From NCBI RefSeq assembly GCF_900169525.1, contig NZ_LT821239.1, positions 496,001-560,000 on the forward strand: DNA of 64,000 nt, read 5' to 3'. The stretch is from Corynebacterium pacaense. Lineage in GTDB: Bacteria > Actinomycetota > Actinomycetes > Mycobacteriales > Mycobacteriaceae. Below, one piece after another: positions 1 to 64,000 of the stretch; within the stretch, counting starts at the first letter, position 1; every line of letters starts with the position of its first letter. Under the pieces are notes generated by a model that had not been told where the DNA came from, did no database searches, and saw nothing but the letters and a program-made list of their open reading frames with translations. A program made the translations under genes and the position numbers.

Positions 1-194
1 GCGGTGGGGCTGGCGACTTTCTCGCCGTTGGCGTTGGTTGTGGTGCCGGTGCCGAAGGCGTCGAGCCAGGTGCGCAGGGAGTTGCGGTTGACCCCGAGAT
101 CGGAGGCGATAGCGTTGATCGTGGCTGCGGGGTTTGACTCGGAGAATGAGACTGCGTCACGCTTGAACTGCTCGGTGTCGGTCTTGCGTGGCAT
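1..194 (-). CDS. IS3-family transposase OrfA, 5' part (runs off window)
   Basis: Reading the minus strand from ATG at 194 gives an open frame to the window edge (64 codons) beginning MPRKTDTEQFKRDAV and containing INAIASDLGVNRNSLRTWL. This is the helix-turn-helix N-terminus typical of IS3-family OrfA proteins, which bind the element ends and are joined to OrfB by a programmed frameshift. The 3' part and any orfB lie outside the window. The element's left end is probably near 244, where the minus strand reads TGGACACGCTGAAACC just ahead of the gene; this sits at the point where homology of the neighbouring DUF1016 gene is lost. The family call rests on the N-terminal motif only. Confidence 0.75.
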   Translation of the reverse strand, partial: MPRKTDTEQFKRDAVSFSESNPAATINAIASDLGVNRNSLRTWLDAFGTGTTTNANGEKVASPT

Positions 195-244
195 GGTGGA
201 AAGGTACCTCACTTCTCCAATGTGATGCTGGTTTCAGCGTGTCC

Positions 245-663
245 ACCACCGAGGGGTCAAGTCCGATGTAGTAGGCACGGGCTTCTGCAGTCTGCACCGG
301 CAACAACATGTGGAAGTGACTCCGGCTCAATTGTTGCGAGAGCGTTGCGACAATCTGCGCGTCGGCGAAGAGCTGAGCGAACTGGAGCATGTGGTACAGG
401 CTCGCCCTGCTGAAGCTACGACCGTATTTCTTGGCAAATTGTCGCGACAGCGCCGCCACAATCTCCTGATCGTAACCAGCGCGTTGTTTCTTGAGTACCT
501 TGACGTCGATCATCCGCCCGATGTACCAGTTCCGCAGCGTCAAAGTGGTGTTCACCTGTGAGGCCATGAGTGCCTGTCCCTGCTCGATCAGGGTCGACAC
601 CTGTTCAAGGAGCTCACCATCATAGGCACTGACAGCTCCGCGATAGCCCGAAACGGAGTCAGG
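245..663 (-). pseudogene. DUF1016 (YhcG-type) nuclease-family protein, truncated at both ends
   Basis: The minus-strand frame from GTG 600 reads VSTLIEQGQALMASQVNTT, LRNWYIGRMI, GRSFSRASLYHML, and LSRSHFHMLLP followed by EARAYY. These are the successive conserved blocks of the DUF1016 N-terminal domain found in YhcG-like PDDEXK proteins. In-frame codons up to 661 (SGYRGAVSAYDGELLEQ) also fit the domain but carry no start codon and end upstream at a stop (664-666). After EARAYY the frame loses all family resemblance and runs into the IS3 element, so the family's C-terminal nuclease half is absent. It is interpreted as a gene destroyed by IS insertion, and a functional product is unlikely. Confidence 0.7.
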
Positions 664-703
664 TCAGCGCCAGAGTGACATGCGGGTGAGCTGTCACTCG
701 GGG

Positions 704-711
704 CTTGATCT
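704..711. repeat. 8-bp target-site duplication, right flank of ISL3 element
   Basis: CTTGATCT directly abuts the inverted repeat at 712 and is repeated identically at 2167-2174 on the other side of the element. Eight bases is the usual duplication size for ISL3-family elements. Confidence 0.95.
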
Positions 712-737
712 GGCTCTTCACGATTTAGAGTGCGTTG
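712..737 (+). repeat. ISL3 terminal inverted repeat, right end
   Basis: It begins GGCTCTTC and ends GAGTGCGTTG. It pairs with 2141-2166 with five mismatches, all between the two conserved 8-bp blocks GGCTCTTC and GAGTGCGT or at the inner edge. Confidence 0.93.
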
Positions 738-2038
738 ATCTTTCCCTGCAGCTGTCCGGAGTGGATCAGGCACCGCAATATGTAGTGGTTGATGTTCCTG
801 AACCCGAGTGCGATCCCGCGCAGGTGCTCCAGCCGACCATTGATCGCTTCGACCGGGCCGTTGGACGCGCCGATGTCGAAATAGGCGAGCACGTCTTCGC
901 GTCGGCGCCACAGGGTCCGCCCCAGTTGGGCGAGTTCCTCCAGCCCTGCGGGTAGCCCCTTGCGGATGCTGTTGATCACCCTGCTCATCAGCTTCTTGCC
1001 CTCCGACTTCTTCGGATGCCCGTAGGCTGCGATCAGATCCTGGTAGAACAACCACGTCACTTCCAGGGCGACGTAGTCATCGTCGGTGGCCCACAACATG
1101 TCGAGTCGTTGTTTCTGCCGGTCGGTGAGATAGTTCGTCCTGGTCAACAGGGTCCTCCGGTACTTGTACAACGGATCATCCTTGCGCCCACGCCGCCCGG
1201 TCGTCTCACGTTGGAGGCGTTGCCGGCACCCGGTGAGCTTGTCGGCAGCCAGATGCACCACATGGAACGGGTCCATCACCTTGCGGGCATCCGGGAGCAC
1301 CTGGTCCACGGCTGAGGCATAGCCGGTGAACCCGTCCATCGTCACCACCTGCACGTTTTCCCGGAAATCAGGGTCGCGTTCCTGCAGCCACGTGCGCAGC
1401 ACCTGCGCGCTACGACCGGGACGGATGTCCAGCAGGCGGGCATGCCCACGGCCATCCACCAGCGGGGTGAGGTCGACAAGGATGGTCACCAGATTCGACG
1501 GCTCAGTCGGTCGTCGGGTGTGCTTCCAGACGTGCTCATCGACGCCGAGGATGCGCACGCCGTCCAGATGTCCGGGGTCGTCGTAGACGAGGCTCCGGCA
1601 GGCATCGAGTGCGACCTGGTTGACCAGTTCCCAGCCCACGCCGAGTGCTTTGGCGGTGGCGGACACGCTCATCCGGTCGATCGCCAGGCGCTGGAGAATC
1701 TAGCGGGTGACCCGGTGGGTGATCTTGGCCCCGTCATCAGCGCAGTTGAGTGAAGCCTGGAAAATCTTCCTGGCACAGGACAGATTGCTGCAGGTGAAAC
1801 GGGGGACGCGGACGTGCAGGCGGGTGGGGAACCCGACGACCGGCAGGTCGACGAGCCGGCGGGGAGTGTGGTCGCGCAGCTTCCCGGACTGTCCGCAGTC
1901 CGGGCAGAGGTTGTTCACGGTCACGGGGGTGGCGTCGATGATGGTGATGTTTCCGGCGTCGGCGGCACCGGTGATCGTCAGGCCGATTTCCGCGGTGCGG
2001 CAGATGGTGTCGGCGACGAGGTTGCCACTAGGCTGCAC
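725..2038 (-). pseudogene. tnp: ISL3-family transposase with one internal amber codon
   Basis: A single frame runs from GTG 2038 to the stop at 725 (437 codons, close to the ~436 aa of IS31831-type transposases), interrupted only by TAG at 1700-1702. Upstream is the zinc-finger part (LCPDCGQSGK; CSNLSCARK); downstream are the DDE-domain blocks GVDEHVWKH, VTMDGFTGYASA, VMDPFHVVHLAADKL, and the C-terminal NGPVEAINGRLEHLRGIALGFRN. The codon before ILQRLAIDRMS is Trp in relatives (RVTRW), so TGG to TAG is the likely change. No frameshift is needed to join the halves. Without suppression the product would be a 112-aa fragment; internal initiation at 1672 could give a 315-aa C-terminal piece. Confidence 0.92.
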
Positions 2039-2140
2039 AGTAGGGTCCTGGTTCGGTCAGATGATGGTGTGGTAACTCTCATCTTGTACCGGCCAGGGCC
2101 CCTCTATGTTGTGCCACCCCGAACCCCACCTCGTGGTCAG

Positions 2141-2166
2141 CTACGCACTCCGAAACGCGAAGAGCC
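2141..2166 (-). repeat. ISL3 terminal inverted repeat, left end
   Basis: Read on the minus strand it starts GGCTCTTCGCG and ends GAGTGCGTAG, the partner of 712-737. Confidence 0.93.
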
Positions 2167-2174
2167 CTTGATCT
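2167..2174. repeat. 8-bp target-site duplication, left flank of ISL3 element
   Basis: CTTGATCT is identical to 704-711. Removing the element restores one copy and a contiguous target. Confidence 0.95.
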
Positions 2175-2190
2175 CGCTGCCGGACATGAT

Positions 2191-2400
2191 CTAAGCTTCG
2201 TCGCCCCACGCGATCAAGAGACCGTTCAAGAGGCTCGCGTCCTTCGTGTCCTTCTTCTTGACCTCATGAAATGGCAGGAAGCTCAATTCCTTACCCAGTG
2301 TCCGGGTTTGCGCGTGTCTGCCCCGGCGCCAAGCCACGGAGGTGCAGCCGGCACGAGGTGTCGCGAGCGTCGACGTTGCGTTAGTTATCGCTTTTGCCAC
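2191..2400 (-). CDS. Small hypothetical protein (69 aa)
   Basis: GTG start at 2400 with a good ribosome site (GGAGGG about nine bases upstream on the minus strand) and an open frame to TAG at 2191. The product is basic in its N-terminal half (AWRRGRHAQTRTLGKEL) and has a charged KKKDTKDAS stretch near the C-terminus. It has no membrane segment and no motif I recognise. It lies just outside the ISL3 insertion and is not interrupted by it. It may be a real small gene or a remnant of something disrupted in this decay zone; only the ribosome site supports expression. Confidence 0.35.
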   Translation of the reverse strand: MAKAITNATSTLATPRAGCTSVAWRRGRHAQTRTLGKELSFLPFHEVKKKDTKDASLLNGLLIAWGDEA

Positions 2401-2579
2401 AAAGTGCTTCCCTCCGGTTCTGGGCAGTGAATCAGGATCAGGAAACCACCGACAAATATCGACGGCCTGAGGTAAGCGGATCGTTCATTTAAGTGATGCG
2501 AGTTCGGAGTCAGTGGCAAAACAGCTTCGCGCACCTACCAGTGGATCTCAGCTTGGCCGACGCCTTCGCTACCCTAGGA

Positions 2580-4937
2580 CTACAAACGTCTCTTGGTCCG
2601 CGCCGTCGCCTGTGCGCTCCACGGATCCTCTGGCCAGGGGTGCTTCGGGTAGCGCCCCCGCATCTCCGCCCGCACCTGTGAGTAGGGCCCCGACCAGAAG
2701 CTCGCAAGATCGTCGGTAACCGCCAATGGTCGTCCGGCGGGGGAGAGGAGATGGAACTGCACCCTCTCACCGCAGAACTCAGGCGAGGCGGCGAGTCCGA
2801 AGCATTCCTGTAGTTTCACCCGGACGATCGCATGCCCCGTCGAATAGTCGATGCGGTGCTTGTGCCCGCTGGGCACGTGCAGTGATCCCGGCGCGAGCTC
2901 ATCCATATGCGCGGCGTCGGGCCACGGGAGTAGGCGTTGGAGTGCCTGGGCCATGTTGATTCCGCTTATGGAAGCCCCGTGGGCGATCGTGTCCAGTTCG
3001 GGCCCGAGCCAGGTGTACACATCGGCGGCGTCGACATCCGGCCACGGGTCCCCGAGGTGGGCGTGGAGGAACCGGAGGCGATCCAGCAGCGAGCGCGCGG
3101 CCTCTGAGAAGGTGAACAGGGAGAGTCCGTCGCGGGCGATCGCTTCCGCCACTGCCGTCGCCGCATCCTCGACAGTGGGGGTGGTCGGGGTGGAGCTCAG
3201 TTCGATGGCCCAGGCGTGGCGGATGGTTCGGGCACGGATGCGGCCGTTGGCAAGCTCTGCGTGGGTGGTGTCGCGGACACCGAGGAGCCCAAGAGCCTGC
3301 TCCTCGCTTATGGAAGCGGCGGCGCGGATGAGGGCGCGGTCGCCGGAGCGGGAGATGTTGCCGATGGCGAGCCAGGGGGAGCCTTGAAGCTCGGTGTCCT
3401 TCAGGAGTGCACGTGTGCCGCTGGCCAGCAGGTATTCACCGCGGGTGACCCGTTTTGCGATGAGTGCAGGGAAGGCCGCGCCGGTTACCTCACCCGCCGA
3501 CGGCCGGCCGGCAACACGTGGTGCGAGTCGGCGTAGGCGGGCGACCTCGCGGTCGAAGCGCGCGCTTCCGCGCAGCCGGGTGGCCTGGGTACTGATGTTG
3601 CCGGAGGGGGCGTCGGCAAGCACGGCGAGCGTCTCGGCGGCACCTGCGCCGAACCGCAGCAGCGACGCCCCGAGCTGCGGCGCCAACGGCAGCAGCGCCA
3701 GGCGACGTCCCAGGTCGGTGATGCCATGCTTATCGACGGCCCCCAGCGCCTGCAGCGTGGACGTCGCCGCCTGCATCGCCGGCACGGGAGGAGGTGTTGG
3801 CAGCTCCGGTGTGCCCCAGCCCGCCATCCAGAGCGCCGTCTGGGTAAGATCCGCCGACTGGATCTCCGGTGTGGTGAACGGCTGGAAATGCGCGTAATCC
3901 TCCTGTGAGTAGCAACGGATCACCGTTCCCGGCCCCTCACGCCCGGCGCGGCCCGCCCGCTGATCGGCCGAGGACTGCGCGCAACTCACCGTGACCAGGC
4001 CCGTCATGCCGCGTGCGGCATCGCGACGCGGCACCCGGGAAAGCCCTGAATCCACCACCACGCGCACACCGGGGACCGTCAGTGAACTCTCCGCCAGTGG
4101 CGTGCTCACCACAATCCGCGGATCCGTGCTCGGGGTCAGGGCCCTGTCCTGCTCTGCGGCGGTGAGCCGGCCGTGCAGCGGCAGCACACTCCTCTCGCCC
4201 CGGGAGCGCAGCGTTGCGATGACCTGCTCGATCTCCCACACGCCGGGCACGAACACGAGCACCGAACCATCATGGCCAGCCGCCTGCCGTGCCACATGCT
4301 CCAGGAATCTTCTCTCCACACCCCGCTGCCCCATCCGCGGGCCGGGGGGCGGGGCGTAGATGGTGTCCACGGGGAAGATCGGGGACTGCGCTTCCAGAAC
4401 CTGTGCTTCCATAAGCGCGGCGAAATGCTGCGCATCCACGGTGGCGGACATGGCGATCACGGAGAAATCATCACGCAATTGGCTCAGCTCCGTGGTCATG
4501 CCCAGCACGAGATCGGTGTCGAGCTGGCGCTCGTGTACCTCATCGATGATCACCGCCGACACACCGCGCAACTCCGGATCGCTCAGCAGCTTCCGCACCA
4601 GCACCCCAGGGGTGAGGAACTCCACCCGCGAGCCGGGGTGATGCTCACCGCGCACTGAGAATCCGACGGTTGTTCCGATCGGGGTCCCAGCCAACTGAGC
4701 TAATCGACGCGCCGCCGCCCGCACCGCCACCCTCCGCGGCGCGGTGACCAGGATCTTCCCCTCCGTGAGCGTGTTGGCGACGCTCGGCGGGACCACCGTT
4801 GTCTTACCCGTTCCGGGAGGGGCGACGATGACGAGATTCGCCGGCGAGGTGCTGAGCGTCGTCTCCAGGCGCGGGATCAGGGTTGCCGCGGGTAGGTCGC
4901 CGGCGATGGTTGCGAGGTCGAAGGGGGTGGTGTTCAT
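2580..4937 (-). CDS. hrpB: ATP-dependent RNA helicase HrpB
   Basis: A 785-aa DEAH-type helicase of the HrpB family, cytoplasmic, presumed to act on RNA; the physiological substrate is not firmly known for the family. Visible motifs: Walker A APPGTGKT at residues 39-46, motif Ia TAPRRVAVRAAA, the DEVH box (132-135), motif III MSAT (163-166), motif V ESSLTVPGVRVVVDSG and motif VI SADQRAGRAGREGPG. The C-terminal half includes the HrpB-specific region ending RYPKHPWPEDP. Length is normal and ATG 4937 precedes the conserved N-terminus. The gene carries three exact copies of the TTCCATAAG word, two of them encoding Ile with the rare ATA codon (ASIS). It is followed, eight bases upstream of its start, by the end of the PH-domain gene, so the two are probably co-transcribed. 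Confidence 0.95.
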   Translation of the reverse strand: MNTTPFDLATIAGDLPAATLIPRLETTLSTSPANLVIVAPPGTGKTTVVPPSVANTLTEGKILVTAPRRVAVRAAARRLAQLAGTPIGTTVGFSVRGEHHPGSRVEFLTPGVLVRKLLSDPELRGVSAVIIDEVHERQLDTDLVLGMTTELSQLRDDFSVIAMSATVDAQHFAALMEAQVLEAQSPIFPVDTIYAPPPGPRMGQRGVERRFLEHVARQAAGHDGSVLVFVPGVWEIEQVIATLRSRGERSVLPLHGRLTAAEQDRALTPSTDPRIVVSTPLAESSLTVPGVRVVVDSGLSRVPRRDAARGMTGLVTVSCAQSSADQRAGRAGREGPGTVIRCYSQEDYAHFQPFTTPEIQSADLTQTALWMAGWGTPELPTPPPVPAMQAATSTLQALGAVDKHGITDLGRRLALLPLAPQLGASLLRFGAGAAETLAVLADAPSGNISTQATRLRGSARFDREVARLRRLAPRVAGRPSAGEVTGAAFPALIAKRVTRGEYLLASGTRALLKDTELQGSPWLAIGNISRSGDRALIRAAASISEEQALGLLGVRDTTHAELANGRIRARTIRHAWAIELSSTPTTPTVEDAATAVAEAIARDGLSLFTFSEAARSLLDRLRFLHAHLGDPWPDVDAADVYTWLGPELDTIAHGASISGINMAQALQRLLPWPDAAHMDELAPGSLHVPSGHKHRIDYSTGHAIVRVKLQECFGLAASPEFCGERVQFHLLSPAGRPLAVTDDLASFWSGPYSQVRAEMRGRYPKHPWPEDPWSAQATARTKRRL

Positions 4938-4945
4938 CGGAGATG

Positions 4946-5329
4946 CTAGGACCCCAGCCCTCCGAACACCGCGTAGGAGATCAGAAGATCCAGGCGACGG
5001 ATGTCCACGCCCCTGCCAAGCTTGATCTTGATGTGTCCGGCTCGGGTCCAGAGTTCCAGCTCTGAGGTGAAGTCGAGCGTTCCCGCATTCTCAGAGGACC
5101 ACATGTTGATGGAAGAGTAGGGCAGAGAGTACATCTCCACCTTTTTGCCGCGGATGCCCTGCGAATCGCGAACGATGAGGCGACGGTCGGTGAAGATCGC
5201 GGAGTCGCGGAAGGTCTTGTACGCGGTGACGGGGGTTTCTCCGGGAACCAGGACCTCCTGGATGTCGGCTGGAACTGGGATCTCCTGGTTGAAGATCCAT
5301 TCGGTGATGCTGCCTAACTCGCTGGACAT
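4946..5329 (-). CDS. PH-domain (bacterial pleckstrin-homology) protein
   Basis: About 127 aa from ATG 5329 (MSSELGSITEWIF); an ATG 14 codons upstream at 5371 is open but has no visible ribosome site. The sequence GETPVTAYKTFRDSAIFTDRRLIVRD followed by KKVEMYSLPYSSINMWSSENAGTLDFTSELELW and a C-terminal helix (DIRRLDLLISYAVFG) is the bacterial PH_1 fold pattern, with the characteristic ATNRRLII-like strand. Such small soluble proteins are of unknown function. It is immediately upstream of hrpB with an 8-bp gap, suggesting one transcript. Family assignment is good; the exact start is uncertain. Confidence 0.8.
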   Translation of the reverse strand: MSSELGSITEWIFNQEIPVPADIQEVLVPGETPVTAYKTFRDSAIFTDRRLIVRDSQGIRGKKVEMYSLPYSSINMWSSENAGTLDFTSELELWTRAGHIKIKLGRGVDIRRLDLLISYAVFGGLGS

Positions 5330-5522
5330 AGTGTTGGAATCCCTATCGTCTGTTGATTGTTTGAGCTTCATCGTATCCAGTGGTGTGCCGAGGTTGTCCG
5401 GGGGTGTTGGAAAAGAGCGTTGTGGCTCGTCTTCCCGTCATGACATTGACGTCTAGCGTTACAAACGCTCCCCATCACGTGACGGTACCGTGACCAGGCC
5501 TTTAGGAAAGAAGGGTACCGGA
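5330..5522. other. Intergenic DNA with a 15-bp palindrome upstream of higBA remnant
   Basis: No gene is visible. A perfect palindrome AGCGTT-ACA-AACGCT lies at 5455-5469, where an autoregulatory operator of the decayed toxin-antitoxin operon would be expected. It sits in the sequence context TGACATTGACGT. Confidence 0.4.
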
Positions 5523-5781
5523 CGGATCCGGTATGAACAGCGCATAAGGCGCACTGACCCTACTTCACAGCTCTCAAAAGCAGTCAATCCTTGGGAAAAC
5601 TGAAAAGATCCACGCCGCCAACACCATCGAAGACCTGCGTATCCCACCTGGAAGTCGATTGGAGCAACTCGGGGGTGATCGTCGTGGACAACACGGAGTC
5701 CGGGTGGATCCGCGGTGGAGGGTCCGTCCTCTATGGAGGATTGGAGGGATGGGAGGTATCGAACTTGTCGATTGCCACTGA
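5523..5781 (+). pseudogene. Decayed HigB/RelE-family toxin gene
   Basis: Two reading frames together reconstruct a HigB-like toxin. From 5523 the first frame gives RIRYEQRIRRTDPTSQ. From about 5605 the second gives KIHAANTIEDLRIPPGSRL, then EQLGGDRRGQH, and ends WRIGGMGGIELVDCH at TGA 5779-5781. The block DLRIPPGNRLE-L-GDR-GQHSIRIN-QWR and the terminal VEIVDYH are hallmarks of HigB toxins, but here they are frameshifted and the catalytic-side strand (HGVRVDPRWRVRPL) has diverged. No start codon with a ribosome site is evident. The overlap with the higA remnant downstream copies the normal operon order (toxin first). Non-functional. Confidence 0.75.
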
Positions 5782-5784
5782 TCC

Positions 5785-6056
5785 CGACATGTTTGAGCCG
5801 ATCCCTCCCGGAGGAATGCTGGTGGAGGGCTGCATCTTCATCAATGGCTTCGGGATAAGGCGGCACAGGGTGGCCGTGGATACTGGAGCTCCACCGCGTC
5901 GGATCAATGAGATCGCTCACGGCTAGCGTGGAATCTCCGCTGACACGGCCATCCGTTTCGCGCGGTGTGACGGGAGGTAGGAAGAATTCTGAATGCATCT
6001 GCAGTCAACGAGGAGCTGCGGGTCGAGTGGCGAGTGCTGCGCAAAAGGACAGGTGC
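5785..6056 (+). pseudogene. Decayed HigA-family antitoxin gene
   Basis: The frame reads TDPDMFEPIPPGGMLVEG, then GIRRHRVAVDTGAPPRRINE followed by IAHG, then TAG (5924-5926), RGISADTAIRFARCDGR, TAG, EEF, TGA and MHLQS. This is the HigA pattern PPGEILREEFLEPLGISQYRLA...PPRRINEIVHGKRSITADTALRLARYFGTSEEFWLNLQ, with stop codons exactly where Lys, another residue and Trp are expected, and a frameshift after MHLQS (the next frame reads EELRVEWRVLRKR). With the adjacent higB remnant it is a dead toxin-antitoxin module. The XRE-type helix-turn-helix is recognisable but cannot be made in one piece. Confidence 0.8.
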
Positions 6057-6088
6057 TAGCCACGAAGAGCGGGCTTCGACGGTGGGGT

Positions 6089-6739
6089 TCACCATGGCAG
6101 TGCCCCCCACGCGTCCACCGGCACCCCTTCGGGGAGCTCCGTGCGCTCCTGGTGGGCGTCGTCACGCATGCGGATCACCCGCGCCGGATTGCCCACGGCG
6201 ATGGCATCGGCGGGAATGTCCCTGGTTACCACCGCGCCGGCGCCGATGACCGCGCGGTCGCCGATGGTGACGCCGCCGACAACGATAACACCGCCGCCGA
6301 ACCACACGTCCTCGCCGATGGTGATCGGCGCGCCGTTCTCCCAGCCGCCACGGCGCATCTCCACGTCGTTGACGGGATGGCCCGCTGTGAGCAGCTGGCA
6401 GTTTGGCCCGAGCATGGAGCGTGCACCGATGGTGACCGGACAGATGTCCAGGATCGTCAGCCCGAAGTTGATGAACACCCCCTCGCCGATGGTGGTGTTG
6501 AGCCCGTATTCGATGATCGCGGGTGCCTTGATAACGCAGTGTCCACTGTCCGGGTTGATCCATTCGCGCAGGATCACCCCCGACCGCTCGGGATCCGTCG
6601 GCCCGATCTGGTTGTACTCGTGGCCGAGCTCAGCGGCACGGCCGGCGATCCGCCGCAGTTCCGCGGACCCCGGAATGTACCACTGCCCGCTGCTCATGTG
6701 GGAAAACGTTGAGTAGGGTCTAGGGTCGAAGGAAGACAT
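6089..6739 (-). CDS. Maltose/galactoside-type sugar O-acetyltransferase
   Basis: A left-handed beta-helix acetyltransferase of the maltose O-acetyltransferase (LbH_MAT) class, transferring acetyl from acetyl-CoA to sugars. The N-terminal cap YNQIGPTDPERSGVILREW is followed by hexapeptide repeats (YGLNTTIGEGVFINFGLTIL, PVTIGARSMLGPNCQLLTAGHP, PITIGEDVWFGGGVIVVGG, VTIGDRAVIGAGAVVTRDIP). The conserved catalytic His in the TAGHPV segment is present. The start could be ATG 6739 (MSSFDPRP), 6748 or 6697; none has a strong ribosome site, so 6739 is a compromise giving 216 aa. It is divergent from and slightly overlaps the upstream region of alkB. The preferred sugar cannot be told from sequence. Confidence 0.85.
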   Translation of the reverse strand: MSSFDPRPYSTFSHMSSGQWYIPGSAELRRIAGRAAELGHEYNQIGPTDPERSGVILREWINPDSGHCVIKAPAIIEYGLNTTIGEGVFINFGLTILDICPVTIGARSMLGPNCQLLTAGHPVNDVEMRRGGWENGAPITIGEDVWFGGGVIVVGGVTIGDRAVIGAGAVVTRDIPADAIAVGNPARVIRMRDDAHQERTELPEGVPVDAWGALPW

Positions 6740-6773
6740 GCCTGCCATTGTGCACGAGAGGGAGGACGCGCAC

Positions 6774-7466
6774 GTGCCCACGCTTTTCGACGCCCCCGGC
6801 GCCGACCTCCCGCGCCCGCCGCGGGAGGTCACCGACGGTGTTGTCCACCTCCCGGGCTTTCTGGACCTGCCCACCCAGCGATCGCTGGTAGCTGAGGCCC
6901 GTCGGATCGCACGCAGCGCCGCGGGCACGCCCTTTGCGATGGTCCGACCCCGCCTGCGCAGCGGACAGATGAGCGTGTACATGCTTTCGCTCGGCCGCTA
7001 CTGGAAATCCCATCCCTACCGCTATGTGGAGGAGCTCGAGGGAATGCGGGTGCCGCCGATTCCGGAATCCTTCCATAAGCGAACGCGGGAGGCCCTTGAG
7101 GCGGCGGGACGTTTGAGCGGATCGCTGGCCGCCTGGTCGGGGAGCTTCCGTGCGGAGGCCGCGTTGGTGAACTACTACCCGCCCGGCTCGACGATGGGGA
7201 TGCACCAGGACGCCAATGAGCTTTCCGAGGCCCCGGTGATCTCCCTGTCCATCGGTGACACGGCGTTGTTCCGCCTTGGTGGAACCGAGAACCGCAACCG
7301 GCCCTGGAATGAGATTCCGCTGCTCAGCGGTGATCTGATTGTTTTCGGGGGAGCACACAGACGCGCCTTCCACGGTGTGCCCAAGGTGGAGGAGGGCACC
7401 GCCCCGGACGGTTGCGGTCTGGCTGAGGGTCGGATCAACATCACCATTCGCCAGGTGGATCTCTAA
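6774..7466 (+). CDS. alkB: AlkB-family DNA/RNA demethylase
   Basis: A 230-aa 2-oxoglutarate/Fe(II)-dependent dioxygenase that repairs 1-methyladenine and 3-methylcytosine. Iron ligands are visible in MGMHQDANE (HxD) and the distal AFHGV His; the 2-oxoglutarate-binding Arg lies in RINITIRQ, and NYYPPGSTM precedes the first ligand as in AlkB. GTG 6774 is chosen because GGAGG at 6761-6765 is correctly placed and the family-like N-terminus PTLFDAPGADLPRPP starts there; ATG 6738 is also open but poorly supported. It is followed by the 3-methyladenine glycosylase gene 53 bases downstream, making a small alkylation-repair pair. Confidence 0.93.
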   Translation: MPTLFDAPGADLPRPPREVTDGVVHLPGFLDLPTQRSLVAEARRIARSAAGTPFAMVRPRLRSGQMSVYMLSLGRYWKSHPYRYVEELEGMRVPPIPESFHKRTREALEAAGRLSGSLAAWSGSFRAEAALVNYYPPGSTMGMHQDANELSEAPVISLSIGDTALFRLGGTENRNRPWNEIPLLSGDLIVFGGAHRRAFHGVPKVEEGTAPDGCGLAEGRINITIRQVDL

Positions 7467-7519
7467 GCCGGGGGTGGGCAGGGGGATGAGATGTCACGTG
7501 CCCGGTTTATCGTGCAGCC

Positions 7520-8092
7520 ATGACGACGATAACAACTCATACATCCAATGACCCTGTCCGCTGCGCCGATGGCCGCACCCGGCCCCGCTGGGCCTCCAGG
7601 GGGGAACTGAGCTGGATCTACTTCGATGAGGAGTGGGGGAGAGCCCCGGATTCAGACTCGGGCCTGCTGGAGATCCTCAGCATGATCGTGTTCCAGCTCG
7701 GAATCACATGGCAGGCGGTGCTGGCTAAGCGCAATACCCTGCGCAGTGCCTTCGCCGGGTTCGATCCCGCCGCCGTGGCCCGGTTCGGCCCGGAGGAGGT
7801 CGAATTCCTCCTCGCGGATCCCGGCGTCTTCCGCAACCGGCGCAAGATCGAGGCGGTGATCAACAATGCCAAGGCGATGCTCCGCCTCCCGGAACCTGTG
7901 CCGGTGCTGTTGGAAAGATACGCCGGTCACCATGTCCACCGCCCCGGGGACCCCGTGCCGCTCCGCACCGATGGCTCCTCGGAGGCGGCTGCTGCATTAA
8001 AGGAGGCCGGCTTCAGCCATATAGGTCCCACCGGGGCGTTCATCCTGATGCAGGCGACAGGAGTGGTGAACGGGAGGGCCTATATGATGTGA
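7520..8092 (+). CDS. tag: DNA-3-methyladenine glycosylase I-like protein
   Basis: A 190-aa protein with the Tag fold: YFDEEWG near residues 34-40, LLEILSMIVFQLGITWQAVLAKR, FAGFDPAAVARFG, FLLADPGVFRNRRKIEAVINNA and GFSHIGPTGAFILMQATGVVN. The family excises 3-methyladenine. Two features deviate: the zinc-ligand His of the usual YHDEEWG is Phe, and the C-terminal NDH...C ligand pair is absent (the protein ends VVNGRAYMM). Zinc binding is therefore probably lost, as appears possible in some Tag relatives. Its place behind alkB supports a repair role, but activity is less certain than the name implies. Confidence 0.85.
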   Translation: MTTITTHTSNDPVRCADGRTRPRWASRGELSWIYFDEEWGRAPDSDSGLLEILSMIVFQLGITWQAVLAKRNTLRSAFAGFDPAAVARFGPEEVEFLLADPGVFRNRRKIEAVINNAKAMLRLPEPVPVLLERYAGHHVHRPGDPVPLRTDGSSEAAAALKEAGFSHIGPTGAFILMQATGVVNGRAYMM

Positions 8093-8096
8093 CCTG

Positions 8097-8789
8097 ATGA
8101 ATGCCGCTACCGTTGTCTCACTGCTGCTCGTCTGGTTCGCCGCGATCGCCTCCCCCGGCCCCGACCTCCTTCAGATCATCCGCCTCGGTTCAAGGAGCAG
8201 ATCGGACGGGATCTGGACGGCGGTGGGAATCATGATCGGAAACTCCCTGTGGATCATCGCGAGCCTCCTCGGGCTGTCCGCCCTGATCTCCGCGACGCCT
8301 TCTGTGCTCCACGTTCTGCAGCTGCTCGGTGGTGGCTACCTCGTGTGGATGGGATTCGGGGCGGTGCGTTCGGCTTGGCGCCAGCGTGGAAACCGGAGAG
8401 CAACGGCGTCGATTCCGGTGGTCGAAAGCGCCGGGGAGGGTGCCGGGGACACCGCGGCGGGCCACGGCCATGGTGCTGCGTCAAGCCTGCGATTGGGAAT
8501 CGCGACGAATCTCTCCAACCCCAAGGCCGTTCTCTTCTTCGGTGCGGTCTTCGCCCAGTTCGTCCGCCCCGACATGGGACTGGGATGGAGCGCGTTCATC
8601 GCGGTGTTCCTCATCTTGACCGGCTTCGTCTGGTTCGTGGGGGTGGCTCTGGTGGTGCGTGGTTTCGCTGCGCAGATCACCGGAAACGCCGCACTCATCG
8701 ATGTGGTGACGGGGGCGATCTTCATCTCCCTGGGAATGTTCATGGTGTGGCAGGCGGTTGCGGGATTCGGGGGTCGGATCCCGTTTTAG
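8097..8789 (+). CDS. LysE/RhtB-family exporter
   Basis: A 230-aa inner-membrane protein of the LysE superfamily, which exports amino acids or related compounds. The N-terminal signature PGPDLLQIIRLGSRSRSDGIWTAVGIMIGN and the later SLRLGIATNLSNPKAVLFFGAVFAQF are the diagnostic conserved segments. About six hydrophobic helices are apparent, with a charged linker (SAWRQRG...GDTAAGHGHG) in the middle. It starts five bases after the tag stop, so translation is probably coupled. The substrate is not predictable. Confidence 0.9.
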   Translation: MNAATVVSLLLVWFAAIASPGPDLLQIIRLGSRSRSDGIWTAVGIMIGNSLWIIASLLGLSALISATPSVLHVLQLLGGGYLVWMGFGAVRSAWRQRGNRRATASIPVVESAGEGAGDTAAGHGHGAASSLRLGIATNLSNPKAVLFFGAVFAQFVRPDMGLGWSAFIAVFLILTGFVWFVGVALVVRGFAAQITGNAALIDVVTGAIFISLGMFMVWQAVAGFGGRIPF

Positions 8790-8823
8790 CCCGATACCTC
8801 AGTCACCGATAGACTCAGGAACC

Positions 8824-9114
8824 ATGCAGCCGGAAGAAGTGCACATCAGGGATGAGTCCATAAAACTTGGCCAGTTCATCAAATTGGCCAACCTCGTTGC
8901 AACAGGCGGGGAAGCCAAGGACGCGATCTCCACGGGCGAGGTCACGGTCAACGGCGAGGTGGACACCCGACGTGGGAGAACCCTGCGTGACGGAGACGTG
9001 GTGTGCATTGCCGCCAGCTGTGCACGGGTGGTCAGCGGCGGCAGCGATGAAGACTATTTTGATGAAGCCACCGCCAATGATGGCTTCGACCCCGAAAAGT
9101 GGAGGAACATGTAA
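8824..9114 (+). CDS. S4-domain RNA-binding protein (YbcJ/YaaA-like)
   Basis: A 96-aa small protein dominated by an S4 RNA-binding domain: IKLGQFIKLANLVATGGEAKDAISTGEVTVNGEVDTRRGRTLRDGDVV, followed by an acidic tail. ATG 8824 (MQPEEVHIRDESI) is chosen because the family starts there and AGGA precedes it. Its stop overlaps the next start in TAATG (9112-9116), so the VOC gene is translationally coupled. A ribosome-related role is inferred from the family. Confidence 0.88.
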   Translation: MQPEEVHIRDESIKLGQFIKLANLVATGGEAKDAISTGEVTVNGEVDTRRGRTLRDGDVVCIAASCARVVSGGSDEDYFDEATANDGFDPEKWRNM

Positions 9115-9971
9115 TGCCAGCTTTTGAAGCCATGCCCGGAATGCCCTACTGGATTGATTTGAGCACCTCGGATATCGCGAAGTCCTCCCACTTCTATCAG
9201 CAGGTCCTCGGGTGGGAGATCAGCGAGGTGAGCGCGGGGTACCGCATGGCACGGGTGCAGGGACTGCCGGTGGCCGGTTTCATTGAACAGCCGGAGGACG
9301 CCAGCCTGCCCGATACCTGGATCACCTACTTCCTCTCCTACAATCTCGAGGAGGTCGCGGCGAAGGTGGTCGAGCTCGGTGGTCGCGTCCTCGCCGAGCC
9401 CACTCAGGTCCACCTGGGCCGGATGGTGCTGGCGGTGGATACCGCCGGCGCGCTCTTCGGGCTCATCGAACCGGACAGCGAGGAGTCCTTCGTCGCAGCC
9501 GGTGAACCGGGCACACCGGTCTGGCATGAGCTGACCACCGTGAGCAGGTACCCCGCGGCCGTGGAGTTCTACGGTGAGCTTTTCAACTGGACCACCTCGG
9601 AGATGGCCGCTGCGCAGAATGACTCCTCCTTCCGGTACACCACGGCGCTGGTTGACGGGGCGGCCTTCGCCGGAATCTTTGATGCCGAGGGCCAGTTCCC
9701 ACCCCAGGTCCCCAGCTTCTGGCAGTCCTATCTGGGTGTCGCCAGCGTCGATGAGGCGGTAGCCAGGACACGCGAGGCCGGCGGGGAGGTCATCCGGGAA
9801 CCGTGGGACTCCGAGTTCGGTCGTATGGCACTGGTTTCGGATTCCACCGGGGCGACCGTCACCCTGTGCGATGTGGATGAACCGGTTGAGGAGGGAACGG
9901 AATCGGAGGATCTGCTCGGCATCGATCTCTCGGCCCTCGAGGAGCAGGCGCTGCAGCACCGGGGTGAATAG
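9114..9971 (+). CDS. Two-domain VOC (glyoxalase/bleomycin-resistance fold) protein
   Basis: A 285-aa protein with two tandem VOC modules. The first starts YWIDLSTSDIAKSSHFYQQVLGWEIS, the second HELTTVSRYPAAVEFYGELFNWTTSEM. Each ends with a GRMVLAVDTAGALFGLIEPD or GRMALVSDSTGATVTLCDV strand. Such proteins bind metal and small molecules; the reaction is unknown. GGAGG at 9101-9105 serves the ATG at 9114, which shares a base with the preceding stop. TAG at 9969 is followed immediately by the TTG of the next gene, so the cluster S4-VOC-ATL looks like one transcript. Confidence 0.9.
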   Translation: MPAFEAMPGMPYWIDLSTSDIAKSSHFYQQVLGWEISEVSAGYRMARVQGLPVAGFIEQPEDASLPDTWITYFLSYNLEEVAAKVVELGGRVLAEPTQVHLGRMVLAVDTAGALFGLIEPDSEESFVAAGEPGTPVWHELTTVSRYPAAVEFYGELFNWTTSEMAAAQNDSSFRYTTALVDGAAFAGIFDAEGQFPPQVPSFWQSYLGVASVDEAVARTREAGGEVIREPWDSEFGRMALVSDSTGATVTLCDVDEPVEEGTESEDLLGIDLSALEEQALQHRGE

Positions 9972-10349
9972 TTGCGCGCCGGGGAGCTGGAGCTGGGGGA
10001 GCGGGCCACCCTTGTACTCGACTGCGTCGACCTGATTCCGGAGGGCGTCGTGGCCAGCTACGGTGATATCGCCGCGCTGGTGGGCACGGGACCGCGTCAG
10101 GTCGGGCGCATCATGTCCACCCACGGGCATCTGACCTTCTGGTGGCGGGTGGTGTGTGCCGATGGAGGCTCGCAGGTTGCAGGGCGTGCGCTGGAGCACT
10201 GGGATCGCGAGGAGATCTCCTATCGTGACGCGGACAATCCCCGCGTGGACATGGCATCCCATCGCATCAGCGACGAGCGGTGCTCCGAGATCGCCGCCGC
10301 GCTCGCTGACAGGTACGCGGAAAACACCTGCGGAAAACACTTGAGGTAG
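9972..10349 (+). CDS. Alkyltransferase-like (ATL/MGMT-family) protein
   Basis: A 125-aa protein with the MGMT C-terminal fold: LVLDCVDLIPEGVVASYGDIAALVGTGPRQVGRIM (helix-turn-helix and the arginine finger region) followed by WWRVVCADG. The active-site PCHRV of true O6-alkylguanine transferases is replaced, as in ATL proteins, which bind O6-alkylguanine and hand it to nucleotide excision repair. A Cys does occur in VVCADG, but not in the catalytic context. The likely start is TTG 9972, which directly follows the upstream stop. Confidence 0.85.
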   Translation: MRAGELELGERATLVLDCVDLIPEGVVASYGDIAALVGTGPRQVGRIMSTHGHLTFWWRVVCADGGSQVAGRALEHWDREEISYRDADNPRVDMASHRISDERCSEIAAALADRYAENTCGKHLR

Positions 10350-10485
10350 ACACCAGAGCTGAACACCTCAGGTCATCCCACCCGAGGTGGTCGGTCTGTG
10401 AGTATCAACGGAGCTTGATGTGGATTGCTCCGCAACGCCCACCCGGACGCGGGTGCCATGGAAGTCTCGGACTAAAGTCTGGCGC

Positions 10486-11385
10486 ATGAGAATTACACGT
10501 CCGGTGCCCCTCGTGTGCGCTGTGGTCCTCGCACCCGTGGCACCGGTGGCGGCGACGGCACCCGCGGGGGCGGTGGCGCTGGACCGTGGTGCCACCGATC
10601 ACGCGGAGATCGCGATCGTCGAGGACGATGGAACCATCGAGGAGACGGAGGGCGCCCGCGAGTCCTTCCCGGCGCTGTCGCTGGCCAAGCTCTTTCTCGG
10701 ATACTACGTCCTGGAGAACGGTGAGGATGAGGACCGGGCGCTGGTTGAGGATATGATCCGCTATTCCGAGGACGCCACCGCAATGTATATGGAAGCACGC
10801 TACCCGGAGGCCATCCCCGCGGTGGTCGAGGCCTTCTCGCTCAACGACACCGATCCGGCGGACTACTGGGGCAACTCCACAACCACGGCGGCGGATGTGG
10901 CGAAGTTCGTTGCGGCGATCCGCAGGGACCCCGTCGCGGCGCCCATCATTGACGGAATGGGCAGCGTCGCCGACTACGCCGCCGATGGCTATCCGCAGAA
11001 CTTCGGAACCTCGACCCTGTCCGGGATCAGTGGTACGAAGTTCGGCTGGTCGGACAACCTCGATGTCCATTCCACGGTCAGCCTCGGTCCGGGCTATGTT
11101 GTGGCGGCGATGGTCGAGGGCTCGGCCGAGGAGCTCACCGCTGACGTGCAGGAAGCCGTGAGGGATCCGGAGAAGGCGAATACCGCGGCGGCGGAGGACG
11201 CCGAATCCGGTGCCGCTGCCACCTTCGCACATCCGCGGCAGGGCAGGGCGATCAATCCCACGGCCGCGATCCGGAAAAGGTTGCGCTCGACGCTGCTGGC
11301 ACCGATGGCGGACCTGCTCCCGGATTCCGTGGTGGTTCCGTCCTTCATGGCCAGACTCCTGCCGAAGGACTCCCTGTGCACCTAG
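10486..11385 (+). CDS. Secreted class A beta-lactamase-like SxxK protein
   Basis: A 299-aa exported protein. ATG 10486 starts MRITRPVPLVCAVVLAPVAPVAATAPAGAVA, a short signal peptide with an Ala-rich cleavage region. The mature part has the serine beta-lactamase/PBP motif order: FPALSLAKLFLGYY (SxxK), YSEDATAMYM in the SDN position and ISGTKFGW in the KTG position. Catalytic-type serine and lysine are retained, so peptidoglycan or ester hydrolysis is possible, but typical beta-lactamase omega-loop residues are not obvious. Similar proteins in corynebacteria are uncharacterised. It ends 23 bases before the convergent hydrolase gene. Confidence 0.75.
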   Translation: MRITRPVPLVCAVVLAPVAPVAATAPAGAVALDRGATDHAEIAIVEDDGTIEETEGARESFPALSLAKLFLGYYVLENGEDEDRALVEDMIRYSEDATAMYMEARYPEAIPAVVEAFSLNDTDPADYWGNSTTTAADVAKFVAAIRRDPVAAPIIDGMGSVADYAADGYPQNFGTSTLSGISGTKFGWSDNLDVHSTVSLGPGYVVAAMVEGSAEELTADVQEAVRDPEKANTAAAEDAESGAAATFAHPRQGRAINPTAAIRKRLRSTLLAPMADLLPDSVVVPSFMARLLPKDSLCT

Positions 11386-11407
11386 ATTCAGTGGGATTGG
11401 ACGCGCA

Positions 11408-12334
11408 CTAGACGGACCTGAGGTACTCCGCCACGTCGACGATCCTCTGGCGCGCGATCTTCGGGGTGGAGATCCGGTGGTGGGAGACATATTCGCCGAT
11501 GGTGATGTCGGTGGCCCGATCGAGACCGGTCGGGGCGGAGGCAACCTCGTCCTGCAGTGCGATCTGGACGAAGGTGGGCGGCCACTGCTCCGGCGGTGTG
11601 AGCGCGGCATCGCCGCGGATCTCCGTGGGCAGCTTGGCCACGCTGCCGAGGTCGGGGAAGGTGAGAACCTGGGCGTCGAAAAGCGGGGTGTTCAGGACCA
11701 CGAGTGCCGCACCCGAGGAGTACCCCCACCCCGTGACCGAGCTGGCGCCGTGGCTGCGTGCGTACTCCACCGCGGCCGCCACCGCGGAGTTCATCTCGGC
11801 GATGGTGTGCTCGGGTGCGAGCGGGTAGTCCAGGTCGAGGATGGTGGTGCCGGAGAGCTCGGCCACCGCGGCGACCTCCGGGCGCCACTGGTATTCCAGG
11901 GAGTCCCCGGACCCGCGCCACCAGCCACCACTGTGAAAGGACGCCGCCCAGCGTCCGCTCGGTTCGGAGGGGATGAACCTTTCCGCCGCAAGCTGCGGGA
12001 TTGATTCAGTGGAGATCCCGCCGAGGTAGGCGACACCGGGCATGGAGTGATCCACCGCGGAACCGAGCATGAGCATCGCGGTGTGGGTGATGCGGTCCGG
12101 CAGGTGCGCACTGTAGCGGTCGGCCGGACCCGGGTCACCCTTGCCGCCGGCCCAGGGCGGGGTGAAATCGGGCAGCGGGTAGTGCGCATCGAAATAGGAG
12201 GTGAGCTGCTCCAACTGCTGCTCATCGGAGAGCTCCCGGTCGATCCCCCCGACCTGGAACTCCTCGCGGAAACGCTGTTCCCTGGCCTCGGGGGTCTCTG
12301 GTGTGGGCCCGCTGCTGTGATCGTGTTCTGTCAT
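11408..12334 (-). CDS. Alpha/beta-hydrolase (esterase-like)
   Basis: A 308-aa protein. ATG 12334 (MTEHDHSSGPTPE) has AAGGTGG nearby on the minus strand; the frame is open far upstream, but that part is antisense to the next gene. HSGGWWRG corresponds to the HGGG oxyanion segment and GWGYSSGA carries the nucleophilic Ser (GxSxG). DYPLAPEH before it matches the hormone-sensitive-lipase-like group, and a late ALQDEVASAP could supply the catalytic acid. The substrate is unknown. Confidence 0.85.
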   Translation of the reverse strand: MTEHDHSSGPTPETPEAREQRFREEFQVGGIDRELSDEQQLEQLTSYFDAHYPLPDFTPPWAGGKGDPGPADRYSAHLPDRITHTAMLMLGSAVDHSMPGVAYLGGISTESIPQLAAERFIPSEPSGRWAASFHSGGWWRGSGDSLEYQWRPEVAAVAELSGTTILDLDYPLAPEHTIAEMNSAVAAAVEYARSHGASSVTGWGYSSGAALVVLNTPLFDAQVLTFPDLGSVAKLPTEIRGDAALTPPEQWPPTFVQIALQDEVASAPTGLDRATDITIGEYVSHHRISTPKIARQRIVDVAEYLRSV

Positions 12335-12445
12335 GCCCACCACCTTAGTTCCCGCCCAGGGGTATGCACACCCCTCTAGACCCCTGCCATCAGCCGGTAT
12401 CGGGAGTAATGTGGGCGCCACATCCCTAATTGAGGAGACCCCAGC

Positions 12446-13069
12446 ATGAGTGGCATCGCGAAGATCTACAAGACCACCCTCGACCCCACCAAGGAAGCCG
12501 TCGCCCGCGCGTGGGTGGGCGACGTGAAGCTGGTGGGCAGCTATCGGCTCGTTGACACCGTTGATGATGCAACCGGCATCGAGGTGCTGATCGCCTCCGA
12601 TCCCGATGGCCGACTCGTGCAGATCCCCTTCACCTACCGCTCGCAGGAGATCAACCCGGAGCAGACACTGACCACCATCGAACACGGGGTCCTGGGTACG
12701 CGGTGGGTCACCAATGCGCTCGGGGATCCGGTGGCCGTCCGCGAATTCATCCGTACGATCCTCACCGGCGACCACGGCGCCACCCGCGATGACGGTGTCG
12801 AGGCCTATCTCGACGTTCACGGCACCGGTAGTGAAAAGGACCTGCAGCTTAACGACGTCCGCCTCAGCGAGATCACCCGTCAACGTGCCGTGGGCACCGT
12901 GGACATCAACGGACACCGCCGGCAGTTCATGCTGCGGCTGCCGCACGTTCTGGCGGGTTTCAAGAACACCGGCCGCGGGCACAACGCCACCGCGCTGCGC
13001 CTGGTCGCACCCAGCCCGCAGCACAGGGACCGGGAGCTGCTGGTCGCGGAGTTCAACTGGCTGGAGTAG
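12446..13069 (+). CDS. Maltokinase N-terminal-cap-like protein
   Basis: A 207-aa stand-alone protein starting MSGIAKIYKTTLDPTKEAVARAWVGD, with GAGGAGA as ribosome site. The segments LVDTVDDATGIEVLIASDPDGRLVQIPFTYRS and TTIEHGVLGTRWVTNALGDPVAVREFIRTIL resemble the N-terminal cap domain of actinobacterial maltokinases and related proteins (CG50/GlgB-associated cap), without the kinase domain. Function unknown. There is no operon partner; ndnR begins 227 bases downstream. Confidence 0.6.
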   Translation: MSGIAKIYKTTLDPTKEAVARAWVGDVKLVGSYRLVDTVDDATGIEVLIASDPDGRLVQIPFTYRSQEINPEQTLTTIEHGVLGTRWVTNALGDPVAVREFIRTILTGDHGATRDDGVEAYLDVHGTGSEKDLQLNDVRLSEITRQRAVGTVDINGHRRQFMLRLPHVLAGFKNTGRGHNATALRLVAPSPQHRDRELLVAEFNWLE

Positions 13070-13236
13070 CTTCCGCGGCAGGACCCCGGCGCCGAGGTGT
13101 ACACCCGGGCCGGTAGGTACGCGATGAGGAGGTCCGTGCCGTCCGGAGGCCGTAACTGAGCGTGGTCGGTGCCACGGTGGCGCACCATCGACTCCGGAGG
13201 GGTGGCTCAGTTGACGCCGGGGTGGTGTAGACTCAC

Positions 13237-13257
13237 TTATGGTCAAACTGACCATAA
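13237..13257. promoter_or_regulatory. Palindromic NdnR/NrtR operator upstream of nad operon
   Basis: A perfect inverted repeat with 9-bp arms TTATGGTCA and TGACCATAA around AAC lies 40 bases ahead of the ndnR start. TAGACT at 13228-13233 just upstream could be a -10 element. NrtR-type regulators bind 21-bp palindromes of this kind in front of NAD biosynthesis genes, and NdnR autoregulates the nad operon in C. glutamicum; the site assignment here is inference from position and symmetry. Confidence 0.85.
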
Positions 13258-13296
13258 CTAAAACCGCACCAAAACAGGCACCGAAGGGGCACCCCC

Positions 13297-14016
13297 GTGG
13301 ACTACTTCAGCTTCAGCGCCACGGAACGGCGCACGCTCCCTCCCGCAGTGGCCGTGTCGGCCGTGGCCTTCGCGCTGCGCCCACCCGCGGGTGCCGTCAC
13401 CGCACCGGGTACGGTCACAGGGGGAGACCAGACGACGCTCTGGATTCCCCTGGTCCGGCGCGTGCGCCCGCCGTTCAAGGGAGTGTGGGCGCTCCCAGGT
13501 GGCCCGTTGCGCTTTGACCAGACCCTCACCCAGGCTGCGGAGAACACCCTGTGGGAAACGGTCCGTCACGCTCCCGCCTACCTCGAGCAGCTCTACTCCT
13601 TCGGCGGGCTCGACCGCTCCGGTCACGCCCAGCGCCTGGTCACCATCGCCTACTGGGCGCTGTACGCCGAGCCGGAACTCGCAGCGGCACAGCAGGAGGA
13701 TGTCGACAATGTTGCCTGGTTCTCCGCGGACACCCTGCCCGAATTGGCCTTCGACCACGCCGACATCGTCGATTACGCCCTGTGGCGCCTGCGCACGAAA
13801 ACCGGCTATGCCGCCGTCGCCCACCGCTTTCTCGGTGAAACCTTCACGCTGACCCAGTTGCGCGGTGTCCATGAGGCGATCCTCGGGGCCCGCGTGGATC
13901 CCGCGAACTTCCGCAGGCAGGCGCTTTCCCAGGGAAACCTCATCGATACCGGGAAGGTGGAGTCGGGCGCCAAGCACCGCCCGGCCAGTCTCTACCGGCT
14001 GCGCAGCACATCTTGA
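13297..14016 (+). CDS. ndnR: Nudix-related NAD-biosynthesis repressor NdnR (NrtR family)
   Basis: A 239-aa regulator with an N-terminal Nudix-like ligand domain (AVAVSAVAFALRP, LVRRVRPPFKGVWALPGGPLRFDQTLTQAAENTLWE) and a C-terminal winged-helix domain (FTLTQLRGVHEAILGARVDPANFRRQALSQGNLIDTG). The Nudix box is degenerate, consistent with a sensor of ADP-ribose/NAD-type effectors rather than a hydrolase. GTG 13297 follows AAGGGG. It heads the nadABCS genes and has a 21-bp palindrome upstream, so autorepression when NAD precursors are sufficient is expected, as established for C. glutamicum NdnR. Confidence 0.93.
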   Translation: MDYFSFSATERRTLPPAVAVSAVAFALRPPAGAVTAPGTVTGGDQTTLWIPLVRRVRPPFKGVWALPGGPLRFDQTLTQAAENTLWETVRHAPAYLEQLYSFGGLDRSGHAQRLVTIAYWALYAEPELAAAQQEDVDNVAWFSADTLPELAFDHADIVDYALWRLRTKTGYAAVAHRFLGETFTLTQLRGVHEAILGARVDPANFRRQALSQGNLIDTGKVESGAKHRPASLYRLRSTS

Positions 14017-14055
14017 GAACCCCCAGCACACTCACAAGCTCAGAAAGGCCGCACC

Positions 14056-15297
14056 ATGTTCAGTGTCGCCGAACTCATCCGATCCGCCGCCGCACGCGAG
14101 GGCTCCTGCGATGACGCCCTCGACAGTCCACCGTGGACCGTCGATCACGATCCGCGTGCGGGGTACGGCCCGGGGGCGTCGTCAGCCGACCCCCTGCCCT
14201 TTCCGGTGCCGCGGCAGCAGCCGCTGCCGGAGAGGTATACCTCGGCAGGCGTGGAGGAGCTGCACGGGCGGATCATCGCCGCCAGGGAGCAACTCGGTGA
14301 CCGCGTCCGCATCCTCGGGCACTTCTACCAGCGCGACGAGGTCATCGTCCATGCAGACGCCGTCGGCGACTCCTTCATGCTCGCCCGCGCCGCCCGGGAG
14401 TATCCGCAGGCCGAGGCCTTCATCTTCTGCGGTGTCCACTTCATGGCGGAAACCGCGGATATTCTCTCACGCCCCGACCAGGCGGTGCTGCTGCCCAACC
14501 TGGCCGCGGGCTGCTCCATGGCGGACATGGCCACGATCGGCCAGGTCGAGGACTGCTGGGCGCAGCTGACCGGTGTTCTTGACCAGCCGCCGATCCCGGT
14601 GACATACATGAACTCCTCCGCCGAGATCAAGGCCTTCTGCGGCCGCAACGGCGGCATCGTGTGCACCTCCTCCAATGCCCGCACGGTGCTCGACTGGGCA
14701 TTCACCCGGGGGCGTCGGGTGGTGTTCTTCCCCGACCAGCACCTCGGACGCAACACCGCCGCCACCATGGGTGTCACCCGTGAACAGATGCCGCTGTGGC
14801 GCCCGGGCCGGGTCCTCGGCGGCAACACGGCGCAGCAGCTTATCGACGCCCGCGTCATCCTCTGGAACGGTTTCTGCTCCGTCCACCGCCGCTTCACCGT
14901 CGACCAGATCGTCAAGGCACGCGCCGATCATCCGGGTGTGCGCGTGATCGTCCACCCCGAATGCCCGGCTGCTGTGGTCCGGGCGGCGGACGGCGCCGGT
15001 TCCACCGACTACATCCGAAAGCAGATCGAGGCCGCCGCACCCGGTGACGTCATCGCCGTGGGTACCGAGATCAACCTGGTCAACCGCCTGCAGGCGCAGC
15101 ATCCCGAGCTCACCGTCTACTGCCTCGACCCCGTGGTCTGCCCGTGCTCGACGATGTACCGCATCCACCCCGCCTACCTGGCGTGGACGCTGGAGTCGCT
15201 CATCGACGGCCGCACCCCGAACCGCATCAGCGTCGACACGCGGGTTGCGGAACAGGCGCGGGTCGCGCTCGAGCGCATGCTGGCGGCGAAGCCATGA
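14056..15297 (+). CDS. nadA: Quinolinate synthase NadA
   Basis: A 413-aa [4Fe-4S] enzyme that condenses iminoaspartate with dihydroxyacetone phosphate to quinolinate. Conserved blocks: ILGHFYQRDEVI, IFCGVHFMAETADIL (first cluster Cys), LAAGCSMADM, IVCTSSNA (second), and VCPCSTMYRIHPAYLAWTLESL near the C-terminus (third). The N-terminal ~70 residues are poorly conserved. ATG 14056 has AGAAAGG upstream. Its stop overlaps the nadB start in ATGA (15294-15297). The oxygen-labile cluster is presumably supplied by NadS, encoded downstream. Confidence 0.96.
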   Translation: MFSVAELIRSAAAREGSCDDALDSPPWTVDHDPRAGYGPGASSADPLPFPVPRQQPLPERYTSAGVEELHGRIIAAREQLGDRVRILGHFYQRDEVIVHADAVGDSFMLARAAREYPQAEAFIFCGVHFMAETADILSRPDQAVLLPNLAAGCSMADMATIGQVEDCWAQLTGVLDQPPIPVTYMNSSAEIKAFCGRNGGIVCTSSNARTVLDWAFTRGRRVVFFPDQHLGRNTAATMGVTREQMPLWRPGRVLGGNTAQQLIDARVILWNGFCSVHRRFTVDQIVKARADHPGVRVIVHPECPAAVVRAADGAGSTDYIRKQIEAAAPGDVIAVGTEINLVNRLQAQHPELTVYCLDPVVCPCSTMYRIHPAYLAWTLESLIDGRTPNRISVDTRVAEQARVALERMLAAKP

Positions 15298-16772
15298 TCC
15301 TTGTCATCGGGGCCGGTGTTGCGGGCCTGAGCTGCGCACTTGGCGTCGCCGACGCGGGCGGGGAGGTCACCCTGATCCGACCCGATTCCGCTTATGGAAG
15401 CACGCGCCTGGCCCAGGGCGGCATCGCCTCGGCGATAGCCACTGGCGACAGCCCCGCCGCACACCTGGCGGATACTGTCGCCGCAGGCCACGGACTTGTC
15501 GATGCGGTGGCTGCGCGCCAGTTGGTGGAGGATGGCGTGCAGGCCGTGCGTGCTCTCATCCGGGCAGGTATGCCCGTCGACCGCGATACCGCCGGCCACC
15601 CGCTACTCGGCCTGGAGGCCGCGCACGGTCGGCCCCGGATCATCCACTGCGGCGGCGACCGAAGCGGCGCGGTCCTCCACGACCATCTTCTCGCGCAGAT
15701 CGATGACGGAATCACGGTGCGCGAGGGTGTGTCCGCCGACTCGCTGCTGCTTCGAGGTGGCCGCGTCACCGGCGTCCGGCTCACGGACGGCACCACCCTG
15801 AGCGCGACTGCGGTGGTCCTGGCCACGGGCGGCTACGCGGCCCTCTATCCGTCCAGCTCCAATGATCCCACCACCCGTGGGCAGGGCATCGCCCTGGCGG
15901 CACGGGCAGGCGCGGTGATCGCCGACATGGAGTTCGTGCAGTTCCACCCCACGGTGATTGACGCCCCCACCCCCGGTCACCGTGGTTATCTCGTCTCAGA
16001 GGCGGTGCGCGGCGCGGGAGCGGTGCTCCTCGATTCCTCCGGCCACCGTTTCATGTCCGATCATGATCCACGTGCCGAACTTGCCCCCCGTGATGTGGTG
16101 TCCGCCTCCATAGACGCGGTGCTGCGTGAGCGTGGCGACGCCCACGTATTTCTTGATGCCACGCGTGTGCCGGACCTGGCGACCAGGTTCCCGCAGATCA
16201 CCTCGGCCACCCGCGCGCTCGGGCTGGACTGGACCGTTGATGCGATCCCCGTTGCGCCGGCCGCGCACTACACCATGGGCGGAGTGGCCACGGACCTCGA
16301 TGGCCGTACCAGCGTCCCTGGGCTGTTCGCGGTGGGGGAAGTGGCGTCGACAGGCGTGCACGGCTCCAACCGACTCGCCTCGAACTCGCTGCTGGAGGGC
16401 CTGGTCTTCGGTCGGCGCGCGGGACGTGCCGCTTGTGGAACGTGGACCTACCGCGGCGCGGCTCTGCCCGAGCTGATCCGCACAGCGGACACACTGACCG
16501 TTTCCCCTCAACTGACCACGGATGAACGGGCCATCTCCTCCGCGATCGGCGAGCACCTGGGCATTGTCCGTGACGCCTCGGGCATTGCGAGCGCGGCGCG
16601 GACCTGCTCCTTCCATAAGGGAAATTCGGCGCTGGTGGGTACGCTCATCGCCGCTGCCGCCGCGGCCCGCACCGAATCCCGCGGCGCCCACCGGCGCAGC
16701 GACCACCCCGGAACCGATCCGAAACAGGCCAGGCGCACCGCGCTGACCGTCAAGGAGATCACGGCATGCTGA
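15294..16772 (+). CDS. nadB: L-aspartate oxidase NadB
   Basis: A 492-aa FAD enzyme oxidising L-aspartate to iminoaspartate for NadA. The FAD-binding start ILVIGAGVAGLSCALGVADAGGEVTLIRPD is at residues 2-30. Other signatures are STRLAQGGIASAI, THRG-type substrate block HCGGDRSGAVLHDHLL, EFVQFHPTV, HYTMGGVATDLDGRTSVPGLFAVGEVASTGVHGSNRLASNSLLEGLVFGRRAG. The C-terminal helical domain appears shortened relative to E. coli NadB. ATG 15294 overlaps the nadA stop; the 3' end overlaps nadC by seven bases. To my knowledge C. glutamicum lacks nadB, so its presence indicates complete de novo NAD synthesis from aspartate in this organism. Confidence 0.95.
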   Translation: MILVIGAGVAGLSCALGVADAGGEVTLIRPDSAYGSTRLAQGGIASAIATGDSPAAHLADTVAAGHGLVDAVAARQLVEDGVQAVRALIRAGMPVDRDTAGHPLLGLEAAHGRPRIIHCGGDRSGAVLHDHLLAQIDDGITVREGVSADSLLLRGGRVTGVRLTDGTTLSATAVVLATGGYAALYPSSSNDPTTRGQGIALAARAGAVIADMEFVQFHPTVIDAPTPGHRGYLVSEAVRGAGAVLLDSSGHRFMSDHDPRAELAPRDVVSASIDAVLRERGDAHVFLDATRVPDLATRFPQITSATRALGLDWTVDAIPVAPAAHYTMGGVATDLDGRTSVPGLFAVGEVASTGVHGSNRLASNSLLEGLVFGRRAGRAACGTWTYRGAALPELIRTADTLTVSPQLTTDERAISSAIGEHLGIVRDASGIASAARTCSFHKGNSALVGTLIAAAAAARTESRGAHRRSDHPGTDPKQARRTALTVKEITAC

Positions 16773-17608
16773 CACCCGCCCACACCCAATCCGCCGTCCG
16801 CGCGGCGCTTATGGAAGACGCGCCCTGGGGCGATGTCACCGCCCGCCTGGTGATCAGCGACACCGCCACCATGACAGCTGCGATCCGTGCCAGGGAACCC
16901 GGCGTCTTCGCCGGTGGCGCGGTGCTCACCGAGGCTTTCCGCCAGGTGGACCCGCGTATCACCGTGTCCGCACTGCGTGCCGACGCCACCGCCTTCGCCC
17001 CCGGCGACGTTCTCGCCGAGGTCACCGGACCCGCCCGCGGCATCCTCACCGCCGAGCGGGTGGCGCTGAACTTTGTGCAGCGGATGAGCGGGATCGCGAC
17101 ACTGACCTCGCAGTACGTCGCCGAGGTGGAGCGGGTGGGCGCACATGCTCGCATTGCCGATACCCGGAAGACCGTTCCGGGATTGCGCGTCTTCGACAAG
17201 TACTCGGTGACTGCCGGTGGTGGCAGCAACCACCGCTTCGGACTCTCGGATGCGATCATGGTCAAGGACAACCACCTCGCCGTGCTCGGCGGGGACATCA
17301 CCGCGGCGCTGATCGAGCTCAAGCGGCGCGCCGGGCACACCACCTCCATCATCGTTGAGGTCGATCGCCTTGAGCAGATTGACGCGGTGCGCGCAGCCCG
17401 GCCGACCGGGATTCTGCTGGACAATTTCTCCATAAGCGATCTGCGCGCGGCCGTGGCACTGATTGACGGGGCGATGACCGTGGAGGCCAGTGGCGGCGTC
17501 ACCCTGGGCACCGTCGCCGAGATCGCCTCCACTGGCGTTGATGTGATATCCGTCGGTGCGCTCACCCACTCGGTGCGCGCACTGGACCTGGGGTTGGATG
17601 CGCGGTGA
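16766..17608 (+). CDS. nadC: Nicotinate-nucleotide pyrophosphorylase (quinolinate phosphoribosyltransferase)
   Basis: A 280-aa enzyme converting quinolinate and PRPP to nicotinate mononucleotide. Visible signatures: EDAPWGDVTARLV, LTAERVALNFVQRMSGIATLT, ADTRKTVPGLRVFDKYSVTAGGGSNHRFGLSDAIMVKDNHL, ILLDNFS, VEASGGVT and STGVDVISVGALTHS. It sits between nadB (7-bp overlap) and nadS (4-bp GTGA overlap) in one operon under NdnR. An exact TTCCATAAG-complement word encodes its LME near the start. Confidence 0.96.
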   Translation: MLTPAHTQSAVRAALMEDAPWGDVTARLVISDTATMTAAIRAREPGVFAGGAVLTEAFRQVDPRITVSALRADATAFAPGDVLAEVTGPARGILTAERVALNFVQRMSGIATLTSQYVAEVERVGAHARIADTRKTVPGLRVFDKYSVTAGGGSNHRFGLSDAIMVKDNHLAVLGGDITAALIELKRRAGHTTSIIVEVDRLEQIDAVRAARPTGILLDNFSISDLRAAVALIDGAMTVEASGGVTLGTVAEIASTGVDVISVGALTHSVRALDLGLDAR

Positions 17609-18723
17609 GTGGATACCTGGATGCGTCGGCAAGCATGCCCCTGTGCGCCGAGGCCCGGGCCGCCATGTTAGAGGTCTATGACTCATTCCCAGGCAATCCC
17701 TCCAGCGTGCACTCCTACGGGCACCGCGCGCGCTCAGTGGTGGAGCATGCGCGCACCCAGCTTGCCGACGCCTTCCACACCTCCCCCGACGCCGTCGTGT
17801 TCACCTCCGGCGGGACCGAGGCGAACAACCTCGCCGTGTCGGGCATCGCCCTGGCCAGTCCGCGCGGCAGGCGACTGATCACCACCGCAATCGAACATCC
17901 GTCGATGCTGGAAACCTGCCGTTATCTGGAGCGTGTGCATGGATTCGCGCTCAAGGTGTGGGGTGTGGACGGGTTCGGCCGCGTCGTGCCTCAGGCGGTG
18001 GACGTCGAGACGACGCTCGTGGCGATGTCGCTGGCCAACGCGGAGATAGGCACGGTACAGGACCTGCCCGATGCTGCCGTACCGCTGGTCGTCGACGCGG
18101 TGCAGGCCGCACCCGTCCTTCCGGCGAGCCTATTGACGGACCACTGGCCCGGCCCACGAGTTGCGGCGATGACGGTGGCCGCGCATAAGTTCGGCGGTCC
18201 GCAGGGGGTGGGTGCGGTGATTTTTCGCCCCGGCGTGGCAGTGGAACCGCAGATGCACGGCGGCGGCCAGGAACGTGGCCTGCGATCGGGCACACTCAAC
18301 GTGGCGGGTATCGCCGGTTTCGGAGCGGCGGTGGAGGCCGTGCACCGCGCGGGAATCGGGCGCCGGGCGGTGGCGCTGATGGAGAGTCGCGATGAGCTGA
18401 TTGCCGGAATCCTGGGCGCCGTACCCGGTGTGCGCCTGACCGGGCATCCCACCGAGCGGCTGCCGGGCCATGCATCCTTCGTGTTCGAGCAGGTCAGTGG
18501 GGAAGCGATCCTCGTTGCCCTCGATGTGGCGGGTTTTGCCGTGTCCTCCGGATCGGCGTGTGCCGCCGGGTCCGCGGAACCTTCCCCGGTACTCCTGGCC
18601 TGCGGTATTGATGCGGACACCGCACGGACCGCAGTGCGCTTCACGCTGCCATCGCCACTGGATTCCCGGACCGTGGATCGGGTGGTGGAGATTGTGGCGG
18701 CGGAGTGTGCGCGGGTGGAGTAA
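17605..18723 (+). CDS. nadS: Cysteine desulfurase-like NadS (NifS family)
   Basis: A 372-aa PLP protein of the NifS/IscS fold. It has GTEANNLAVSG, VDAVQAAPVLPA, VAAHKFGGPQGVGAVIFRPG (PLP Lys in AHK), GGGQERGLRSGTLNVAGI and the catalytic-loop SSGSACAAGSAEPSPVL with its Cys. In corynebacteria the NadA-linked homologue is thought to mature the NadA iron-sulphur cluster. GTG 17605 overlaps the nadC stop and has no separate promoter. The operon ends here; the following 668 bases are non-coding. Confidence 0.92.
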   Translation: MSGYLDASASMPLCAEARAAMLEVYDSFPGNPSSVHSYGHRARSVVEHARTQLADAFHTSPDAVVFTSGGTEANNLAVSGIALASPRGRRLITTAIEHPSMLETCRYLERVHGFALKVWGVDGFGRVVPQAVDVETTLVAMSLANAEIGTVQDLPDAAVPLVVDAVQAAPVLPASLLTDHWPGPRVAAMTVAAHKFGGPQGVGAVIFRPGVAVEPQMHGGGQERGLRSGTLNVAGIAGFGAAVEAVHRAGIGRRAVALMESRDELIAGILGAVPGVRLTGHPTERLPGHASFVFEQVSGEAILVALDVAGFAVSSGSACAAGSAEPSPVLLACGIDADTARTAVRFTLPSPLDSRTVDRVVEIVAAECARVE

Positions 18724-19189
18724 TAGCTGTACTTCCCTGTGACGTTGTGATTCAGGGAGTCCGGCGTGCGCCTTGGGAAGGCATGAAACCTCAACGTTTC
18801 ACTCGCGGCGATCAGAGCGGAGATAGTGAAAGTGCCGCCTCCCTGCTCTTTGGAAACCGGAACCGCCTCCCCGCTTGTCATGGCCAATCGGTTCGCTTGT
18901 TGTGGTGCTCCGAGTTCGATCATAGCCATTGGGAGCGAGCAGATAATCAACCCAACCGGCGCACCCTCCACTCGGCGTATGGTGTCCGATTCTGCCCCAA
19001 GTTCGGGATAGCAATCGGCTCCTTGTTGGCAGTTTGTTTGCCGAAAGGGCAGATACACCACTCCAGTGGGCTTGACCCTTTCGACGCGCCGGTTGCCGCC
19101 CCGGAAAGGGTCGATGCGACAGCGGTGCTGGCCGTATTTGCGGGTCGGGGATAGGCAATTGAGCTTTTCCAGTCAACCGGGGGATCTGG
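18724..19189. other. Long intergenic region without a convincing gene
   Basis: Between the ends of nadS and the convergent peptidase gene. A minus-strand stretch (about 18760-19061) reads protein-like (EGAPVGLIICSLPMAMIELGA) but has no recognisable family and continues into sequence antisense to nadS, so it is not called. A weak CCCTG...CAGGG hairpin just after nadS (18735-18757) may help end transcription. Base composition is less GC-rich than the flanking genes. Confidence 0.4.
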
Positions 19190-19351
19190 GGTAGTTGGCT
19201 GGTAAGGCCGCCGGTGAACGTTTCCGACCAACTATGTGCTCCCGGGGCGTGAATTCGGGGGGTAGTTGGCTGGTAAGGCCGCCGGTGAACGTTTCCGACC
19301 AATTATGTGCTCCCGGGGCGTGAATTCGGGGGGTAGTTGGCTGGTAACGCC
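19190..19351. repeat. 71-bp tandem repeats (two full units plus a partial) with internal hairpins
   Basis: Units at 19190-19260 and 19261-19331 differ by one base; a third, partial unit (about 20 bases, one mismatch) starts at 19332. Every unit begins GGTAGTTGGCTGGTAA and contains an inverted copy, CCGACCAACTA in unit 1 and CCGACCAATTA in unit 2, allowing a TAGTTGG/CCAACTA stem. The single unit-to-unit change turns a G-C pair into G-U. They lie in the gap between convergent genes (nadS and the M13 peptidase). Confidence 0.9.
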
Positions 19352-19391
19352 GGTGCGGGAACGCCCCAACGCCAACCACCACATCGCTCAG

Positions 19392-21329
19392 CTACCAGAT
19401 CACCACGCGGTCCGGGGGTGCGATGTACATGGGCGCATCCGCGGGAACGTCGAAGGCCTCATAGAGCTCCGCGATGTTGCCCGCGATGAGATTGCAGCGG
19501 AACTCGGCGGGAGAGTGTGGGTCGATGGCCAGGTACTGCACGGCCATTTCGGGCCGGATCTTGGTGCGCCACACCCTGGCCCAGGACAGGAAAAGGCGCT
19601 GGAGACCGTTGTACTCGTGTTCCGCCAGTTCCGGTGACCCACCATCCGCGGTGAACGAGGCCACGGGGGAGGTCTCGAAGGTCAGTGAGCGGTCGGCGAG
19701 ATAGCGGCGGTAGGCCACCACCGCGATTCCGAGCCCGCCGAGGTCACCGATGTTCTCCCCGAGGGTGAAGGCGCCGTTGACCCCCGAGGTTTCTATGCCG
19801 CCGGTTTTTAGCACCGAGGGCACCAGTCCGTTGAACTGTTCCACCAGTCGGTCGGTCAGTGCGGTGAAGGCGGCGCGGTCCTCATCGGTCCACCAGGAGT
19901 TGAGGTTGCCATCGCCGTCGTACTGGCTGCCCTGGTCATCGAAGCCGTGGCCGATCTCGTGGCCGATGACCGCGCCGATGGCACCGAAGTTCTCCGCCGC
20001 CTCCGCCCCTGGATCGAAGAAGGGGGCGCGCAGGATGGCGGCGGGAAAGGTGATGTCGTTGACCACGGGGTTGTAGAAGGCGTTGACGGTCTGTGGGGTG
20101 GTCACCCATTCTTCACGGTCGGCTGGCCTGCCGATCTTGGACAGTTCATAGTCGTGCAGGAAGGCGGAGCCATGGCGCACATTGTCCAGCAGGTCCGCCC
20201 CGCCCGCCCCGAATTCAAGGCCCTCGTAGGAGCGCCATTTGTCCGGATATCCGATCTTGGCGTTGAACCTGTCCAGCTTCTCCAGTGCCCGCTGCCTGGT
20301 CTGCGGGGTCATCCATGCGAGCTCACTGATCCGCTCCCGGTAGGCCGCGACCAGGTAGTCGACCAGGGTGAGCATCTCCTCCTTGGAGCTGGCGGGAAAG
20401 TGCTCGGCGACGAAGATCCTTCCGATCTCCTCACCGACCATCCGCTCAGCCAGACCCACGGCCCGCTTCCACCGATCCTTCTGCTCGGTGGCTCCGGACA
20501 GTTTCGTTCCATAGAAATCGAAGTTGGCCTGGGCGATCTCCTCGTTGAGCAGGCCGGCGCGTGAGCGCAGAATGTGCCAAGTGGCCCACAGCTGCCAGTC
20601 CGCGAGGCGGTCATCGCTGAGCATCCCAGCCAGATGAACGATGTAGGAGGGCATCATGTTCACCAGCCGGTGGTCAGGCAGCTGTGACCCCTCGAGCAGT
20701 GCACGGATCCGCGTCGGCAGCTCCTCGAACTGCACGGGATTGTAGGTGGCCACGGCGTCACGGGTTTTCACCACGTCCCAGTGCCCCCGGGCGATCTCCG
20801 TCTCCAGGGCGAGAATGCGTGTCGACGCCTCCTCCGGCGTCAGCCCAAGCAGGCGTGCGGGTTCGAGGAACCCGAGCATCCGGGTGATGTGGCTTCCATA
20901 AGCGGCGCGGACCTCCTCATGGGACGGCTCCCGATAGTAGGCCTCATCGGGCAGGCCGAGACCTGCCTGGAAGAGATAGGCGATCGCCTCGTCGGAGGAG
21001 GAGTCTTTCTCCACCCAGAATGCGATGGGTGCCGCCGCACCCTCACGGTCGAGTTCCCCCAGCACCCTGGCGAAGCTGTCGGCGTCGCTGACGCCGAGTT
21101 TGTCCAGGTCGGGATCCAGTACCGCGATTCCGGCGGCGTTGATGCCCTCGGTGTCCATGAAGGATGCGTAGAGGGTGCCGGCGCGGCCGTCGTCAGCATT
21201 GACGATGTCGTGGACGTCCTCCTCCGCATCGTCGCGAAGCTTATGGAAGGTACCGTCCACAGCGCGGTCGTCGGGGATGATGTGGGTGTCCAGCCACGGG
21301 CCGTTGACAAAACGATAGAGATCTTTCAT
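19392..21329 (-). CDS. M13-family zinc metallopeptidase (neprilysin/PepO-like)
   Basis: A 645-aa peptidase. It has HEIGH (residues 457-461, in VIGHEIGHGFDDQGSQ) with the third zinc ligand Glu in ENIGDLGG (about 525), and the family blocks VNAFYNPVVNDITFPAAILRAPFF and the C-terminal RCNLIAGNIAELYEAFDVPADAPMY. There is no signal peptide or membrane anchor, so it is probably cytosolic like other corynebacterial M13 enzymes. ATG 21329 (MKDLYRFVNGPWLDTH) is preferred over GTG 21338. Two exact copies of the TTCCATAAG word lie within it, in different frames (AYGS and FHKL). Confidence 0.95.
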   Translation of the reverse strand: MKDLYRFVNGPWLDTHIIPDDRAVDGTFHKLRDDAEEDVHDIVNADDGRAGTLYASFMDTEGINAAGIAVLDPDLDKLGVSDADSFARVLGELDREGAAAPIAFWVEKDSSSDEAIAYLFQAGLGLPDEAYYREPSHEEVRAAYGSHITRMLGFLEPARLLGLTPEEASTRILALETEIARGHWDVVKTRDAVATYNPVQFEELPTRIRALLEGSQLPDHRLVNMMPSYIVHLAGMLSDDRLADWQLWATWHILRSRAGLLNEEIAQANFDFYGTKLSGATEQKDRWKRAVGLAERMVGEEIGRIFVAEHFPASSKEEMLTLVDYLVAAYRERISELAWMTPQTRQRALEKLDRFNAKIGYPDKWRSYEGLEFGAGGADLLDNVRHGSAFLHDYELSKIGRPADREEWVTTPQTVNAFYNPVVNDITFPAAILRAPFFDPGAEAAENFGAIGAVIGHEIGHGFDDQGSQYDGDGNLNSWWTDEDRAAFTALTDRLVEQFNGLVPSVLKTGGIETSGVNGAFTLGENIGDLGGLGIAVVAYRRYLADRSLTFETSPVASFTADGGSPELAEHEYNGLQRLFLSWARVWRTKIRPEMAVQYLAIDPHSPAEFRCNLIAGNIAELYEAFDVPADAPMYIAPPDRVVIW

Positions 21330-21398
21330 GCAGACCACTCTAGGTTAACTCCGGGTGGGGCGGTACGGGCGTGGCGGCGGAGAAGGTAGCCTTGTCGG

Positions 21399-22091
21399 GT
21401 GGGAATCAATCAGGGTGCATACCAGCTCAAACCGGCGGGGAGGCCGGGGGTCTGGTGGTCGGTGATGGCGGTGGCGACCGTAATGCTGCTGCTGCCGACC
21501 GTCATCAACCTCGCCATCCCGGACAGGGGCGGGGACTATCGGCAGCTGAGCGTTGACGCCTTCGGGGTCGATTGGCGGATACCGGTGACCACCGCCGATG
21601 GCGCGGAGGTCCGGTGTGAAGTGTCGACGGATGATTTCGTATCTAGGACATGGATCTGCACCGAGGGGACCACCATCACCACCCAGTTCGTCGAGGGCGT
21701 GCGGGATGCCGAGAACACCCTGCGCCGGATGATCAGGGCGAACAGTGGTTTCGCACCCGGTTCGGATGCGCGGGTGGCGCACAGCGCGGACGGACGCGCG
21801 CACATGCTCAGTGAGCAGCCCTCCGACTACCCCGGTGCGCCGCTGGTGGCACTGAGCATGGATGGCGCCGGCGATGAGGAGGGCACCACCGCGATCGCGG
21901 TCATCAGTGGTGATGCGGCGCAGTACTACGCCTCGGCGATTTGGGCGTCGATGGCGCAGGCGCGCGGTCTGCCTTATGACGCCGATCTGCCACTGGAGAT
22001 CGGGGCGGATGGGCAGGATCCCGGGCAGTGGCACCTGCCGCAGGTGCCCGGACAGGGACGGATGGGATTTCGGGGGAATGAGGACGTATGA
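21399..22091 (+). CDS. Hypothetical single-pass membrane protein
   Basis: A 230-aa protein from GTG 21399. It has one hydrophobic helix near residues 17-38 (GVWWSVMAVATVMLLLPTVINLAI) followed by a hydrophilic, presumably extracytoplasmic domain with paired Cys residues (VRCEVST...TWICTEG). No family recognised. The stop overlaps the start of the PrsW-type gene (ATGA at 22088-22091), so both are probably co-translated and may act together at the membrane. Confidence 0.75.
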   Translation: MGINQGAYQLKPAGRPGVWWSVMAVATVMLLLPTVINLAIPDRGGDYRQLSVDAFGVDWRIPVTTADGAEVRCEVSTDDFVSRTWICTEGTTITTQFVEGVRDAENTLRRMIRANSGFAPGSDARVAHSADGRAHMLSEQPSDYPGAPLVALSMDGAGDEEGTTAIAVISGDAAQYYASAIWASMAQARGLPYDADLPLEIGADGQDPGQWHLPQVPGQGRMGFRGNEDV

Positions 22092-23029
22092 GCAGGATGT
22101 TCAAGATCACGCTGTGGGTGCTGGTTCTGCTGACCGCACCGGCGGGGATCTTCACCGTGGCCGGGTCGGTGTTCATTTCACCCGTCTCCGGGCTGCTCGG
22201 CATGGTGTTCGGGGCGGTCTACCTCGTGCTGATCCCGTGGCTGCTCAGTCGCACGCCGCTGTGGCCGGATTTCCGCAGCGGCCGCCGGATGCCGGACGGT
22301 TCGCGCCGCAAGGGCGACGGCGCCACGTGGACCTGGATGCTCGCCTGTCTGATGTGGGGTGGCTCGGCATCCTTCGCGGTGGTAATGGTCACGGCACTGC
22401 CGATCATGGGGATCACGGACAAGCTCGGGTGGGTCTTCGTTAGCGCCAGCCTCGGCGGAGCCTACCCGGAGGAGATCGTGAAATCCCTGGGCATACTCCT
22501 CATCCTCTACAGCTTCCGGCAGCTCAACCGGCCGTGGCACGGGCTGGTCACCGGCGCGATCGTGGGTCTCGGCTTTGAGGTCAACGAGAACATCCTCTAT
22601 GGGGCGACCGGCGCACTGATGGATCCGAACTCCGATTTCGCCGGTCTGATCAGCATGTGGCAGCTGCGTACCTTCGTCGGTCCGCTGCTGCACACCGTCT
22701 TCAGCGCGATCGCCGGCTACGGCATCGCCCTGGCGCTCTTCCGTGCGGGGAAGTCGGCCGGCTGGCGTTGGGCGGTCGGCTGCGGCTGGGTGTTCATCGC
22801 CTTCACCCTGCATTTCGCGTGGAACCTGCTGTGGGAGAACACGGTGATCGCCTACGTGAACATCGTCGTGGTGTGCCTGGTGATGTATCCGCTTATCGGC
22901 TACCTGATCTGGACCTGCTGGAGGCAGGCACGGGTGGACGCCAGCTACGCGTGGGCCCCGGGGGCGATCACCTCGACGCGGGAGCTGTCGCTTATCGACG
23001 CCCACGCCGTAGAAAACAGGCGCACCTAA
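22088..23029 (+). CDS. PrsW-family intramembrane metalloprotease
   Basis: A 313-aa polytopic membrane protein with about eight helices. PrsW/CAAX-like motifs: PEEIVKSLGIL (EExxK), GLVTGAIVGLGFEVNENILYG (ExxxN), LRTFVGPLLHTVFSAIAGYGIALAL and FTLHFAWNLLW (histidines for the metal site). Family members cleave membrane anti-sigma factors in other bacteria; no anti-sigma target is encoded nearby, but the upstream single-pass protein is a possible substrate or partner (inference). Its stop codon overlaps that of the convergent iolR. Confidence 0.9.
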   Translation: MSRMFKITLWVLVLLTAPAGIFTVAGSVFISPVSGLLGMVFGAVYLVLIPWLLSRTPLWPDFRSGRRMPDGSRRKGDGATWTWMLACLMWGGSASFAVVMVTALPIMGITDKLGWVFVSASLGGAYPEEIVKSLGILLILYSFRQLNRPWHGLVTGAIVGLGFEVNENILYGATGALMDPNSDFAGLISMWQLRTFVGPLLHTVFSAIAGYGIALALFRAGKSAGWRWAVGCGWVFIAFTLHFAWNLLWENTVIAYVNIVVVCLVMYPLIGYLIWTCWRQARVDASYAWAPGAITSTRELSLIDAHAVENRRT

Positions 23030-23787
23030 CGGGCGACCAGGGTGGTCTCGAAGTTGTACATGTCGGGACGGTAGCAGTGGTTGCCCACCTCGATGACCTG
23101 ACCGGCATTGTCCAGGACGATGCGCTCCACGGTCAGCAGCGGGCCGCCCTCATCGACGTCGAGAAGCTCGCTTTCATCGCCCACCGCCCTGCGGGCGCCG
23201 ATGGTCTGGTTGGCGATCTTGAGTACGACACCGCGGGCACGCAGCGCGTCGTAGAGGCCTCCGGTCTCAAGCTCCTCGCGGGTGACGTCCGCCAGGGAGG
23301 GCGGGAGGTGGTTCTCCAGGATCGATACCGGAACGTCTCCGGTGGACCGCAATCTGCGGATGAGCAGGATTTCATCGCCAGGGTCGACGCCGAGCTTCTC
23401 GGCGATGGCGGAGTTCGCCGCCAGCAGGCGGTGCTCGATGACGCGTGTGCGCGGTTCGAGGTTGGCGTTTTTCAGATCATTGTAGAAACTGGTCAGCTCG
23501 ACGTTCCGGGTGACATGGCTCTGCACCACCTGGGTGCCCACACCGCGGCGGCGCACCAGCAGCCCCTTGTCCACCACCTCCTGGATGGCGCGGCGGATGG
23601 TGGGGCGCGAGACGCTGAGGTTCTTGGCTATGGAGATCTCATTCTCCAGCCGGGAGCCGGGTTGGAGGATGCCGCTGCGGATTCCCTCCTCGAGGCGCTG
23701 GGCCACCTGGAAGTAGAGCGGGATCGGGCCGTTCCTGTCGAGATCGGTGAACAATTCACTGGGCCAGACCGGTGCTTCGGCTGCCAT
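23026..23787 (-). CDS. iolR: GntR-family repressor of inositol genes, IolR-like
   Basis: A 253-aa regulator with an N-terminal winged helix (PLYFQVAQRLEEGIRSGILQPGSRLENEISIAKNLSVSRPTIRRAIQEVVDKGLL) and a C-terminal UTRA/HutC-like effector domain (LTSFYNDL...GDEILLIRRLRSTGDVPVSILENHLP). ATG 23787 has AAGGAGA. It is divergent from iolC as in C. glutamicum, where IolR represses the iol genes and iolT1. Sequences fitting the reported C. glutamicum IolR motif KGWCHTRACA lie in the shared intergenic region. Confidence 0.9.
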   Translation of the reverse strand: MAAEAPVWPSELFTDLDRNGPIPLYFQVAQRLEEGIRSGILQPGSRLENEISIAKNLSVSRPTIRRAIQEVVDKGLLVRRRGVGTQVVQSHVTRNVELTSFYNDLKNANLEPRTRVIEHRLLAANSAIAEKLGVDPGDEILLIRRLRSTGDVPVSILENHLPPSLADVTREELETGGLYDALRARGVVLKIANQTIGARRAVGDESELLDVDEGGPLLTVERIVLDNAGQVIEVGNHCYRPDMYNFETTLVAR

Positions 23788-24303
23788 GGTGTCTCCTTTC
23801 ACACTTCGAAGCATCACATCCGCTAAATGTGTAAAGACATTCGGACAATGTGATGACGTCCTGCCGAGAGCTGAGCTCCGAAGTGACAGCGTGGTGGGGG
23901 AAACTCAGCCATTAAGGGTGCGCATCCTGCGATTATGTGCATGAAACTGTGGGAATCCTGATGGGGCGAATGGAATTCTCTTTGCTGACATTATCACTTG
24001 TCGTGACATTTGCGCCATGCATCGCGGGGGTAAGTAAGAAACTTTGTCTGGTGACATTTCACTTTCCCCAGCTAGATGGATATTTTTCCAACACTCACCC
24101 GAATCGGGGGTGGTGTACTTCCGCAGGTCGCGACCCTCGGGTCGGTGGTTGCTGAACAGGCTCTTTAGAGATAGGGGGTGGAGGGGTGGGGAAAAAGCGG
24201 AAAGAGAGATTGTCATGACTGGACAATGTGCTATTGTCATGACATGCGATCGTGAGGATCGCCACATTCCACCTCGAATGAGTGAAGGGTTGCACTCCCC
24301 ATC
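23788..24303. promoter_or_regulatory. iolR-iolC divergent regulatory region with IolR-like sites
   Basis: 516 bases without a gene. TGTCATGACA at 24235-24244 fits KGWCHTRACA exactly; TGTCATGACT at 24211-24220 and TGTCGTGACA at 23999-24008 match nine of ten positions. The first two flank a GGACAATGTG segment 60-90 bases before iolC, a natural place to block the iolC promoter. The remainder holds no recognised element. Confidence 0.7.
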
Positions 24304-25260
24304 ATGAGTAACTTGACTAGCCCCCACGAAGTTTTGTCCATTGGTCGCCTGGGCACCGACATCTACCCGCTGCAGAGCGGCGTTGGTCTTGAGGATGTCT
24401 CGACATTCGGCAAGTACCTCGGCGGCAGCGCGGCCAACGTGGCCGTCGCCGCGGCCAGGTACGGACACAGCTCCGCTCTGCTGTCCCGGGTGGGAGACGA
24501 TCCCTTCGGCCGCTACCTCCTCGGCGAGCTCGAGCGGCTGGGCGTCGACAATGACTATGTCGCCGTCGATCCCACCTACAAGACCCCGATCACCTTTTGT
24601 GAAATTTTCCCCCCGGATGATTTCCCGTTGTACTTCTACCGTGAGCCCAAAGCTCCAGACCTCAACATCGAGGCCTCCGATGTCAGCCTGGATGACGTCC
24701 GGGAGTCCGACATCCTCTGGTTCACCCTGACCGGTCTCAGTGAGGAGCCCAGCAGGGGTGCGCACCATGAGATCCTCAACACCAGAGGACGCCGCTCCCA
24801 CACGATCTTCGACCTGGATTACCGCCCGATGTTCTGGCAGGATCCAGCGGAGGCCGCCGCGCAGGCGGAGTGGGCACTGTCGCTGTCCACCGTCGCGGTG
24901 GGCAACAAGGAGGAGTGCCAGATCGCGGTCGGGGAAACCGAACCCGAGCGCGCGGCCCGCGCACTGCTCGACCGTGGTGTCGAGCTGGCCATCGTCAAGC
25001 AGGGGCCCAAGGGTGTCATGGCGATGACCAGCGAGGAAACCGTCGAGGTTCCGCCCTTCTTCGTCGACGTGGTCAACGGCCTCGGCGCCGGCGACGCCTT
25101 CGGCGGCGCACTGTGCCACGGCCTTCTCTCCGGCTGGCCTCTCGAGCAGATTCTCCGCTTCGCCAACACCGCGGGCGCGATCGTGGCCTCCAGGCTTGAA
25201 TGCTCCACCGCCATGCCGACCCAGGACGAGGTCGAAGCCCTCCTCAACCAGAAAGCCTGA
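24304..25260 (+). CDS. iolC: 5-dehydro-2-deoxygluconokinase (PfkB family)
   Basis: A 318-aa ribokinase-like kinase that phosphorylates 2-deoxy-5-keto-D-gluconate in inositol catabolism. PfkB signatures are present: FGKYLGGSAANVAVAAARYGHSSALLSRVGDDPFGRYL near residues 37-75 and the anion-hole/catalytic GAGDAFGG at 261-268 with Asp264. It is the first gene of the operon, followed one base after its stop by the aldolase-like gene. Confidence 0.93.
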   Translation: MSNLTSPHEVLSIGRLGTDIYPLQSGVGLEDVSTFGKYLGGSAANVAVAAARYGHSSALLSRVGDDPFGRYLLGELERLGVDNDYVAVDPTYKTPITFCEIFPPDDFPLYFYREPKAPDLNIEASDVSLDDVRESDILWFTLTGLSEEPSRGAHHEILNTRGRRSHTIFDLDYRPMFWQDPAEAAAQAEWALSLSTVAVGNKEECQIAVGETEPERAARALLDRGVELAIVKQGPKGVMAMTSEETVEVPPFFVDVVNGLGAGDAFGGALCHGLLSGWPLEQILRFANTAGAIVASRLECSTAMPTQDEVEALLNQKA

Positions 25261-25261
25261 C

Positions 25262-26161
25262 ATGACACATCCCATCATTTCCGCAGAGGACTTCGACTCC
25301 CTGCGCCAGCTCCGGGCCACCAGGCCCGAGGCCGTCGGCCAGAAGCTGAAGGATCGCCGCCGCCGGGATCTGCTCGGTGGTGACGGCCGCCTGTTCATCG
25401 TCGCGGCCGACCACCCCGCACGCGGGGCCCTCGGGGTCGGGGACAACGGCACGGCCATGGCCAACCGCTATGAGCTGCTCGAGCGGATGGCCACTGCACT
25501 CTCGCGCCCCGGCGTCGACGGCGTGCTCGGCACCCCGGACATCATCGATGATCTCGCAGCCCTGGGCCTTCTCGACGACAAGATCGTCGTCGGTTCCATG
25601 AACCGTGGCGGACTGCGTGGCGCCAGCTTCGAGATGGATGACCGCTACACCGGTTACAGCATCGGTGCCATGGTCGACAGCGGCCTCGACTTCGCCAAGA
25701 CGCTCGTGCGCATCAACCTCGAGGACGCGGGCACCGCACCCACTCTCGAAGCCACCGCCAGGGCGGTCAACGAGGCAGCTGCTGCCCACCTGCCGATCAT
25801 GCTGGAGCCTTTCATGAGCAACTGGGTGGAGGGAAAGATCGTCAACGATCTCTCCACCGACGCGGTGATCCTCTCCGTGGCCATCGCAGCAGGTCTCGGC
25901 AACGACTCCTCCCACACCTGGATGAAGCTCCCGGTGGTCCAGGACATGGAACGGGTTATGGAGGCCACCACCATGCCGACGCTTCTGCTCGGCGGCGACA
26001 ACGGCGACGATCCCGACACCACCTTCGCATCCTGGGCGGACGCCCTGAGACTGCCCGGTGTCCGTGGACTGACCGTGGGCCGCACGCTGCTCTATCCGCC
26101 GGACGGGGATGTCGCGGCCGCCGTGGACACCGCCGCACGCCTGGTACACACCGACCTGTAA
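25262..26161 (+). CDS. Cgl0159-like (beta/alpha)8 aldolase-fold protein, candidate iol aldolase
   Basis: A 299-aa TIM-barrel protein starting MTHPIISAEDFDSLRQLRATRP. FIVAADHPARGALGV, GVDGVLGTPDIIDDLAALGLLDDK, FAKTLVRINLEDAG, LPIMLEPFMSNWVEGKIVND, SHTWMKLPVVQDMERVM and LLLGGDNGDDP resemble class I aldolases (LacD/DeoC-like), with a Lys at the end of the TWMKLP strand as a possible Schiff-base residue. Position between iolC and iolA suggests cleavage of 2-deoxy-5-keto-6-phosphogluconate to dihydroxyacetone phosphate and malonate semialdehyde, the IolJ step; that assignment is inference. Confidence 0.75.
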   Translation: MTHPIISAEDFDSLRQLRATRPEAVGQKLKDRRRRDLLGGDGRLFIVAADHPARGALGVGDNGTAMANRYELLERMATALSRPGVDGVLGTPDIIDDLAALGLLDDKIVVGSMNRGGLRGASFEMDDRYTGYSIGAMVDSGLDFAKTLVRINLEDAGTAPTLEATARAVNEAAAAHLPIMLEPFMSNWVEGKIVNDLSTDAVILSVAIAAGLGNDSSHTWMKLPVVQDMERVMEATTMPTLLLGGDNGDDPDTTFASWADALRLPGVRGLTVGRTLLYPPDGDVAAAVDTAARLVHTDL

Positions 26162-26185
26162 TCACAACGACCAAGAGGGAAGACA

Positions 26186-27700
26186 ATGTCTGACACCACC
26201 ATCATCAACCACTGGATCGACGGCGCGATCGCCCCGTCCGAATCCGGTCGTACCGCCCCCGTGTACAACCCCGCCACCGGTGAGGTCACCGGCAGGGTCG
26301 TCCTGGCCAACCAGGAGGAGATCGACGCCGCCATTGCATCCGCGACACGTGGGGCGGAGGTCTGGGGCGGGCTGTCCATCGCCAAGCGCCAGAGCGTGAT
26401 TTTCAACTTCCGTGAACTGCTCAACGCCCGCAAGGGCGAGCTCGCGGAGATCATCACCGCCGAGCACGGCAAGGTGATCTCCGACGCTCTCGGTGAGATC
26501 CTCCGAGGACAGGAGGTGGTCGAACTGGCCACCGGGTTCCCGCACCTGCTCAAGGGCGCCTTCAATGAGAACGCCTCCACCGGGGTGGACGTGTTCTCCT
26601 TCAAGCAGCCGCTCGGCGTCGTGGGCATCATCAGCCCCTTCAACTTCCCGGCCATGGTCCCCATGTGGTTCTTCCCCATCGCGATCGCCGCGGGCAACGC
26701 CGTGATCCTCAAGCCCTCGGAGAAGGATCCCTCCGCAGCACTGTGGATGGCCCGCCTATGGAAGGAAGCCGGTCTGCCCGACGGTGTCTTCACCGTGCTT
26801 CAGGGCGACAAGCTCGCTGTCGACGGACTGCTCAACAGCCCCGAGGTTTCCGCGATTTCCTTCGTCGGATCCACCCCGATCGCGCAGTACATCTACGAGA
26901 CCTCCGCCCGCAACGGCAAGCGCGTCCAGGCACTCGGCGGCGCGAAGAACCACATGCTCGTCCTCCCCGACGCCGACCTCGATCTGGTCGCGGACCAGGC
27001 GATCAACGCGGGCTACGGCGCTGCGGGTGAGCGCTGCATGGCGGTCTCCGTCGTGCTGGCCATCGATTCCGTGGCCGATGAGCTGATCGAGAAGATCAAG
27101 GAGCGCATCGAGACCCTGCGCATCGGCAACGGCGCCGGGGACGACCAGGGCGAGCCCCACATGGGACCGCTGATCACCGACGTCCATCGCGACAAGGTCT
27201 CCGGCTATGTCGACATCGCCGAGGCCGACGGCGCCAGGATCGTCGTCGACGGCCGCGGGTTCACCGTCGACGGACTCGAGGACGGCTTCTTCTTCGGCCC
27301 CACCCTCATCGACGATCTCCCGCTGACCTCCCGTGCCTACACCGAGGAGATCTTCGGCCCGGTGCTCTCCGTGGTCCGGGTCGCCTCCTTCGACGAGGCC
27401 ATCGACCTGATCAACTCCGGCGAGTTCGGCAACGGAACCGCGATCTTCACCAATGACGGCGGCGCGGCACGTCGTTTCCAGAACGAGGTGCAGGTGGGCA
27501 TGATCGGCATCAACGTCCCGATCCCCGTCCCGGTGGCCTACCACTCCTTCGGTGGCTGGAAGAACTCCCTCTTCGGTGATGCCAAGGCCTACGGCACCCA
27601 GGGATTCGACTTTTTCACCCGCGAGAAGGCCGTGACCAGCCGCTGGCTCGATCCCGCCACCCACGGCGGCATCAACCTCGGATTCCCGCAGAACGACTAG
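26186..27700 (+). CDS. iolA: (Methyl)malonate-semialdehyde dehydrogenase, CoA-acylating
   Basis: A 504-aa aldehyde-dehydrogenase-family enzyme converting malonate semialdehyde and CoA to acetyl-CoA, NADH and CO2. It has IISPFNFPAMVPMWFFPIAIAAGNAVILKPSEKDPS, FVGSTPIAQYIY, LGGAKNHMLVLPDAD and the catalytic Cys284 in GERCMAVS. The usual catalytic Glu of ordinary ALDHs is Asn in GGAKNHM, the hallmark of MMSDH enzymes. It follows the aldolase-like gene by 24 bases, with AGAGGGAAG as ribosome site. Confidence 0.95.
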   Translation: MSDTTIINHWIDGAIAPSESGRTAPVYNPATGEVTGRVVLANQEEIDAAIASATRGAEVWGGLSIAKRQSVIFNFRELLNARKGELAEIITAEHGKVISDALGEILRGQEVVELATGFPHLLKGAFNENASTGVDVFSFKQPLGVVGIISPFNFPAMVPMWFFPIAIAAGNAVILKPSEKDPSAALWMARLWKEAGLPDGVFTVLQGDKLAVDGLLNSPEVSAISFVGSTPIAQYIYETSARNGKRVQALGGAKNHMLVLPDADLDLVADQAINAGYGAAGERCMAVSVVLAIDSVADELIEKIKERIETLRIGNGAGDDQGEPHMGPLITDVHRDKVSGYVDIAEADGARIVVDGRGFTVDGLEDGFFFGPTLIDDLPLTSRAYTEEIFGPVLSVVRVASFDEAIDLINSGEFGNGTAIFTNDGGAARRFQNEVQVGMIGINVPIPVPVAYHSFGGWKNSLFGDAKAYGTQGFDFFTREKAVTSRWLDPATHGGINLGFPQND

Positions 27701-27726
27701 AACACAACAACTTAGGAGGAGGCACC

Positions 27727-28617
27727 ATGGCTGATCGCTGGTTCCATAAGAAAAACACCCTCGCGAGGGGAGAGTGGCAGAGCGTCGTCGATGCCTCCCT
27801 CCCGGGCTGGGAGTACACCGGGATTCGCATCGCGGAGCTCGAGGACGGATCCGTCGAACTCGGGGACACCGGCGTCGAGCGGATCATCATTCCACTCGCG
27901 GGATCCTTCGATGTCGCCCATCACGGACAGAGCACGCATCTCTATGGAAGGGCGTCGGTTTTCGACGGCCCCACCGACGTGCTCTACCTGCCGACGGGCA
28001 GCACCGCCGAAATCTCCGGCACCGGCCGCGTCGCGGTCGCCGAGGCCCCGACCTCGGAGCCGAAGGAATGGCGGTACATCGCCCCGGCCGAGACGCCGGT
28101 GGAACTGCGCGGCGCGGGTCGTTCGAGCAGGCAGGTGCACAACTTCGGAACCCCCGAGTCCCTGGACGCCGCCCGCCTGATCGTGTGCGAGGTGATCACC
28201 CCGGGCGAGAACTGGTCCTCCTACCCGCCGCACAAGCACGATGAGCACAAGCCGGGCCATGAATCCAAACTCGAGGAGATCTACTACTTCGAGAGTGCCC
28301 CCTCCCGGGTCGGTGGGATTCCCGAGGCCGCCGACGGCGCCTTCGGAATGTTCTCCACCTATTCCTCCCCGGCCGGCGAGATCGATATCAACGCCATGGT
28401 CCACACCGGCGACATCGCACTGGTGCCCTACGGCTATCATGGGCCGGCCGTCGCGGCACCCGGATACGACCTCTACTACCTCAACGTGATGGCGGGGCCG
28501 GATCCCGAGCGCATCTGGTTGATCAATGATGATCCGGCCCACGCCTGGGTCCGGGACACGTGGAATGGGCAGGCCTTCGATGAGCGCCTGCCGTACGACA
28601 ACAAGAAGGAAGGCTAG
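27727..28617 (+). CDS. iolB: 5-deoxy-glucuronate isomerase
   Basis: A 296-aa cupin-fold isomerase converting 5-deoxyglucuronate to 2-deoxy-5-ketogluconate. Conserved metal-binding part: GENWSSYPPHKHDEHK and LEEIYYFE, then VPYGYHGPAVAAPGYDLYYLNVMAGP. AGGAGGAGG is an unusually strong ribosome site for ATG 27727. The TTCCATAAG word encodes FHK near the N-terminus. iolD follows after six bases. Confidence 0.95.
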   Translation: MADRWFHKKNTLARGEWQSVVDASLPGWEYTGIRIAELEDGSVELGDTGVERIIIPLAGSFDVAHHGQSTHLYGRASVFDGPTDVLYLPTGSTAEISGTGRVAVAEAPTSEPKEWRYIAPAETPVELRGAGRSSRQVHNFGTPESLDAARLIVCEVITPGENWSSYPPHKHDEHKPGHESKLEEIYYFESAPSRVGGIPEAADGAFGMFSTYSSPAGEIDINAMVHTGDIALVPYGYHGPAVAAPGYDLYYLNVMAGPDPERIWLINDDPAHAWVRDTWNGQAFDERLPYDNKKEG

Positions 28618-28623
28618 ACGCTC

Positions 28624-30537
28624 ATGGCAGCGACGAAAAGGATGACGGTCAGCCAGGCACTGGTGGAGTTCCTCGGACACCAGTGGACCGTCGATGGTGA
28701 CATCCGTGAACGCACGGTTGCCGGCATGTTCGGCATCTTCGGGCACGGCAACGTCGCCGGCATCGGCCAGGCGCTCAAGCAGTACAACGTTGAGCAGCCC
28801 GACCTCATGCCCTATCACCAGGCCCGCAATGAGCAGGCCATGGTCCACCAGTCGGTGGGATACGCAAGAATGCACCGCCGCCGCGGAACCTACGCCTCCG
28901 CGGCGTCTGTGGGACCCGGTGCAACCAACCTCATCACCGGTGCCGCCCTGGCCACCACCAACCGGCTGCCCGCCCTGCTGCTGCCCAGCGACACCTTCGC
29001 CACCCGGGTGGCAGATCCGGTGCTGCAGCAGCTGGAGCAGCCCTGGGACACCGGACTGACCGTCAATGACGCCTTCCGTCCGGTATCGAAGTTCTTCGAC
29101 CGGGTCCAGCGCCCCGAGCAGCTGTTCTCCATCGCGCTCTCGGCCATCCGTGTGCTCACCGATCCGGCCGAAACCGGGGCCGTGACCATCGCGGTGCCCG
29201 AGGACGTCCAGGCGGAAACCCTCGAGGTTCCGCTGGAGTTTCTTCAGGACCGCGAATGGCACATCCGCCGACCGCTCCCCGAGCGTGCCGCCCTGGCACG
29301 CGCGGTGGAGGTAATCAGGAACGCGAAGAACCCCCTCATCATCGCCGGCGGGGGCGTGCTCTACTCCGATGCCGAGACGCAGCTGCAGGCCCTGGTGGAG
29401 CAGACGGGCATTCCCGTCGGCACCTCCCAGGCCGGCGGCGGAGTTCTGGCCTGGGACCATCCGCAGAACCTCGGTGGAATCGGTGCGACGGGCACACTGG
29501 CCGCCAACCGGATCGCCGCCGACGCCGACGTGATCATCGGTATCGGCACCCGGTACAGCGATTTCACCACCTCCTCCCGCACCGCGTTCCAGAACCCCGA
29601 CGTCACCTTCATCAACATCAACGTCGCCTCCTTCGACGCCTATAAGCACGGTTCCCAGTTGCCGGTGATCGCCGACGCCAGGGAGGCCATCGTTGAACTC
29701 AGCGCGGCCCTTCAGGGCCACCGCATCGACGCCGACTACGCCGCCCGCATCGCGCGGGAGAAGGCCGAATGGGACGCCCTGGTCGATGAGGCCTTCGCCC
29801 CCTCCGGTCTGGACCTGCCCGGTCAGCCTGAGATCATCGGTGCGGTGCAGTCGTCGACAAGCAAGAAGGACGTCATCGTCCAGGCGGCCGGTTCACTGCC
29901 CGGTGACCTGCACAAACTGTGGCGGGTGCGGGATGCGCTCGGCTACCACGTCGAATACGCCTTCTCCTGCATGGGCTATGAGATCGCCGGGGGAATCGGG
30001 GCCAAGCGCGGACTCGACGCCGCCGGGGATGACCGCGATGTGGTGATCATGGTCGGCGACGGCTCCTACCTCATGCTCAATACGGAGCTGGTCACCGCCG
30101 TGGCCGAGGGCATCAAGGTCATCGTGGTCCTGATCCAGAACCACGGCTACGCCTCCATCGGCCACCTGTCCGAAACGGTCGGGTCCCAGCGTTTCGGAAC
30201 CTGGTACCGCGAGTACGATCCCGCGGCGCGCAACTTCCAGGGTGAGGAGATCCTCCCCGTGGATCTGGCGATGAACGCCCGGAGCTACGGACTCGACGTC
30301 ATCGAGGTCGAGCCGAGTGAGAACGCGATCAACGATCTCAAGGCGGCGATGGCCACCGCCAAGGCATCCCCGCGCTCTACCTTCATCCACATCAACAGCG
30401 ATCCGCTGATCTACGCACCGGACGGCGCGGGTTGGTGGGATGTACCGGTCGCGGAGACCTCCACCCTGGAGAGCACCACCACCGCCTACGCGGAATACAC
30501 CGAACAGCAGTCCCTGCAGCGTCCGCTGCTGGGCTAA
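28624..30537 (+). CDS. iolD: 3D-(3,5/4)-trihydroxycyclohexane-1,2-dione acylhydrolase
   Basis: A 637-aa thiamine-diphosphate enzyme opening the ring in inositol breakdown to 5-deoxyglucuronate. It has the three-domain pyruvate-oxidase fold: the N-terminal PYR domain (MFGIFGHGNVAGIGQAL, YHQARNEQAMVHQSVGYAR with a catalytic-type Glu, ASVGPGATNLITGAALA), the central domain (RAVEVIRNAKNPLIIAGGGV) and the PP domain with GDGSYLMLNTELVTAVAEGIKVIVVLIQNHG (ThDP/Mg motif GDGS at about 478). ATG 28624. Confidence 0.96.
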   Translation: MAATKRMTVSQALVEFLGHQWTVDGDIRERTVAGMFGIFGHGNVAGIGQALKQYNVEQPDLMPYHQARNEQAMVHQSVGYARMHRRRGTYASAASVGPGATNLITGAALATTNRLPALLLPSDTFATRVADPVLQQLEQPWDTGLTVNDAFRPVSKFFDRVQRPEQLFSIALSAIRVLTDPAETGAVTIAVPEDVQAETLEVPLEFLQDREWHIRRPLPERAALARAVEVIRNAKNPLIIAGGGVLYSDAETQLQALVEQTGIPVGTSQAGGGVLAWDHPQNLGGIGATGTLAANRIAADADVIIGIGTRYSDFTTSSRTAFQNPDVTFININVASFDAYKHGSQLPVIADAREAIVELSAALQGHRIDADYAARIAREKAEWDALVDEAFAPSGLDLPGQPEIIGAVQSSTSKKDVIVQAAGSLPGDLHKLWRVRDALGYHVEYAFSCMGYEIAGGIGAKRGLDAAGDDRDVVIMVGDGSYLMLNTELVTAVAEGIKVIVVLIQNHGYASIGHLSETVGSQRFGTWYREYDPAARNFQGEEILPVDLAMNARSYGLDVIEVEPSENAINDLKAAMATAKASPRSTFIHINSDPLIYAPDGAGWWDVPVAETSTLESTTTAYAEYTEQQSLQRPLLG

Positions 30538-30568
30538 TAGCAAGAAGACACAAGGAGAATCAATCACC

Positions 30569-31525
30569 ATGACAAGCACCGCACCCGCAGGCAGCAAGGC
30601 CGCAACTGTCGCCGGAGAGAACCCCGGTCTGCGCATCGGCACCGCACCCGACTCCTGGGGCGTATGGTTCCCCGACGATCCCAAGCAGGTCCCGTGGGAG
30701 CGCTTCCTCGATGAGGTGGTCAAGGCCGGCTACTCCTGGATCGAACTCGGCCCCTACGGCTACCTGCCCACCGATCCCAAGCAGCTCGAGGACGAGCTGG
30801 GCAAGCGCTGCCTGAAGCTCTCCGCGGGCACCGTGTTCACCGGCTTCCATAAGGGAGACGAGCAGTGGAAGCGCGCCTGGGACCAGGCCATCGACATCGC
30901 GGGTCTGGCCTCCAAACTCGGCGCCGAGCACCTGGTTGTCATCCCCGACCTCTGGCGCTCCGACGCCACCAGCGAGGTCCTGGAGGCACGCACCCTCGAC
31001 GATGCGCAGTGGAAGAAGCTCGCGGCGGGCCATGACCGCCTCGGCAAGGCCCTGCTCGAGGAGTTCGGCATGAAGCAGCAGTTCCACTCCCATGCCGACA
31101 GCCACATCGGCACCACCCGTGAGGTTGTCCGCTTCCTTGACGAGACCGATCCCCTCTACACCAACCTCTGCCTGGACACCGGTCACTTCGCCTACTACGG
31201 CGGCGACAACGTCAAGCTGATCGAGGAGCGTCCGGAGCGCATCGGCTACCTGCACCTCAAGCAGGTCGATCCGAACCTGCTCTTCGACATCCTCAAGAAC
31301 GACACCCCCTTCGCCGAGGCCGTGTCCCAGGGCATCATGGTAGAGCCGCCCTACGGCGTCCCGGACCTCGCGCCGATCATCGAGGCCTGCGCGAAGATCG
31401 ATTCCGATATCTTCGCCATCGTCGAACAGGACATGTACGGCTGCGACGTCGACTACCCCTTCCCGATCGCCGACCGCACCCGCAAGCACATCTTCGGCTG
31501 CACCCACTTCGCCCGCGTCCACTAG
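30569..31525 (+). CDS. iolE: myo-Inosose-2 dehydratase
   Basis: A 318-aa TIM-barrel dehydratase acting on 2-keto-myo-inositol. The signature RIGTAPDSWGVWFPDDPKQVPWERFLDEVVKAGYSWIELGPYGYLPTDP is near the N-terminus. Metal-site segments follow: FHSHADSHIGT, CLDTGHFAYYGGD, YLHLKQVDP and VEQDMYG. AAGGAGA precedes ATG 30569. An exact TTCCATAAG encodes FHK in the GTVFTGFHKG segment. Confidence 0.95.
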   Translation: MTSTAPAGSKAATVAGENPGLRIGTAPDSWGVWFPDDPKQVPWERFLDEVVKAGYSWIELGPYGYLPTDPKQLEDELGKRCLKLSAGTVFTGFHKGDEQWKRAWDQAIDIAGLASKLGAEHLVVIPDLWRSDATSEVLEARTLDDAQWKKLAAGHDRLGKALLEEFGMKQQFHSHADSHIGTTREVVRFLDETDPLYTNLCLDTGHFAYYGGDNVKLIEERPERIGYLHLKQVDPNLLFDILKNDTPFAEAVSQGIMVEPPYGVPDLAPIIEACAKIDSDIFAIVEQDMYGCDVDYPFPIADRTRKHIFGCTHFARVH

Positions 31526-31567
31526 AACCCCCACCAACCCCCTTTTCTGAAAGGCCAGTCACAACCA

Positions 31568-32581
31568 ATGAACAACAGTCTGCGAATCGGCGTCGTCGGC
31601 GCCGGTGCCATGGGTGCCGATCACATCGACCGCATCAACAACCGCACCAGCGGCGCGGTGGTCTCCGCGATCATCGAACCCGATGCCGGCCGCGCGGCAC
31701 AGGCCGCCGAGTCCGCCCCTGGCGCGGCGACCTACACCAGGATCGAGGACGCCATCGCCGACAACGCTGTGGATGCCGTGCTCATCGCGGTCCCGGGTCA
31801 GTTCCACGAGCCGGTGCTCATCCCCGCCCTCGAGGCCAAGCTGCCGATCCTCTGCGAGAAGCCGCTGACCCCGGACTCCGAGTCCTCGCTGCGCATCGTC
31901 GAACTCGAGCAGAAGCTCGACCGCCCGCACATCCAGGTCGGTTTCATGCGTCGCTTCGACCCGGAGTACAACAACCTGCGCAGGCTCGTCGAGTCCGGCG
32001 ACGCCGGTGAGCTGGTCATGATCCGCGGCGTGCACCGCAACCCCTCCGTCGGTGAGAGCTATGCGGAGTCGATGCTGATCACGGATTCGGTGGTCCACGA
32101 ATTTGATGTAATTCCGTGGCTGGCCGGCTCCCGCGTCGTCTCCGTCGAGGTCAAGTACCCCAGGACCAGCTCACTGGCACACGCCGGTCTGCGTGAGCCG
32201 ATCCTGGTGATCATGGAGCTGGAGAACGGCGTGCTCGTCGACGTGGAGATGAACGTCAACATCCAGTTCGGCTACCAGGTCGCCACCGAAGCGGTTTTTG
32301 AGAAGGGTCTGGCGCGCATCGGCCAGCCCTCCGGTATCCAGCAGTGGAGCGAGGGACGCTTCTTCCTCAATGAGCACACCGATTTCACCACCCGCTTCGC
32401 AGTGGCCTACGATCGCCAGATCCAGGCCTGGGTCGACGCGATCCACGACGGCAGCCTCGTCGCCGGCCCGAACGCCTGGGACGGCTATCAGGTGGCGCTG
32501 GCCTGCGAGGCCGGTGTCAAGGCCCTTGACGGCGGTATCATCCCCGTCGAGTCCGCTCCGCGCCCGGCCTTCTACGCATAG
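31568..32581 (+). CDS. iolG: myo-Inositol 2-dehydrogenase (Gfo/Idh/MocA)
   Basis: A 337-aa NAD-dependent oxidoreductase that oxidises myo-inositol to inosose, the first catabolic step. It has the Rossmann start RIGVVGAGAMGADHIDRI, the EKP motif in ILCEKPLTPDSES, and VGFMRRFDPEYNNLR and ITDSVVHEFDVIPWL (catalytic Asp/His region) typical of inositol dehydrogenases. It is preceded by AAAGG and sits between iolE and iolH. Confidence 0.93.
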   Translation: MNNSLRIGVVGAGAMGADHIDRINNRTSGAVVSAIIEPDAGRAAQAAESAPGAATYTRIEDAIADNAVDAVLIAVPGQFHEPVLIPALEAKLPILCEKPLTPDSESSLRIVELEQKLDRPHIQVGFMRRFDPEYNNLRRLVESGDAGELVMIRGVHRNPSVGESYAESMLITDSVVHEFDVIPWLAGSRVVSVEVKYPRTSSLAHAGLREPILVIMELENGVLVDVEMNVNIQFGYQVATEAVFEKGLARIGQPSGIQQWSEGRFFLNEHTDFTTRFAVAYDRQIQAWVDAIHDGSLVAGPNAWDGYQVALACEAGVKALDGGIIPVESAPRPAFYA

Positions 32582-32625
32582 TCAGTTCCACCTCCAACCC
32601 GCACTAGTGACAAGGGAGTATCGCC

Positions 32626-33492
32626 ATGGTGCGCATTGCACTTGACCCCACCCCGTACCACCATGACTTCGATCTGCTGGAGTTCCCGGACGTCGCGGCA
32701 CGGCTCGGCTACGAGTACATGCAGCTGACCCCGCATGTGGATTTCGGCCCGTTCTTCCGGCATCCCAAGGCTGATGATGAGCTGGTGGCCAAGCTGAAGA
32801 AGCGCGCCGCCGACGCCGGGGTGACCATCCCGGCCCTGCTGCCCGTGCAGCGGATCTCCTGGCCGGATGAGGTGCAGCGGGTTGCCGCGGTGCGGAACTT
32901 CCGGAGGATCATTGAGATCGCAGTGGATCTGGGTGTGGATACCCTCAACACCGAGTTCTCCGGGCGCCCGGAGCGGCAGGAGGATTCCGAGGACGCCTTC
33001 TACCGCTCCATGGAGGAACTGCTCCCGGTTCTTGAGACCGAGGGCGTGCGGCTGAACATTGATCCCCATCCGGATGATTTTGTCGAGGACGGGCTGGAGG
33101 CGCTGCGGGTGATCCGTGGACTGAACAGCCGTCAGGTCGGGTTCGTCTACGTTGCACCGCACACCTTCCATATGGGGGATCAGGGTCGTTCGCTGCTGCC
33201 GCAGATCGGTGAGCGTCTCGGCGCGGTGTACGCCTCGGACACCTTCGATCACCACCGTTCGCACGGCCTGCGCTACATCTCCAACCCCCCGGGCAACGCC
33301 GTGCGTGTCCATCAGCACCTCCGGATCGGTGACGGTGACGTCAACTGGGAGGAGCTCTTCTCCACGCTGCGCGGAATCGGCTACCTCGACCGTGAGGACG
33401 CGCTGATCGTCTCCAACGTCTTCGCCGAGGATGAGAACGCGGATGAGGTCTCCCGCTTCCAGCTGGCAAAGATCCGCGAGCTGATCGGCTAG
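32626..33492 (+). CDS. iolH: IolH-like sugar isomerase/epimerase (TIM barrel)
   Basis: A 288-aa xylose-isomerase-like TIM-barrel protein: MVRIALDPTPYHHDFDLLEFPDVAARLGYEYMQLTPH, then LGVDTLNTEFSGRP, LNIDPHPDDFVEDG, GFVYVAPHTFHMGD and VYASDTFDHHRSHGLRYISNPPGN. Metal-type His/Asp/Glu residues are retained. It is the conserved last gene of corynebacterial iol cores; the exact reaction is unproven. AAGGGAG precedes the ATG. Confidence 0.88.
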   Translation: MVRIALDPTPYHHDFDLLEFPDVAARLGYEYMQLTPHVDFGPFFRHPKADDELVAKLKKRAADAGVTIPALLPVQRISWPDEVQRVAAVRNFRRIIEIAVDLGVDTLNTEFSGRPERQEDSEDAFYRSMEELLPVLETEGVRLNIDPHPDDFVEDGLEALRVIRGLNSRQVGFVYVAPHTFHMGDQGRSLLPQIGERLGAVYASDTFDHHRSHGLRYISNPPGNAVRVHQHLRIGDGDVNWEELFSTLRGIGYLDREDALIVSNVFAEDENADEVSRFQLAKIRELIG

Positions 33493-33593
33493 TTTCCCGC
33501 ATTCACCCGCCATACCGGGTACCCCGCTCTTTTCTCACACACCATCGGAGGAAGGGCGGGGCGTTGTGCTTTTCCCGAGGGGAGTTATCTGAA

Positions 33594-34964
33594 GTGAGTT
33601 CGAGGAGTTCCTTCTCCACTCCGATCGCGCTGCTGGCCGCGGGGGCCCTGTTCCTGGAGATCCTGGACGGGTCGATCCTGACCACGGCGGTGCCCGCCAT
33701 CGCCGCGGATTTCGGGGTGCGGCCGACGGACGTCGGAATTGTCCTGGTGGCCTACCTGATCGCCGCCGCCGCGGGTATCCCGGCCGCGGGATGGCTGGCC
33801 GACCGCTTCGGCGTGCGAAGGGTGCTGCTCGGGGCCCTGGTCGTGTTCACGCTTGCATCCGGACTCTGCGCCCTGGCTCCGGATCTCACGGTTCTCAGCG
33901 CCGCCCGGGTTCTGCAGGGACTCGGCGGTGCCCTGATCGTCCCGGTGGGCCGGCTGGCGGTGATCAGGGGGATCAGACCGGAGGATCTCCTCGACGCCAT
34001 CGCCTACCTGACCTGGCCGGCACTTGTCGCCCCGGTGATCGCGCCGGCGCTGGGCGGGGTCATCGCCGATACCATCGGTTGGCGATGGATATTTCTGATC
34101 AATGTTCCCCTGGGCGTGATCGCGGTGGTGGTCGGCCTCCTCGTGCTGCCCCACGGCACGCAGAGAAGGCCAGGGCCCTTCGACTGGACCGGGTTCATCG
34201 GAGTGATGGTGGTGATGGTGTGCATCACCGCCAGCGCCGAGATGCTATCGGCCGGTGCCCCACGGTCGGGGGCGTGGGCGCTGTGCCTGCTGGGGTGTGC
34301 GCTGGTGGCCGGGATGCTGGTCATCCGGTGGCTGCGGGTGCCGGGACGGTTGTTCGACCTGTCGGTCTTTCGTCTCGCCTCCTTCCGCGTCGGCAATGTC
34401 TCGGGAAGCGTCTACCGCCTGGTGATCACCGCTGCGCCCTTCCTTTTCACCCTGTTGTTCCAGATCAGCTTCGGGTGGTCCGCAACGGCGGCCGGTACGA
34501 TGGTGGTGGCGCTGTTCCTGGGCAATGTCGCTGTCAAACCACTGACCACCCCGATCATCCGGCGGTGGGGTTTCCGCGCCGTGCTGGTGTTCTCCAACGC
34601 GGCCGGGGCGGCGACCCTGGCCGCCTTCGTCCTCGTCGGTCCGGGCACACCGCTGGTCTTGATCGGTGTGCTGCTCTTCCTCTCCGGGGTGTTCCGGTCC
34701 CTGGGGTTCAGCGCCTACAACACTCTGCAGTTCGCCGATTTGGACGCGGAGTCCCTTCCACACGCCAATGTTCTCTCCGCGACGCTGCACCAGCTCGGAA
34801 TGTCACTGGGCATTGCCGTGGCGGTGCTGTGCACGCAGCTCGCTCCGAGCATGAACATCGCGTTTCTGCTCGCCGCGGCGCTTTTCCTGTTTCCTCTCAT
34901 CGGCTCCCTCCTGCTCGACAGTGATGCAGGCGGGCGCGCCCTCACCAAGATTTCGAAAGGTTAG
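33594..34964 (+). CDS. MFS transporter, DHA2/EmrB-QacA type
   Basis: A 456-aa membrane protein with 12-14 helices. FLEILDGSILTTAVPAIAADFGVRPTDVGIVLVAYLIAAAAGIPAAGWLADRFGVRRVLLGALV carries the D1 and A motifs of drug:H+ antiporter-2 transporters; ARVLQGLGGALIVPVGRLAVIRG is motif C-like. GTG 33594 is chosen because GAGGGGAG lies just upstream; a TTG at 33564 is also open. The position between iolH and an oxidoreductase suggests export or import of an inositol-pathway compound, but the family argues for efflux. Confidence 0.88.
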   Translation: MSSRSSFSTPIALLAAGALFLEILDGSILTTAVPAIAADFGVRPTDVGIVLVAYLIAAAAGIPAAGWLADRFGVRRVLLGALVVFTLASGLCALAPDLTVLSAARVLQGLGGALIVPVGRLAVIRGIRPEDLLDAIAYLTWPALVAPVIAPALGGVIADTIGWRWIFLINVPLGVIAVVVGLLVLPHGTQRRPGPFDWTGFIGVMVVMVCITASAEMLSAGAPRSGAWALCLLGCALVAGMLVIRWLRVPGRLFDLSVFRLASFRVGNVSGSVYRLVITAAPFLFTLLFQISFGWSATAAGTMVVALFLGNVAVKPLTTPIIRRWGFRAVLVFSNAAGAATLAAFVLVGPGTPLVLIGVLLFLSGVFRSLGFSAYNTLQFADLDAESLPHANVLSATLHQLGMSLGIAVAVLCTQLAPSMNIAFLLAAALFLFPLIGSLLLDSDAGGRALTKISKG

Positions 34965-34970
34965 ATCATC

Positions 34971-36014
34971 ATGACAATCCGTATCGGTCTCGTCGGCTAC
35001 GGCACGGGCGGACGCTGGTTCCACGCCCCTTACATTCGCGCCTCGCGCAACTGCGAACTCGTCGGCGTGGTCGCCCGTTCGCAGGCATCCAAGGATGCCG
35101 TCCGCCAGGATGACCCCACGCTGACCGCGGTGGATTCCCTCGCCGAGCTGATTGCGCTCGGCGTCGACGCCGTGGTCATCTCCACGCCGCCGGAGACCCG
35201 CCAGGCCCTGGTACTTGAGGCCCTGGACGCGGGCGTCGCCGTGGTGGCCGACAAGCCCTTCGCGCCGAGCGCGGACAAGGCGCAGGAGCTTGTCGACGCC
35301 GCCCGCAGCCGCGGGCTGCTGTTGAACGTCTTCCATAACCGCCGCCAGGACGCGGACCTTGTCACCGCCCGCACACTGCGGGACAGTGGCCGGCTCGGCG
35401 AACTCCGTGGCCTTGATCTCCGGCTGGACCTCGACGCCCCCGACACCCTCGAGCCGGGCCCGGGTGGCGGACTGCTGCGTGACCTCGGTTCCCACGTGGT
35501 CGACCAGGCCCTGGTGCTCATGGGCCCGGCCCGGGCGGTCACGGCGCAGCTGGGTTCGATCGAGCTGCCCGAGGGTGTGACCAACGCCCGCTTCGCCATC
35601 GAGATCGAGCATGTCTCCGGTGCCTTCTCCCGGATCTCCGCGAGCAAGGTCGATCACCTGGTATCCCGCGAGATGCGCCTCTATGGAACGCTGGGCTCCT
35701 ATGTTTCCGACTACGCCGACGTCCAGGTGCTCGCGGTCTTTGATGGCCACATGCCCGCGGACAACCGCGAGACCTGGGGGATCGAAGCGGAGGAACGGTG
35801 GGGCGTGCTGCGTACCGACGCCGGCGTGGAGAAGGTGCCCTCCGAGCGCGGGGACTACACCCGGTTCTACGACGAGCTCGCCGAGGCCGTGGAACACGGC
35901 GGCCCCGGCCCCGTGCCCGCGGAGCAGGGCGTTGAGGTGCTGCGGGTGCTCGACGCGGTCGTCGTCAGTGACAGCCAGGCTCGTACCGTGGTGCTCACCG
36001 GCCCGACCGCCTGA
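34971..36014 (+). CDS. Gfo/Idh/MocA-family oxidoreductase
   Basis: A 347-aa NAD(P)-dependent oxidoreductase: RIGLVGYGTGGRWFHAPYI at the N-terminus, VVADKPFAPSADKAQELVDAARSRGLLLNVFHNRRQDAD (the EKP position reads DKP, and the following segment is that of the YhhX/GFO group), and DLGSHVVDQALVLMG as the catalytic segment. It lies seven bases after the MFS gene and 27 bases before the SDR gene, the tail of the iol operon. The substrate is probably a cyclitol or sugar. Confidence 0.9.
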   Translation: MTIRIGLVGYGTGGRWFHAPYIRASRNCELVGVVARSQASKDAVRQDDPTLTAVDSLAELIALGVDAVVISTPPETRQALVLEALDAGVAVVADKPFAPSADKAQELVDAARSRGLLLNVFHNRRQDADLVTARTLRDSGRLGELRGLDLRLDLDAPDTLEPGPGGGLLRDLGSHVVDQALVLMGPARAVTAQLGSIELPEGVTNARFAIEIEHVSGAFSRISASKVDHLVSREMRLYGTLGSYVSDYADVQVLAVFDGHMPADNRETWGIEAEERWGVLRTDAGVEKVPSERGDYTRFYDELAEAVEHGGPGPVPAEQGVEVLRVLDAVVVSDSQARTVVLTGPTA

Positions 36015-36040
36015 GCATTCAGCAACCCCATGGAGGAAAA

Positions 36041-36809
36041 ATGAGCGGCATCTTCGATATCTCGGACCGGCTGGCGCTGGTTACCGGATCCTCGCGCGGA
36101 CTCGGCCGTTCGCTGGCGCTCGCGCTCGCGGACGCCGGGGCGCGCGTGATCGTCCACGGCAGGGACGCCGCGGCGGTCGAGGATACGAGGGCACAGGTGG
36201 AGCAGCGGTCGGGGCGTCCCGCCCACGCGCTGACCTTCGATGTCACCAGTCCCGATGAGGTCATGGAGTTCCTCGGGGCCGCGGTGGGGAAGTACGGTGT
36301 CCCGGACATCCTGGTCAACAACGCCGGGATCCAGCGCAGGGCGCCGATCCAGGACTTCTCCGTCGATGACTGGGACGGCATCGTGGCGGCCAATCTCAGC
36401 AGTGCCTTCTATGTCTCCCGCGCGCTGCTGCCGCACATGGTCGGGCGGGAGTCGGGGAAGATCATCAACATCGCCTCCGTGCAGTCACTGCTGGCGCGGC
36501 AGACCATCGCCCCCTACTCGGCAACCAAGGGGGGGCGTGGTCCAGCTCACCAAGGGAATGGCCGCCGATGTCGCCCGTTTCAACATCCAGGTCAATGCGC
36601 TCTCGCCGGGCTATTTCGCCACGGACATGAACCGTGCACTCGTTGAGGATGAGGATTTCACCTCCTGGCTGGTCCAGCGGACCCCGGCTAGGCGGTGGGG
36701 CCGCTTCGAGGAGCTGCACGGCACACTGCTCTTCCTCGCCTCGGATGCCTCGAGTTTCGTCTCCGGCCAGAACCTCTTCGTCGACGGGGGCATGACCGCC
36801 GTGGTGTGA
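36041..36809 (+). pseudogene. SDR-family (gluconate 5-dehydrogenase-like) gene, frameshifted
   Basis: The first frame (36041 to about 36530) encodes an SDR N-terminal two-thirds: LALVTGSSRGLGRSLALALADAG, LVNNAGIQRRAPIQDFSVDDW, IINIASVQSLLARQTIAPYSATKGG (the YxxxK catalytic pair is present). A run of seven G at 36529-36535, where six restore the frame, moves the rest (VVQLTKGMAADVARFNIQVNALSPGYFATDM...FVDGGMTAVV, ending TGA at 36809) into another frame. The product as written stops at 36646. A genuine mutation, phase variation at the G-tract, or a sequencing error are all possible; codon quality downstream is intact, so the event is recent or artefactual. Confidence 0.9.
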
Positions 36810-36823
36810 GGCGGCGCCACCCG

Positions 36824-38023
36824 TCAGCGGCGCCGCCGGTAGCTGCGGTTGCGCACCGAGAGGTACAGCGATCCGATCACCGCGGCGATCAGCGAGGCGG
36901 TGAGGACACCGACCTTGACATGCTCATTCCGATCGCTGCCCGCACCGAAGGTGAGTTCGCCGATGAGCAGGGAGACGGTGAAGCCGATGCCCGCGAGGAT
37001 GGACATGCCCAGCAGATCCCGCCACAGCAGCGTGGAATCCAGAGACATCGATGGCAGCCGTGAGACCGTGAAGGTGGTCAGCAGGATTCCGATCGGTTTA
37101 CCCAGCACCAGGCCCGCAATGATCCCCAGGGTCACCGGGTCACGGAATGCGGCCTGCAGACCGGCGGTACCACCGAGCGCCACCCCGGCGGCGAAGAAGG
37201 CGAAGACGGGCACGGCCAGCGCCGATGACCACGGTTCCAGACGCCACGCCAGGCGCTGGCTCAGGCTCCTTCCGGGGGTCTCCGGGTTGAGCACCGGCAC
37301 CGTCATGGCCAGAAGCACCCCGGCCACCGTTGCGTGGATGCCGGAGATGTGGACCAGGGCCCACACCGAGACGGCCAGGGGAATCAGAATCCACCAGATG
37401 GTCATTCCGCGCTGGACGAGCACACCGAAGAGCACCAGCAGCGCGAAGGCGCAGACCAGGGCGAGCACCGAGATGCTGTCGGTGTAGGCGAGCGCGATGA
37501 TGACGATGGCGATCAGATCATCCACCACCGCCAGGGTCAGCAGGAATGCCCGGAGTGCGGCGGGAAGCGCGGAACCCACCACGGCGAGGATGGAGACCGC
37601 GAAGGCGATGTCGGTGGCGGTGGGTATGGCCCACCCGTGGGGGACCCCGTCGCCGGAGACGGTGTTGATCAGCAAAAAGATCAGCGCCGGAACCAGGACA
37701 CCGCCCGCGGCGGCGGCGACGGGGATCGCGGCCGCCCGCGGATCGCGCAGGGAGCCGACCAGGAACTCCTGTTTGAGCTCGAGCCCGACGACGAAGAAGA
37801 AGATCGCGAGGAGCCCGTCCGCGGCCCACTGTCCGAGCGTGAGGTGCAGATGCAGGGCGGAGGGGCCGAAGGTGAAATCGCGGAGTGCGGCATAGGAGCC
37901 GTGGGCGGGGCTGTTCGCCCAGATCAGGGCGATGGCGGTGGCGAGCAGAAGGAGCAGACCGCCCGTCTTCTCACTGCGGGCAAAGCTGCCGAGGGTTGCT
38001 AGCGTCGATCGTAATGGGGGCAT
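36824..38023 (-). CDS. nhaA: Na+/H+ antiporter NhaA
   Basis: A 399-aa inner-membrane antiporter with about 12 helices. Diagnostic segments: GLLAIFFFVVGLELKQEFLVGSL, GWAIPTATDIAFAVSILAVVG (the two adjacent functional Asp residues fall in TATDIAFA and ALRAFLLTLAVVDDLIAIVIIAL), and LVLGKPIGILL near the C-terminus. It handles sodium and pH homeostasis. ATG 38023. It faces and nearly touches the broken SDR gene (14-bp gap), so it is transcribed separately from the iol genes. Confidence 0.95.
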   Translation of the reverse strand: MPPLRSTLATLGSFARSEKTGGLLLLLATAIALIWANSPAHGSYAALRDFTFGPSALHLHLTLGQWAADGLLAIFFFVVGLELKQEFLVGSLRDPRAAAIPVAAAAGGVLVPALIFLLINTVSGDGVPHGWAIPTATDIAFAVSILAVVGSALPAALRAFLLTLAVVDDLIAIVIIALAYTDSISVLALVCAFALLVLFGVLVQRGMTIWWILIPLAVSVWALVHISGIHATVAGVLLAMTVPVLNPETPGRSLSQRLAWRLEPWSSALAVPVFAFFAAGVALGGTAGLQAAFRDPVTLGIIAGLVLGKPIGILLTTFTVSRLPSMSLDSTLLWRDLLGMSILAGIGFTVSLLIGELTFGAGSDRNEHVKVGVLTASLIAAVIGSLYLSVRNRSYRRRR

Positions 38024-38240
38024 GAGTGGACCGGACCTCTTTAGGGGGCGTGGGACGTGGAGTCTTGATCAGGTGTCCGGAAGATCCGCGGCGGGCACCC
38101 CGACATCAGCGCGCCCCAGGTCGATATGTACCCGTTGGTTCCCGGATGGGGGATCTCGAAGCGGTGCTGCAGGGGGGTCACAGGAATCAATCTACCCAAC
38201 CCCTGGCACGTGGGGTGACTACGGTGCGGGCGTCGATTAG

Positions 38241-39233
38241 CTACCGTGCCCGCGGGGCGGTGGTGCCACGCACCACCAGCGAGGGCTCCAGGGAGCGCCG
38301 GATCCCGCGGGGCTGTCGGCCGTCGATCAGTGCCAGCAGCAGTGCACCGGAGTTGCGGCCGACGCCCAGGCTGTCATCGTCGATGGTGCTGAGATTGATC
38401 AGTCTGGTCTGGGCGAGGGCGGTGTTGTCATATCCGATGATCGAGAGATCGCCGGGCACCTCCAGTCCCAGCTCCCTCGCGGCGCCGAGCGCCCCGATGG
38501 CCATCACGTCATTGGCCGCGAAAACAGCCGTGATGCCGGGATGTGCCCGCAGCAGTTCGAGGGTGTTGACATAGCCCGCCGCCTCCGTGGCCGGTCCGCG
38601 GTAGCTGCTGACTATTCCCTGACCCGCGCCGTCCATGGTGGCCGCGAAGCTGCTCCTGCGGATCTCGCCGGCACCGCCGGCCATGCTCAGGTGGCCGATG
38701 GCGGTGTGGCCGAGATCCAGCAGGTGTTCGGTTGCGAGGCGGGCGCCGAGCGCGTCATCGTTGGTGATCGTGTCCGCCGCGGTCGGGGAGTCGATGCGGG
38801 TACCGGCGATGACGTAGGGGACCGGGGTGTCGGCGATTCCCAGGCTGTCGATGTCCTGGGCGATGACGATGCCATCAGGACGCATGGACAGCGCATTGGC
38901 GAGGGGGTCACCCCCGCGGTTGACCGTCGAGGAGTCGATGACGCTGAGGCGGTACCCCTTCGGGCTGAACACCTCATCCAGTCCGCGCAGCAGATCGACG
39001 AACCACGGGTTGGAGTAGTCATCGATGAGGATCGTGATCAGCTGGGTGTGCTTGGCCGCAAGATCGGATGCGGCACGATTGGGCTGGTAGTTCAGCTTTC
39101 TGATGGCCTCCTCCACCGCCGCCTGGGACTGTGCGCTGACGTTCGGAGCACCCCGGATCACGAGTGAGACGAGTGATTTGGACACCCCCGCCTCGCGGGC
39201 GACATCGTAGATCGTGGGCCGTGACGTGCTCAT
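38241..39233 (-). CDS. LacI-family transcriptional regulator
   Basis: A 330-aa repressor. The N-terminal LacI helix-turn-helix TIYDVAREAGVSKSLVSLVIRGAPNVSAQSQAAVEEAIRKLNYQPNRAASDLA is followed by a periplasmic-binding-like effector domain (SNPWFVDLLRGLDEVFSPKGYRL, TNDDALGARLATEHLLDLGH, AVFAANDVMAIGALGAARELGLEVPGDLSIIGYDN). ATG 39233. It is divergent from the next oxidoreductase gene with a perfect 14-bp palindrome between them, so it presumably controls that three-gene operon in response to a sugar or cyclitol. Confidence 0.93.
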   Translation of the reverse strand: MSTSRPTIYDVAREAGVSKSLVSLVIRGAPNVSAQSQAAVEEAIRKLNYQPNRAASDLAAKHTQLITILIDDYSNPWFVDLLRGLDEVFSPKGYRLSVIDSSTVNRGGDPLANALSMRPDGIVIAQDIDSLGIADTPVPYVIAGTRIDSPTAADTITNDDALGARLATEHLLDLGHTAIGHLSMAGGAGEIRRSSFAATMDGAGQGIVSSYRGPATEAAGYVNTLELLRAHPGITAVFAANDVMAIGALGAARELGLEVPGDLSIIGYDNTALAQTRLINLSTIDDDSLGVGRNSGALLLALIDGRQPRGIRRSLEPSLVVRGTTAPRAR

Positions 39234-39289
39234 TGTGATTTTCTCTCTTCGTTTTATTGACAGGACATATCTGCGAGTATAGCTTGTTC

Positions 39290-39303
39290 TTGGAGCGCTC
39301 CAA
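39290..39303. promoter_or_regulatory. LacI-type operator palindrome
   Basis: TTGGAGCGCTCCAA is a perfect 14-bp palindrome with the central CG typical of LacI-family operators. It is 57 bases from the regulator start and 60 bases before the divergent oxidoreductase. Confidence 0.8.
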
Positions 39304-39362
39304 AAGCGTCCCAACTCACATCGTGGATTTCTGACAATCCAGTTCACATCAAGGAGGATCCC

Positions 39363-40568
39363 ATGTCCCTGCAGGAAATCCGGGTCGCCGTCATCGGCGC
39401 CGGCATGGCTGGCAAGGCCCACGCCGCCGGCTACAAAACCGCACCCACCGTGTTCAGCGGAGAGCTTCCGCCGGTCCGCCTGGTCAGCATTGCCGATGCA
39501 TACGAGCCCCTGGCGCGGGAGACCGCCCGACGTTTCGGCTTTGAGCGCTTTGACACCTCCTGGCAGGCCATTGTCGACGCCGATGACATCGACGTGGTCA
39601 GCGTCGTGGTGGCCAACGCGCTGCACCGCGAGATCGTCGAGGCCCTGCTGGCCTCCGGCAAGCACGTCCTGTGTGAAAAGCCCCTCTCGGACACCATCGC
39701 CGACGCCGAGGCGATGGTGTCGGCCGCGGAGGCCTCCGACCGTGTGGCCCGGATCGGTCTGACCTACCGCAGGTCACCCGGCATCGCCCACATCCGGAAT
39801 CTGGTGCGGTCCGGCGAACTCGGTGCGGTCCTGCACATCAACGGCTTCTACTGGACCGATTACGGCTCCAACCCGAATGCACCGATGAGCTGGCGCTACA
39901 AGGGCCCCAACGGCTCCGGAGCACTGGCCGACGTGGGCAGCCACCTGACCTATCTGGCGGAGTTCATCGCCGGCTCGGAATTCTCCGAGGTCCGCGGTGG
40001 ACAGCTCAGCACCGTGATCGGCGAACGGCCCAGGCCCGTGGGCAACGTCGTCGGCCACGAGGGTGGTGCCGTCTCCGATGAGTACGAGGCTGTGGAAAAT
40101 GATGACATCGCCTCCTTCTCCGGCAGCTTCGCCGGTGGCGGCACCGCGACCCTACAGGTCAGCCGTGTCTCCCAGGGCCACCCCAACTCCCTCGGATTCG
40201 AGGTCTTCTGCGAGCGCGGCTCGGCGATCTTCGATTTCCGCAGCCCGGGCCAGTTCCAGATCTTCACCCCGCAGGACAGCGATGCAGGCTACCGCACCGT
40301 CACCCTGGGACCTCACCACCCCTACTGGCGCGGCGGCCTGGCGATGGACGCCCCCGGCGTCGGTGTCGGACAAAACGAGCAGTTCGTCTACCAGGCACGG
40401 GCCTTCCTCGAGGAGGTCGCCGGTGTTCCCGAGTCCGAGAGCCTGCCCCGCAACGCCAGCTTCGCCGAGGGACTGCACAACATGCAGCTTATCGACGCGG
40501 TCGCCGAATCCGCGGCCGAAGGCGGCCGCACGGTCGATGTTCCCGCACTCGAGAACGCACTCCTCTGA
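39363..40568 (+). CDS. Gfo/Idh/MocA-family oxidoreductase
   Basis: A 401-aa enzyme: IRVAVIGAGMAGKAHAAGY (Rossmann), VLCEKPLSDTIADAEAMV (EKP motif), IGLTYRRSPGIAHIRNLV and GSGALADVGSHLTYLAEFIAG as catalytic-domain segment. First gene of the LacI-controlled operon, with AAGGAGG before ATG 39363. Probably oxidises a polyol or cyclitol together with the isomerase encoded next. Confidence 0.9.
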   Translation: MSLQEIRVAVIGAGMAGKAHAAGYKTAPTVFSGELPPVRLVSIADAYEPLARETARRFGFERFDTSWQAIVDADDIDVVSVVVANALHREIVEALLASGKHVLCEKPLSDTIADAEAMVSAAEASDRVARIGLTYRRSPGIAHIRNLVRSGELGAVLHINGFYWTDYGSNPNAPMSWRYKGPNGSGALADVGSHLTYLAEFIAGSEFSEVRGGQLSTVIGERPRPVGNVVGHEGGAVSDEYEAVENDDIASFSGSFAGGGTATLQVSRVSQGHPNSLGFEVFCERGSAIFDFRSPGQFQIFTPQDSDAGYRTVTLGPHHPYWRGGLAMDAPGVGVGQNEQFVYQARAFLEEVAGVPESESLPRNASFAEGLHNMQLIDAVAESAAEGGRTVDVPALENALL

Positions 40569-40591
40569 TACTCGCCACCAAGGACAAGAAG

Positions 40592-41587
40592 ATGAAACTG
40601 GGTCTGTACAACGCGATCTTCCATGATCGTCCCCTCCCCGAGGCACTCCGGGCCATCGCCGAGGCCGGTCTGACCGGCATCGAACTCAACAGCGGTGGAT
40701 TCCTGCCGGCGGTGCACATTCCCACCATGGACGACATCCTCGTCAGCGACGACGCACGTGACGAGTTTCTCGGCACCTTCGAGGGCACCGGCGTCGAGAT
40801 CTACGGGTTGAACTGCAATGGAAACCCCCTCCACCCTGATTCCGTGATCGGCGACGCCCATGCCCGGGATCTGCGCCGATCCATCCGGCTCGCGCACCGC
40901 CTCGGGCAGACCCGCGTGGTCACCATGTCCGGGCTGCCCGGGGGTGAACCCGGATCCCGGCGTGTGAACTGGGTAGTCAACGCCTGGAACTCCGCCGGTC
41001 TGGACGTCCTTGATTACCAGTGGGACATCGCGGCGCCGTTCTGGCGCGACATTGACCGCTTCGCCGCCGACCACGGCGTCAAGGTCGCCCTCGAGCTCCA
41101 CCCGCAGAACCTCGTGTTCAACTCCGCCGATGTGCACAAGCTCATGGATGTCACCGGGGCCACCCACCTCGGTGTCGAACTCGATGCCTCCCATCTGTTC
41201 TGGCAGCAGATGGATCCGGTGGCCGTGATCGATCACCTGGGGGAGCTGGTCGTGCACGCCGCGGCGAAGGATGTTCGCATCAACCCGCAGTGGGCACGTC
41301 TCAACGGCGTCCTGGACAACAGCTTCCGCCGGCTGCGCCCGGATGAGCAGCGCACGAATCTCGGCGGCGATGAGTGGGTCAACGAGTGGCCGAAGAACTC
41401 CTCCTGGGACTTCGTGGCGCTGGGCAGGGGACACGACACCGCCTACTGGACCGAGTTCCTGCGGGCTCTGCACCGCGTTGATCCGGACATGCTGGTCAAC
41501 ATCGAACACGAGGACACCTCGCTGGGCCGCGAGGAGGGCGTGAGAGTCGCCGCCGAGGTGCTCATCGCCGCAAACAGGGCCCTGTGA
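40592..41587 (+). CDS. Sugar phosphate isomerase/epimerase (TIM barrel)
   Basis: A 331-aa AP-endonuclease-2-like TIM barrel: MKLGLYNAIFHDRPLPEALRAIAEAGLTGIELNSGGFLP. Metal-type residues are in VALELHPQNLVFN, GVELDASHLFWQ, VVHAAAKDVRIN and VNIEHEDTSLG. Related proteins epimerise or dehydrate inosose-like ketoses. Second gene of the LacI operon, with an intercistronic hairpin downstream. Confidence 0.88.
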   Translation: MKLGLYNAIFHDRPLPEALRAIAEAGLTGIELNSGGFLPAVHIPTMDDILVSDDARDEFLGTFEGTGVEIYGLNCNGNPLHPDSVIGDAHARDLRRSIRLAHRLGQTRVVTMSGLPGGEPGSRRVNWVVNAWNSAGLDVLDYQWDIAAPFWRDIDRFAADHGVKVALELHPQNLVFNSADVHKLMDVTGATHLGVELDASHLFWQQMDPVAVIDHLGELVVHAAAKDVRINPQWARLNGVLDNSFRRLRPDEQRTNLGGDEWVNEWPKNSSWDFVALGRGHDTAYWTEFLRALHRVDPDMLVNIEHEDTSLGREEGVRVAAEVLIAANRAL

Positions 41588-41599
41588 CTAAAGAAACCA

Positions 41600-41621
41600 G
41601 GGGTGCCGTCCCCGGCACCCC
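41600..41621 (+). terminator. Intercistronic GC-rich hairpin
   Basis: GGGGTGCCG (41600-41608) pairs perfectly with CGGCACCCC (41613-41621). No T-run follows, so it may be an RNA-stability or attenuating hairpin between the isomerase and the next oxidoreductase rather than a full terminator. Confidence 0.7.
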
Positions 41622-41648
41622 ACCTATGGGAAAGCCAGGAATGAAGAA

Positions 41649-42824
41649 GTGAAGAATCTCAATATCGGTATCATCTCCCTGGGTTGGATGGGGGGTCTGC
41701 ATGCGCGCTCCTATCTGTCCGCACCGCGGCGCTACCCGGAGCTCAATGTCGAGCCGGTGCTACACACGGCGGCGGACCCGGATGCCACCGCACGCGATCT
41801 CGCCGTGAACACGCTGGGTTTTGCCCGGGCGGTCGCCGACTACCGCGAACTGCTCTCCGATCCCGAGATCGACGCGGTGTCCATCTGCTCCCCGAACTTC
41901 CTGCACCGCGAGATCGCACTGGCCGCGGTGGAGGCGGGAAAGCCCTTCTGGATCGAAAAGCCGATGGGGCGGAGCGCACAGGAGTCACGCGAAATCGCCG
42001 AGGCGGCAGAGCGGGCAGGTCTGGTCACCGCCGTCGGTTTCAACTACCGCAACGTTCCGGCCATCGCGGAGGCGCGCCGGCTGGTGCGCTCCGGCGGGAT
42101 CGGGGAGGTGACCAATGTCCGGGTCAGTTTCCTCGCGGACTATTCCTCCGATCCCGCCAGCACCCTGACCTGGAGGTTCAAGCGGGAGCTCGCTGGCACC
42201 GGTGTGCTGGGGGACCTGCTTTCGCACGGTTTCGACCTGGCGCAGTTCATCGTCGGGCGCATCGACAGCGTCACTGCCGCCGACAGCCTGGTGATAAGGC
42301 AGCGCCCCCTGCCCACGGCGGGTGCCACCAGCCACCTCTCCGCCTCCGCGGGTGGGGGGCCGGTGGGGCCGGTGGAGAATGAGGACTACGCGGCCGTCAT
42401 CGCACGGTTTGATTCCGGAGCGATCGGGGTCTTCGAGTCCAGCCGGATCGCCGTCGGACCGCGGGCCGAGTACATCATCGATGTCTATGGAACAAAGGGA
42501 TCACTGCGGTGGAACTTCCACCGGCTCAATGAGCTCCAGATCGCCGATTCCAGGGACGGATACCGCACCGTCATGGCCGGACCCGGATTCGGTGATTTCG
42601 CCCGCTTCCAGCCGGGGCCGGGACTGAGCATGGGCTTCGATGACCTCAAGACCATCGAGGCCGCACTGTTCCTGCGTTCACTGGCCGAAGGCGAGCAGTT
42701 CGCACCCTCTGCGGCCGATGGCTGGGCGGCGGCGGAGATCGCCGACGCCGCGCTGGAAAGCGCCGCCTCCGGCGCCTGGGTGACGGTGCCCGAGGTCTCC
42801 GGCGAGACCACCTACAACCGGTAG
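41649..42824 (+). CDS. Gfo/Idh/MocA-family oxidoreductase
   Basis: A 391-aa enzyme: LNIGIISLGWMGGLHARSYL at the N-terminus, FWIEKPMGRSAQESREI (EKP), AVGFNYRNVPAIAEARRLV and GTGVLGDLLSHGFDLAQFIVG (catalytic His region). GTG 41649. Third gene of the LacI-linked operon, ending just before a strong terminator hairpin. The substrate is likely a sugar or cyclitol derivative; three related oxidoreductases plus IolG in one region suggest several stereoisomers are used. Confidence 0.9.
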   Translation: MKNLNIGIISLGWMGGLHARSYLSAPRRYPELNVEPVLHTAADPDATARDLAVNTLGFARAVADYRELLSDPEIDAVSICSPNFLHREIALAAVEAGKPFWIEKPMGRSAQESREIAEAAERAGLVTAVGFNYRNVPAIAEARRLVRSGGIGEVTNVRVSFLADYSSDPASTLTWRFKRELAGTGVLGDLLSHGFDLAQFIVGRIDSVTAADSLVIRQRPLPTAGATSHLSASAGGGPVGPVENEDYAAVIARFDSGAIGVFESSRIAVGPRAEYIIDVYGTKGSLRWNFHRLNELQIADSRDGYRTVMAGPGFGDFARFQPGPGLSMGFDDLKTIEAALFLRSLAEGEQFAPSAADGWAAAEIADAALESAASGAWVTVPEVSGETTYNR

Positions 42825-42842
42825 AACACAGATCAGCAACGA

Positions 42843-42884
42843 CCGCACCCCCCTCCCGCCGGAAGTGGCGGTAGGGGGGTGCGG
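42843..42884. terminator. Strong bidirectional hairpin between convergent genes
   Basis: An 18-bp stem (CCGCACCCCCCTCCCGCC at 42843-42860 with 42867-42884, one mismatch) with loop GGAAGT, lying between the ends of the oxidoreductase and the convergent sugar porter gene. There is no long T-run on either side. Confidence 0.85.
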
Positions 42885-42927
42885 CGGAGAATTCTTCAAG
42901 TGTCTTACCTGTGCGCTATCCGGATGC

Positions 42928-44403
42928 TCAGACCACCTTTCCCCGACGGATCTGGGAGTCGAAGATGACGCCGTTGGTGACGTCGCGGTCGATCTCCTCG
43001 AGGGTGCGTCCGCGGGTCTCCGGAACCTGGGTCCAGATGAACAGCAGTGCCAGGACTCCGATACCCGCGAAGAGGAAGAAGGTGCCGGTCAGTCCGACGG
43101 CCGCGATCAGGGTCGGGAAGAACAGTCCGAGGAATGCGTTGGAGACCCAGAGGAAGAACACCGAGATGCCGATCGCGATGCCGCGGATGGCCAGCGGGAA
43201 GATCTCGGAGAGCATGACCCAGATGGCCACGTTGAGGAAGGTCTGCATGGAGCCCACGAACACGACCACCAGGGTGAGGATGACGAAGGGGCGCAGCGGG
43301 TCGCCGACGGGGAAGGCCACGGAGGCGATACCGATGAGGACATGGGAGATGGTGGTCAGGGTGAAACCGATGAGCAGGGTGGTGCGGCGGTTGACCCGGT
43401 CCATCATCCACAGGGCGATCACGGCACCGACGACGGCGATGACACCGGGGGCGACGTTGGCGATCAGGGCCGCCGATTCCGAGAAGCCCGCCTCGATGAG
43501 CACGATCTGGCCGTAGTACATGATCGAGTTGATTCCGGTCAGCTGCTGGGCGACACCCAGGCCGATACCCACCAGTACGATGCGCACGAACCACTTGTTC
43601 TTCAGGATGTCTCCGAAGCTCATGGCCTTTTCGGCCTGGTTGGCGCTCGCCTTTGCCATTGCCTCGACCTCGAGGACCTCGGCCCTGGCGCGATCGACCG
43701 GGCGGACCCTCTCCAGAACCTGGCGTGCCTCGTCGATGCGTCCGCGGTCGACCAGCCAGCGCGGTGACTCGGGGACGCGCAGCATACCGACGAACAGGGC
43801 GATGGCGGGAATCGCGGCGATGGAGAGCATGATGCGCCAGATACCGGTGGTGTCGGACCAGATGTTGCCGATGATCGCATTGATGATGAAGGCCGCCAGC
43901 TGGCCGACGACGATCATGAGCTCGTTGCGGCCCGCGAGTGAGCCACGCGTTTCAAAGGGTGCGATCTCCGCGAGGTAGACCGGAACCACCGTGGAGGCGC
44001 CGCCGACCGCGAGGCCGAGGATGATCCGGCCCACGACCATGATCTCCATGCTGGGGGTGAACACACAGACCAGGGTGCCGATGAAGAAGGCCACGGCGAG
44101 GAGGATGATCGTCTTCCTCCGGCCCCAGAAATCGGAGACACGGCCGAAGATCATGGCACCGATTGCGGCGCCGAAGAGCAGTGAGGAGGTCACGACGCCT
44201 TCGGTGAAGGCGGTGAGGCCGAGCTCGATGGACATCGGGTGGAGGGCGCCGTTGATGACGCCGGTGTCGTAGCCGAAGAGCAGTCCGCCGAAGGTGGCCA
44301 CCAGTGCGACGTAGAACAGTCGCTGCTGATGCGGCCCCGGTGTCAGCGGGGGAAGCTTGCCACTCTGTTCGGGAACATCAGCTTGGATGAACGTACTTGC
44401 CAT
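42928..44403 (-). CDS. iolT1: Sugar porter MFS transporter, IolT1-like
   Basis: A 491-aa importer with 12 helices. Sugar-porter signatures: GGLLFGYDTGVINGAL (helix 1), GRVSDFWGRRKTI, PESPRWLVDRGR, QQLTGINSIMYYGQIVLIE (helix 7), DRVNRRTTLL and PETRGRTLEEID at the C-terminus. Position beside the LacI/oxidoreductase operon and before gltB matches iolT1 of C. glutamicum, a myo-inositol/proton symporter that also takes up glucose. ATG 44403. CRP-like and IolR-like sequences lie upstream. Confidence 0.92.
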   Translation of the reverse strand: MASTFIQADVPEQSGKLPPLTPGPHQQRLFYVALVATFGGLLFGYDTGVINGALHPMSIELGLTAFTEGVVTSSLLFGAAIGAMIFGRVSDFWGRRKTIILLAVAFFIGTLVCVFTPSMEIMVVGRIILGLAVGGASTVVPVYLAEIAPFETRGSLAGRNELMIVVGQLAAFIINAIIGNIWSDTTGIWRIMLSIAAIPAIALFVGMLRVPESPRWLVDRGRIDEARQVLERVRPVDRARAEVLEVEAMAKASANQAEKAMSFGDILKNKWFVRIVLVGIGLGVAQQLTGINSIMYYGQIVLIEAGFSESAALIANVAPGVIAVVGAVIALWMMDRVNRRTTLLIGFTLTTISHVLIGIASVAFPVGDPLRPFVILTLVVVFVGSMQTFLNVAIWVMLSEIFPLAIRGIAIGISVFFLWVSNAFLGLFFPTLIAAVGLTGTFFLFAGIGVLALLFIWTQVPETRGRTLEEIDRDVTNGVIFDSQIRRGKVV

Positions 44404-44458
44404 CTTGTCTCCTAGAGTCGGGCGCGGATTGAGATCCGCGAAACACCTTGTGATAAAC

Positions 44459-44474
44459 GGTGACTCACATCACC
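44459..44474. promoter_or_regulatory. CRP/GlxR-like palindrome upstream of iolT1
   Basis: GGTGA-CTCACA-TCACC differs at one base per arm from the TGTGA-N6-TCACA consensus of corynebacterial GlxR, 56 bases upstream of the iolT1 start. Carbon-status control would suit a sugar importer. Confidence 0.55.
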
Positions 44475-44516
44475 AATTTGATTAATGGTGGCAGAAGTAC
44501 ATATGTCACGTCAATC

Positions 44517-44526
44517 AGTCATAACA
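44517..44526 (+). promoter_or_regulatory. IolR-like site upstream of iolT1
   Basis: AGTCATAACA matches KGWCHTRACA at nine of ten positions. IolR is known to repress iolT1 in C. glutamicum; one mismatch leaves this as a candidate only. Confidence 0.45.
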
Positions 44527-44832
44527 ACTTTTATTCTCGACGCCCGCGGGTCACTGTCGTCGGGCCCGTCACTTTAGGTTGTCTAACCTGCGCTTTTTGC
44601 GTGACGACGCCCCCGGGGACATCCCGACTGCCGCCGCCGGGCGCCCATAAATACGGGGGCAATACGGGGGAAAATAACTCGCATATGCAGAATGAATTGT
44701 CCTTACATTGCTGCGTGAGTTCGCGCGGGAGGCCCGCATATCGGCGACTCCGGTCACACTGTGGCCGGGAGTGGTGAATTCTGGCCGAAATGTGAATTGC
44801 ACCACAGAGGCGTCACGTGACCTCCTCTTTTC

Positions 44833-44850
44833 CTATAGGTTGATCGAAAG
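44833..44850 (+). promoter_or_regulatory. AmtR-like site upstream of gltB
   Basis: CTAT, six bases, ATCG and then AAA, preceded by TTTTC, resembles the CTAT-N6-ATAG core with A/T flanks reported for the nitrogen regulator AmtR, with one core mismatch. It lies about 100 bases before the gltB start; AmtR is known to control gltBD in C. glutamicum. Confidence 0.45.
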
Positions 44851-44953
44851 GAGTCGCATGCGCGCTTGCATTGCGGGCCATCCGCCTGATTCTCTGTAAA
44901 TCGAACGATCGATAGTTGCCCATTTGGGGGTACACAGATTGAAGGTGAGCACA

Positions 44954-47900
44954 GTGAAGAGAGAAGGCCTCTACAACCCGGCATTCGAGCATGACGCCTG
45001 TGGAGTGGCATTCGTCGCCGATATCCACGGTCGCGCGAGCCGCAGCATTGTGGACAAGGCGATCCGCGCACTGGTCAACATTGATCACCGCGGTGCGGCA
45101 GGAGCAGAGAAGAACACCGGTGACGGTGCCGGCATCCTCCTGCAGATCCCCGACGGCTTCTACCGCGCCGTGGCCGCCGAGGAGGGCATCACCCTGCCCG
45201 GGGCGGGGCACTATGCCACCGGTATCGCATTCCTTCCCTCGGCCCGTATGGCCATGCTCGACGCCCGGCGTGGCATCGAGAGGATCGCTGAGCAGGAGGG
45301 CGCCACCGTTCTCGGTTGGCGCGCCGTCCCGGTGGACGCCCGCGAACTCGGTTCGATGGCCAAGGAGGCCATGCCGAGCTTCCACCAGATCTTCCTTTCG
45401 GTGGAGGGCAAGGAGGGCATTGAACTCGACCGCGTGATGTTCTTCATCCGCAAGCGCTGCGAGCGGGAACTGGGCACCACCAACGGTGTGGAAACGGCCT
45501 ATTTCCCATCCCTGTCGGCCCGCACCATCGTCTACAAGGGAATGCTCACCACATTGCAGCTGGAGGGCTTCTTCCGCGATCTGCAGAATCCGCTTATGGA
45601 AACCGCGATCGCCCTGGTGCACTCACGGTTCTCCACCAACACCTTCCCCAGCTGGCCGCTCGCCCACCCCTACCGGCTCGTGGCGCACAACGGTGAGATC
45701 AACACCGTCCGCGGCAATGAGAACTGGATGCGCGCCCGGGAGGCGCTCATCGAGTCCAGTCACCTCGGTCCACTGAACAAGGTCCTGCCTATCTGTACGC
45801 CGGAGGCCTCGGATACCGCCCGCTTCGATGAGGCGCTAGAGTTGCTGCACCTTGGTGGCTACTCCCTGCCGCACGCGGTGGCCATGATGATCCCGCAGGC
45901 GTGGGAGCACAATGGAACCATCGACCCGAAGCTCAGGGACTTCTACGAGTACCACTCCTGCCTTATGGAGCCGTGGGACGGGCCGGCGGCGCTGGCATTC
46001 ACCGACGGTCGCTTCGTCGGCGCGGTGCTGGACCGCAACGGTCTCCGCCCCGGCCGAATCTGGATCACCGACGACGGCCTGGTGGTCATGGCCTCCGAGT
46101 CCGGCGTGCTCGATCTGGACCCCGCCCACGTGATCAAGCGGACCAGGGTGCAGCCTGGCCGGATGTTCCTGGTGGATACCCAGGAGGGGCGCATCATCGA
46201 GGATGAGGAGATCAAGGAGAACCTGGCCACCGCCAACCCCTACGGTGAATGGATCAACGACAACTTCGTCCACCTTGACGGGCTGCCACAGACCCGCTAC
46301 GAGTACATGCCCCATGACCGAGTGGTGCTGCGCCAGCGCGTCTTCGGCATCACCGAGGAGGATGTGGATCTCCTGATTCAGCCGATGGCCCTCTCCGGCA
46401 CGGAGGCCATCGGTTCCATGGGATCGGACACCCCCATCGCCGCGATCTCCCAGCGGCCGCGGATGCTCTATGATTTCTTCGCCCAGCGCTTCGCCCAGGT
46501 GACCAACCCGCCGCTGGACTCCATCCGGGAGAAGCCGGTGACCAGCATGTACACCCTGCTGGGTGCACAGTCCGATGTGCTCACCCCTTCGGCGGACGCC
46601 GCACGGAGGATCCGTCTGGATTCACCGATCATTGACAACCACGAGCTGGCCACCCTCATCCATGCCGATGACCACGGTGAATGGGATTCCTTCGGTGCAG
46701 CGGTGATCTCCGGTCTCTACCCCGTCGCCCACCACGGTGCGGGCATGAAGGCGGCCATCGCCAGGGTTCGCCGTGAGGTTTCCGAGGCGATCCGCCAGGG
46801 CAGGTCCCTGATCGTGCTCTCCGACCGTGAATCCGATGAGCGCCTGGCGCCCATTCCCGCCCTGCTGCTGACATCCGCGGTCCACCAGTACCTGGTCCAG
46901 CAGCGCACCCGAACTAGATGCTCGCTGGTCGTGGAGTCCGGTGATGCCCGCGAGGTGCACCACCTGTCCATGCTGATCAGCTTCGGTGCCGACGCAATCA
47001 ACCCCTACATGGCCTTCGAGACCATCGATGAGCTGCGGATCAAGGGTCAGCTGGGAGACCTCGACCTTGACGGCGCCTCCCGCAACTATGTTCGCGCGGC
47101 CACCACCGGTGTGCTCAAGGTGATGTCGAAGATGGGTATCGCCACAGTCTCCTCCTACCGAGGCGCACAGCTTGCCGACGTCACCGGTCTGCACCAGGAA
47201 CTCCTGGACTCCTACTTCGGCGGCATCGACTCCCCGATCTCCGGCATCGGTCTCGAGGAGATCGCCGCCGACGTCGAGTCCCGCCACCGCAGCGCCTTCC
47301 TCCCGCGCCCCGAGGAGCACGCCCACCGTGAGCTCGACCTGGGCGGGGAGTACAAGTGGCGGCGCGAGGGTGAGTACCACCTGTTCAACCCGGAGACCAT
47401 CTTCAAGCTGCAGCACGCGACGAAGACGGGCAGCTACGAGATCTTCAAGGACTACACCCGAAAGGTCGATGACCAGTCGCAGCGACTGGGCACCATCCGT
47501 GGCCTGTTCGAGTTCAGCACGGACCGTCAGCCGATTCCCCTGGATGAGGTGGAGCCTATCGAATCGATCGTCAGGCGTTTCTCCACCGGCGCGATGTCCT
47601 ATGGAAGCATTTCCGCCGAGGCCCACGAGGTGCTGGCGATCGCCATGAACCGCCTGGGCGGAATGTCGAACTCCGGCGAGGGCGGCGAGGATGCGCGCCG
47701 CTTCGACGTCGAGCCCAACGGTGACTGGAGGCGTTCCTCCATCAAGCAGGTCGCCTCGGGACGATTCGGTGTGACCAGCAACTACCTCAACAACTGCACC
47801 GACATCCAGATCAAGATGGCACAGGGCGCCAAGCCTGGTGAGGGCGGTCAGCTTCCGCCGAACAAGGTCTACCCCTGGATCGCGGAGGTCCGGATCACCA

Positions 47901-49480
47901 CCCCGGGTGTCGGCCTGATCTCCCCGCCCCCTCACCACGATATCTATTCCATCGAGGACCTGGCTCAGCTGATCCACGATCTCAAGAACGCCAACAAGGA
48001 TGCCCGCATCCACGTCAAGCTGGTTGCCGAGCAGGGTGTGGGAACTGTCGCCGCGGGAGTGTCCAAGGCGCACGCCGATGTGGTGCTGATCTCCGGCCAT
48101 GACGGCGGCACCGGCGCCTCGCCGCTGACCTCCCTCAAGCACGCCGGCGGCCCCTGGGAGCTCGGTCTGGCCGAGACCCAGCAGACGCTGCTGCTCAACG
48201 GTCTGCGCGACCGTATCCGGGTGCAGTGTGACGGCCAGCTCAAGACCGGCCGTGACGTCGTCATCGCCGCGCTGCTCGGCGCGGAGGAGTTCGGTTTCGC
48301 CACCGCGCCACTGGTCGTCGAGGGCTGCATCATGATGCGTGTGTGCCACCTCGACACCTGCCCCGTGGGCGTCGCAACGCAGAATCCGGAACTTCGTAAG
48401 AAGTTCACCGGAAAGGCCGAGCATGTGGTCAACTTCTTCACCTTCATCGCCGAGGAGGTGCGCGAGTACCTGGCGCAGCTGGGCTTCCGCACCGTCGACG
48501 AGGCCGTCGGACAGGCGCAGGTCCTGCGCAAGCGCGCCAATGCGGCACCCCATCTCGATCTCAGCCCGATCTTCCACCGCCCCGCGACCCCGCACTTTCC
48601 GGAGCAGGACGTCCGCTGCACCACCACGCAGGAACACGCCCTGGACAAGGCCCTGGACAATCAGATCATCTCCGCGGCAGCGGACACCATCACCAGGGCG
48701 GCGGCCGGTGTGAACGCACGGATCACCCTTGACTACCGCGTCAGCAACGTCAACCGTTCGGTGGGGACCATGCTCGGTTCCGAGCTGACCCGCGCCGCCG
48801 GTGCGGCCGGGCTGCCCGATGACACCATCACCCTCAACCTCACCGGCTGTGCGGGCAACTCCTTCGGCGCCTTCCTGCCCGCGGGAATCACCATCAACCT
48901 GACCGGTGACGCCAATGACTTCGTGGCCAAGGGCCTCTCGGGTGGACGGATAATCATCCGCCCGGACTCCCGTGCGCCCAAGCAGCTCAAGACCAACCCG
49001 GACATCATCGCCGGCAACGTCCTGGGCTACGGAGCCACCAGTGGTGAGATGTTCATCGCGGGTCAGGTCGGCGAACGCTTCTGCGTCCGCAACTCCGGTG
49101 CCACGGCGGTGGTCGAGGGAATCGGCAACCACGGCTGCGAGTACATGACCGGTGGCCGGGCCATCGTCCTCGGACCGATCGGGGAGAACTTCGGCGCAGG
49201 TATGTCCGGCGGAGTCGCCTTCGTTGTCAACGGACCGGGTCTGCGGGAGAAGATCAACCCGGAGCTCGTGGAGCTCGAGGACCTCGCCGCAGACGAGATG
49301 CTCGAGGTCGATGAACTGATCTCCCGCCACATCGCACTGACCGGCAGCCCCACGCAGTACCGCGCCTCGGACCTGATCAAGGTCATGCCCCGGGACTACA
49401 AGAAGGTGCTCGGAATCATCGAAACCGCAACAGCACAGGGTGAGGACCCTGCTGTCAAGATCATGGAGGCAGTGAGCTAA
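44954..49480 (+). CDS. gltB: Glutamate synthase (NADPH) large subunit
   Basis: A 1508-aa protein transferring the glutamine amide nitrogen to 2-oxoglutarate. GTG 44954 (preceded by AAGGTGAG) gives [20 protein letters not shown], which places the N-terminal nucleophile Cys at position 16 behind a 15-residue propeptide, as in the family; longer TTG/GTG starts upstream are disfavoured. Domains in order: class II amidotransferase, central domain, FMN-binding synthase barrel ([19 protein letters not shown]), the 3Fe-4S cysteines C1125, C1131, C1136 ([19 protein letters not shown]), and the C-terminal GXGXG beta-helix ([14 protein letters not shown]...GGRAIVLG). Overlaps gltD by one base (TAATG). 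Confidence 0.97.
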
Positions 49481-51000
49481 TGGCCGATCCACACGGATTC
49501 CAGAAATACACCCGCGCCGAGCCCGCGCACCGACCGGTGCCACTGCGTCTGCTCGACTACCGCGAGGTCTACGAGAAGGCCCCGGCGGGGCAGATCGAAG
49601 AACAGGCAGCACGCTGCATGGACTGCGGAGTGCCCTTCTGCCACGAGGGCTGTCCCCTGGGCAACATCATCCCGGAGTGGAACGACCTGGTACGTCAGGG
49701 CAGGTGGAAAGAGGCCTACGACAGGCTCCACGCCACCAACAACTTCCCCGAGTTCACCGGTCGGCTGTGCCCCGCGCCCTGCGAGGGTTCCTGTGTCCTG
49801 GCCATCAACGATGATGCCGTGACCATCAAGAACGTTGAGCTCGCCATCGTCGAGCACGCTTTCGAGAAGGGCTGGGTGGAGCCGGTGAAGCCCACCTTCG
49901 ACACCGGCCTGACCGTCGCCGTCGTGGGATCGGGTCCCGCCGGGATGGCAGCGGCCCAGCAGCTCACCCGTGCCGGGCACCGCGTCGTGGTATTCGAGCG
50001 CGACGACCGTATCGGCGGTCTGATGCGCTACGGGGTGCCCGAGTACAAGATGGAGAACCGCTGGATCGACCGTCGCATCGCACAGATGGAGGCGGAGGGC
50101 ACGCAGTTCCGCGTCAATTCCTCACCGCGGGCCGCGGAACTCGCACTCTATGACGCCATCGTCCTGGCCACCGGCACCCCCGTCCCGCGACCGCTGAAGG
50201 TCGAGGGGGCCGATCTTGACGGCATCTACCCCGCCATGGAGTTCCTCACCGCACAGAACCACGTCAACGAGGGCGACATCAACACCACGCCCATCGACGC
50301 CCGCGGCAAGAAGGTGGTCATCATCGGCGGCGGCGACACCGGCACCGACTGCTTCGGCACCGCACTGCGCCAGGGCGCGGCGTCGGTCACCCAGTTTGAC
50401 ATCCGGCCACGCTCACCCTTCACCCGTGCCGAGACCACCCCCTGGCCGATGTACCCCAACCTGTTCCGTACCGCCACCGCCCACGAGGAGGGCGACTACC
50501 TGATCACCGGGGACGAGTCCGCCGACGAGATCGCGGCCCTGGGGCTGGCGTCCCGGAACCCCGCATCCTCCATGGGTGAGCGGAGGTTCGCGGTGAATAC
50601 CGTGTCATTCCAGGGGGAACAGGGCCATGTGACCGGGCTGATCGCCAACCAGATCCGCATCGTGGCGGGAAAGCGCGAACCCATCGAAGGCACGGAGTTT
50701 CCCTTCGAGGCCGACCTCGTCCTCATCGCCCTCGGCTTCAGCGGTGCCGAACAGGGCGGCCTGGCGCACGATCTGGGCGTCACCTTCGATGAGCGTGGCC
50801 GCATGATCCGCGACAACGAATACCGCAGTCCCACCAATTCCCGCGTCTACGTCGCCGGTGACAACGGCCGCGGACAATCCCTCATCGTCTGGGCGATTGC
50901 GGAGGGCCGCGCCTGCGCCGCCGCCGTCGACGCCGACCTCATGGGAGAGACCGCCCTGCCGATCGCCGTCACTCCGCAGGACGCGCCGTTGTCGGTCTAG
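49480..51000 (+). CDS. gltD: Glutamate synthase (NADPH) small subunit
   Basis: A 506-aa FAD/NADPH subunit feeding electrons to GltB. The N-terminal Fe-S cysteines are in CMDCGVPFCHEGCPLGNIIPEWN and LCPAPCEGSCVL. The FAD-binding segment VAVVGSGPAGMAAAQQLTRAGHRVVVFERDD is followed by GGLMRYGVPEYKM, the NADPH-binding VVIIGGGDTGTDCFGTALRQGA and the C-terminal RVYVAGDNGRGQSLIVWAIAEGR. Starts on the gltB stop, so the two are stoichiometrically coupled. TAG at 50998 is followed two bases later by the TTCCATAAG hairpin. Confidence 0.97.
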   Translation: MADPHGFQKYTRAEPAHRPVPLRLLDYREVYEKAPAGQIEEQAARCMDCGVPFCHEGCPLGNIIPEWNDLVRQGRWKEAYDRLHATNNFPEFTGRLCPAPCEGSCVLAINDDAVTIKNVELAIVEHAFEKGWVEPVKPTFDTGLTVAVVGSGPAGMAAAQQLTRAGHRVVVFERDDRIGGLMRYGVPEYKMENRWIDRRIAQMEAEGTQFRVNSSPRAAELALYDAIVLATGTPVPRPLKVEGADLDGIYPAMEFLTAQNHVNEGDINTTPIDARGKKVVIIGGGDTGTDCFGTALRQGAASVTQFDIRPRSPFTRAETTPWPMYPNLFRTATAHEEGDYLITGDESADEIAALGLASRNPASSMGERRFAVNTVSFQGEQGHVTGLIANQIRIVAGKREPIEGTEFPFEADLVLIALGFSGAEQGGLAHDLGVTFDERGRMIRDNEYRSPTNSRVYVAGDNGRGQSLIVWAIAEGRACAAAVDADLMGETALPIAVTPQDAPLSV

Positions 51001-51002
51001 GC

Positions 51003-51039
51003 TTCCATAAGCGGATCGGCTGCCCGCGCGCTTATGGAA
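51003..51039. terminator. Inverted pair of TTCCATAAGCG words forming the gltD/GCS2 convergent terminator
   Basis: TTCCATAAGCG (51003-51013) and its complement CGCTTATGGAA (51029-51039) make an 11-bp perfect stem with a 15-base loop. It begins two bases after the gltD stop; the second arm contains the TAA stop (51032-51034) and last codons of the convergent gene. Confidence 0.85.
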
Positions 51040-52516
51040 CGTCCCAGGTGTGCACCGGATCGCCGGTGGCCTGGTTGGCCAGGTAGAGCCTGAGCATCGT
51101 GGCCAGCGCCTCCGCGCGGCCGGCTGAACCCGGGGTGCTCCCGGGTGCCTCCACCCGGCCCAGGGTCCGCAACTGCCAGGTGGCCCCGTTCTGGCGGCTG
51201 CGTGCGCGGGCGTCGATAATGCCCAGATAGAGGTCGATCAGGTCGGAATCCACCTCCAGTCTTTCCAGTCCCTCCCGCGCCTGCGGCAGAAGGTGGTCAC
51301 AGACCAGGTCCGCCACGTTGACCTGACCCAGGGTCGGCCAGGTCATCCGCGCGAACAATCCGGAACGGGCCCCGGAGAGGAAGTTCTTCTCCGCGTCGGC
51401 GAAGGTGAGCCGCGACCACACCGGCCGGTTCTGCTCCGCAAGGTACTTGACCAGACCGTAGTAGAACGCGGCGTCGGCAACGATGTCCGTTGGGGTTGGG
51501 CCCGCGGGGAGCAGGCGGTTTTCCAGACGCAGGTGGGATCGCTGCTCGCCGGGGGCGTAGATGGGCCGGTTCCACCTCCAGACCGTTCCGTTATGGAGGT
51601 TGAGGTAGTGCAGGGCGGGGGAGCGGCCCCTCATCATCGGCGTGCCCGACAGGGCCCGCGACTCGGCGATAAGGGGGGAGAAGTAGCGGACGTTCTCCTC
51701 AAAGAGGTCAAAGACGCTGGTGATCCACCGTTCACCGAACCAGACCCGGGGCCGGACCCCCTGGGTGACCAGCTCGGGGGTGCGGGTGTCGATCGACTGC
51801 TGGAACACGGGAATGCGGCTTTCGTGCCAGACGCGTCGTCCCAGGAACAACGGTGAGTTCGCGCTGAGAGCCGCCTGCACACCCGCGATCGCCTGTGAGG
51901 CGTTCCAGGCGTCGGCGAAACGGTTGGGGGCCAGTTGCAGATGGAGCTGGATCGAGGTGCAGGTGGATTCGGGAGAGATGTCGGCGAAGTCCTGCACCAC
52001 GTGCTCGCGGTCGGCGATGTCGATGTGGACAAGTTCGCCACGGCTTTCCATAACCGCGTTGTTGAGCGCGTTGTACCGGTTCTCCTGGGTCATCCACAGG
52101 CCGTCGCCCAGGAACTCGGGGGTGATGGTGGGCAGCGTGCCGATCATCGCCACTCCGGCCCCCTGTGTCGCCGCGGACGCCCGCACCTGATTCAGGCGCG
52201 AGACCAGCCCCGCCTCCAGTCGTTTCAATCCGTCCCCCTGCACCGACAGGGGAGGATGGTTCATCTCGACGTTGAAGCTTCCGATCTCGGACTGGAACTC
52301 CTCGTCGAGTCCGGCGAGCACCTCCCGGTTCAGACGCGCCGGTTGCATGTCGGAGTCGATGAGGTTGAGTTCGAGCTCCAACCCGATGGATCCGTGGTCA
52401 TCGAAATCGGACCTCTGCAGATGCCGGTCGAAGATCTCGAGATCCTCTGCGAGCAGCTGCCGGTACTGGGTGCGCTGGCGCGGGGTGTACCTGTCCGAGG
52501 AAACTGATTCGCCCAT
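51032..52516 (-). CDS. Glutamate-cysteine ligase family (GCS2) protein
   Basis: A 494-aa carboxylate-amine ligase. Family segments: DDHGSIGLELELNLIDSDMQPA, EIGSFNVEMNHPPLSV, IGTLPTITPEFL, MTQENRYNALNNAVMESRGE, SPESTCTSIQLHLQLAPNRFADAWNASQAIAGVQAALSANSPLFLGRRVWHESRIPVFQQSID and YLNLHNGTVWRWNRPIY. Such enzymes join glutamate to an amine such as cysteine; in actinobacteria, which lack glutathione, gamma-glutamylcysteine may serve other thiols. ATG 52516 (MGESVSSDRYTPRQ). The last codons and stop lie in the hairpin shared with gltD. Confidence 0.87.
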   Translation of the reverse strand: MGESVSSDRYTPRQRTQYRQLLAEDLEIFDRHLQRSDFDDHGSIGLELELNLIDSDMQPARLNREVLAGLDEEFQSEIGSFNVEMNHPPLSVQGDGLKRLEAGLVSRLNQVRASAATQGAGVAMIGTLPTITPEFLGDGLWMTQENRYNALNNAVMESRGELVHIDIADREHVVQDFADISPESTCTSIQLHLQLAPNRFADAWNASQAIAGVQAALSANSPLFLGRRVWHESRIPVFQQSIDTRTPELVTQGVRPRVWFGERWITSVFDLFEENVRYFSPLIAESRALSGTPMMRGRSPALHYLNLHNGTVWRWNRPIYAPGEQRSHLRLENRLLPAGPTPTDIVADAAFYYGLVKYLAEQNRPVWSRLTFADAEKNFLSGARSGLFARMTWPTLGQVNVADLVCDHLLPQAREGLERLEVDSDLIDLYLGIIDARARSRQNGATWQLRTLGRVEAPGSTPGSAGRAEALATMLRLYLANQATGDPVHTWDVP

Positions 52517-52596
52517 GCCACTGAGCAAACCACACTTTCCGCTTCCCGGGAATGTTTTGGCGGGCGCCTTCCAAAGCCGGATACCGGAGCCGGGGA

Positions 52597-53586
52597 TCAC
52601 TCCCGCGCGCCGACGCCGACCCGCCTGTTCGTCCTGGCGGGGGCGAGGGCCTCGATGATCACTCTCATCAGCGCCTCCAGTGGTCCGCGGGTGAAGAAGT
52701 GCTTCCAGATCACGGCGAACACGAGGAGGGCGATGATGCTGCCCCACGCGAAGGCGACGAAATCGAAGACCGGGTTCTCGCCACTGGGCAGGACGATGAA
52801 GTCACCGGCGACGGCGACGGAGACCGCCAGGATATGGGCCACGTATGAGGTCAGGGACATCGACCCCATCGCGCGCAGCGGGTAAAGGAGCTTGTCGACG
52901 GTGGCGTTCCTGCACAGCAGGAGGCAGGCACAGATGACGAAGATGGACGCCGCGGCGGAGAAGGCGATGTCGAGGAGCCCGCCGCTGTGGGGAACCGGCG
53001 AGAGAACACCCATCAGGAAGGAACCGTCGGCGATGTTGACGTAGACCAGGGGACCGGCGTGGATGAGCAGGCCGATCGCGGCAACCGCGAGGGATTCGCC
53101 GAGAACGATCCGTTGGCGCCCGGCGGAGTGCAGCAGATACCTTCTGATGAGCAGGCCGACGATGCCGTAGATGATCCACGCGTTCACCGGATAGACGCCT
53201 GTGACCAGCGGAATGTCATAGTTCTCACCGAGCCACATCTGCGCCGGGACACCGAGGAGGATCAGTGCGAAAAGTATCCACAGGAGCGTCTGGGTTCTCA
53301 ACCGGTACAACAATCCGATGGAGATGACGATCACGCCCATGGACGCGAGCACCACCGGAATGAAGTGCGGCAGTGGTTCAAGCGCCACACCGATGATGAT
53401 GAGCAGGACACCGCGGATGATCAGGCGGGCGCGATCGGCGATGATGCCGGAGGACACTCCGGCGAGCACCGCGAACAACACGGCCGGGTAGCCCTCGGTG
53501 ACAATGGTCGTGCCGGCGAGATGGGCGGCGATCATCCCGATGATCGCCAGCGCACGCGCGACATCGAGACCGGTAATCCTATTCAT
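52597..53586 (-). CDS. Acyltransferase-like membrane protein (DUF1624/DUF418 type)
   Basis: A 329-aa protein with about ten hydrophobic helices. The N-terminus MNRITGLDVARALAIIGMIAAHL with GYPAVLFAVLAGVSSGI is the heparan-glucosaminide acetyltransferase-like (DUF1624) start. The C-terminal part LLYPLRAMGSMSLTSYVAHILAV and VFAVIWKHFFTRGPLEALMRVI is the DUF418 signature. Such proteins are thought to pass acyl groups across the membrane to envelope sugars. ATG 53586 is chosen at the conserved NRITGLDVARALA. It may modify the glycan made by the operon upstream (119-bp gap), but that is inference. Confidence 0.82.
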   Translation of the reverse strand: MNRITGLDVARALAIIGMIAAHLAGTTIVTEGYPAVLFAVLAGVSSGIIADRARLIIRGVLLIIIGVALEPLPHFIPVVLASMGVIVISIGLLYRLRTQTLLWILFALILLGVPAQMWLGENYDIPLVTGVYPVNAWIIYGIVGLLIRRYLLHSAGRQRIVLGESLAVAAIGLLIHAGPLVYVNIADGSFLMGVLSPVPHSGGLLDIAFSAAASIFVICACLLLCRNATVDKLLYPLRAMGSMSLTSYVAHILAVSVAVAGDFIVLPSGENPVFDFVAFAWGSIIALLVFAVIWKHFFTRGPLEALMRVIIEALAPARTNRRVGVGARE

Positions 53587-53705
53587 GTGGCACACATCCT
53601 ACGTCTGGGTCGTTTGCTGGAACTGGGCGGGGCCGCGGTCGCGGGTCCGCCCGCGTACCCGCTTGCTGCGGTGGAGGCGTCGAAACGCGTTCGTACGGAC
53701 ACCGG

Positions 53706-54908
53706 TTACTCCACGCCCTGGAGGTACTCGGTGACGCCCCACTTCCGGCGGACGCGGGTCAGGGAGTCCGCGGTGCGCACATAGACCTCCGGTTGGTACT
53801 CAATGAACATCGACTGATAGCACATCGTGTAAGCGCCAACCTTGTTGAAGATGATGCGATCGCCCCGGTGGAGGGCGGGGGCATCACTGAGAGTCATGAG
53901 GCGGTCATCCTCCATGCAGGTGAAACCGCTGAGAATCTGTTTGGGGACGGTTTCGGTGGAGGAGGCGTGGAGTTCGATGTCGAAGGGGCGCCGGCGGCGG
54001 AAGAGGGGATCGATGTTGGTTCGACTGGCGTCGGTGACCACGAAGGTGGCGGGACCGACCTTCTTGACATCGATCACCCCGGCGTGGAACTCCACCGGAA
54101 CCGCGATCAGGGAACCCCCCGGCTCGACGATGAGCCGGGTCCGGGTGATGTCGACCACGGGGGAGAGCACCTCCAGGATCGTGGAGACGTAGTCGTCGAA
54201 GGTCGGCTGTGCGTCCACTCCGCCGAAGAATCCCCCTCCGATGTCTATCCACTCCGGCGTCAGGTTCCGGGAGGTGATCAGCGCGGCGGCCACCCCGGCG
54301 GCGGCACGGTACACCCCCAGACCCTGGGAGCGGGAATTGCGGTGCATGTGCAGACCCGCTATCGCCACCCCGGATGAGCTCAGCTCGGAAATCGCCTCAT
54401 CCAGCTCACCGTTGTCGGCATTGAAGCCGAAGCGGCTACCGTCCTCGCCGGTGGTGCTCTCCCCCGGGCAGTGGGCCTCGAGATCCCAGTTGACCCGCAG
54501 CCCCACCTTCAGTTCGAGTTCGGGGTGCTCGCGCGCAAGCTCAGCCGTCCACTCCACCTCACGTTTCGCATCCAGGTTGATGATCGAGCCCTCCAATAGC
54601 GCTGAGCGCAGCCGCTGCCGGCTCTTGATCGGCCCGTTGTAGACGATGCGCGCCGGCTCGTAGCCCAGAGTCAGGGCCAGCTCGTATTCGGTATCGGAGA
54701 CGACCTCCGCCCACGCGCCGTGCTCACGCATGAAGGTCACGAGCCAGGGCAGGGAGTTGGTCTTGAAGGAGTAGGACAGGATCGAGTTCGGCCAGTGCGT
54801 GAGCAGGGCCCGCTGGAAACTGTGGAGGAAGGACTCGAGAAGGGGCACATCAATGACAAAGGACGGGGTCGGCGGTGTCAGATCGGGTGCGGGTCCGGAA
54901 CGCTGCAT
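53706..54908 (-). CDS. Type III PLP-dependent decarboxylase (DAP/ornithine decarboxylase-like)
   Basis: A 400-aa alanine-racemase-fold enzyme: SYSFKTNSLPWLVTFMREHGAWAEVVSDTEYELAL (PLP Lys in SYSFKTN), IVYNGPIKS, GSRFGFNADNGELDEAI, GLHMHRNSRSQGLG, WIDIGGGFFGG and VEPGGSLIAVPVEF (phosphate-binding). A late SGFTCMEDDRL resembles the active-site Cys segment of diaminopimelate decarboxylases. ATG 54908 has AGGAGAAG. It is the last gene of the glycan operon, 26 bases after wzy; product and substrate are unknown, perhaps an amine used to decorate the polymer. Confidence 0.85.
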   Translation of the reverse strand: MQRSGPAPDLTPPTPSFVIDVPLLESFLHSFQRALLTHWPNSILSYSFKTNSLPWLVTFMREHGAWAEVVSDTEYELALTLGYEPARIVYNGPIKSRQRLRSALLEGSIINLDAKREVEWTAELAREHPELELKVGLRVNWDLEAHCPGESTTGEDGSRFGFNADNGELDEAISELSSSGVAIAGLHMHRNSRSQGLGVYRAAAGVAAALITSRNLTPEWIDIGGGFFGGVDAQPTFDDYVSTILEVLSPVVDITRTRLIVEPGGSLIAVPVEFHAGVIDVKKVGPATFVVTDASRTNIDPLFRRRRPFDIELHASSTETVPKQILSGFTCMEDDRLMTLSDAPALHRGDRIIFNKVGAYTMCYQSMFIEYQPEVYVRTADSLTRVRRKWGVTEYLQGVE

Positions 54909-54934
54909 GGTGGGTCTCTTCTCCTGGAGGGTCT

Positions 54935-56230
54935 TCACAGTTGCGGGGATGACGGGGCGTTCGCACACCCGGGTACGCGACCGGAGGACCGGTCGGGCAC
55001 CTCCGCTTCGGAGGGGCGCAGATTGCTGTAGAGGATGGGCAGGGTGATGACGAAAACCGTGAACACCGTTCCCACAAGGCCGATGCTGAACAGTGAGGCG
55101 CTCTCGGCCAGGGAGTACACGGCCACGGCCACGCCGGAGGCGTAGAGGACGTGGCGGCGGTAGCTGTCCAGAGGGCTGCGGGCGAGTCGGGACCAGGCAA
55201 TCGACACAATGACCAGCAGCACCAGCATCTCGACCAGTCCGCCGCCGACCAGTGTCTCAACGAAGAAGCTGTGGAACTCCGCGGTGGTCATACCGAGCTG
55301 CTGGGCCATGTCGATGCCGTTGAAGGCACCGACCCCGAAGAGGATATTGTGGTCGTACCAGATGCCCAGACCCAGTTGCCAGAGGTCATCCCGACCGGCG
55401 AGGCCCGAGCTGGGGCGGACGAGGACCTTTCTCAGGGTGTCCATCAGGCCCAGGTAGTTGGCCAGCAGCACGGCGAATCCCCCGAGGACGATGAAGGAAA
55501 TCAGGAACGTCGGCCTGCTCCTCAGATGCAGCACCGCGAAGACAAGGGCGAAGATGAGCACCGCGATCAGCGAGGTCCGGGACATGGTCAGAATTAGCGA
55601 ACCGAACTGGGCGGCGAACAGCAGGATGCTCACCGGGCCGGGCCTCCTGCCGTGGAGAAACAGCGCGTGCGCGACGATGCTGAGGAACAGGAAGAACCCG
55701 TACTGGTTGCGGTTGGCGAAGAAGCTGGAGAAGTCCAGCTCGTAGCTGGAGGTGACGGTGGAGATGCTGGAGAAATCCCCAGCGTTGAGCGCAACGTTGA
55801 CGATGACGGTGAGGACCGTGAGCCACAGGAAGCCCCGGAGGAAATCCCCCATCTGCCTCTCGCTCGGCGTCATCGCCTGTGCCACACCCGCGTAGATCAC
55901 CACGCCGAGGAGCTTGCCGACGACGCCGAGCAGGTCCATCAGGTCGGTGTCCAGGCCGGCGAGCCAGGCACTGACCAGGGTCACCACCTGCAGGCAGGCG
56001 TAGAGCACCGCGATCCAGATCCAGGGGTCCTGCGGCTGGATCCGCAGGCGGAGCAGTGCAACGCACACCACCACCAGCTGCAGCAGGTAAGCCGCTCCGA
56101 CACCGGCGGTCAGGGGTACCGGCAGATCCAGGGTGGTGATCAACGCCACGGGCAGGATCGCGATGATGATGAGCAGGACCCAGAGTCTCCCCGAGCCCAC
56201 GCCCGTTGCGGGGGTGTCAGGTCTTCTCAT
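54935..56230 (-). CDS. O-antigen ligase/polymerase (Wzy-like) membrane protein
   Basis: A 431-aa protein with about 10-12 hydrophobic helices and the Wzy_C/O-antigen ligase pattern: SFFANRNQYGFFLFLSIVAHALF, SILLFAAQFGSLILTMSRTSLIAVLIFALVFAV and, after a larger loop, LWQLGLGIWYDHNILFGVGAFNGIDMAQQLGMTTAEFHSFFVETLVGGG. It would polymerise or ligate lipid-linked glycans on the outer face of the membrane. ATG 56230 overlaps the upstream glycosyltransferase stop (ATGA). Confidence 0.87.
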   Translation of the reverse strand: MRRPDTPATGVGSGRLWVLLIIIAILPVALITTLDLPVPLTAGVGAAYLLQLVVVCVALLRLRIQPQDPWIWIAVLYACLQVVTLVSAWLAGLDTDLMDLLGVVGKLLGVVIYAGVAQAMTPSERQMGDFLRGFLWLTVLTVIVNVALNAGDFSSISTVTSSYELDFSSFFANRNQYGFFLFLSIVAHALFLHGRRPGPVSILLFAAQFGSLILTMSRTSLIAVLIFALVFAVLHLRSRPTFLISFIVLGGFAVLLANYLGLMDTLRKVLVRPSSGLAGRDDLWQLGLGIWYDHNILFGVGAFNGIDMAQQLGMTTAEFHSFFVETLVGGGLVEMLVLLVIVSIAWSRLARSPLDSYRRHVLYASGVAVAVYSLAESASLFSIGLVGTVFTVFVITLPILYSNLRPSEAEVPDRSSGRVPGCANAPSSPQL

Positions 56231-57414
56231 GGAAGTATCCGATCTGCTAAACATTCATAGGTTTCGGCGCGGTTGAACAGTTCCTCGGCCATCCTCCGAG
56301 ACTCCCGCCCCATGCTCCGGCGCAGGACAGGATCGGAGGCGAGCTCCGCGATTGCGGTGGCGACATCGCTGGATGACGGCCGGCAGTTGATTCCGGCACC
56401 GTAGTCGTCCAGCAGTTGGCGGTACTCCTCGCATTCCTGCGTGCTCACCACCGCCAAGCCCGCGGCGGCGTAATCACAGACCTTGTTGATGATGCTCTGC
56501 GCGGCCCCGGGCACGATTGGATTGACCGCGATATCGCAGGAGCGCAGCCGGGCGACCATCTCCGGATAACCGAGCCGCCCATGAAAGCGCACGGAATCGC
56601 CCAGGTCCCGGGCATCGTCACGCCACCGGCTCTCGAGCGGGCCGGAACCGATGATGTGCAGGATGACGTCGCGATCCCGCCCCTTCAGCTCGCGGAGCGC
56701 CTCGAAAACCAGCGGCAGATCGTAGCTGTGGCCGAGGGTGCCGATATAAGCGAGCGCAAGCGCGTCACCGGTGTCGTCGAAGGGTTCGGCCCCGAACTGA
56801 TCGAACTCACCGAGGTTGGTGCCCAGATAGGTCGTGGACACCCCGCCCGTCGACCCCCGCGCCTCGCGGACCCTGCGCGAGTAGGTCTCGGAGACGGTGA
56901 CGCACTCATCGGCCGCACGGTAGATGCGCTCCGCGCGACGCCTGAGCGGGGTCAGCAGCTGATGGGACAGCCATCGGGGTTTGAGTACCAGCTCAAAGGC
57001 CTCCGGCCACAGATCCTGGACATCCAGGATCAGCCGCACACCCTTGTCGCCGGCGTACCTCGCCGCCGCCTCCGCCACGTCGGTGGAGGGCATGGCGCAG
57101 AAGATCACATCGGGCACGGCACGCGAATCAAGGTAGTCCATAAGGTTCCTGCCCAGAATCCGGTGGCTGCGCAGTCGAGCGAAGGAGACGTTCGAGGAGT
57201 AGGCGGGTTCGGTGACACGGGTGATCCGGTAGTCGGCGACCTGGGAATCCTGAGCGTCCCGATCCCGCTTATGGGTGTGCAGGAAGGAGGAGGTGACAAG
57301 CTCCACGTCGGCTCCGCGCCGGGCCAGGATCCCGGCGAGCTCATGAAAGCGGCAGTTGGCTGAATCCCGCTCCTCGGCGAAGTGGGAGATGATCAGAATG
57401 TCGGGGTTCCTCAT
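56227..57414 (-). CDS. GT4-family glycosyltransferase
   Basis: A 395-aa GT-B fold enzyme: ILIISHFAEERDSANCRFHELAGILARRGADVELVTS, DVIFCAMPSTDVAEAA, LILDVQDLWPEAF, ALAYIGTLGHSYDLPLVFEAL, VILHIIGSGPLESRW, VRFHGRLGYPEMVARLRSCDIAVNPIV and INKVCDYAAAGLAVVSTQECEEYRQLL (donor-binding). GGAGA precedes ATG 57414, which overlaps the flippase stop (ATGA). It would add a sugar to the lipid-linked precursor begun by the phosphoglycosyl transferase. Confidence 0.9.
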   Translation of the reverse strand: MRNPDILIISHFAEERDSANCRFHELAGILARRGADVELVTSSFLHTHKRDRDAQDSQVADYRITRVTEPAYSSNVSFARLRSHRILGRNLMDYLDSRAVPDVIFCAMPSTDVAEAAARYAGDKGVRLILDVQDLWPEAFELVLKPRWLSHQLLTPLRRRAERIYRAADECVTVSETYSRRVREARGSTGGVSTTYLGTNLGEFDQFGAEPFDDTGDALALAYIGTLGHSYDLPLVFEALRELKGRDRDVILHIIGSGPLESRWRDDARDLGDSVRFHGRLGYPEMVARLRSCDIAVNPIVPGAAQSIINKVCDYAAAGLAVVSTQECEEYRQLLDDYGAGINCRPSSSDVATAIAELASDPVLRRSMGRESRRMAEELFNRAETYECLADRILP

Positions 57415-58652
57415 GGGTTTCTCCTGGTTCTGTTCACGCTGATCAATGCGAAGGCCGCGGCCACCGCACAGGCGCTGTACCCGATGATGGAACCGTAGGC
57501 GGCTCCCAGCATCCCATAGCCGGGGATCAGTGCAACATATGCGAGCAATGAAACCGCGGTGCCGAGGATCTCCACGGCCGAAACCCGACCCTCTGCACCG
57601 AGGGCTATGAGAATACCCTGTTGAACACGGGTGAGGCCGAAGATCACCGATGCGATGGCCAGGGGCAGGATGACGGTGGTCGCGGCACGGTAGGTATCCG
57701 GGAGAACGAACAGGATCATCAGATAGGCCGCGACTCCCATGATCGCCGACATCGCAACCAGGAGCAGGAACGACTGCAGCAGCAGGGGGCCCATGGACAG
57801 GGAACGGTCCCGCATCGTCTGGGACCAGCGGCGAAGGGAGGCGTCGACCCACTGCTGCACGGGCCAGGTCGCCATCTGGAGCACCGTGGCGACGGTGACA
57901 TAGAGCCCCAGCTCCGCGGAGCTGCTCAGGATCGGCAGGAGCAGACGGTCCGAGTGCATCATCGCGGTGTTGCTGAACGCAGACGGCAGGAGCACCCATC
58001 CGCGGCGTCGTAAAGCCCGTCTCTGCTCATCCGTGGGCCACTCCGGCTCCGGGCCCCGCCGGACCGCCAGCCACAGGAGCACCACGGCCGGGATTCCCGA
58101 GGCCGCATAAATGCCCATCCACGCCACCGGATCCGAGACCCCGAGGATGACGAGCAGCCCCGCCCCGGCGATGATGATCAACTGCGCGGCGATCGCATTG
58201 AAACCGAAGCGCCTCCAGTCCATGCTCGTGACATATGCGACACGAACCGACATGGTCAGCGAGTTCAGCGCGACATAGACGGCGATGACCCCCGCACCGA
58301 CCCACAGCCAGGAGGTACTGAATGGAGAGAAGGCGGTGGCGATGACCACGCAGGGAATCACTGCGATCGTCCCGGGCGTGATCAGCCGGACGAAGACACG
58401 GTACTCCGGGTTGAAGGCGCCCGTGCGCGAGGCCATGAAGGGTCGCTCCAGACCCATCACCGCGAACACCGAAACGAAATAGGAGAGCTGGAGCGCATAG
58501 GCGAGATCGCCTCGCGCCGAGGGATCCAGCACACGCGCAGCCAGCAGGTTGACGGCCAGCGCCCCCACCGCGGCGAGAAGTTGACCGCCCACCAGGACCA
58601 CCGCCGCCGCACGGGCGCGCCCGGTCTCACTACCGACGCTCATCGCTGACAT
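57411..58652 (-). CDS. Polysaccharide flippase (Wzx/MATE-like)
   Basis: A 413-aa membrane protein with about 12 helices: AAAVVLVGGQLLAAVGALAVNLLAARVLDPSARGDLAYALQLSYFVSVFAVMGLERPFM at the N-terminus, LLPSAFSNTAMMHSDRLLLPILSSSAELGLYVTVATVLQMATWPV in the middle, typical of oligosaccharide exporters. It is expected to flip the undecaprenyl-linked unit outward for Wzy. ATG 58652 is chosen, with ATG 58643 also possible; the frame is open further upstream without a good site. The gap from the preceding gene is about 50 bases. Confidence 0.85.
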   Translation of the reverse strand: MSAMSVGSETGRARAAAVVLVGGQLLAAVGALAVNLLAARVLDPSARGDLAYALQLSYFVSVFAVMGLERPFMASRTGAFNPEYRVFVRLITPGTIAVIPCVVIATAFSPFSTSWLWVGAGVIAVYVALNSLTMSVRVAYVTSMDWRRFGFNAIAAQLIIIAGAGLLVILGVSDPVAWMGIYAASGIPAVVLLWLAVRRGPEPEWPTDEQRRALRRRGWVLLPSAFSNTAMMHSDRLLLPILSSSAELGLYVTVATVLQMATWPVQQWVDASLRRWSQTMRDRSLSMGPLLLQSFLLLVAMSAIMGVAAYLMILFVLPDTYRAATTVILPLAIASVIFGLTRVQQGILIALGAEGRVSAVEILGTAVSLLAYVALIPGYGMLGAAYGSIIGYSACAVAAAFALISVNRTRRNP

Positions 58653-58704
58653 CCCATCCGGGGCCCGACGCCACCCTTCTTCAACTTCTTCGGGGAGAGG
58701 GTGC

Positions 58705-59736
58705 TCACGGGCGCAGCTCCAACCGGAGCATGGCGGCCGCCGGATCAGTAATCGAGAAACCCATCTCACTGTGCACCCTGATCGATTCACTGTTCCTCCC
58801 GGGGATCAGCGCGGCGGCGCCAGTGAACCCACCCTGATCCCTCATGAACTCCAGCAGCAGCGCCAGCGAGACCGCCTCGGCGTCCGGAGCAGCCCTGTCC
58901 GGGTCCACCCGCACCTGAACCAGCGGCACCCCGTCGCCCGGGCTCCTCTCGAAGCCGACGATCCCGATGGGACGGTCCGTCCCCTCGGCGATGACCGCCA
59001 GGACGGTGTAGGCAGCCGGATCCATCCCACCTTCCATAAGCGGATCCGGCGCAGAGGGATCGCCCGCGGTGATCCTGCGCAGTGAGTGCGAACCGGTTCC
59101 GGGGCGGCTGCGGTGGACATCCAGATCCTCGATCACCGTGGACTCGTCCTCGACCACGCCCTCGCTGCGGATCACCCCCTCGACCGTACGGATGATGATG
59201 CCCAGATCATCGCGCAGCGTGCCGTGCCGGGCGTACTCCGCGTCGATCGCAAGTCGTTCATCCCAGCCGAGAAGGTTGCGTCCCCCGACCTGTGCGGCAC
59301 CGGTGATCCCGGGCCTGACCTCGTGGCGCCTGCGTTCAAGGTCGGTATAGAAGGGCAGGTAGTGCACGAGCAGGGGGCGGGGACCGACCAGCGACATCTC
59401 CCCCCGAAGCACATTGATCAACTGCGGAATCTCGTCCAGGCTCGATTTCCTCAGCAGTCTGCCGAAGGCGGTCAGGCGCTCACCGTCGGTCAGGATCGCG
59501 CCGGAGGCGGTGGTTTCGGGCAGCATCGAGCGGAACTTCAGCAACTCGAAGGGCTGCTCATCACGTCCGATCCTGTTCTGCCGGTAGAGGACGGGGCTGC
59601 CCATGAAGATCCGGACCAGGACGGCGGTCACCGCCCCGGCCGCAAGCGTCAGCGGAGCCGTCGCGAGGATCAGGGCCGTGTCGATCACCCTTTTCGCACG
59701 CAGACGCCCCCGCCCGGCGGACACGGTGCCTCTCAT
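58705..59736 (-). CDS. Phosphoglycosyl transferase fused to a GNAT acyltransferase domain
   Basis: A 343-aa two-domain protein. Residues 1-~200 form a PglC-like monotopic sugar-phosphate transferase: KRVIDTALILATAPLTLAAGAVTAVLVRIFMGSPVLYRQNRIGRDEQPFELLKFRSMLPE with the signal-anchor helix, then KSSLDEIPQLINVLRGEMSLVGPRPLL and VRPGITGAAQVGGRN. Residues ~225-343 are GNAT-like: AAYTVLAVIAEGTDRPIGIVGFERSPG, LVQVRVDPDRAAPDAEAVSLALLLEFMRD and IRVHSEMGFSI. It would attach the first sugar phosphate to undecaprenyl phosphate and perhaps acylate the amino sugar. ATG 59736 overlaps the ATP-grasp stop. Confidence 0.85.
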   Translation of the reverse strand: MRGTVSAGRGRLRAKRVIDTALILATAPLTLAAGAVTAVLVRIFMGSPVLYRQNRIGRDEQPFELLKFRSMLPETTASGAILTDGERLTAFGRLLRKSSLDEIPQLINVLRGEMSLVGPRPLLVHYLPFYTDLERRRHEVRPGITGAAQVGGRNLLGWDERLAIDAEYARHGTLRDDLGIIIRTVEGVIRSEGVVEDESTVIEDLDVHRSRPGTGSHSLRRITAGDPSAPDPLMEGGMDPAAYTVLAVIAEGTDRPIGIVGFERSPGDGVPLVQVRVDPDRAAPDAEAVSLALLLEFMRDQGGFTGAAALIPGRNSESIRVHSEMGFSITDPAAAMLRLELRP

Positions 59737-60746
59737 GACACCCTCACCGCCTCTACGTACTTCCCGCTGATGATCCCCGGCCTGGACGCCAGCCATTCAT
59801 TCCCGGGAGTCAGTCCCGCGGCCCAGGCCACATATGCGCCCGGGACGTCGGCCCCGGCCAGATGGGAGAAGGGGTAGCCACCGCCGAAGCGTGGATTGAT
59901 GTCAATGACGAAGGCCTCACCGGTGGAATCGACGATGATGTCGAGGTCGATGGTGCCCGGATGCGGAACCGCCTCGGCGATCCGCTCCGCGATCGGGGTG
60001 AATGCGTCGGCATCGACCGACTCCGCACGGTCCGTCTCCCCGGCCCGCATGCTGATCTTCCGGCGCGCCAGGGCACAGGCGAAGCCGCCCTCGAGGTCAC
60101 AGACGACATCGAGTCCATACTCCACGCCCGCGATGTGTTCCTGGACGATCACCAGGGACTCCGGTGGCACCGCGGACTGCCCGAGGGCGGGGTTTCCCTG
60201 CCGTGTGGTCACCTCGAGGGTCGCGGATGCGATGGCGTCTTCCAGGTTTCCGCCGTCGGTGAAGCGCAGGCCCCTGGATGCGCTTCCATAACGCCCCTTG
60301 GTGATGAATCGACCCGCCGGTTCGAGGTCCGCAGGTACACCGTTACCGAGCCAGGTCGCCGGGGTGGTGATGCCGGCGTCCTCGAGGGCGCCGCACATGA
60401 CCAGCTTGTCCTCCACCAGTGCCTGGGTTGCGGGGGAGACCCGGACCAGCGGCTGCCACTGCGCGGTATATGGAAGGTGCGCCCACTCGGAGAGCTCGAA
60501 ATCATTGATCGACACGGCGAGGCTGATCTCGTTGTCCTTCAGGACCTCCCCCAGCCAGTCCCGGTAGGAGGGATCATCGACGCGCGGTGCCACCAGGAAC
60601 TCATCCGAGAAGGCCTGTGCGGGGGAGAGATGGTCCAGATCCGCCGCGATGACGCGGCCGGTGAGTCCGTTTGCGGCAAGCGCCTCCCGGAACCAGCGAA
60701 CCAGATAGGGGCGCCGGCCCACCGAGGACAGCAGGATGTTCATCAT
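59733..60746 (-). CDS. ATP-grasp ligase
   Basis: A 337-aa CarB/PylC-like ATP-grasp enzyme: NILLSSVGRRPYLVRWFREAL (N-terminal Rossmann), RVSPATQALVEDKLVMCGALEDAGITTPATWLG, FITKGRYGSASRGLRF (ATP-binding Lys loop), VIVQEHIAGVEYGLDVVCDLEG and TIDLDIIVDSTGEAFVIDINPRFGGGYPFSHLAG (metal-binding D-N-P-R-F-G-G motif). Such enzymes form amide bonds with acyl-phosphate intermediates. Between an aminotransferase and a phosphoglycosyl transferase it may couple an amino acid to an amino sugar; this is inference. Overlaps both neighbours. Confidence 0.88.
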   Translation of the reverse strand: MMNILLSSVGRRPYLVRWFREALAANGLTGRVIAADLDHLSPAQAFSDEFLVAPRVDDPSYRDWLGEVLKDNEISLAVSINDFELSEWAHLPYTAQWQPLVRVSPATQALVEDKLVMCGALEDAGITTPATWLGNGVPADLEPAGRFITKGRYGSASRGLRFTDGGNLEDAIASATLEVTTRQGNPALGQSAVPPESLVIVQEHIAGVEYGLDVVCDLEGGFACALARRKISMRAGETDRAESVDADAFTPIAERIAEAVPHPGTIDLDIIVDSTGEAFVIDINPRFGGGYPFSHLAGADVPGAYVAWAAGLTPGNEWLASRPGIISGKYVEAVRVS

Positions 60747-61891
60747 CGCTCCTCCAGGAACTCCGTGATGCGGGTGTCCACGCGCTGCTGCTCGGCGGCG
60801 CTGAGTGCGGATCCGCTGGGCAGGGAGATGCCGGTGCGGAACAGATGCTCACTGGTGCCGTCGATCACCGCCCTCCGGTTGGCGTGCACGGGTTGCAGGT
60901 GCATCGGTTTCCACAGCGGGCGTGCCTCGATGTTCGCCCCACCCAGCGCAACCCGGAGGTCCTCGGCGGTGAAACCGGAGGTGGGGGCGTCGACAAGTAT
61001 GCTGGTGAGCCAGAAATTATCCCGGGTGTCGCCGCCGTCGGCTCCGGAGGGTTCGCCGAAGATGCGCACCCCCGCGACATCCCTGAACAGACGGCGGTAC
61101 CGCAGGCGGTGGGCGCGCCGCTTCTCCAGCATCTCATCCAACCGGGAGAGCTGGGCGCGGCCGAGACCGGCCAGAAGGTTGGACAACCGGTAGTTGTAGC
61201 CGATGTCGGTGTGCTCGTAGTGGACCACCGGTTGCCGCGCCTGGGTTGCCAGGTACCGCACGTGATCGGCCATCGACGGATCATCGGTGAGGAGGGCGCC
61301 GCCCCCCGAGGTGGTCATGATCTTGTTGCCGTTGAAGGACACTGCGGTGGCAACCCCGAATGAACCGGCGGACCGTCCGGCCCGCCTGGCACCGAGGGAT
61401 TCCGCGGCGTCGGAGACCACAACCGCGCCGTGACGATCGGCGATCATACGGATGCGGTCGTGGTCGGCGATCTTCCCCAGCAGATCCACCGGCACCACCG
61501 CCTTGACCTCACGCCCCTGCTCCTCGAGGGCGAGGAAGGCGTCCTCCAGGAGATCGGGGTTGATGTTGCCGCTTTCATCACTATCGACGAACACCGGTTC
61601 GGCACCTGTGTAGATGATCGCATTCACCGTGGCGGTGAAGGTCATCGTGGAGGTGAGCACGAGGTCGCGCGGTCCGATACCCAGGGTTAGAAGTGCCAGG
61701 TGCAGTGCGGCGGTGCCCGAGGACAGCGCGACCGCGTGCGCCCGGCCGCAGTACTGCGCGAGCTCAACCTCGAATGCATCCACCTCCGGTCCGAGGGGTG
61801 CGATCCAACCGGAGCGGAAGGCGCGGACGAGGGCGTCCTCCTCCAGCTGCGTCACATCGGGGGAGGACAGATGAATTCGGGTTGAGGTCAT
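60743..61891 (-). CDS. DegT/DnrJ/EryC1 aminotransferase (PglE-like)
   Basis: A 382-aa PLP sugar aminotransferase: IHLSSPDVTQLEEDALVRAFRSGWIAPLGPEVDAFE, AHAVALSSGTAALHLALLTLGI, VLTSTMTFTATVNAIIYTGAEPVFVDSD, VVSDAAESLGARRAGRSAGSFGVATAVSFNGNKIMTTSGGGAL (PLP Lys in NGNK) and the C-terminal RPLWKPMHLQP. The LGP/NGNK-type features and the neighbouring 4,6-dehydratase fit 4-amination of a UDP-4-keto-6-deoxy-HexNAc, the PglE reaction. Overlaps the dehydratase stop and ATP-grasp start. Confidence 0.92.
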   Translation of the reverse strand: MTSTRIHLSSPDVTQLEEDALVRAFRSGWIAPLGPEVDAFEVELAQYCGRAHAVALSSGTAALHLALLTLGIGPRDLVLTSTMTFTATVNAIIYTGAEPVFVDSDESGNINPDLLEDAFLALEEQGREVKAVVPVDLLGKIADHDRIRMIADRHGAVVVSDAAESLGARRAGRSAGSFGVATAVSFNGNKIMTTSGGGALLTDDPSMADHVRYLATQARQPVVHYEHTDIGYNYRLSNLLAGLGRAQLSRLDEMLEKRRAHRLRYRRLFRDVAGVRIFGEPSGADGGDTRDNFWLTSILVDAPTSGFTAEDLRVALGGANIEARPLWKPMHLQPVHANRRAVIDGTSEHLFRTGISLPSGSALSAAEQQRVDTRITEFLEER

Positions 61892-63729
61892 TTCGAGAGC
61901 TCCCTTCTGCCCGCGGAGGCGTGGGGTGCTTTTCCGAGCAGGAGGCTGAAATCATCATGGTTGAGCTGTTCGGGGCCGAGCACCTCGGCGTGTGCATGGG
62001 AGATCAGCGGATGGAAGGGGCGGAACTCGGTTTCTCCGTCACCGACCAGTTCCTCGTGCATCTTCTCGCCGGCCCGCAGACCGGTGAACACGATCTGGAT
62101 TTCCTTTCCGGAGATCTCGATCATCTTCTTGGCGATCTCGAGGATGTTGACGGGCTCACCCATGTCCAGGATCAGCACCTCGCCGGATTGGCCGATCCCG
62201 CCGGCCTGCAGGACCAGCTGACAGGCCTCCGGAATCGTCATGAAGTAGCGCGTGACATCCGGGTGGGTCACCGTCAGTGGCTTGTCCTCCTCTATCAGCC
62301 GCATGAACGTCGGCAGCATCGAGCCCCTGCTGCCGATGACGTTTCCGAATCGGACCGACAGGTAGGGCCTGCCGGTGTTCACACCGAACCAGGCGGTGAG
62401 CCTCTCGGCGTAGCGCTTCGAGTAGCCGAGCACGCTGGTCGGATTGGCGGCCTTGTCGGTGGAGATGTTGATGAAGGTCTCCACGTTCGCGGCCTCCGAG
62501 GCGCGCAGGACGTTGAGGGTGCCCAGGACGTTGGTTTTCCACGCCTCCTCGGGATACTGCTCGAGCATCGGCAGATGCTTCAGCGCCGCCGCATGGAAGA
62601 CCACCTGCGGCCTGCGGTTGATGAACAGTTCCGTCAGGGTCTCGGAATCCCGGATATCGGCGAGCACGACCGCCTCGGTATCGAGCAGTCCGTTACCCGC
62701 CACATTGATCAGTGCCCCCTGCAGGCCCGTCTCGTCGCGGTCCAGCATGATCAGTTCCGAAGGTGCGAACCTGCTGATCTCGGTGCACAGCTGGGAGCCG
62801 ATGGAGCCGCCCGCGCCGGTGACCAGCACCCGCTTGCCCGTGAGGTAGGAGGCGATCTCCGCAACATCGGTTTCCACCTGCTTGCGTCCGAGCAGGTCCT
62901 CGATCGCGAGGTCGCGCAGATCGTGGCCGCGGATCCGGTTGTCCATGATGTTTTCCAGAGATGCCATGACCTTGACCGTGACACCCAGCTGGTGGGCCCG
63001 GTCCTGCGCCCGGCTCAACAGCGCGGCATCGGCCCTGGCGATGGCGATGATCAGGACCTGTGCCCCGGTGGACTCCGCGGCGAATTGCAGATCGTCGAGT
63101 GAGCCGAGCACCGGGACCCCGCGGATACGTCGGTGCTTCAACCCCGGGGCGTCGTCAAGCAATCCGACCGGCAGGTACCTCGATGAGGAATCCGACATCA
63201 TCCAGTGGATGAGAATGCCTCCGACGTGGCCGGCACCGTAGATGAGGGCGGGGGTTGAGCCCTCACCGGGGCGCATGGAACGTTCCCGCCACACCCTGGC
63301 GATGTACCTGGCACCGAACATGACCAATAGGGCGAGGGGGGTTGCGATCAGCATCATCCCCCGCGAGATCCCCCACTGGCCACCGAAGATGAGGGAGACG
63401 ACCCAGAGGGCGAACCCCACCGTCAGGCCGATGGAAGCTATGGTCAGCGCCTCCTCGAAATCGCCGGTGTCCGAACGCTTGCGGTGGCCGTAGAGATGAA
63501 ATGCCGTTCCCACGGCGAACTGGAGCAGCATGGCGAAGACCACGAAAGCCAGGCAGCCGACCCAGTTGATCTCGTCCAGTTGGAAGTCATAGCGAATGAT
63601 TGCGGCGGACGGGATGGCGTACAACCATGCCAGTGCGTCCAGGATGTAGAAGGATGCGCCCGGTGGCATGCGTCTTCGGGGATACGGTGCGGAGCCGCTG
63701 GTGCTCCCGCGCCGGGAGTTCAGAACCAT
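61888..63729 (-). CDS. Membrane-bound nucleoside-diphosphate-sugar 4,6-dehydratase (PglF/CapD-like)
   Basis: A 613-aa protein: four to five N-terminal membrane helices (to about residue 150), a CoA-binding-like middle domain, then an extended SDR domain with VLVTGAGGSIGSQLCTEI (around residue 300), FHAAALKHLPMLEQYPEEAWKTNVLGTLNVL, FINISTDKAANPTSVLGYSKRYAE and VRFGNVIGSRGSMLPTFMRLI. The family dehydrates UDP-GlcNAc to the 4-keto-6-deoxy sugar. First complete gene of the glycan operon; ATG 63729 overlaps the end of the partial gene upstream by 10 bases. Confidence 0.93.
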   Translation of the reverse strand: MVLNSRRGSTSGSAPYPRRRMPPGASFYILDALAWLYAIPSAAIIRYDFQLDEINWVGCLAFVVFAMLLQFAVGTAFHLYGHRKRSDTGDFEEALTIASIGLTVGFALWVVSLIFGGQWGISRGMMLIATPLALLVMFGARYIARVWRERSMRPGEGSTPALIYGAGHVGGILIHWMMSDSSSRYLPVGLLDDAPGLKHRRIRGVPVLGSLDDLQFAAESTGAQVLIIAIARADAALLSRAQDRAHQLGVTVKVMASLENIMDNRIRGHDLRDLAIEDLLGRKQVETDVAEIASYLTGKRVLVTGAGGSIGSQLCTEISRFAPSELIMLDRDETGLQGALINVAGNGLLDTEAVVLADIRDSETLTELFINRRPQVVFHAAALKHLPMLEQYPEEAWKTNVLGTLNVLRASEAANVETFINISTDKAANPTSVLGYSKRYAERLTAWFGVNTGRPYLSVRFGNVIGSRGSMLPTFMRLIEEDKPLTVTHPDVTRYFMTIPEACQLVLQAGGIGQSGEVLILDMGEPVNILEIAKKMIEISGKEIQIVFTGLRAGEKMHEELVGDGETEFRPFHPLISHAHAEVLGPEQLNHDDFSLLLGKAPHASAGRRELSK

Positions 63730-64000
63730 GATGTTCCTCCATCTAGTGAAGTGGTGAGTCGGTTATCGGACCAGATGAGGATCGAATCCCCGGTCCGTGA
63801 GAGGGCCAGATTCGCTGCATCCAGGGAGGTGGTGGCCCCGTTGATCGCGGCACATCCCGTGTCCACGACGTCGCCTGTCGCATCGAGGGTGGTGAGGCTC
63901 AGACCCGCACAGGTCTCGCCCCCTGGCTGGGCAAGGATGAATCCGGTGTCCGACAGGCCCACCGCAAGGGTGGCTGAGGGCTGCGTCAACCGTGTCCAGG
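63720..64000 (-). CDS. C-terminal part of a probable exported Asp-box/beta-propeller protein (runs off window)
   Basis: The open frame continues to the window edge with no start needed inside. It reads AVGLSDTGFILAQPGGETCAGLSLTTLDATGDVVDTGCAAINGATTSLDAANLALSRTGDSILIWSDNRLTTSLDGGTSWF and stops at TGA 63720. The ending SLDGGTSW is a good Asp-box (S-x-D-x-G-x-T-W), and the two Cys suggest a disulphide, fitting an extracytoplasmic repeat protein. It overlaps the dehydratase start, so it is part of the same transcript. Role unknown. Confidence 0.6.
   Translation of the reverse strand, partial: WTRLTQPSATLAVGLSDTGFILAQPGGETCAGLSLTTLDATGDVVDTGCAAINGATTSLDAANLALSRTGDSILIWSDNRLTTSLDGGTSWF

Follow-up and report, generated by a model that had tools for sequence, protein, structure and literature searches.

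The window, the whole stretch of 64,000 nucleotides of Corynebacterium pacaense analyzed here (home genome, G000; contig C12), carries gltD and a convergent glutamate-cysteine-ligase-like gene (hereafter GCS2-like), the start of the latter being that given by a home-made gene finder. Two head-on copies of the word TTCCATAAGCG lie at the junction of these genes and pair with each other at 11 of 11 positions (Table 1). As stated in the initial annotation, this perfect 11-bp stem begins two bases past the gltD stop (TAG at 50998-51000, followed by GC), and its second arm provides the TAA stop codon of the opposing gene. The RNA fold predicted for a 63-nt stretch has a free energy of -25.7 kcal/mol (z -1.85), moderately better than shuffled sequences, of which 12 in 200 were equally stable. 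A perfect 11-bp stem alone is not rare, six being listed, at four distinct places, in the 64 kb for loops of 3-30 nt; the unusual part is the repeated word in both arms. A canonical Rho-independent terminator was considered and rejected, since the stem is present but no T tract follows 3' of the hairpin on either strand. In two relatives without the word array described below (G228 and G091), gltD is followed by an ordinary hairpin and its T run, so that the 3' end of this gene is a place for a terminator. The word hairpin is absent from the gltD junction of G073, G070 and G083, three species with the array.

Table 1. Position of the hairpin, its flanking genes, the word copies of the window and the gene at the centre of the array (window coordinates unless a contig is given)
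Feature	Position	Strand	Remark
DUF222/HNH gene, array centre	C12:433392-434747	-	61 kb left of window, 113 kb from hairpin
Word copy, outer array	2963..2973	-	
Word copy	3305..3315	-	
Word copy	4407..4417	+	
Word copy	7071..7081	+	
Word copy	15389..15399	-	
Word copy	16806..16816	-	
Word copy	20894..20904	+	
Word copy inside gltB	45591..45601	-	
gltD, glutamate synthase small subunit	49480..51000	+	TIGR01317, 598.9 bits, cut-off 447.7
Left hairpin arm, word TTCCATAAGCG	51003..51013	+	
Hairpin loop, 15 nt	51014..51028	.	
Right hairpin arm, word	51029..51039	-	Contains TAA stop of GCS2-like gene
GCS2-like gene, convergent with gltD	51032..52516	-	Weakly matched in NCBIfam, 24.6 bits (cut-off 332)
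Word copy	59032..59042	+	

Within the window, 11 copies of the word were counted where 0.01 would be expected; the 3.03-Mb genome contains 90, as opposed to three of the reversed word. Contig C12 carries 84 of the 90 exact words, 40 of them within 75 kb (415-490 kb). With dnaA at C12:283 kb, the cluster lies on one arm and peaks 130-210 kb right of dnaA; a second, weak zone was found past oriC, 335-425 kb to the left of the central gene described below, and ca. 2.1 Mb beyond the origin region are almost devoid of words. A domain centred on dnaA or on parS, exact copies of which occur at four places in C12:223-235 kb, was discarded since no exact word occurs in the interval that includes both (C12:138-308 kb). 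The copies on C12 are distributed over both strands (40 plus, 44 minus), and no strand bias was detected on the right arm (32 of 72 plus, P 0.41). Among 55 copies in C12 400-580 kb, 46 are genic, mostly in two reading frames (SIS in sense, LME in antisense), and nine intergenic. Searching the literature with the letters of the word returned nothing related among the matches listed. Positions 725-2038 of the window (minus strand) hold pieces of an ISL3-like transposase gene, recognized by eye from the translation.

The genus was surveyed for the word in 242 Corynebacterium genomes. Exact 12-mers were counted 80 times in G000, 18 times in G073, five to six times in G070 and G083, and zero to two times in all others. 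A scan of named genomes using the neighboring PhoH led to C. gallinarum (L028, with the coordinates of G083) and to an uncultured Corynebacterium (L027, the same as G219), and from de novo k-mer counts in these two loci a relaxed form emerged, C-Y-TCCATA-R-GCG; a 21-kb stretch of L028 has 20 copies of CTCCATAAGC alone, where 0.02 would be expected. The relaxed word was used as YTCCATARGCG, with the core TCCATA. It was counted 141 times in G000, 78 in G073, 52 in G070, 49 in G083, 14 in G219 and 12 in G081, with at most six in the rest; in G081 the words listed are scattered, and no DUF222 match was present among the matches listed. In G073, G070 and G083 the words lie right of dnaA, in DNA syntenic with G000. 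Ten-mers fell between -300 and +162 kb of dnaA in 45 of 46 cases in G073 and 9 of 10 in G070, and the sampled remainder of both genomes was near zero. Each array word is a solitary 11-mer whose flanks are not shared with other copies. The excess of words over Markov expectation was at least 10^18 in six of six array stretches (-log10 P 18-35) and did not exceed 10^10.9 in any of 30 control stretches, the highest control score (10.9) stemming from parS.

Several other repeated elements were noted in these genomes. A second frequent word, CGTCGANAAGC, is evenly spread at ca. five copies per 20 kb on both strands in stretches of G000, G073 and G070; its 159 copies in three array regions include 38 intergenic ones and 80 in one antisense reading frame. 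It could reflect codon usage or be a genome-wide word, and was dropped as a dialect of the array word owing to its even distribution along the chromosome. G073 (L122) contains a 12-bp satellite, TTCCATAATGGC, resembling the array core, in seven head-to-tail copies (C1:2705667-2705762); an apparent second centre at 2.70 Mb of this genome consists mostly of this satellite and was rejected. On contig C3 of G070, the DnaA ATPase model matched weakly at seven additional places, several with the same score; these are probably a repeated insertion-sequence ATPase.

Alignment of the five array species on phoH located the centre of the array outside the window. The 4-kb bin holding a DUF222/HNH gene contains 13, 25, 20, 17 and 25 copies of TCCATA in the five species, against about one per 4 kb elsewhere, and in 1-kb bins the maximum (5, 9, 8, 10 and 9) falls on the 5' half of this gene. 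From there, word density declines gradually across distances of tens to hundreds of kb; in G000, exact words per 10 kb number 10 to the right and 8 to the left within 5 kb of the gene, and 0.5 and 0.06, respectively, at 160-320 kb. DUF222 genes in general were discarded as array centres, since 20 other DUF222 loci in 16 genomes showed no array (best -log10 P 8.8). A graded array in five species argues that the word is a functional element, as proposed initially. By contrast, its identification as an uptake sequence was not upheld, the words being graded around one locus and confined to five of the 242 genomes of the genus.

The protein encoded at the centre matches DUF222 (PF02720) with 56.7 bits (cut-off 24.4). 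Its HNH motif is intact: residues H367, H368, N382 and H391 together with C352, C357 and C387 are invariant in 22 aligned members, all 22 of which match both DUF222 and HNH (alignment A2, prepared without L161, a near copy of L155, and without L165 and L166); the Pfam HNH score of the G000 member is 18.4 bits, below the cut-off of 21.4. A first structure model had a pLDDT of 42, and a deeper alignment of 22 sequences gave a pLDDT of 83 and a pTM of 0.72. In the latter, helices 77-85 and 89-103 can be read as a putative helix-turn-helix. All five orthologues share its residues A82, Q83, H84 and D86, which are present in at most 12% of 17 paralogues and are among 47 such positions protein-wide. 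A Foldseek search with the model returned nothing at E <= 0.001. In a second structural comparison, the top five matches were Noc on its site and four ParB proteins, with Z 7.2-7.8 (next 6.1), all aligning 96-103 residues across positions 48-180 with rmsd 2.4-2.7; the C-terminal part gave weaker matches to HNH nuclease structures. The modeled N-terminal domain may thus resemble the DNA-binding domains of Noc and ParB, a Z below 8 possibly reflecting chance or a common arrangement. Sequence profile comparison with the ParB of the same genome gave no signal, and PADLOC defence models gave none at E <= 0.01 in the two of five orthologues scanned.

The distribution of this gene was compared with that of the array. 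Scoring up to seven best candidates per genome, full-length orthologues (61-64% identity) were found beside G000 in G073, G219, G083 and G070, with none more among the matches listed for the 242 genomes, and all five orthologue-bearing genomes carry the array. The next best protein among the matches listed was a partial one with 53% identity, with no array at its locus. DUF222/HNH genes as such are present in at least 136 of the 242 genomes, as judged with one query. Five relatives (G051, G066, G091, G062 and G228), which we take to be the C. glutamicum-like group, have phoH (83-84%) at the same place and a GltD of 83-85%, the GltD of array species G073, G083 and G070 scoring 80-81% in the same search. 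At their phoH loci, the DUF222 gene and the TCCATA peak are both absent (2.5-7 copies per 20 kb), and no substitute word was found. In G066, G091 and G062, doxX and bioB come immediately after the 2-hydroxyacid dehydrogenase gene, and array species have the DUF222 gene in between; in G228 the dehydrogenase gene is followed by bioB, and in G051 it was not found in the stretch examined. TCCATA occurs in phoH plus the dehydrogenase gene 9, 11, 6, 10 and 9 times where the DUF222/HNH gene is present versus 0, 0, 0, 0 and 1 times where it is absent, a rate ratio of 44; in G070 the dehydrogenase gene was split by the gene caller and its TCCATA count of 2 is partial. The contrast is smaller for bioB (3, 2, 2 and 2 versus 3, 0, 0, 0 and 0), array-free G051 with three copies matching the array species. 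In a four-protein tree, from which G112 was left out, the five array-free genomes form one clade (support 100) and G073, G083, G070 and L027 another (100), with G000 placed beside both with a support of 69. Because this placement is weakly supported, the difference may reflect either gain or loss, and the co-occurrence in five related genomes may represent a single event.

Exact words are rarely found at the same place in different species, being kept in 2 of 26 cases from G000 to G073 and 2 of 11 in the reverse comparison. Within 5 kb of the gene, the core TCCATA was retained in 20/31, 20/22, 9/13, 13/28 and 7/17 cases, against 4/16, 4/14, 0/5, 0/10 and 0/8 for control hexamers. Beyond 20 kb its retention was near control in four of five comparisons, the exception being G070 to G073, in which distant words were kept as often as near ones (7/14; 7/9 beyond 60 kb). 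Of the 52 ungapped sites compared with array-free G091, a single base differs in 28, and the protein is altered in 32 (18 distinct places). Usage of the rare isoleucine codon ATA rises in the peak from 2.9% to 7.7% in G000 and from 2.2% to 8.1% in G070. Judged from these alignments, words arise mostly by substitution in aligned codons, often at a cost to the protein. Retention near the gene, turnover far from it and gain by substitution imply that the words are not inherited repeats and that their upkeep depends on proximity to the gene. DNA specific to G000 (C12:435000-445250) contains 14 copies of TCCATA and seven exact words. The word was also seen in G000 genes missing at this place from the four other array species, both in this segment and left of 430 kb; by eye, these genes appear transporter- and carotenoid-like.

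Head-on pairs of the word recur at gene ends. Head-on copies within 40 bp of each other formed three pairs, versus 0.17 expected from the local density of words (P 0.0006 with jitter of +-3 kb, in a test picked after the data had been seen). In the five array regions, 7 of 25 head-on TCCATA pairs closer than 50 bp lie at convergent gene ends, versus 0 of 24 in the opposite arrangement (Fisher P 0.0096), convergent gaps making up 2.6% of the DNA. The seven pairs represent three junction types (gltD/GCS2-like, ClC/PnuC-type and phoH/dehydrogenase) and are not all independent, some being common to related species and one being counted twice. An exact pair at C12:695834/695874 (L009:10834-10874), outside that set, constitutes a fourth junction, at which two convergent genes both read into the word and one of them ends in CCA-TAA. 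The suggestion that inverted pairs concentrate 3' of genes was thus borne out, the gltD pair being one of several. From their placement, we conclude that head-on words appear to have been taken up locally as terminator-like hairpins.

Taken from sequence evidence, TTCCATAAGCG is probably the recognition word of an array centred on the DUF222/HNH gene outside the window and marking a protein-bound local domain. The DUF222/HNH protein would bind the word via its putative helix-turn-helix domain. Numerous weak sites surrounding the gene that encodes it would keep the protein close to oriC in a local nucleoprotein domain, comparable to the use that ParB, Noc or RacA make of their sites. The farther a site lies from the gene, the weaker the selection for it would be, in parallel with its contact with the centre. 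An HNH nuclease located there might be held in check, or its nicking could lead to local recombination. Head-on words between convergent genes would yield a two-way terminator-like element, as a by-product rather than as the purpose of the word. A more specific proposal, that a ParB/Noc-like DUF222/HNH protein evolves a graded word field around its own gene, in any DNA that surrounds it, either as a nuclease-based centromere- or occlusion-like domain or as a one-locus gene drive, is tentative and seems possible rather than probable.

A different role for the same gene would be that of a selfish nuclease driven by the words as a transfer or recombination signal of this locus, similar to DUS or Chi. 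Uptake, nicking or recombination would be favoured for DNA with the gene and the words, and words in its vicinity would spread along with the gene. The intact HNH nuclease at the centre, a decay over tens of kb resembling that of recombination tracts, the gain of words near the gene by DNA of different origin and the reuse of head-on pairs as hairpins, as in DUS in the available text of PMC2397512 and PMC3630211, are consistent with such a signal; however, the tail extends several hundred kb, the strand bias is missing and centre words are conserved in place, which makes this explanation not very likely. It is also unlikely that the array is read by another protein, a RacA-, Noc- or MatP-like organizer encoded elsewhere, with the DUF222/HNH gene merely lying inside: in each of the five species the peak coincides with this gene to ca. 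1 kb, and the array is present or absent along with the gene, although the one-arm, origin-proximal cluster is like that of RacA ram sites in the available text of PMC4949633, and genus-wide profiling covered neighborhood genes only.

A genome-wide transformation signal with inverted pairs as terminators, that is, a DNA uptake sequence, would likewise be a short word on both strands, genic and intergenic, with inverted pairs at gene ends (here at few independent junctions). The ca. 2.1 Mb of G000 that are nearly empty of words, and the likewise empty samples of G070 and G073, render it very improbable. As to plain repeats, whether mobile, satellite or compositional noise, the existence of the seven-copy satellite TTCCATAATGGC in G073 at 2.7057 Mb speaks for them, but the array words have no shared flanks and are mostly born by substitution in aligned codons, and their Markov excess sets the six array stretches apart from the controls, so that this explanation is hardly credible.

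The preferred reading, a protein-bound domain around the DUF222/HNH gene, was compared with known chromosomal words. MatP-matS consists of palindromic words marking one chromosomal domain on the terminus side; the array also marks one domain, but on the origin side and with non-palindromic, graded words. KOPS and Chi are oriented words whose strand bias is not shared by the array (32/72 plus). Neisserial DUS likewise form head-on pairs at gene ends that give terminator-like hairpins, whereas the array word is confined to one zone. ParB-parS and Noc-NBS are similar in that short words surround the gene of the DNA-binding protein close to oriC. Unlike the array word, parS is a 16-bp palindrome, TGTTTCACGTGAAACA; G000 has its own ParB and exact parS elsewhere, and the array comprises 50-140 graded copies as against about ten parS, its candidate reader bearing a C-terminal HNH nuclease. 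In C. glutamicum, ten parS lie in 35 kb, according to the available text of PMC7083940. Many sites on one arm near oriC are also found for RacA of B. subtilis, the ram sites of which lie mainly within the 250 kb left of oriC in the part of PMC4949633 available, the array differing by its sharp peak on one gene. By analogy, the anatomy of the array would be that of a dedicated protein with origin-proximal sites, like parS, NBS and ram.

According to the available text of PMC10589994, the REP13E12 repeats of Mycobacterium tuberculosis are DUF222/HNH genes. The protein at the array centre belongs to this family, 20 other loci of which have no array. No known role for DUF222/HNH proteins was found among the matches listed for literature on DUF222 with HNH or on 13E12, and no account of such a word array among those listed for Corynebacterium motifs, DUF222/HNH or 13E12. 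The array suggests that a few Corynebacterium species have a chromosome-marking system not described before. It offers a ready-made assay, with about a hundred words, one centre and near relatives without both, and would be a naturally occurring example of proteins being reshaped by selection on DNA words, within a zone defined solely by proximity to one gene. If the nuclease is the point, the array system would be categorically new; and if the more specific proposal of a graded word field evolved by the protein is true, it would provide the first biology for the REP13E12/DUF222 family, which fills actinobacterial genomes.
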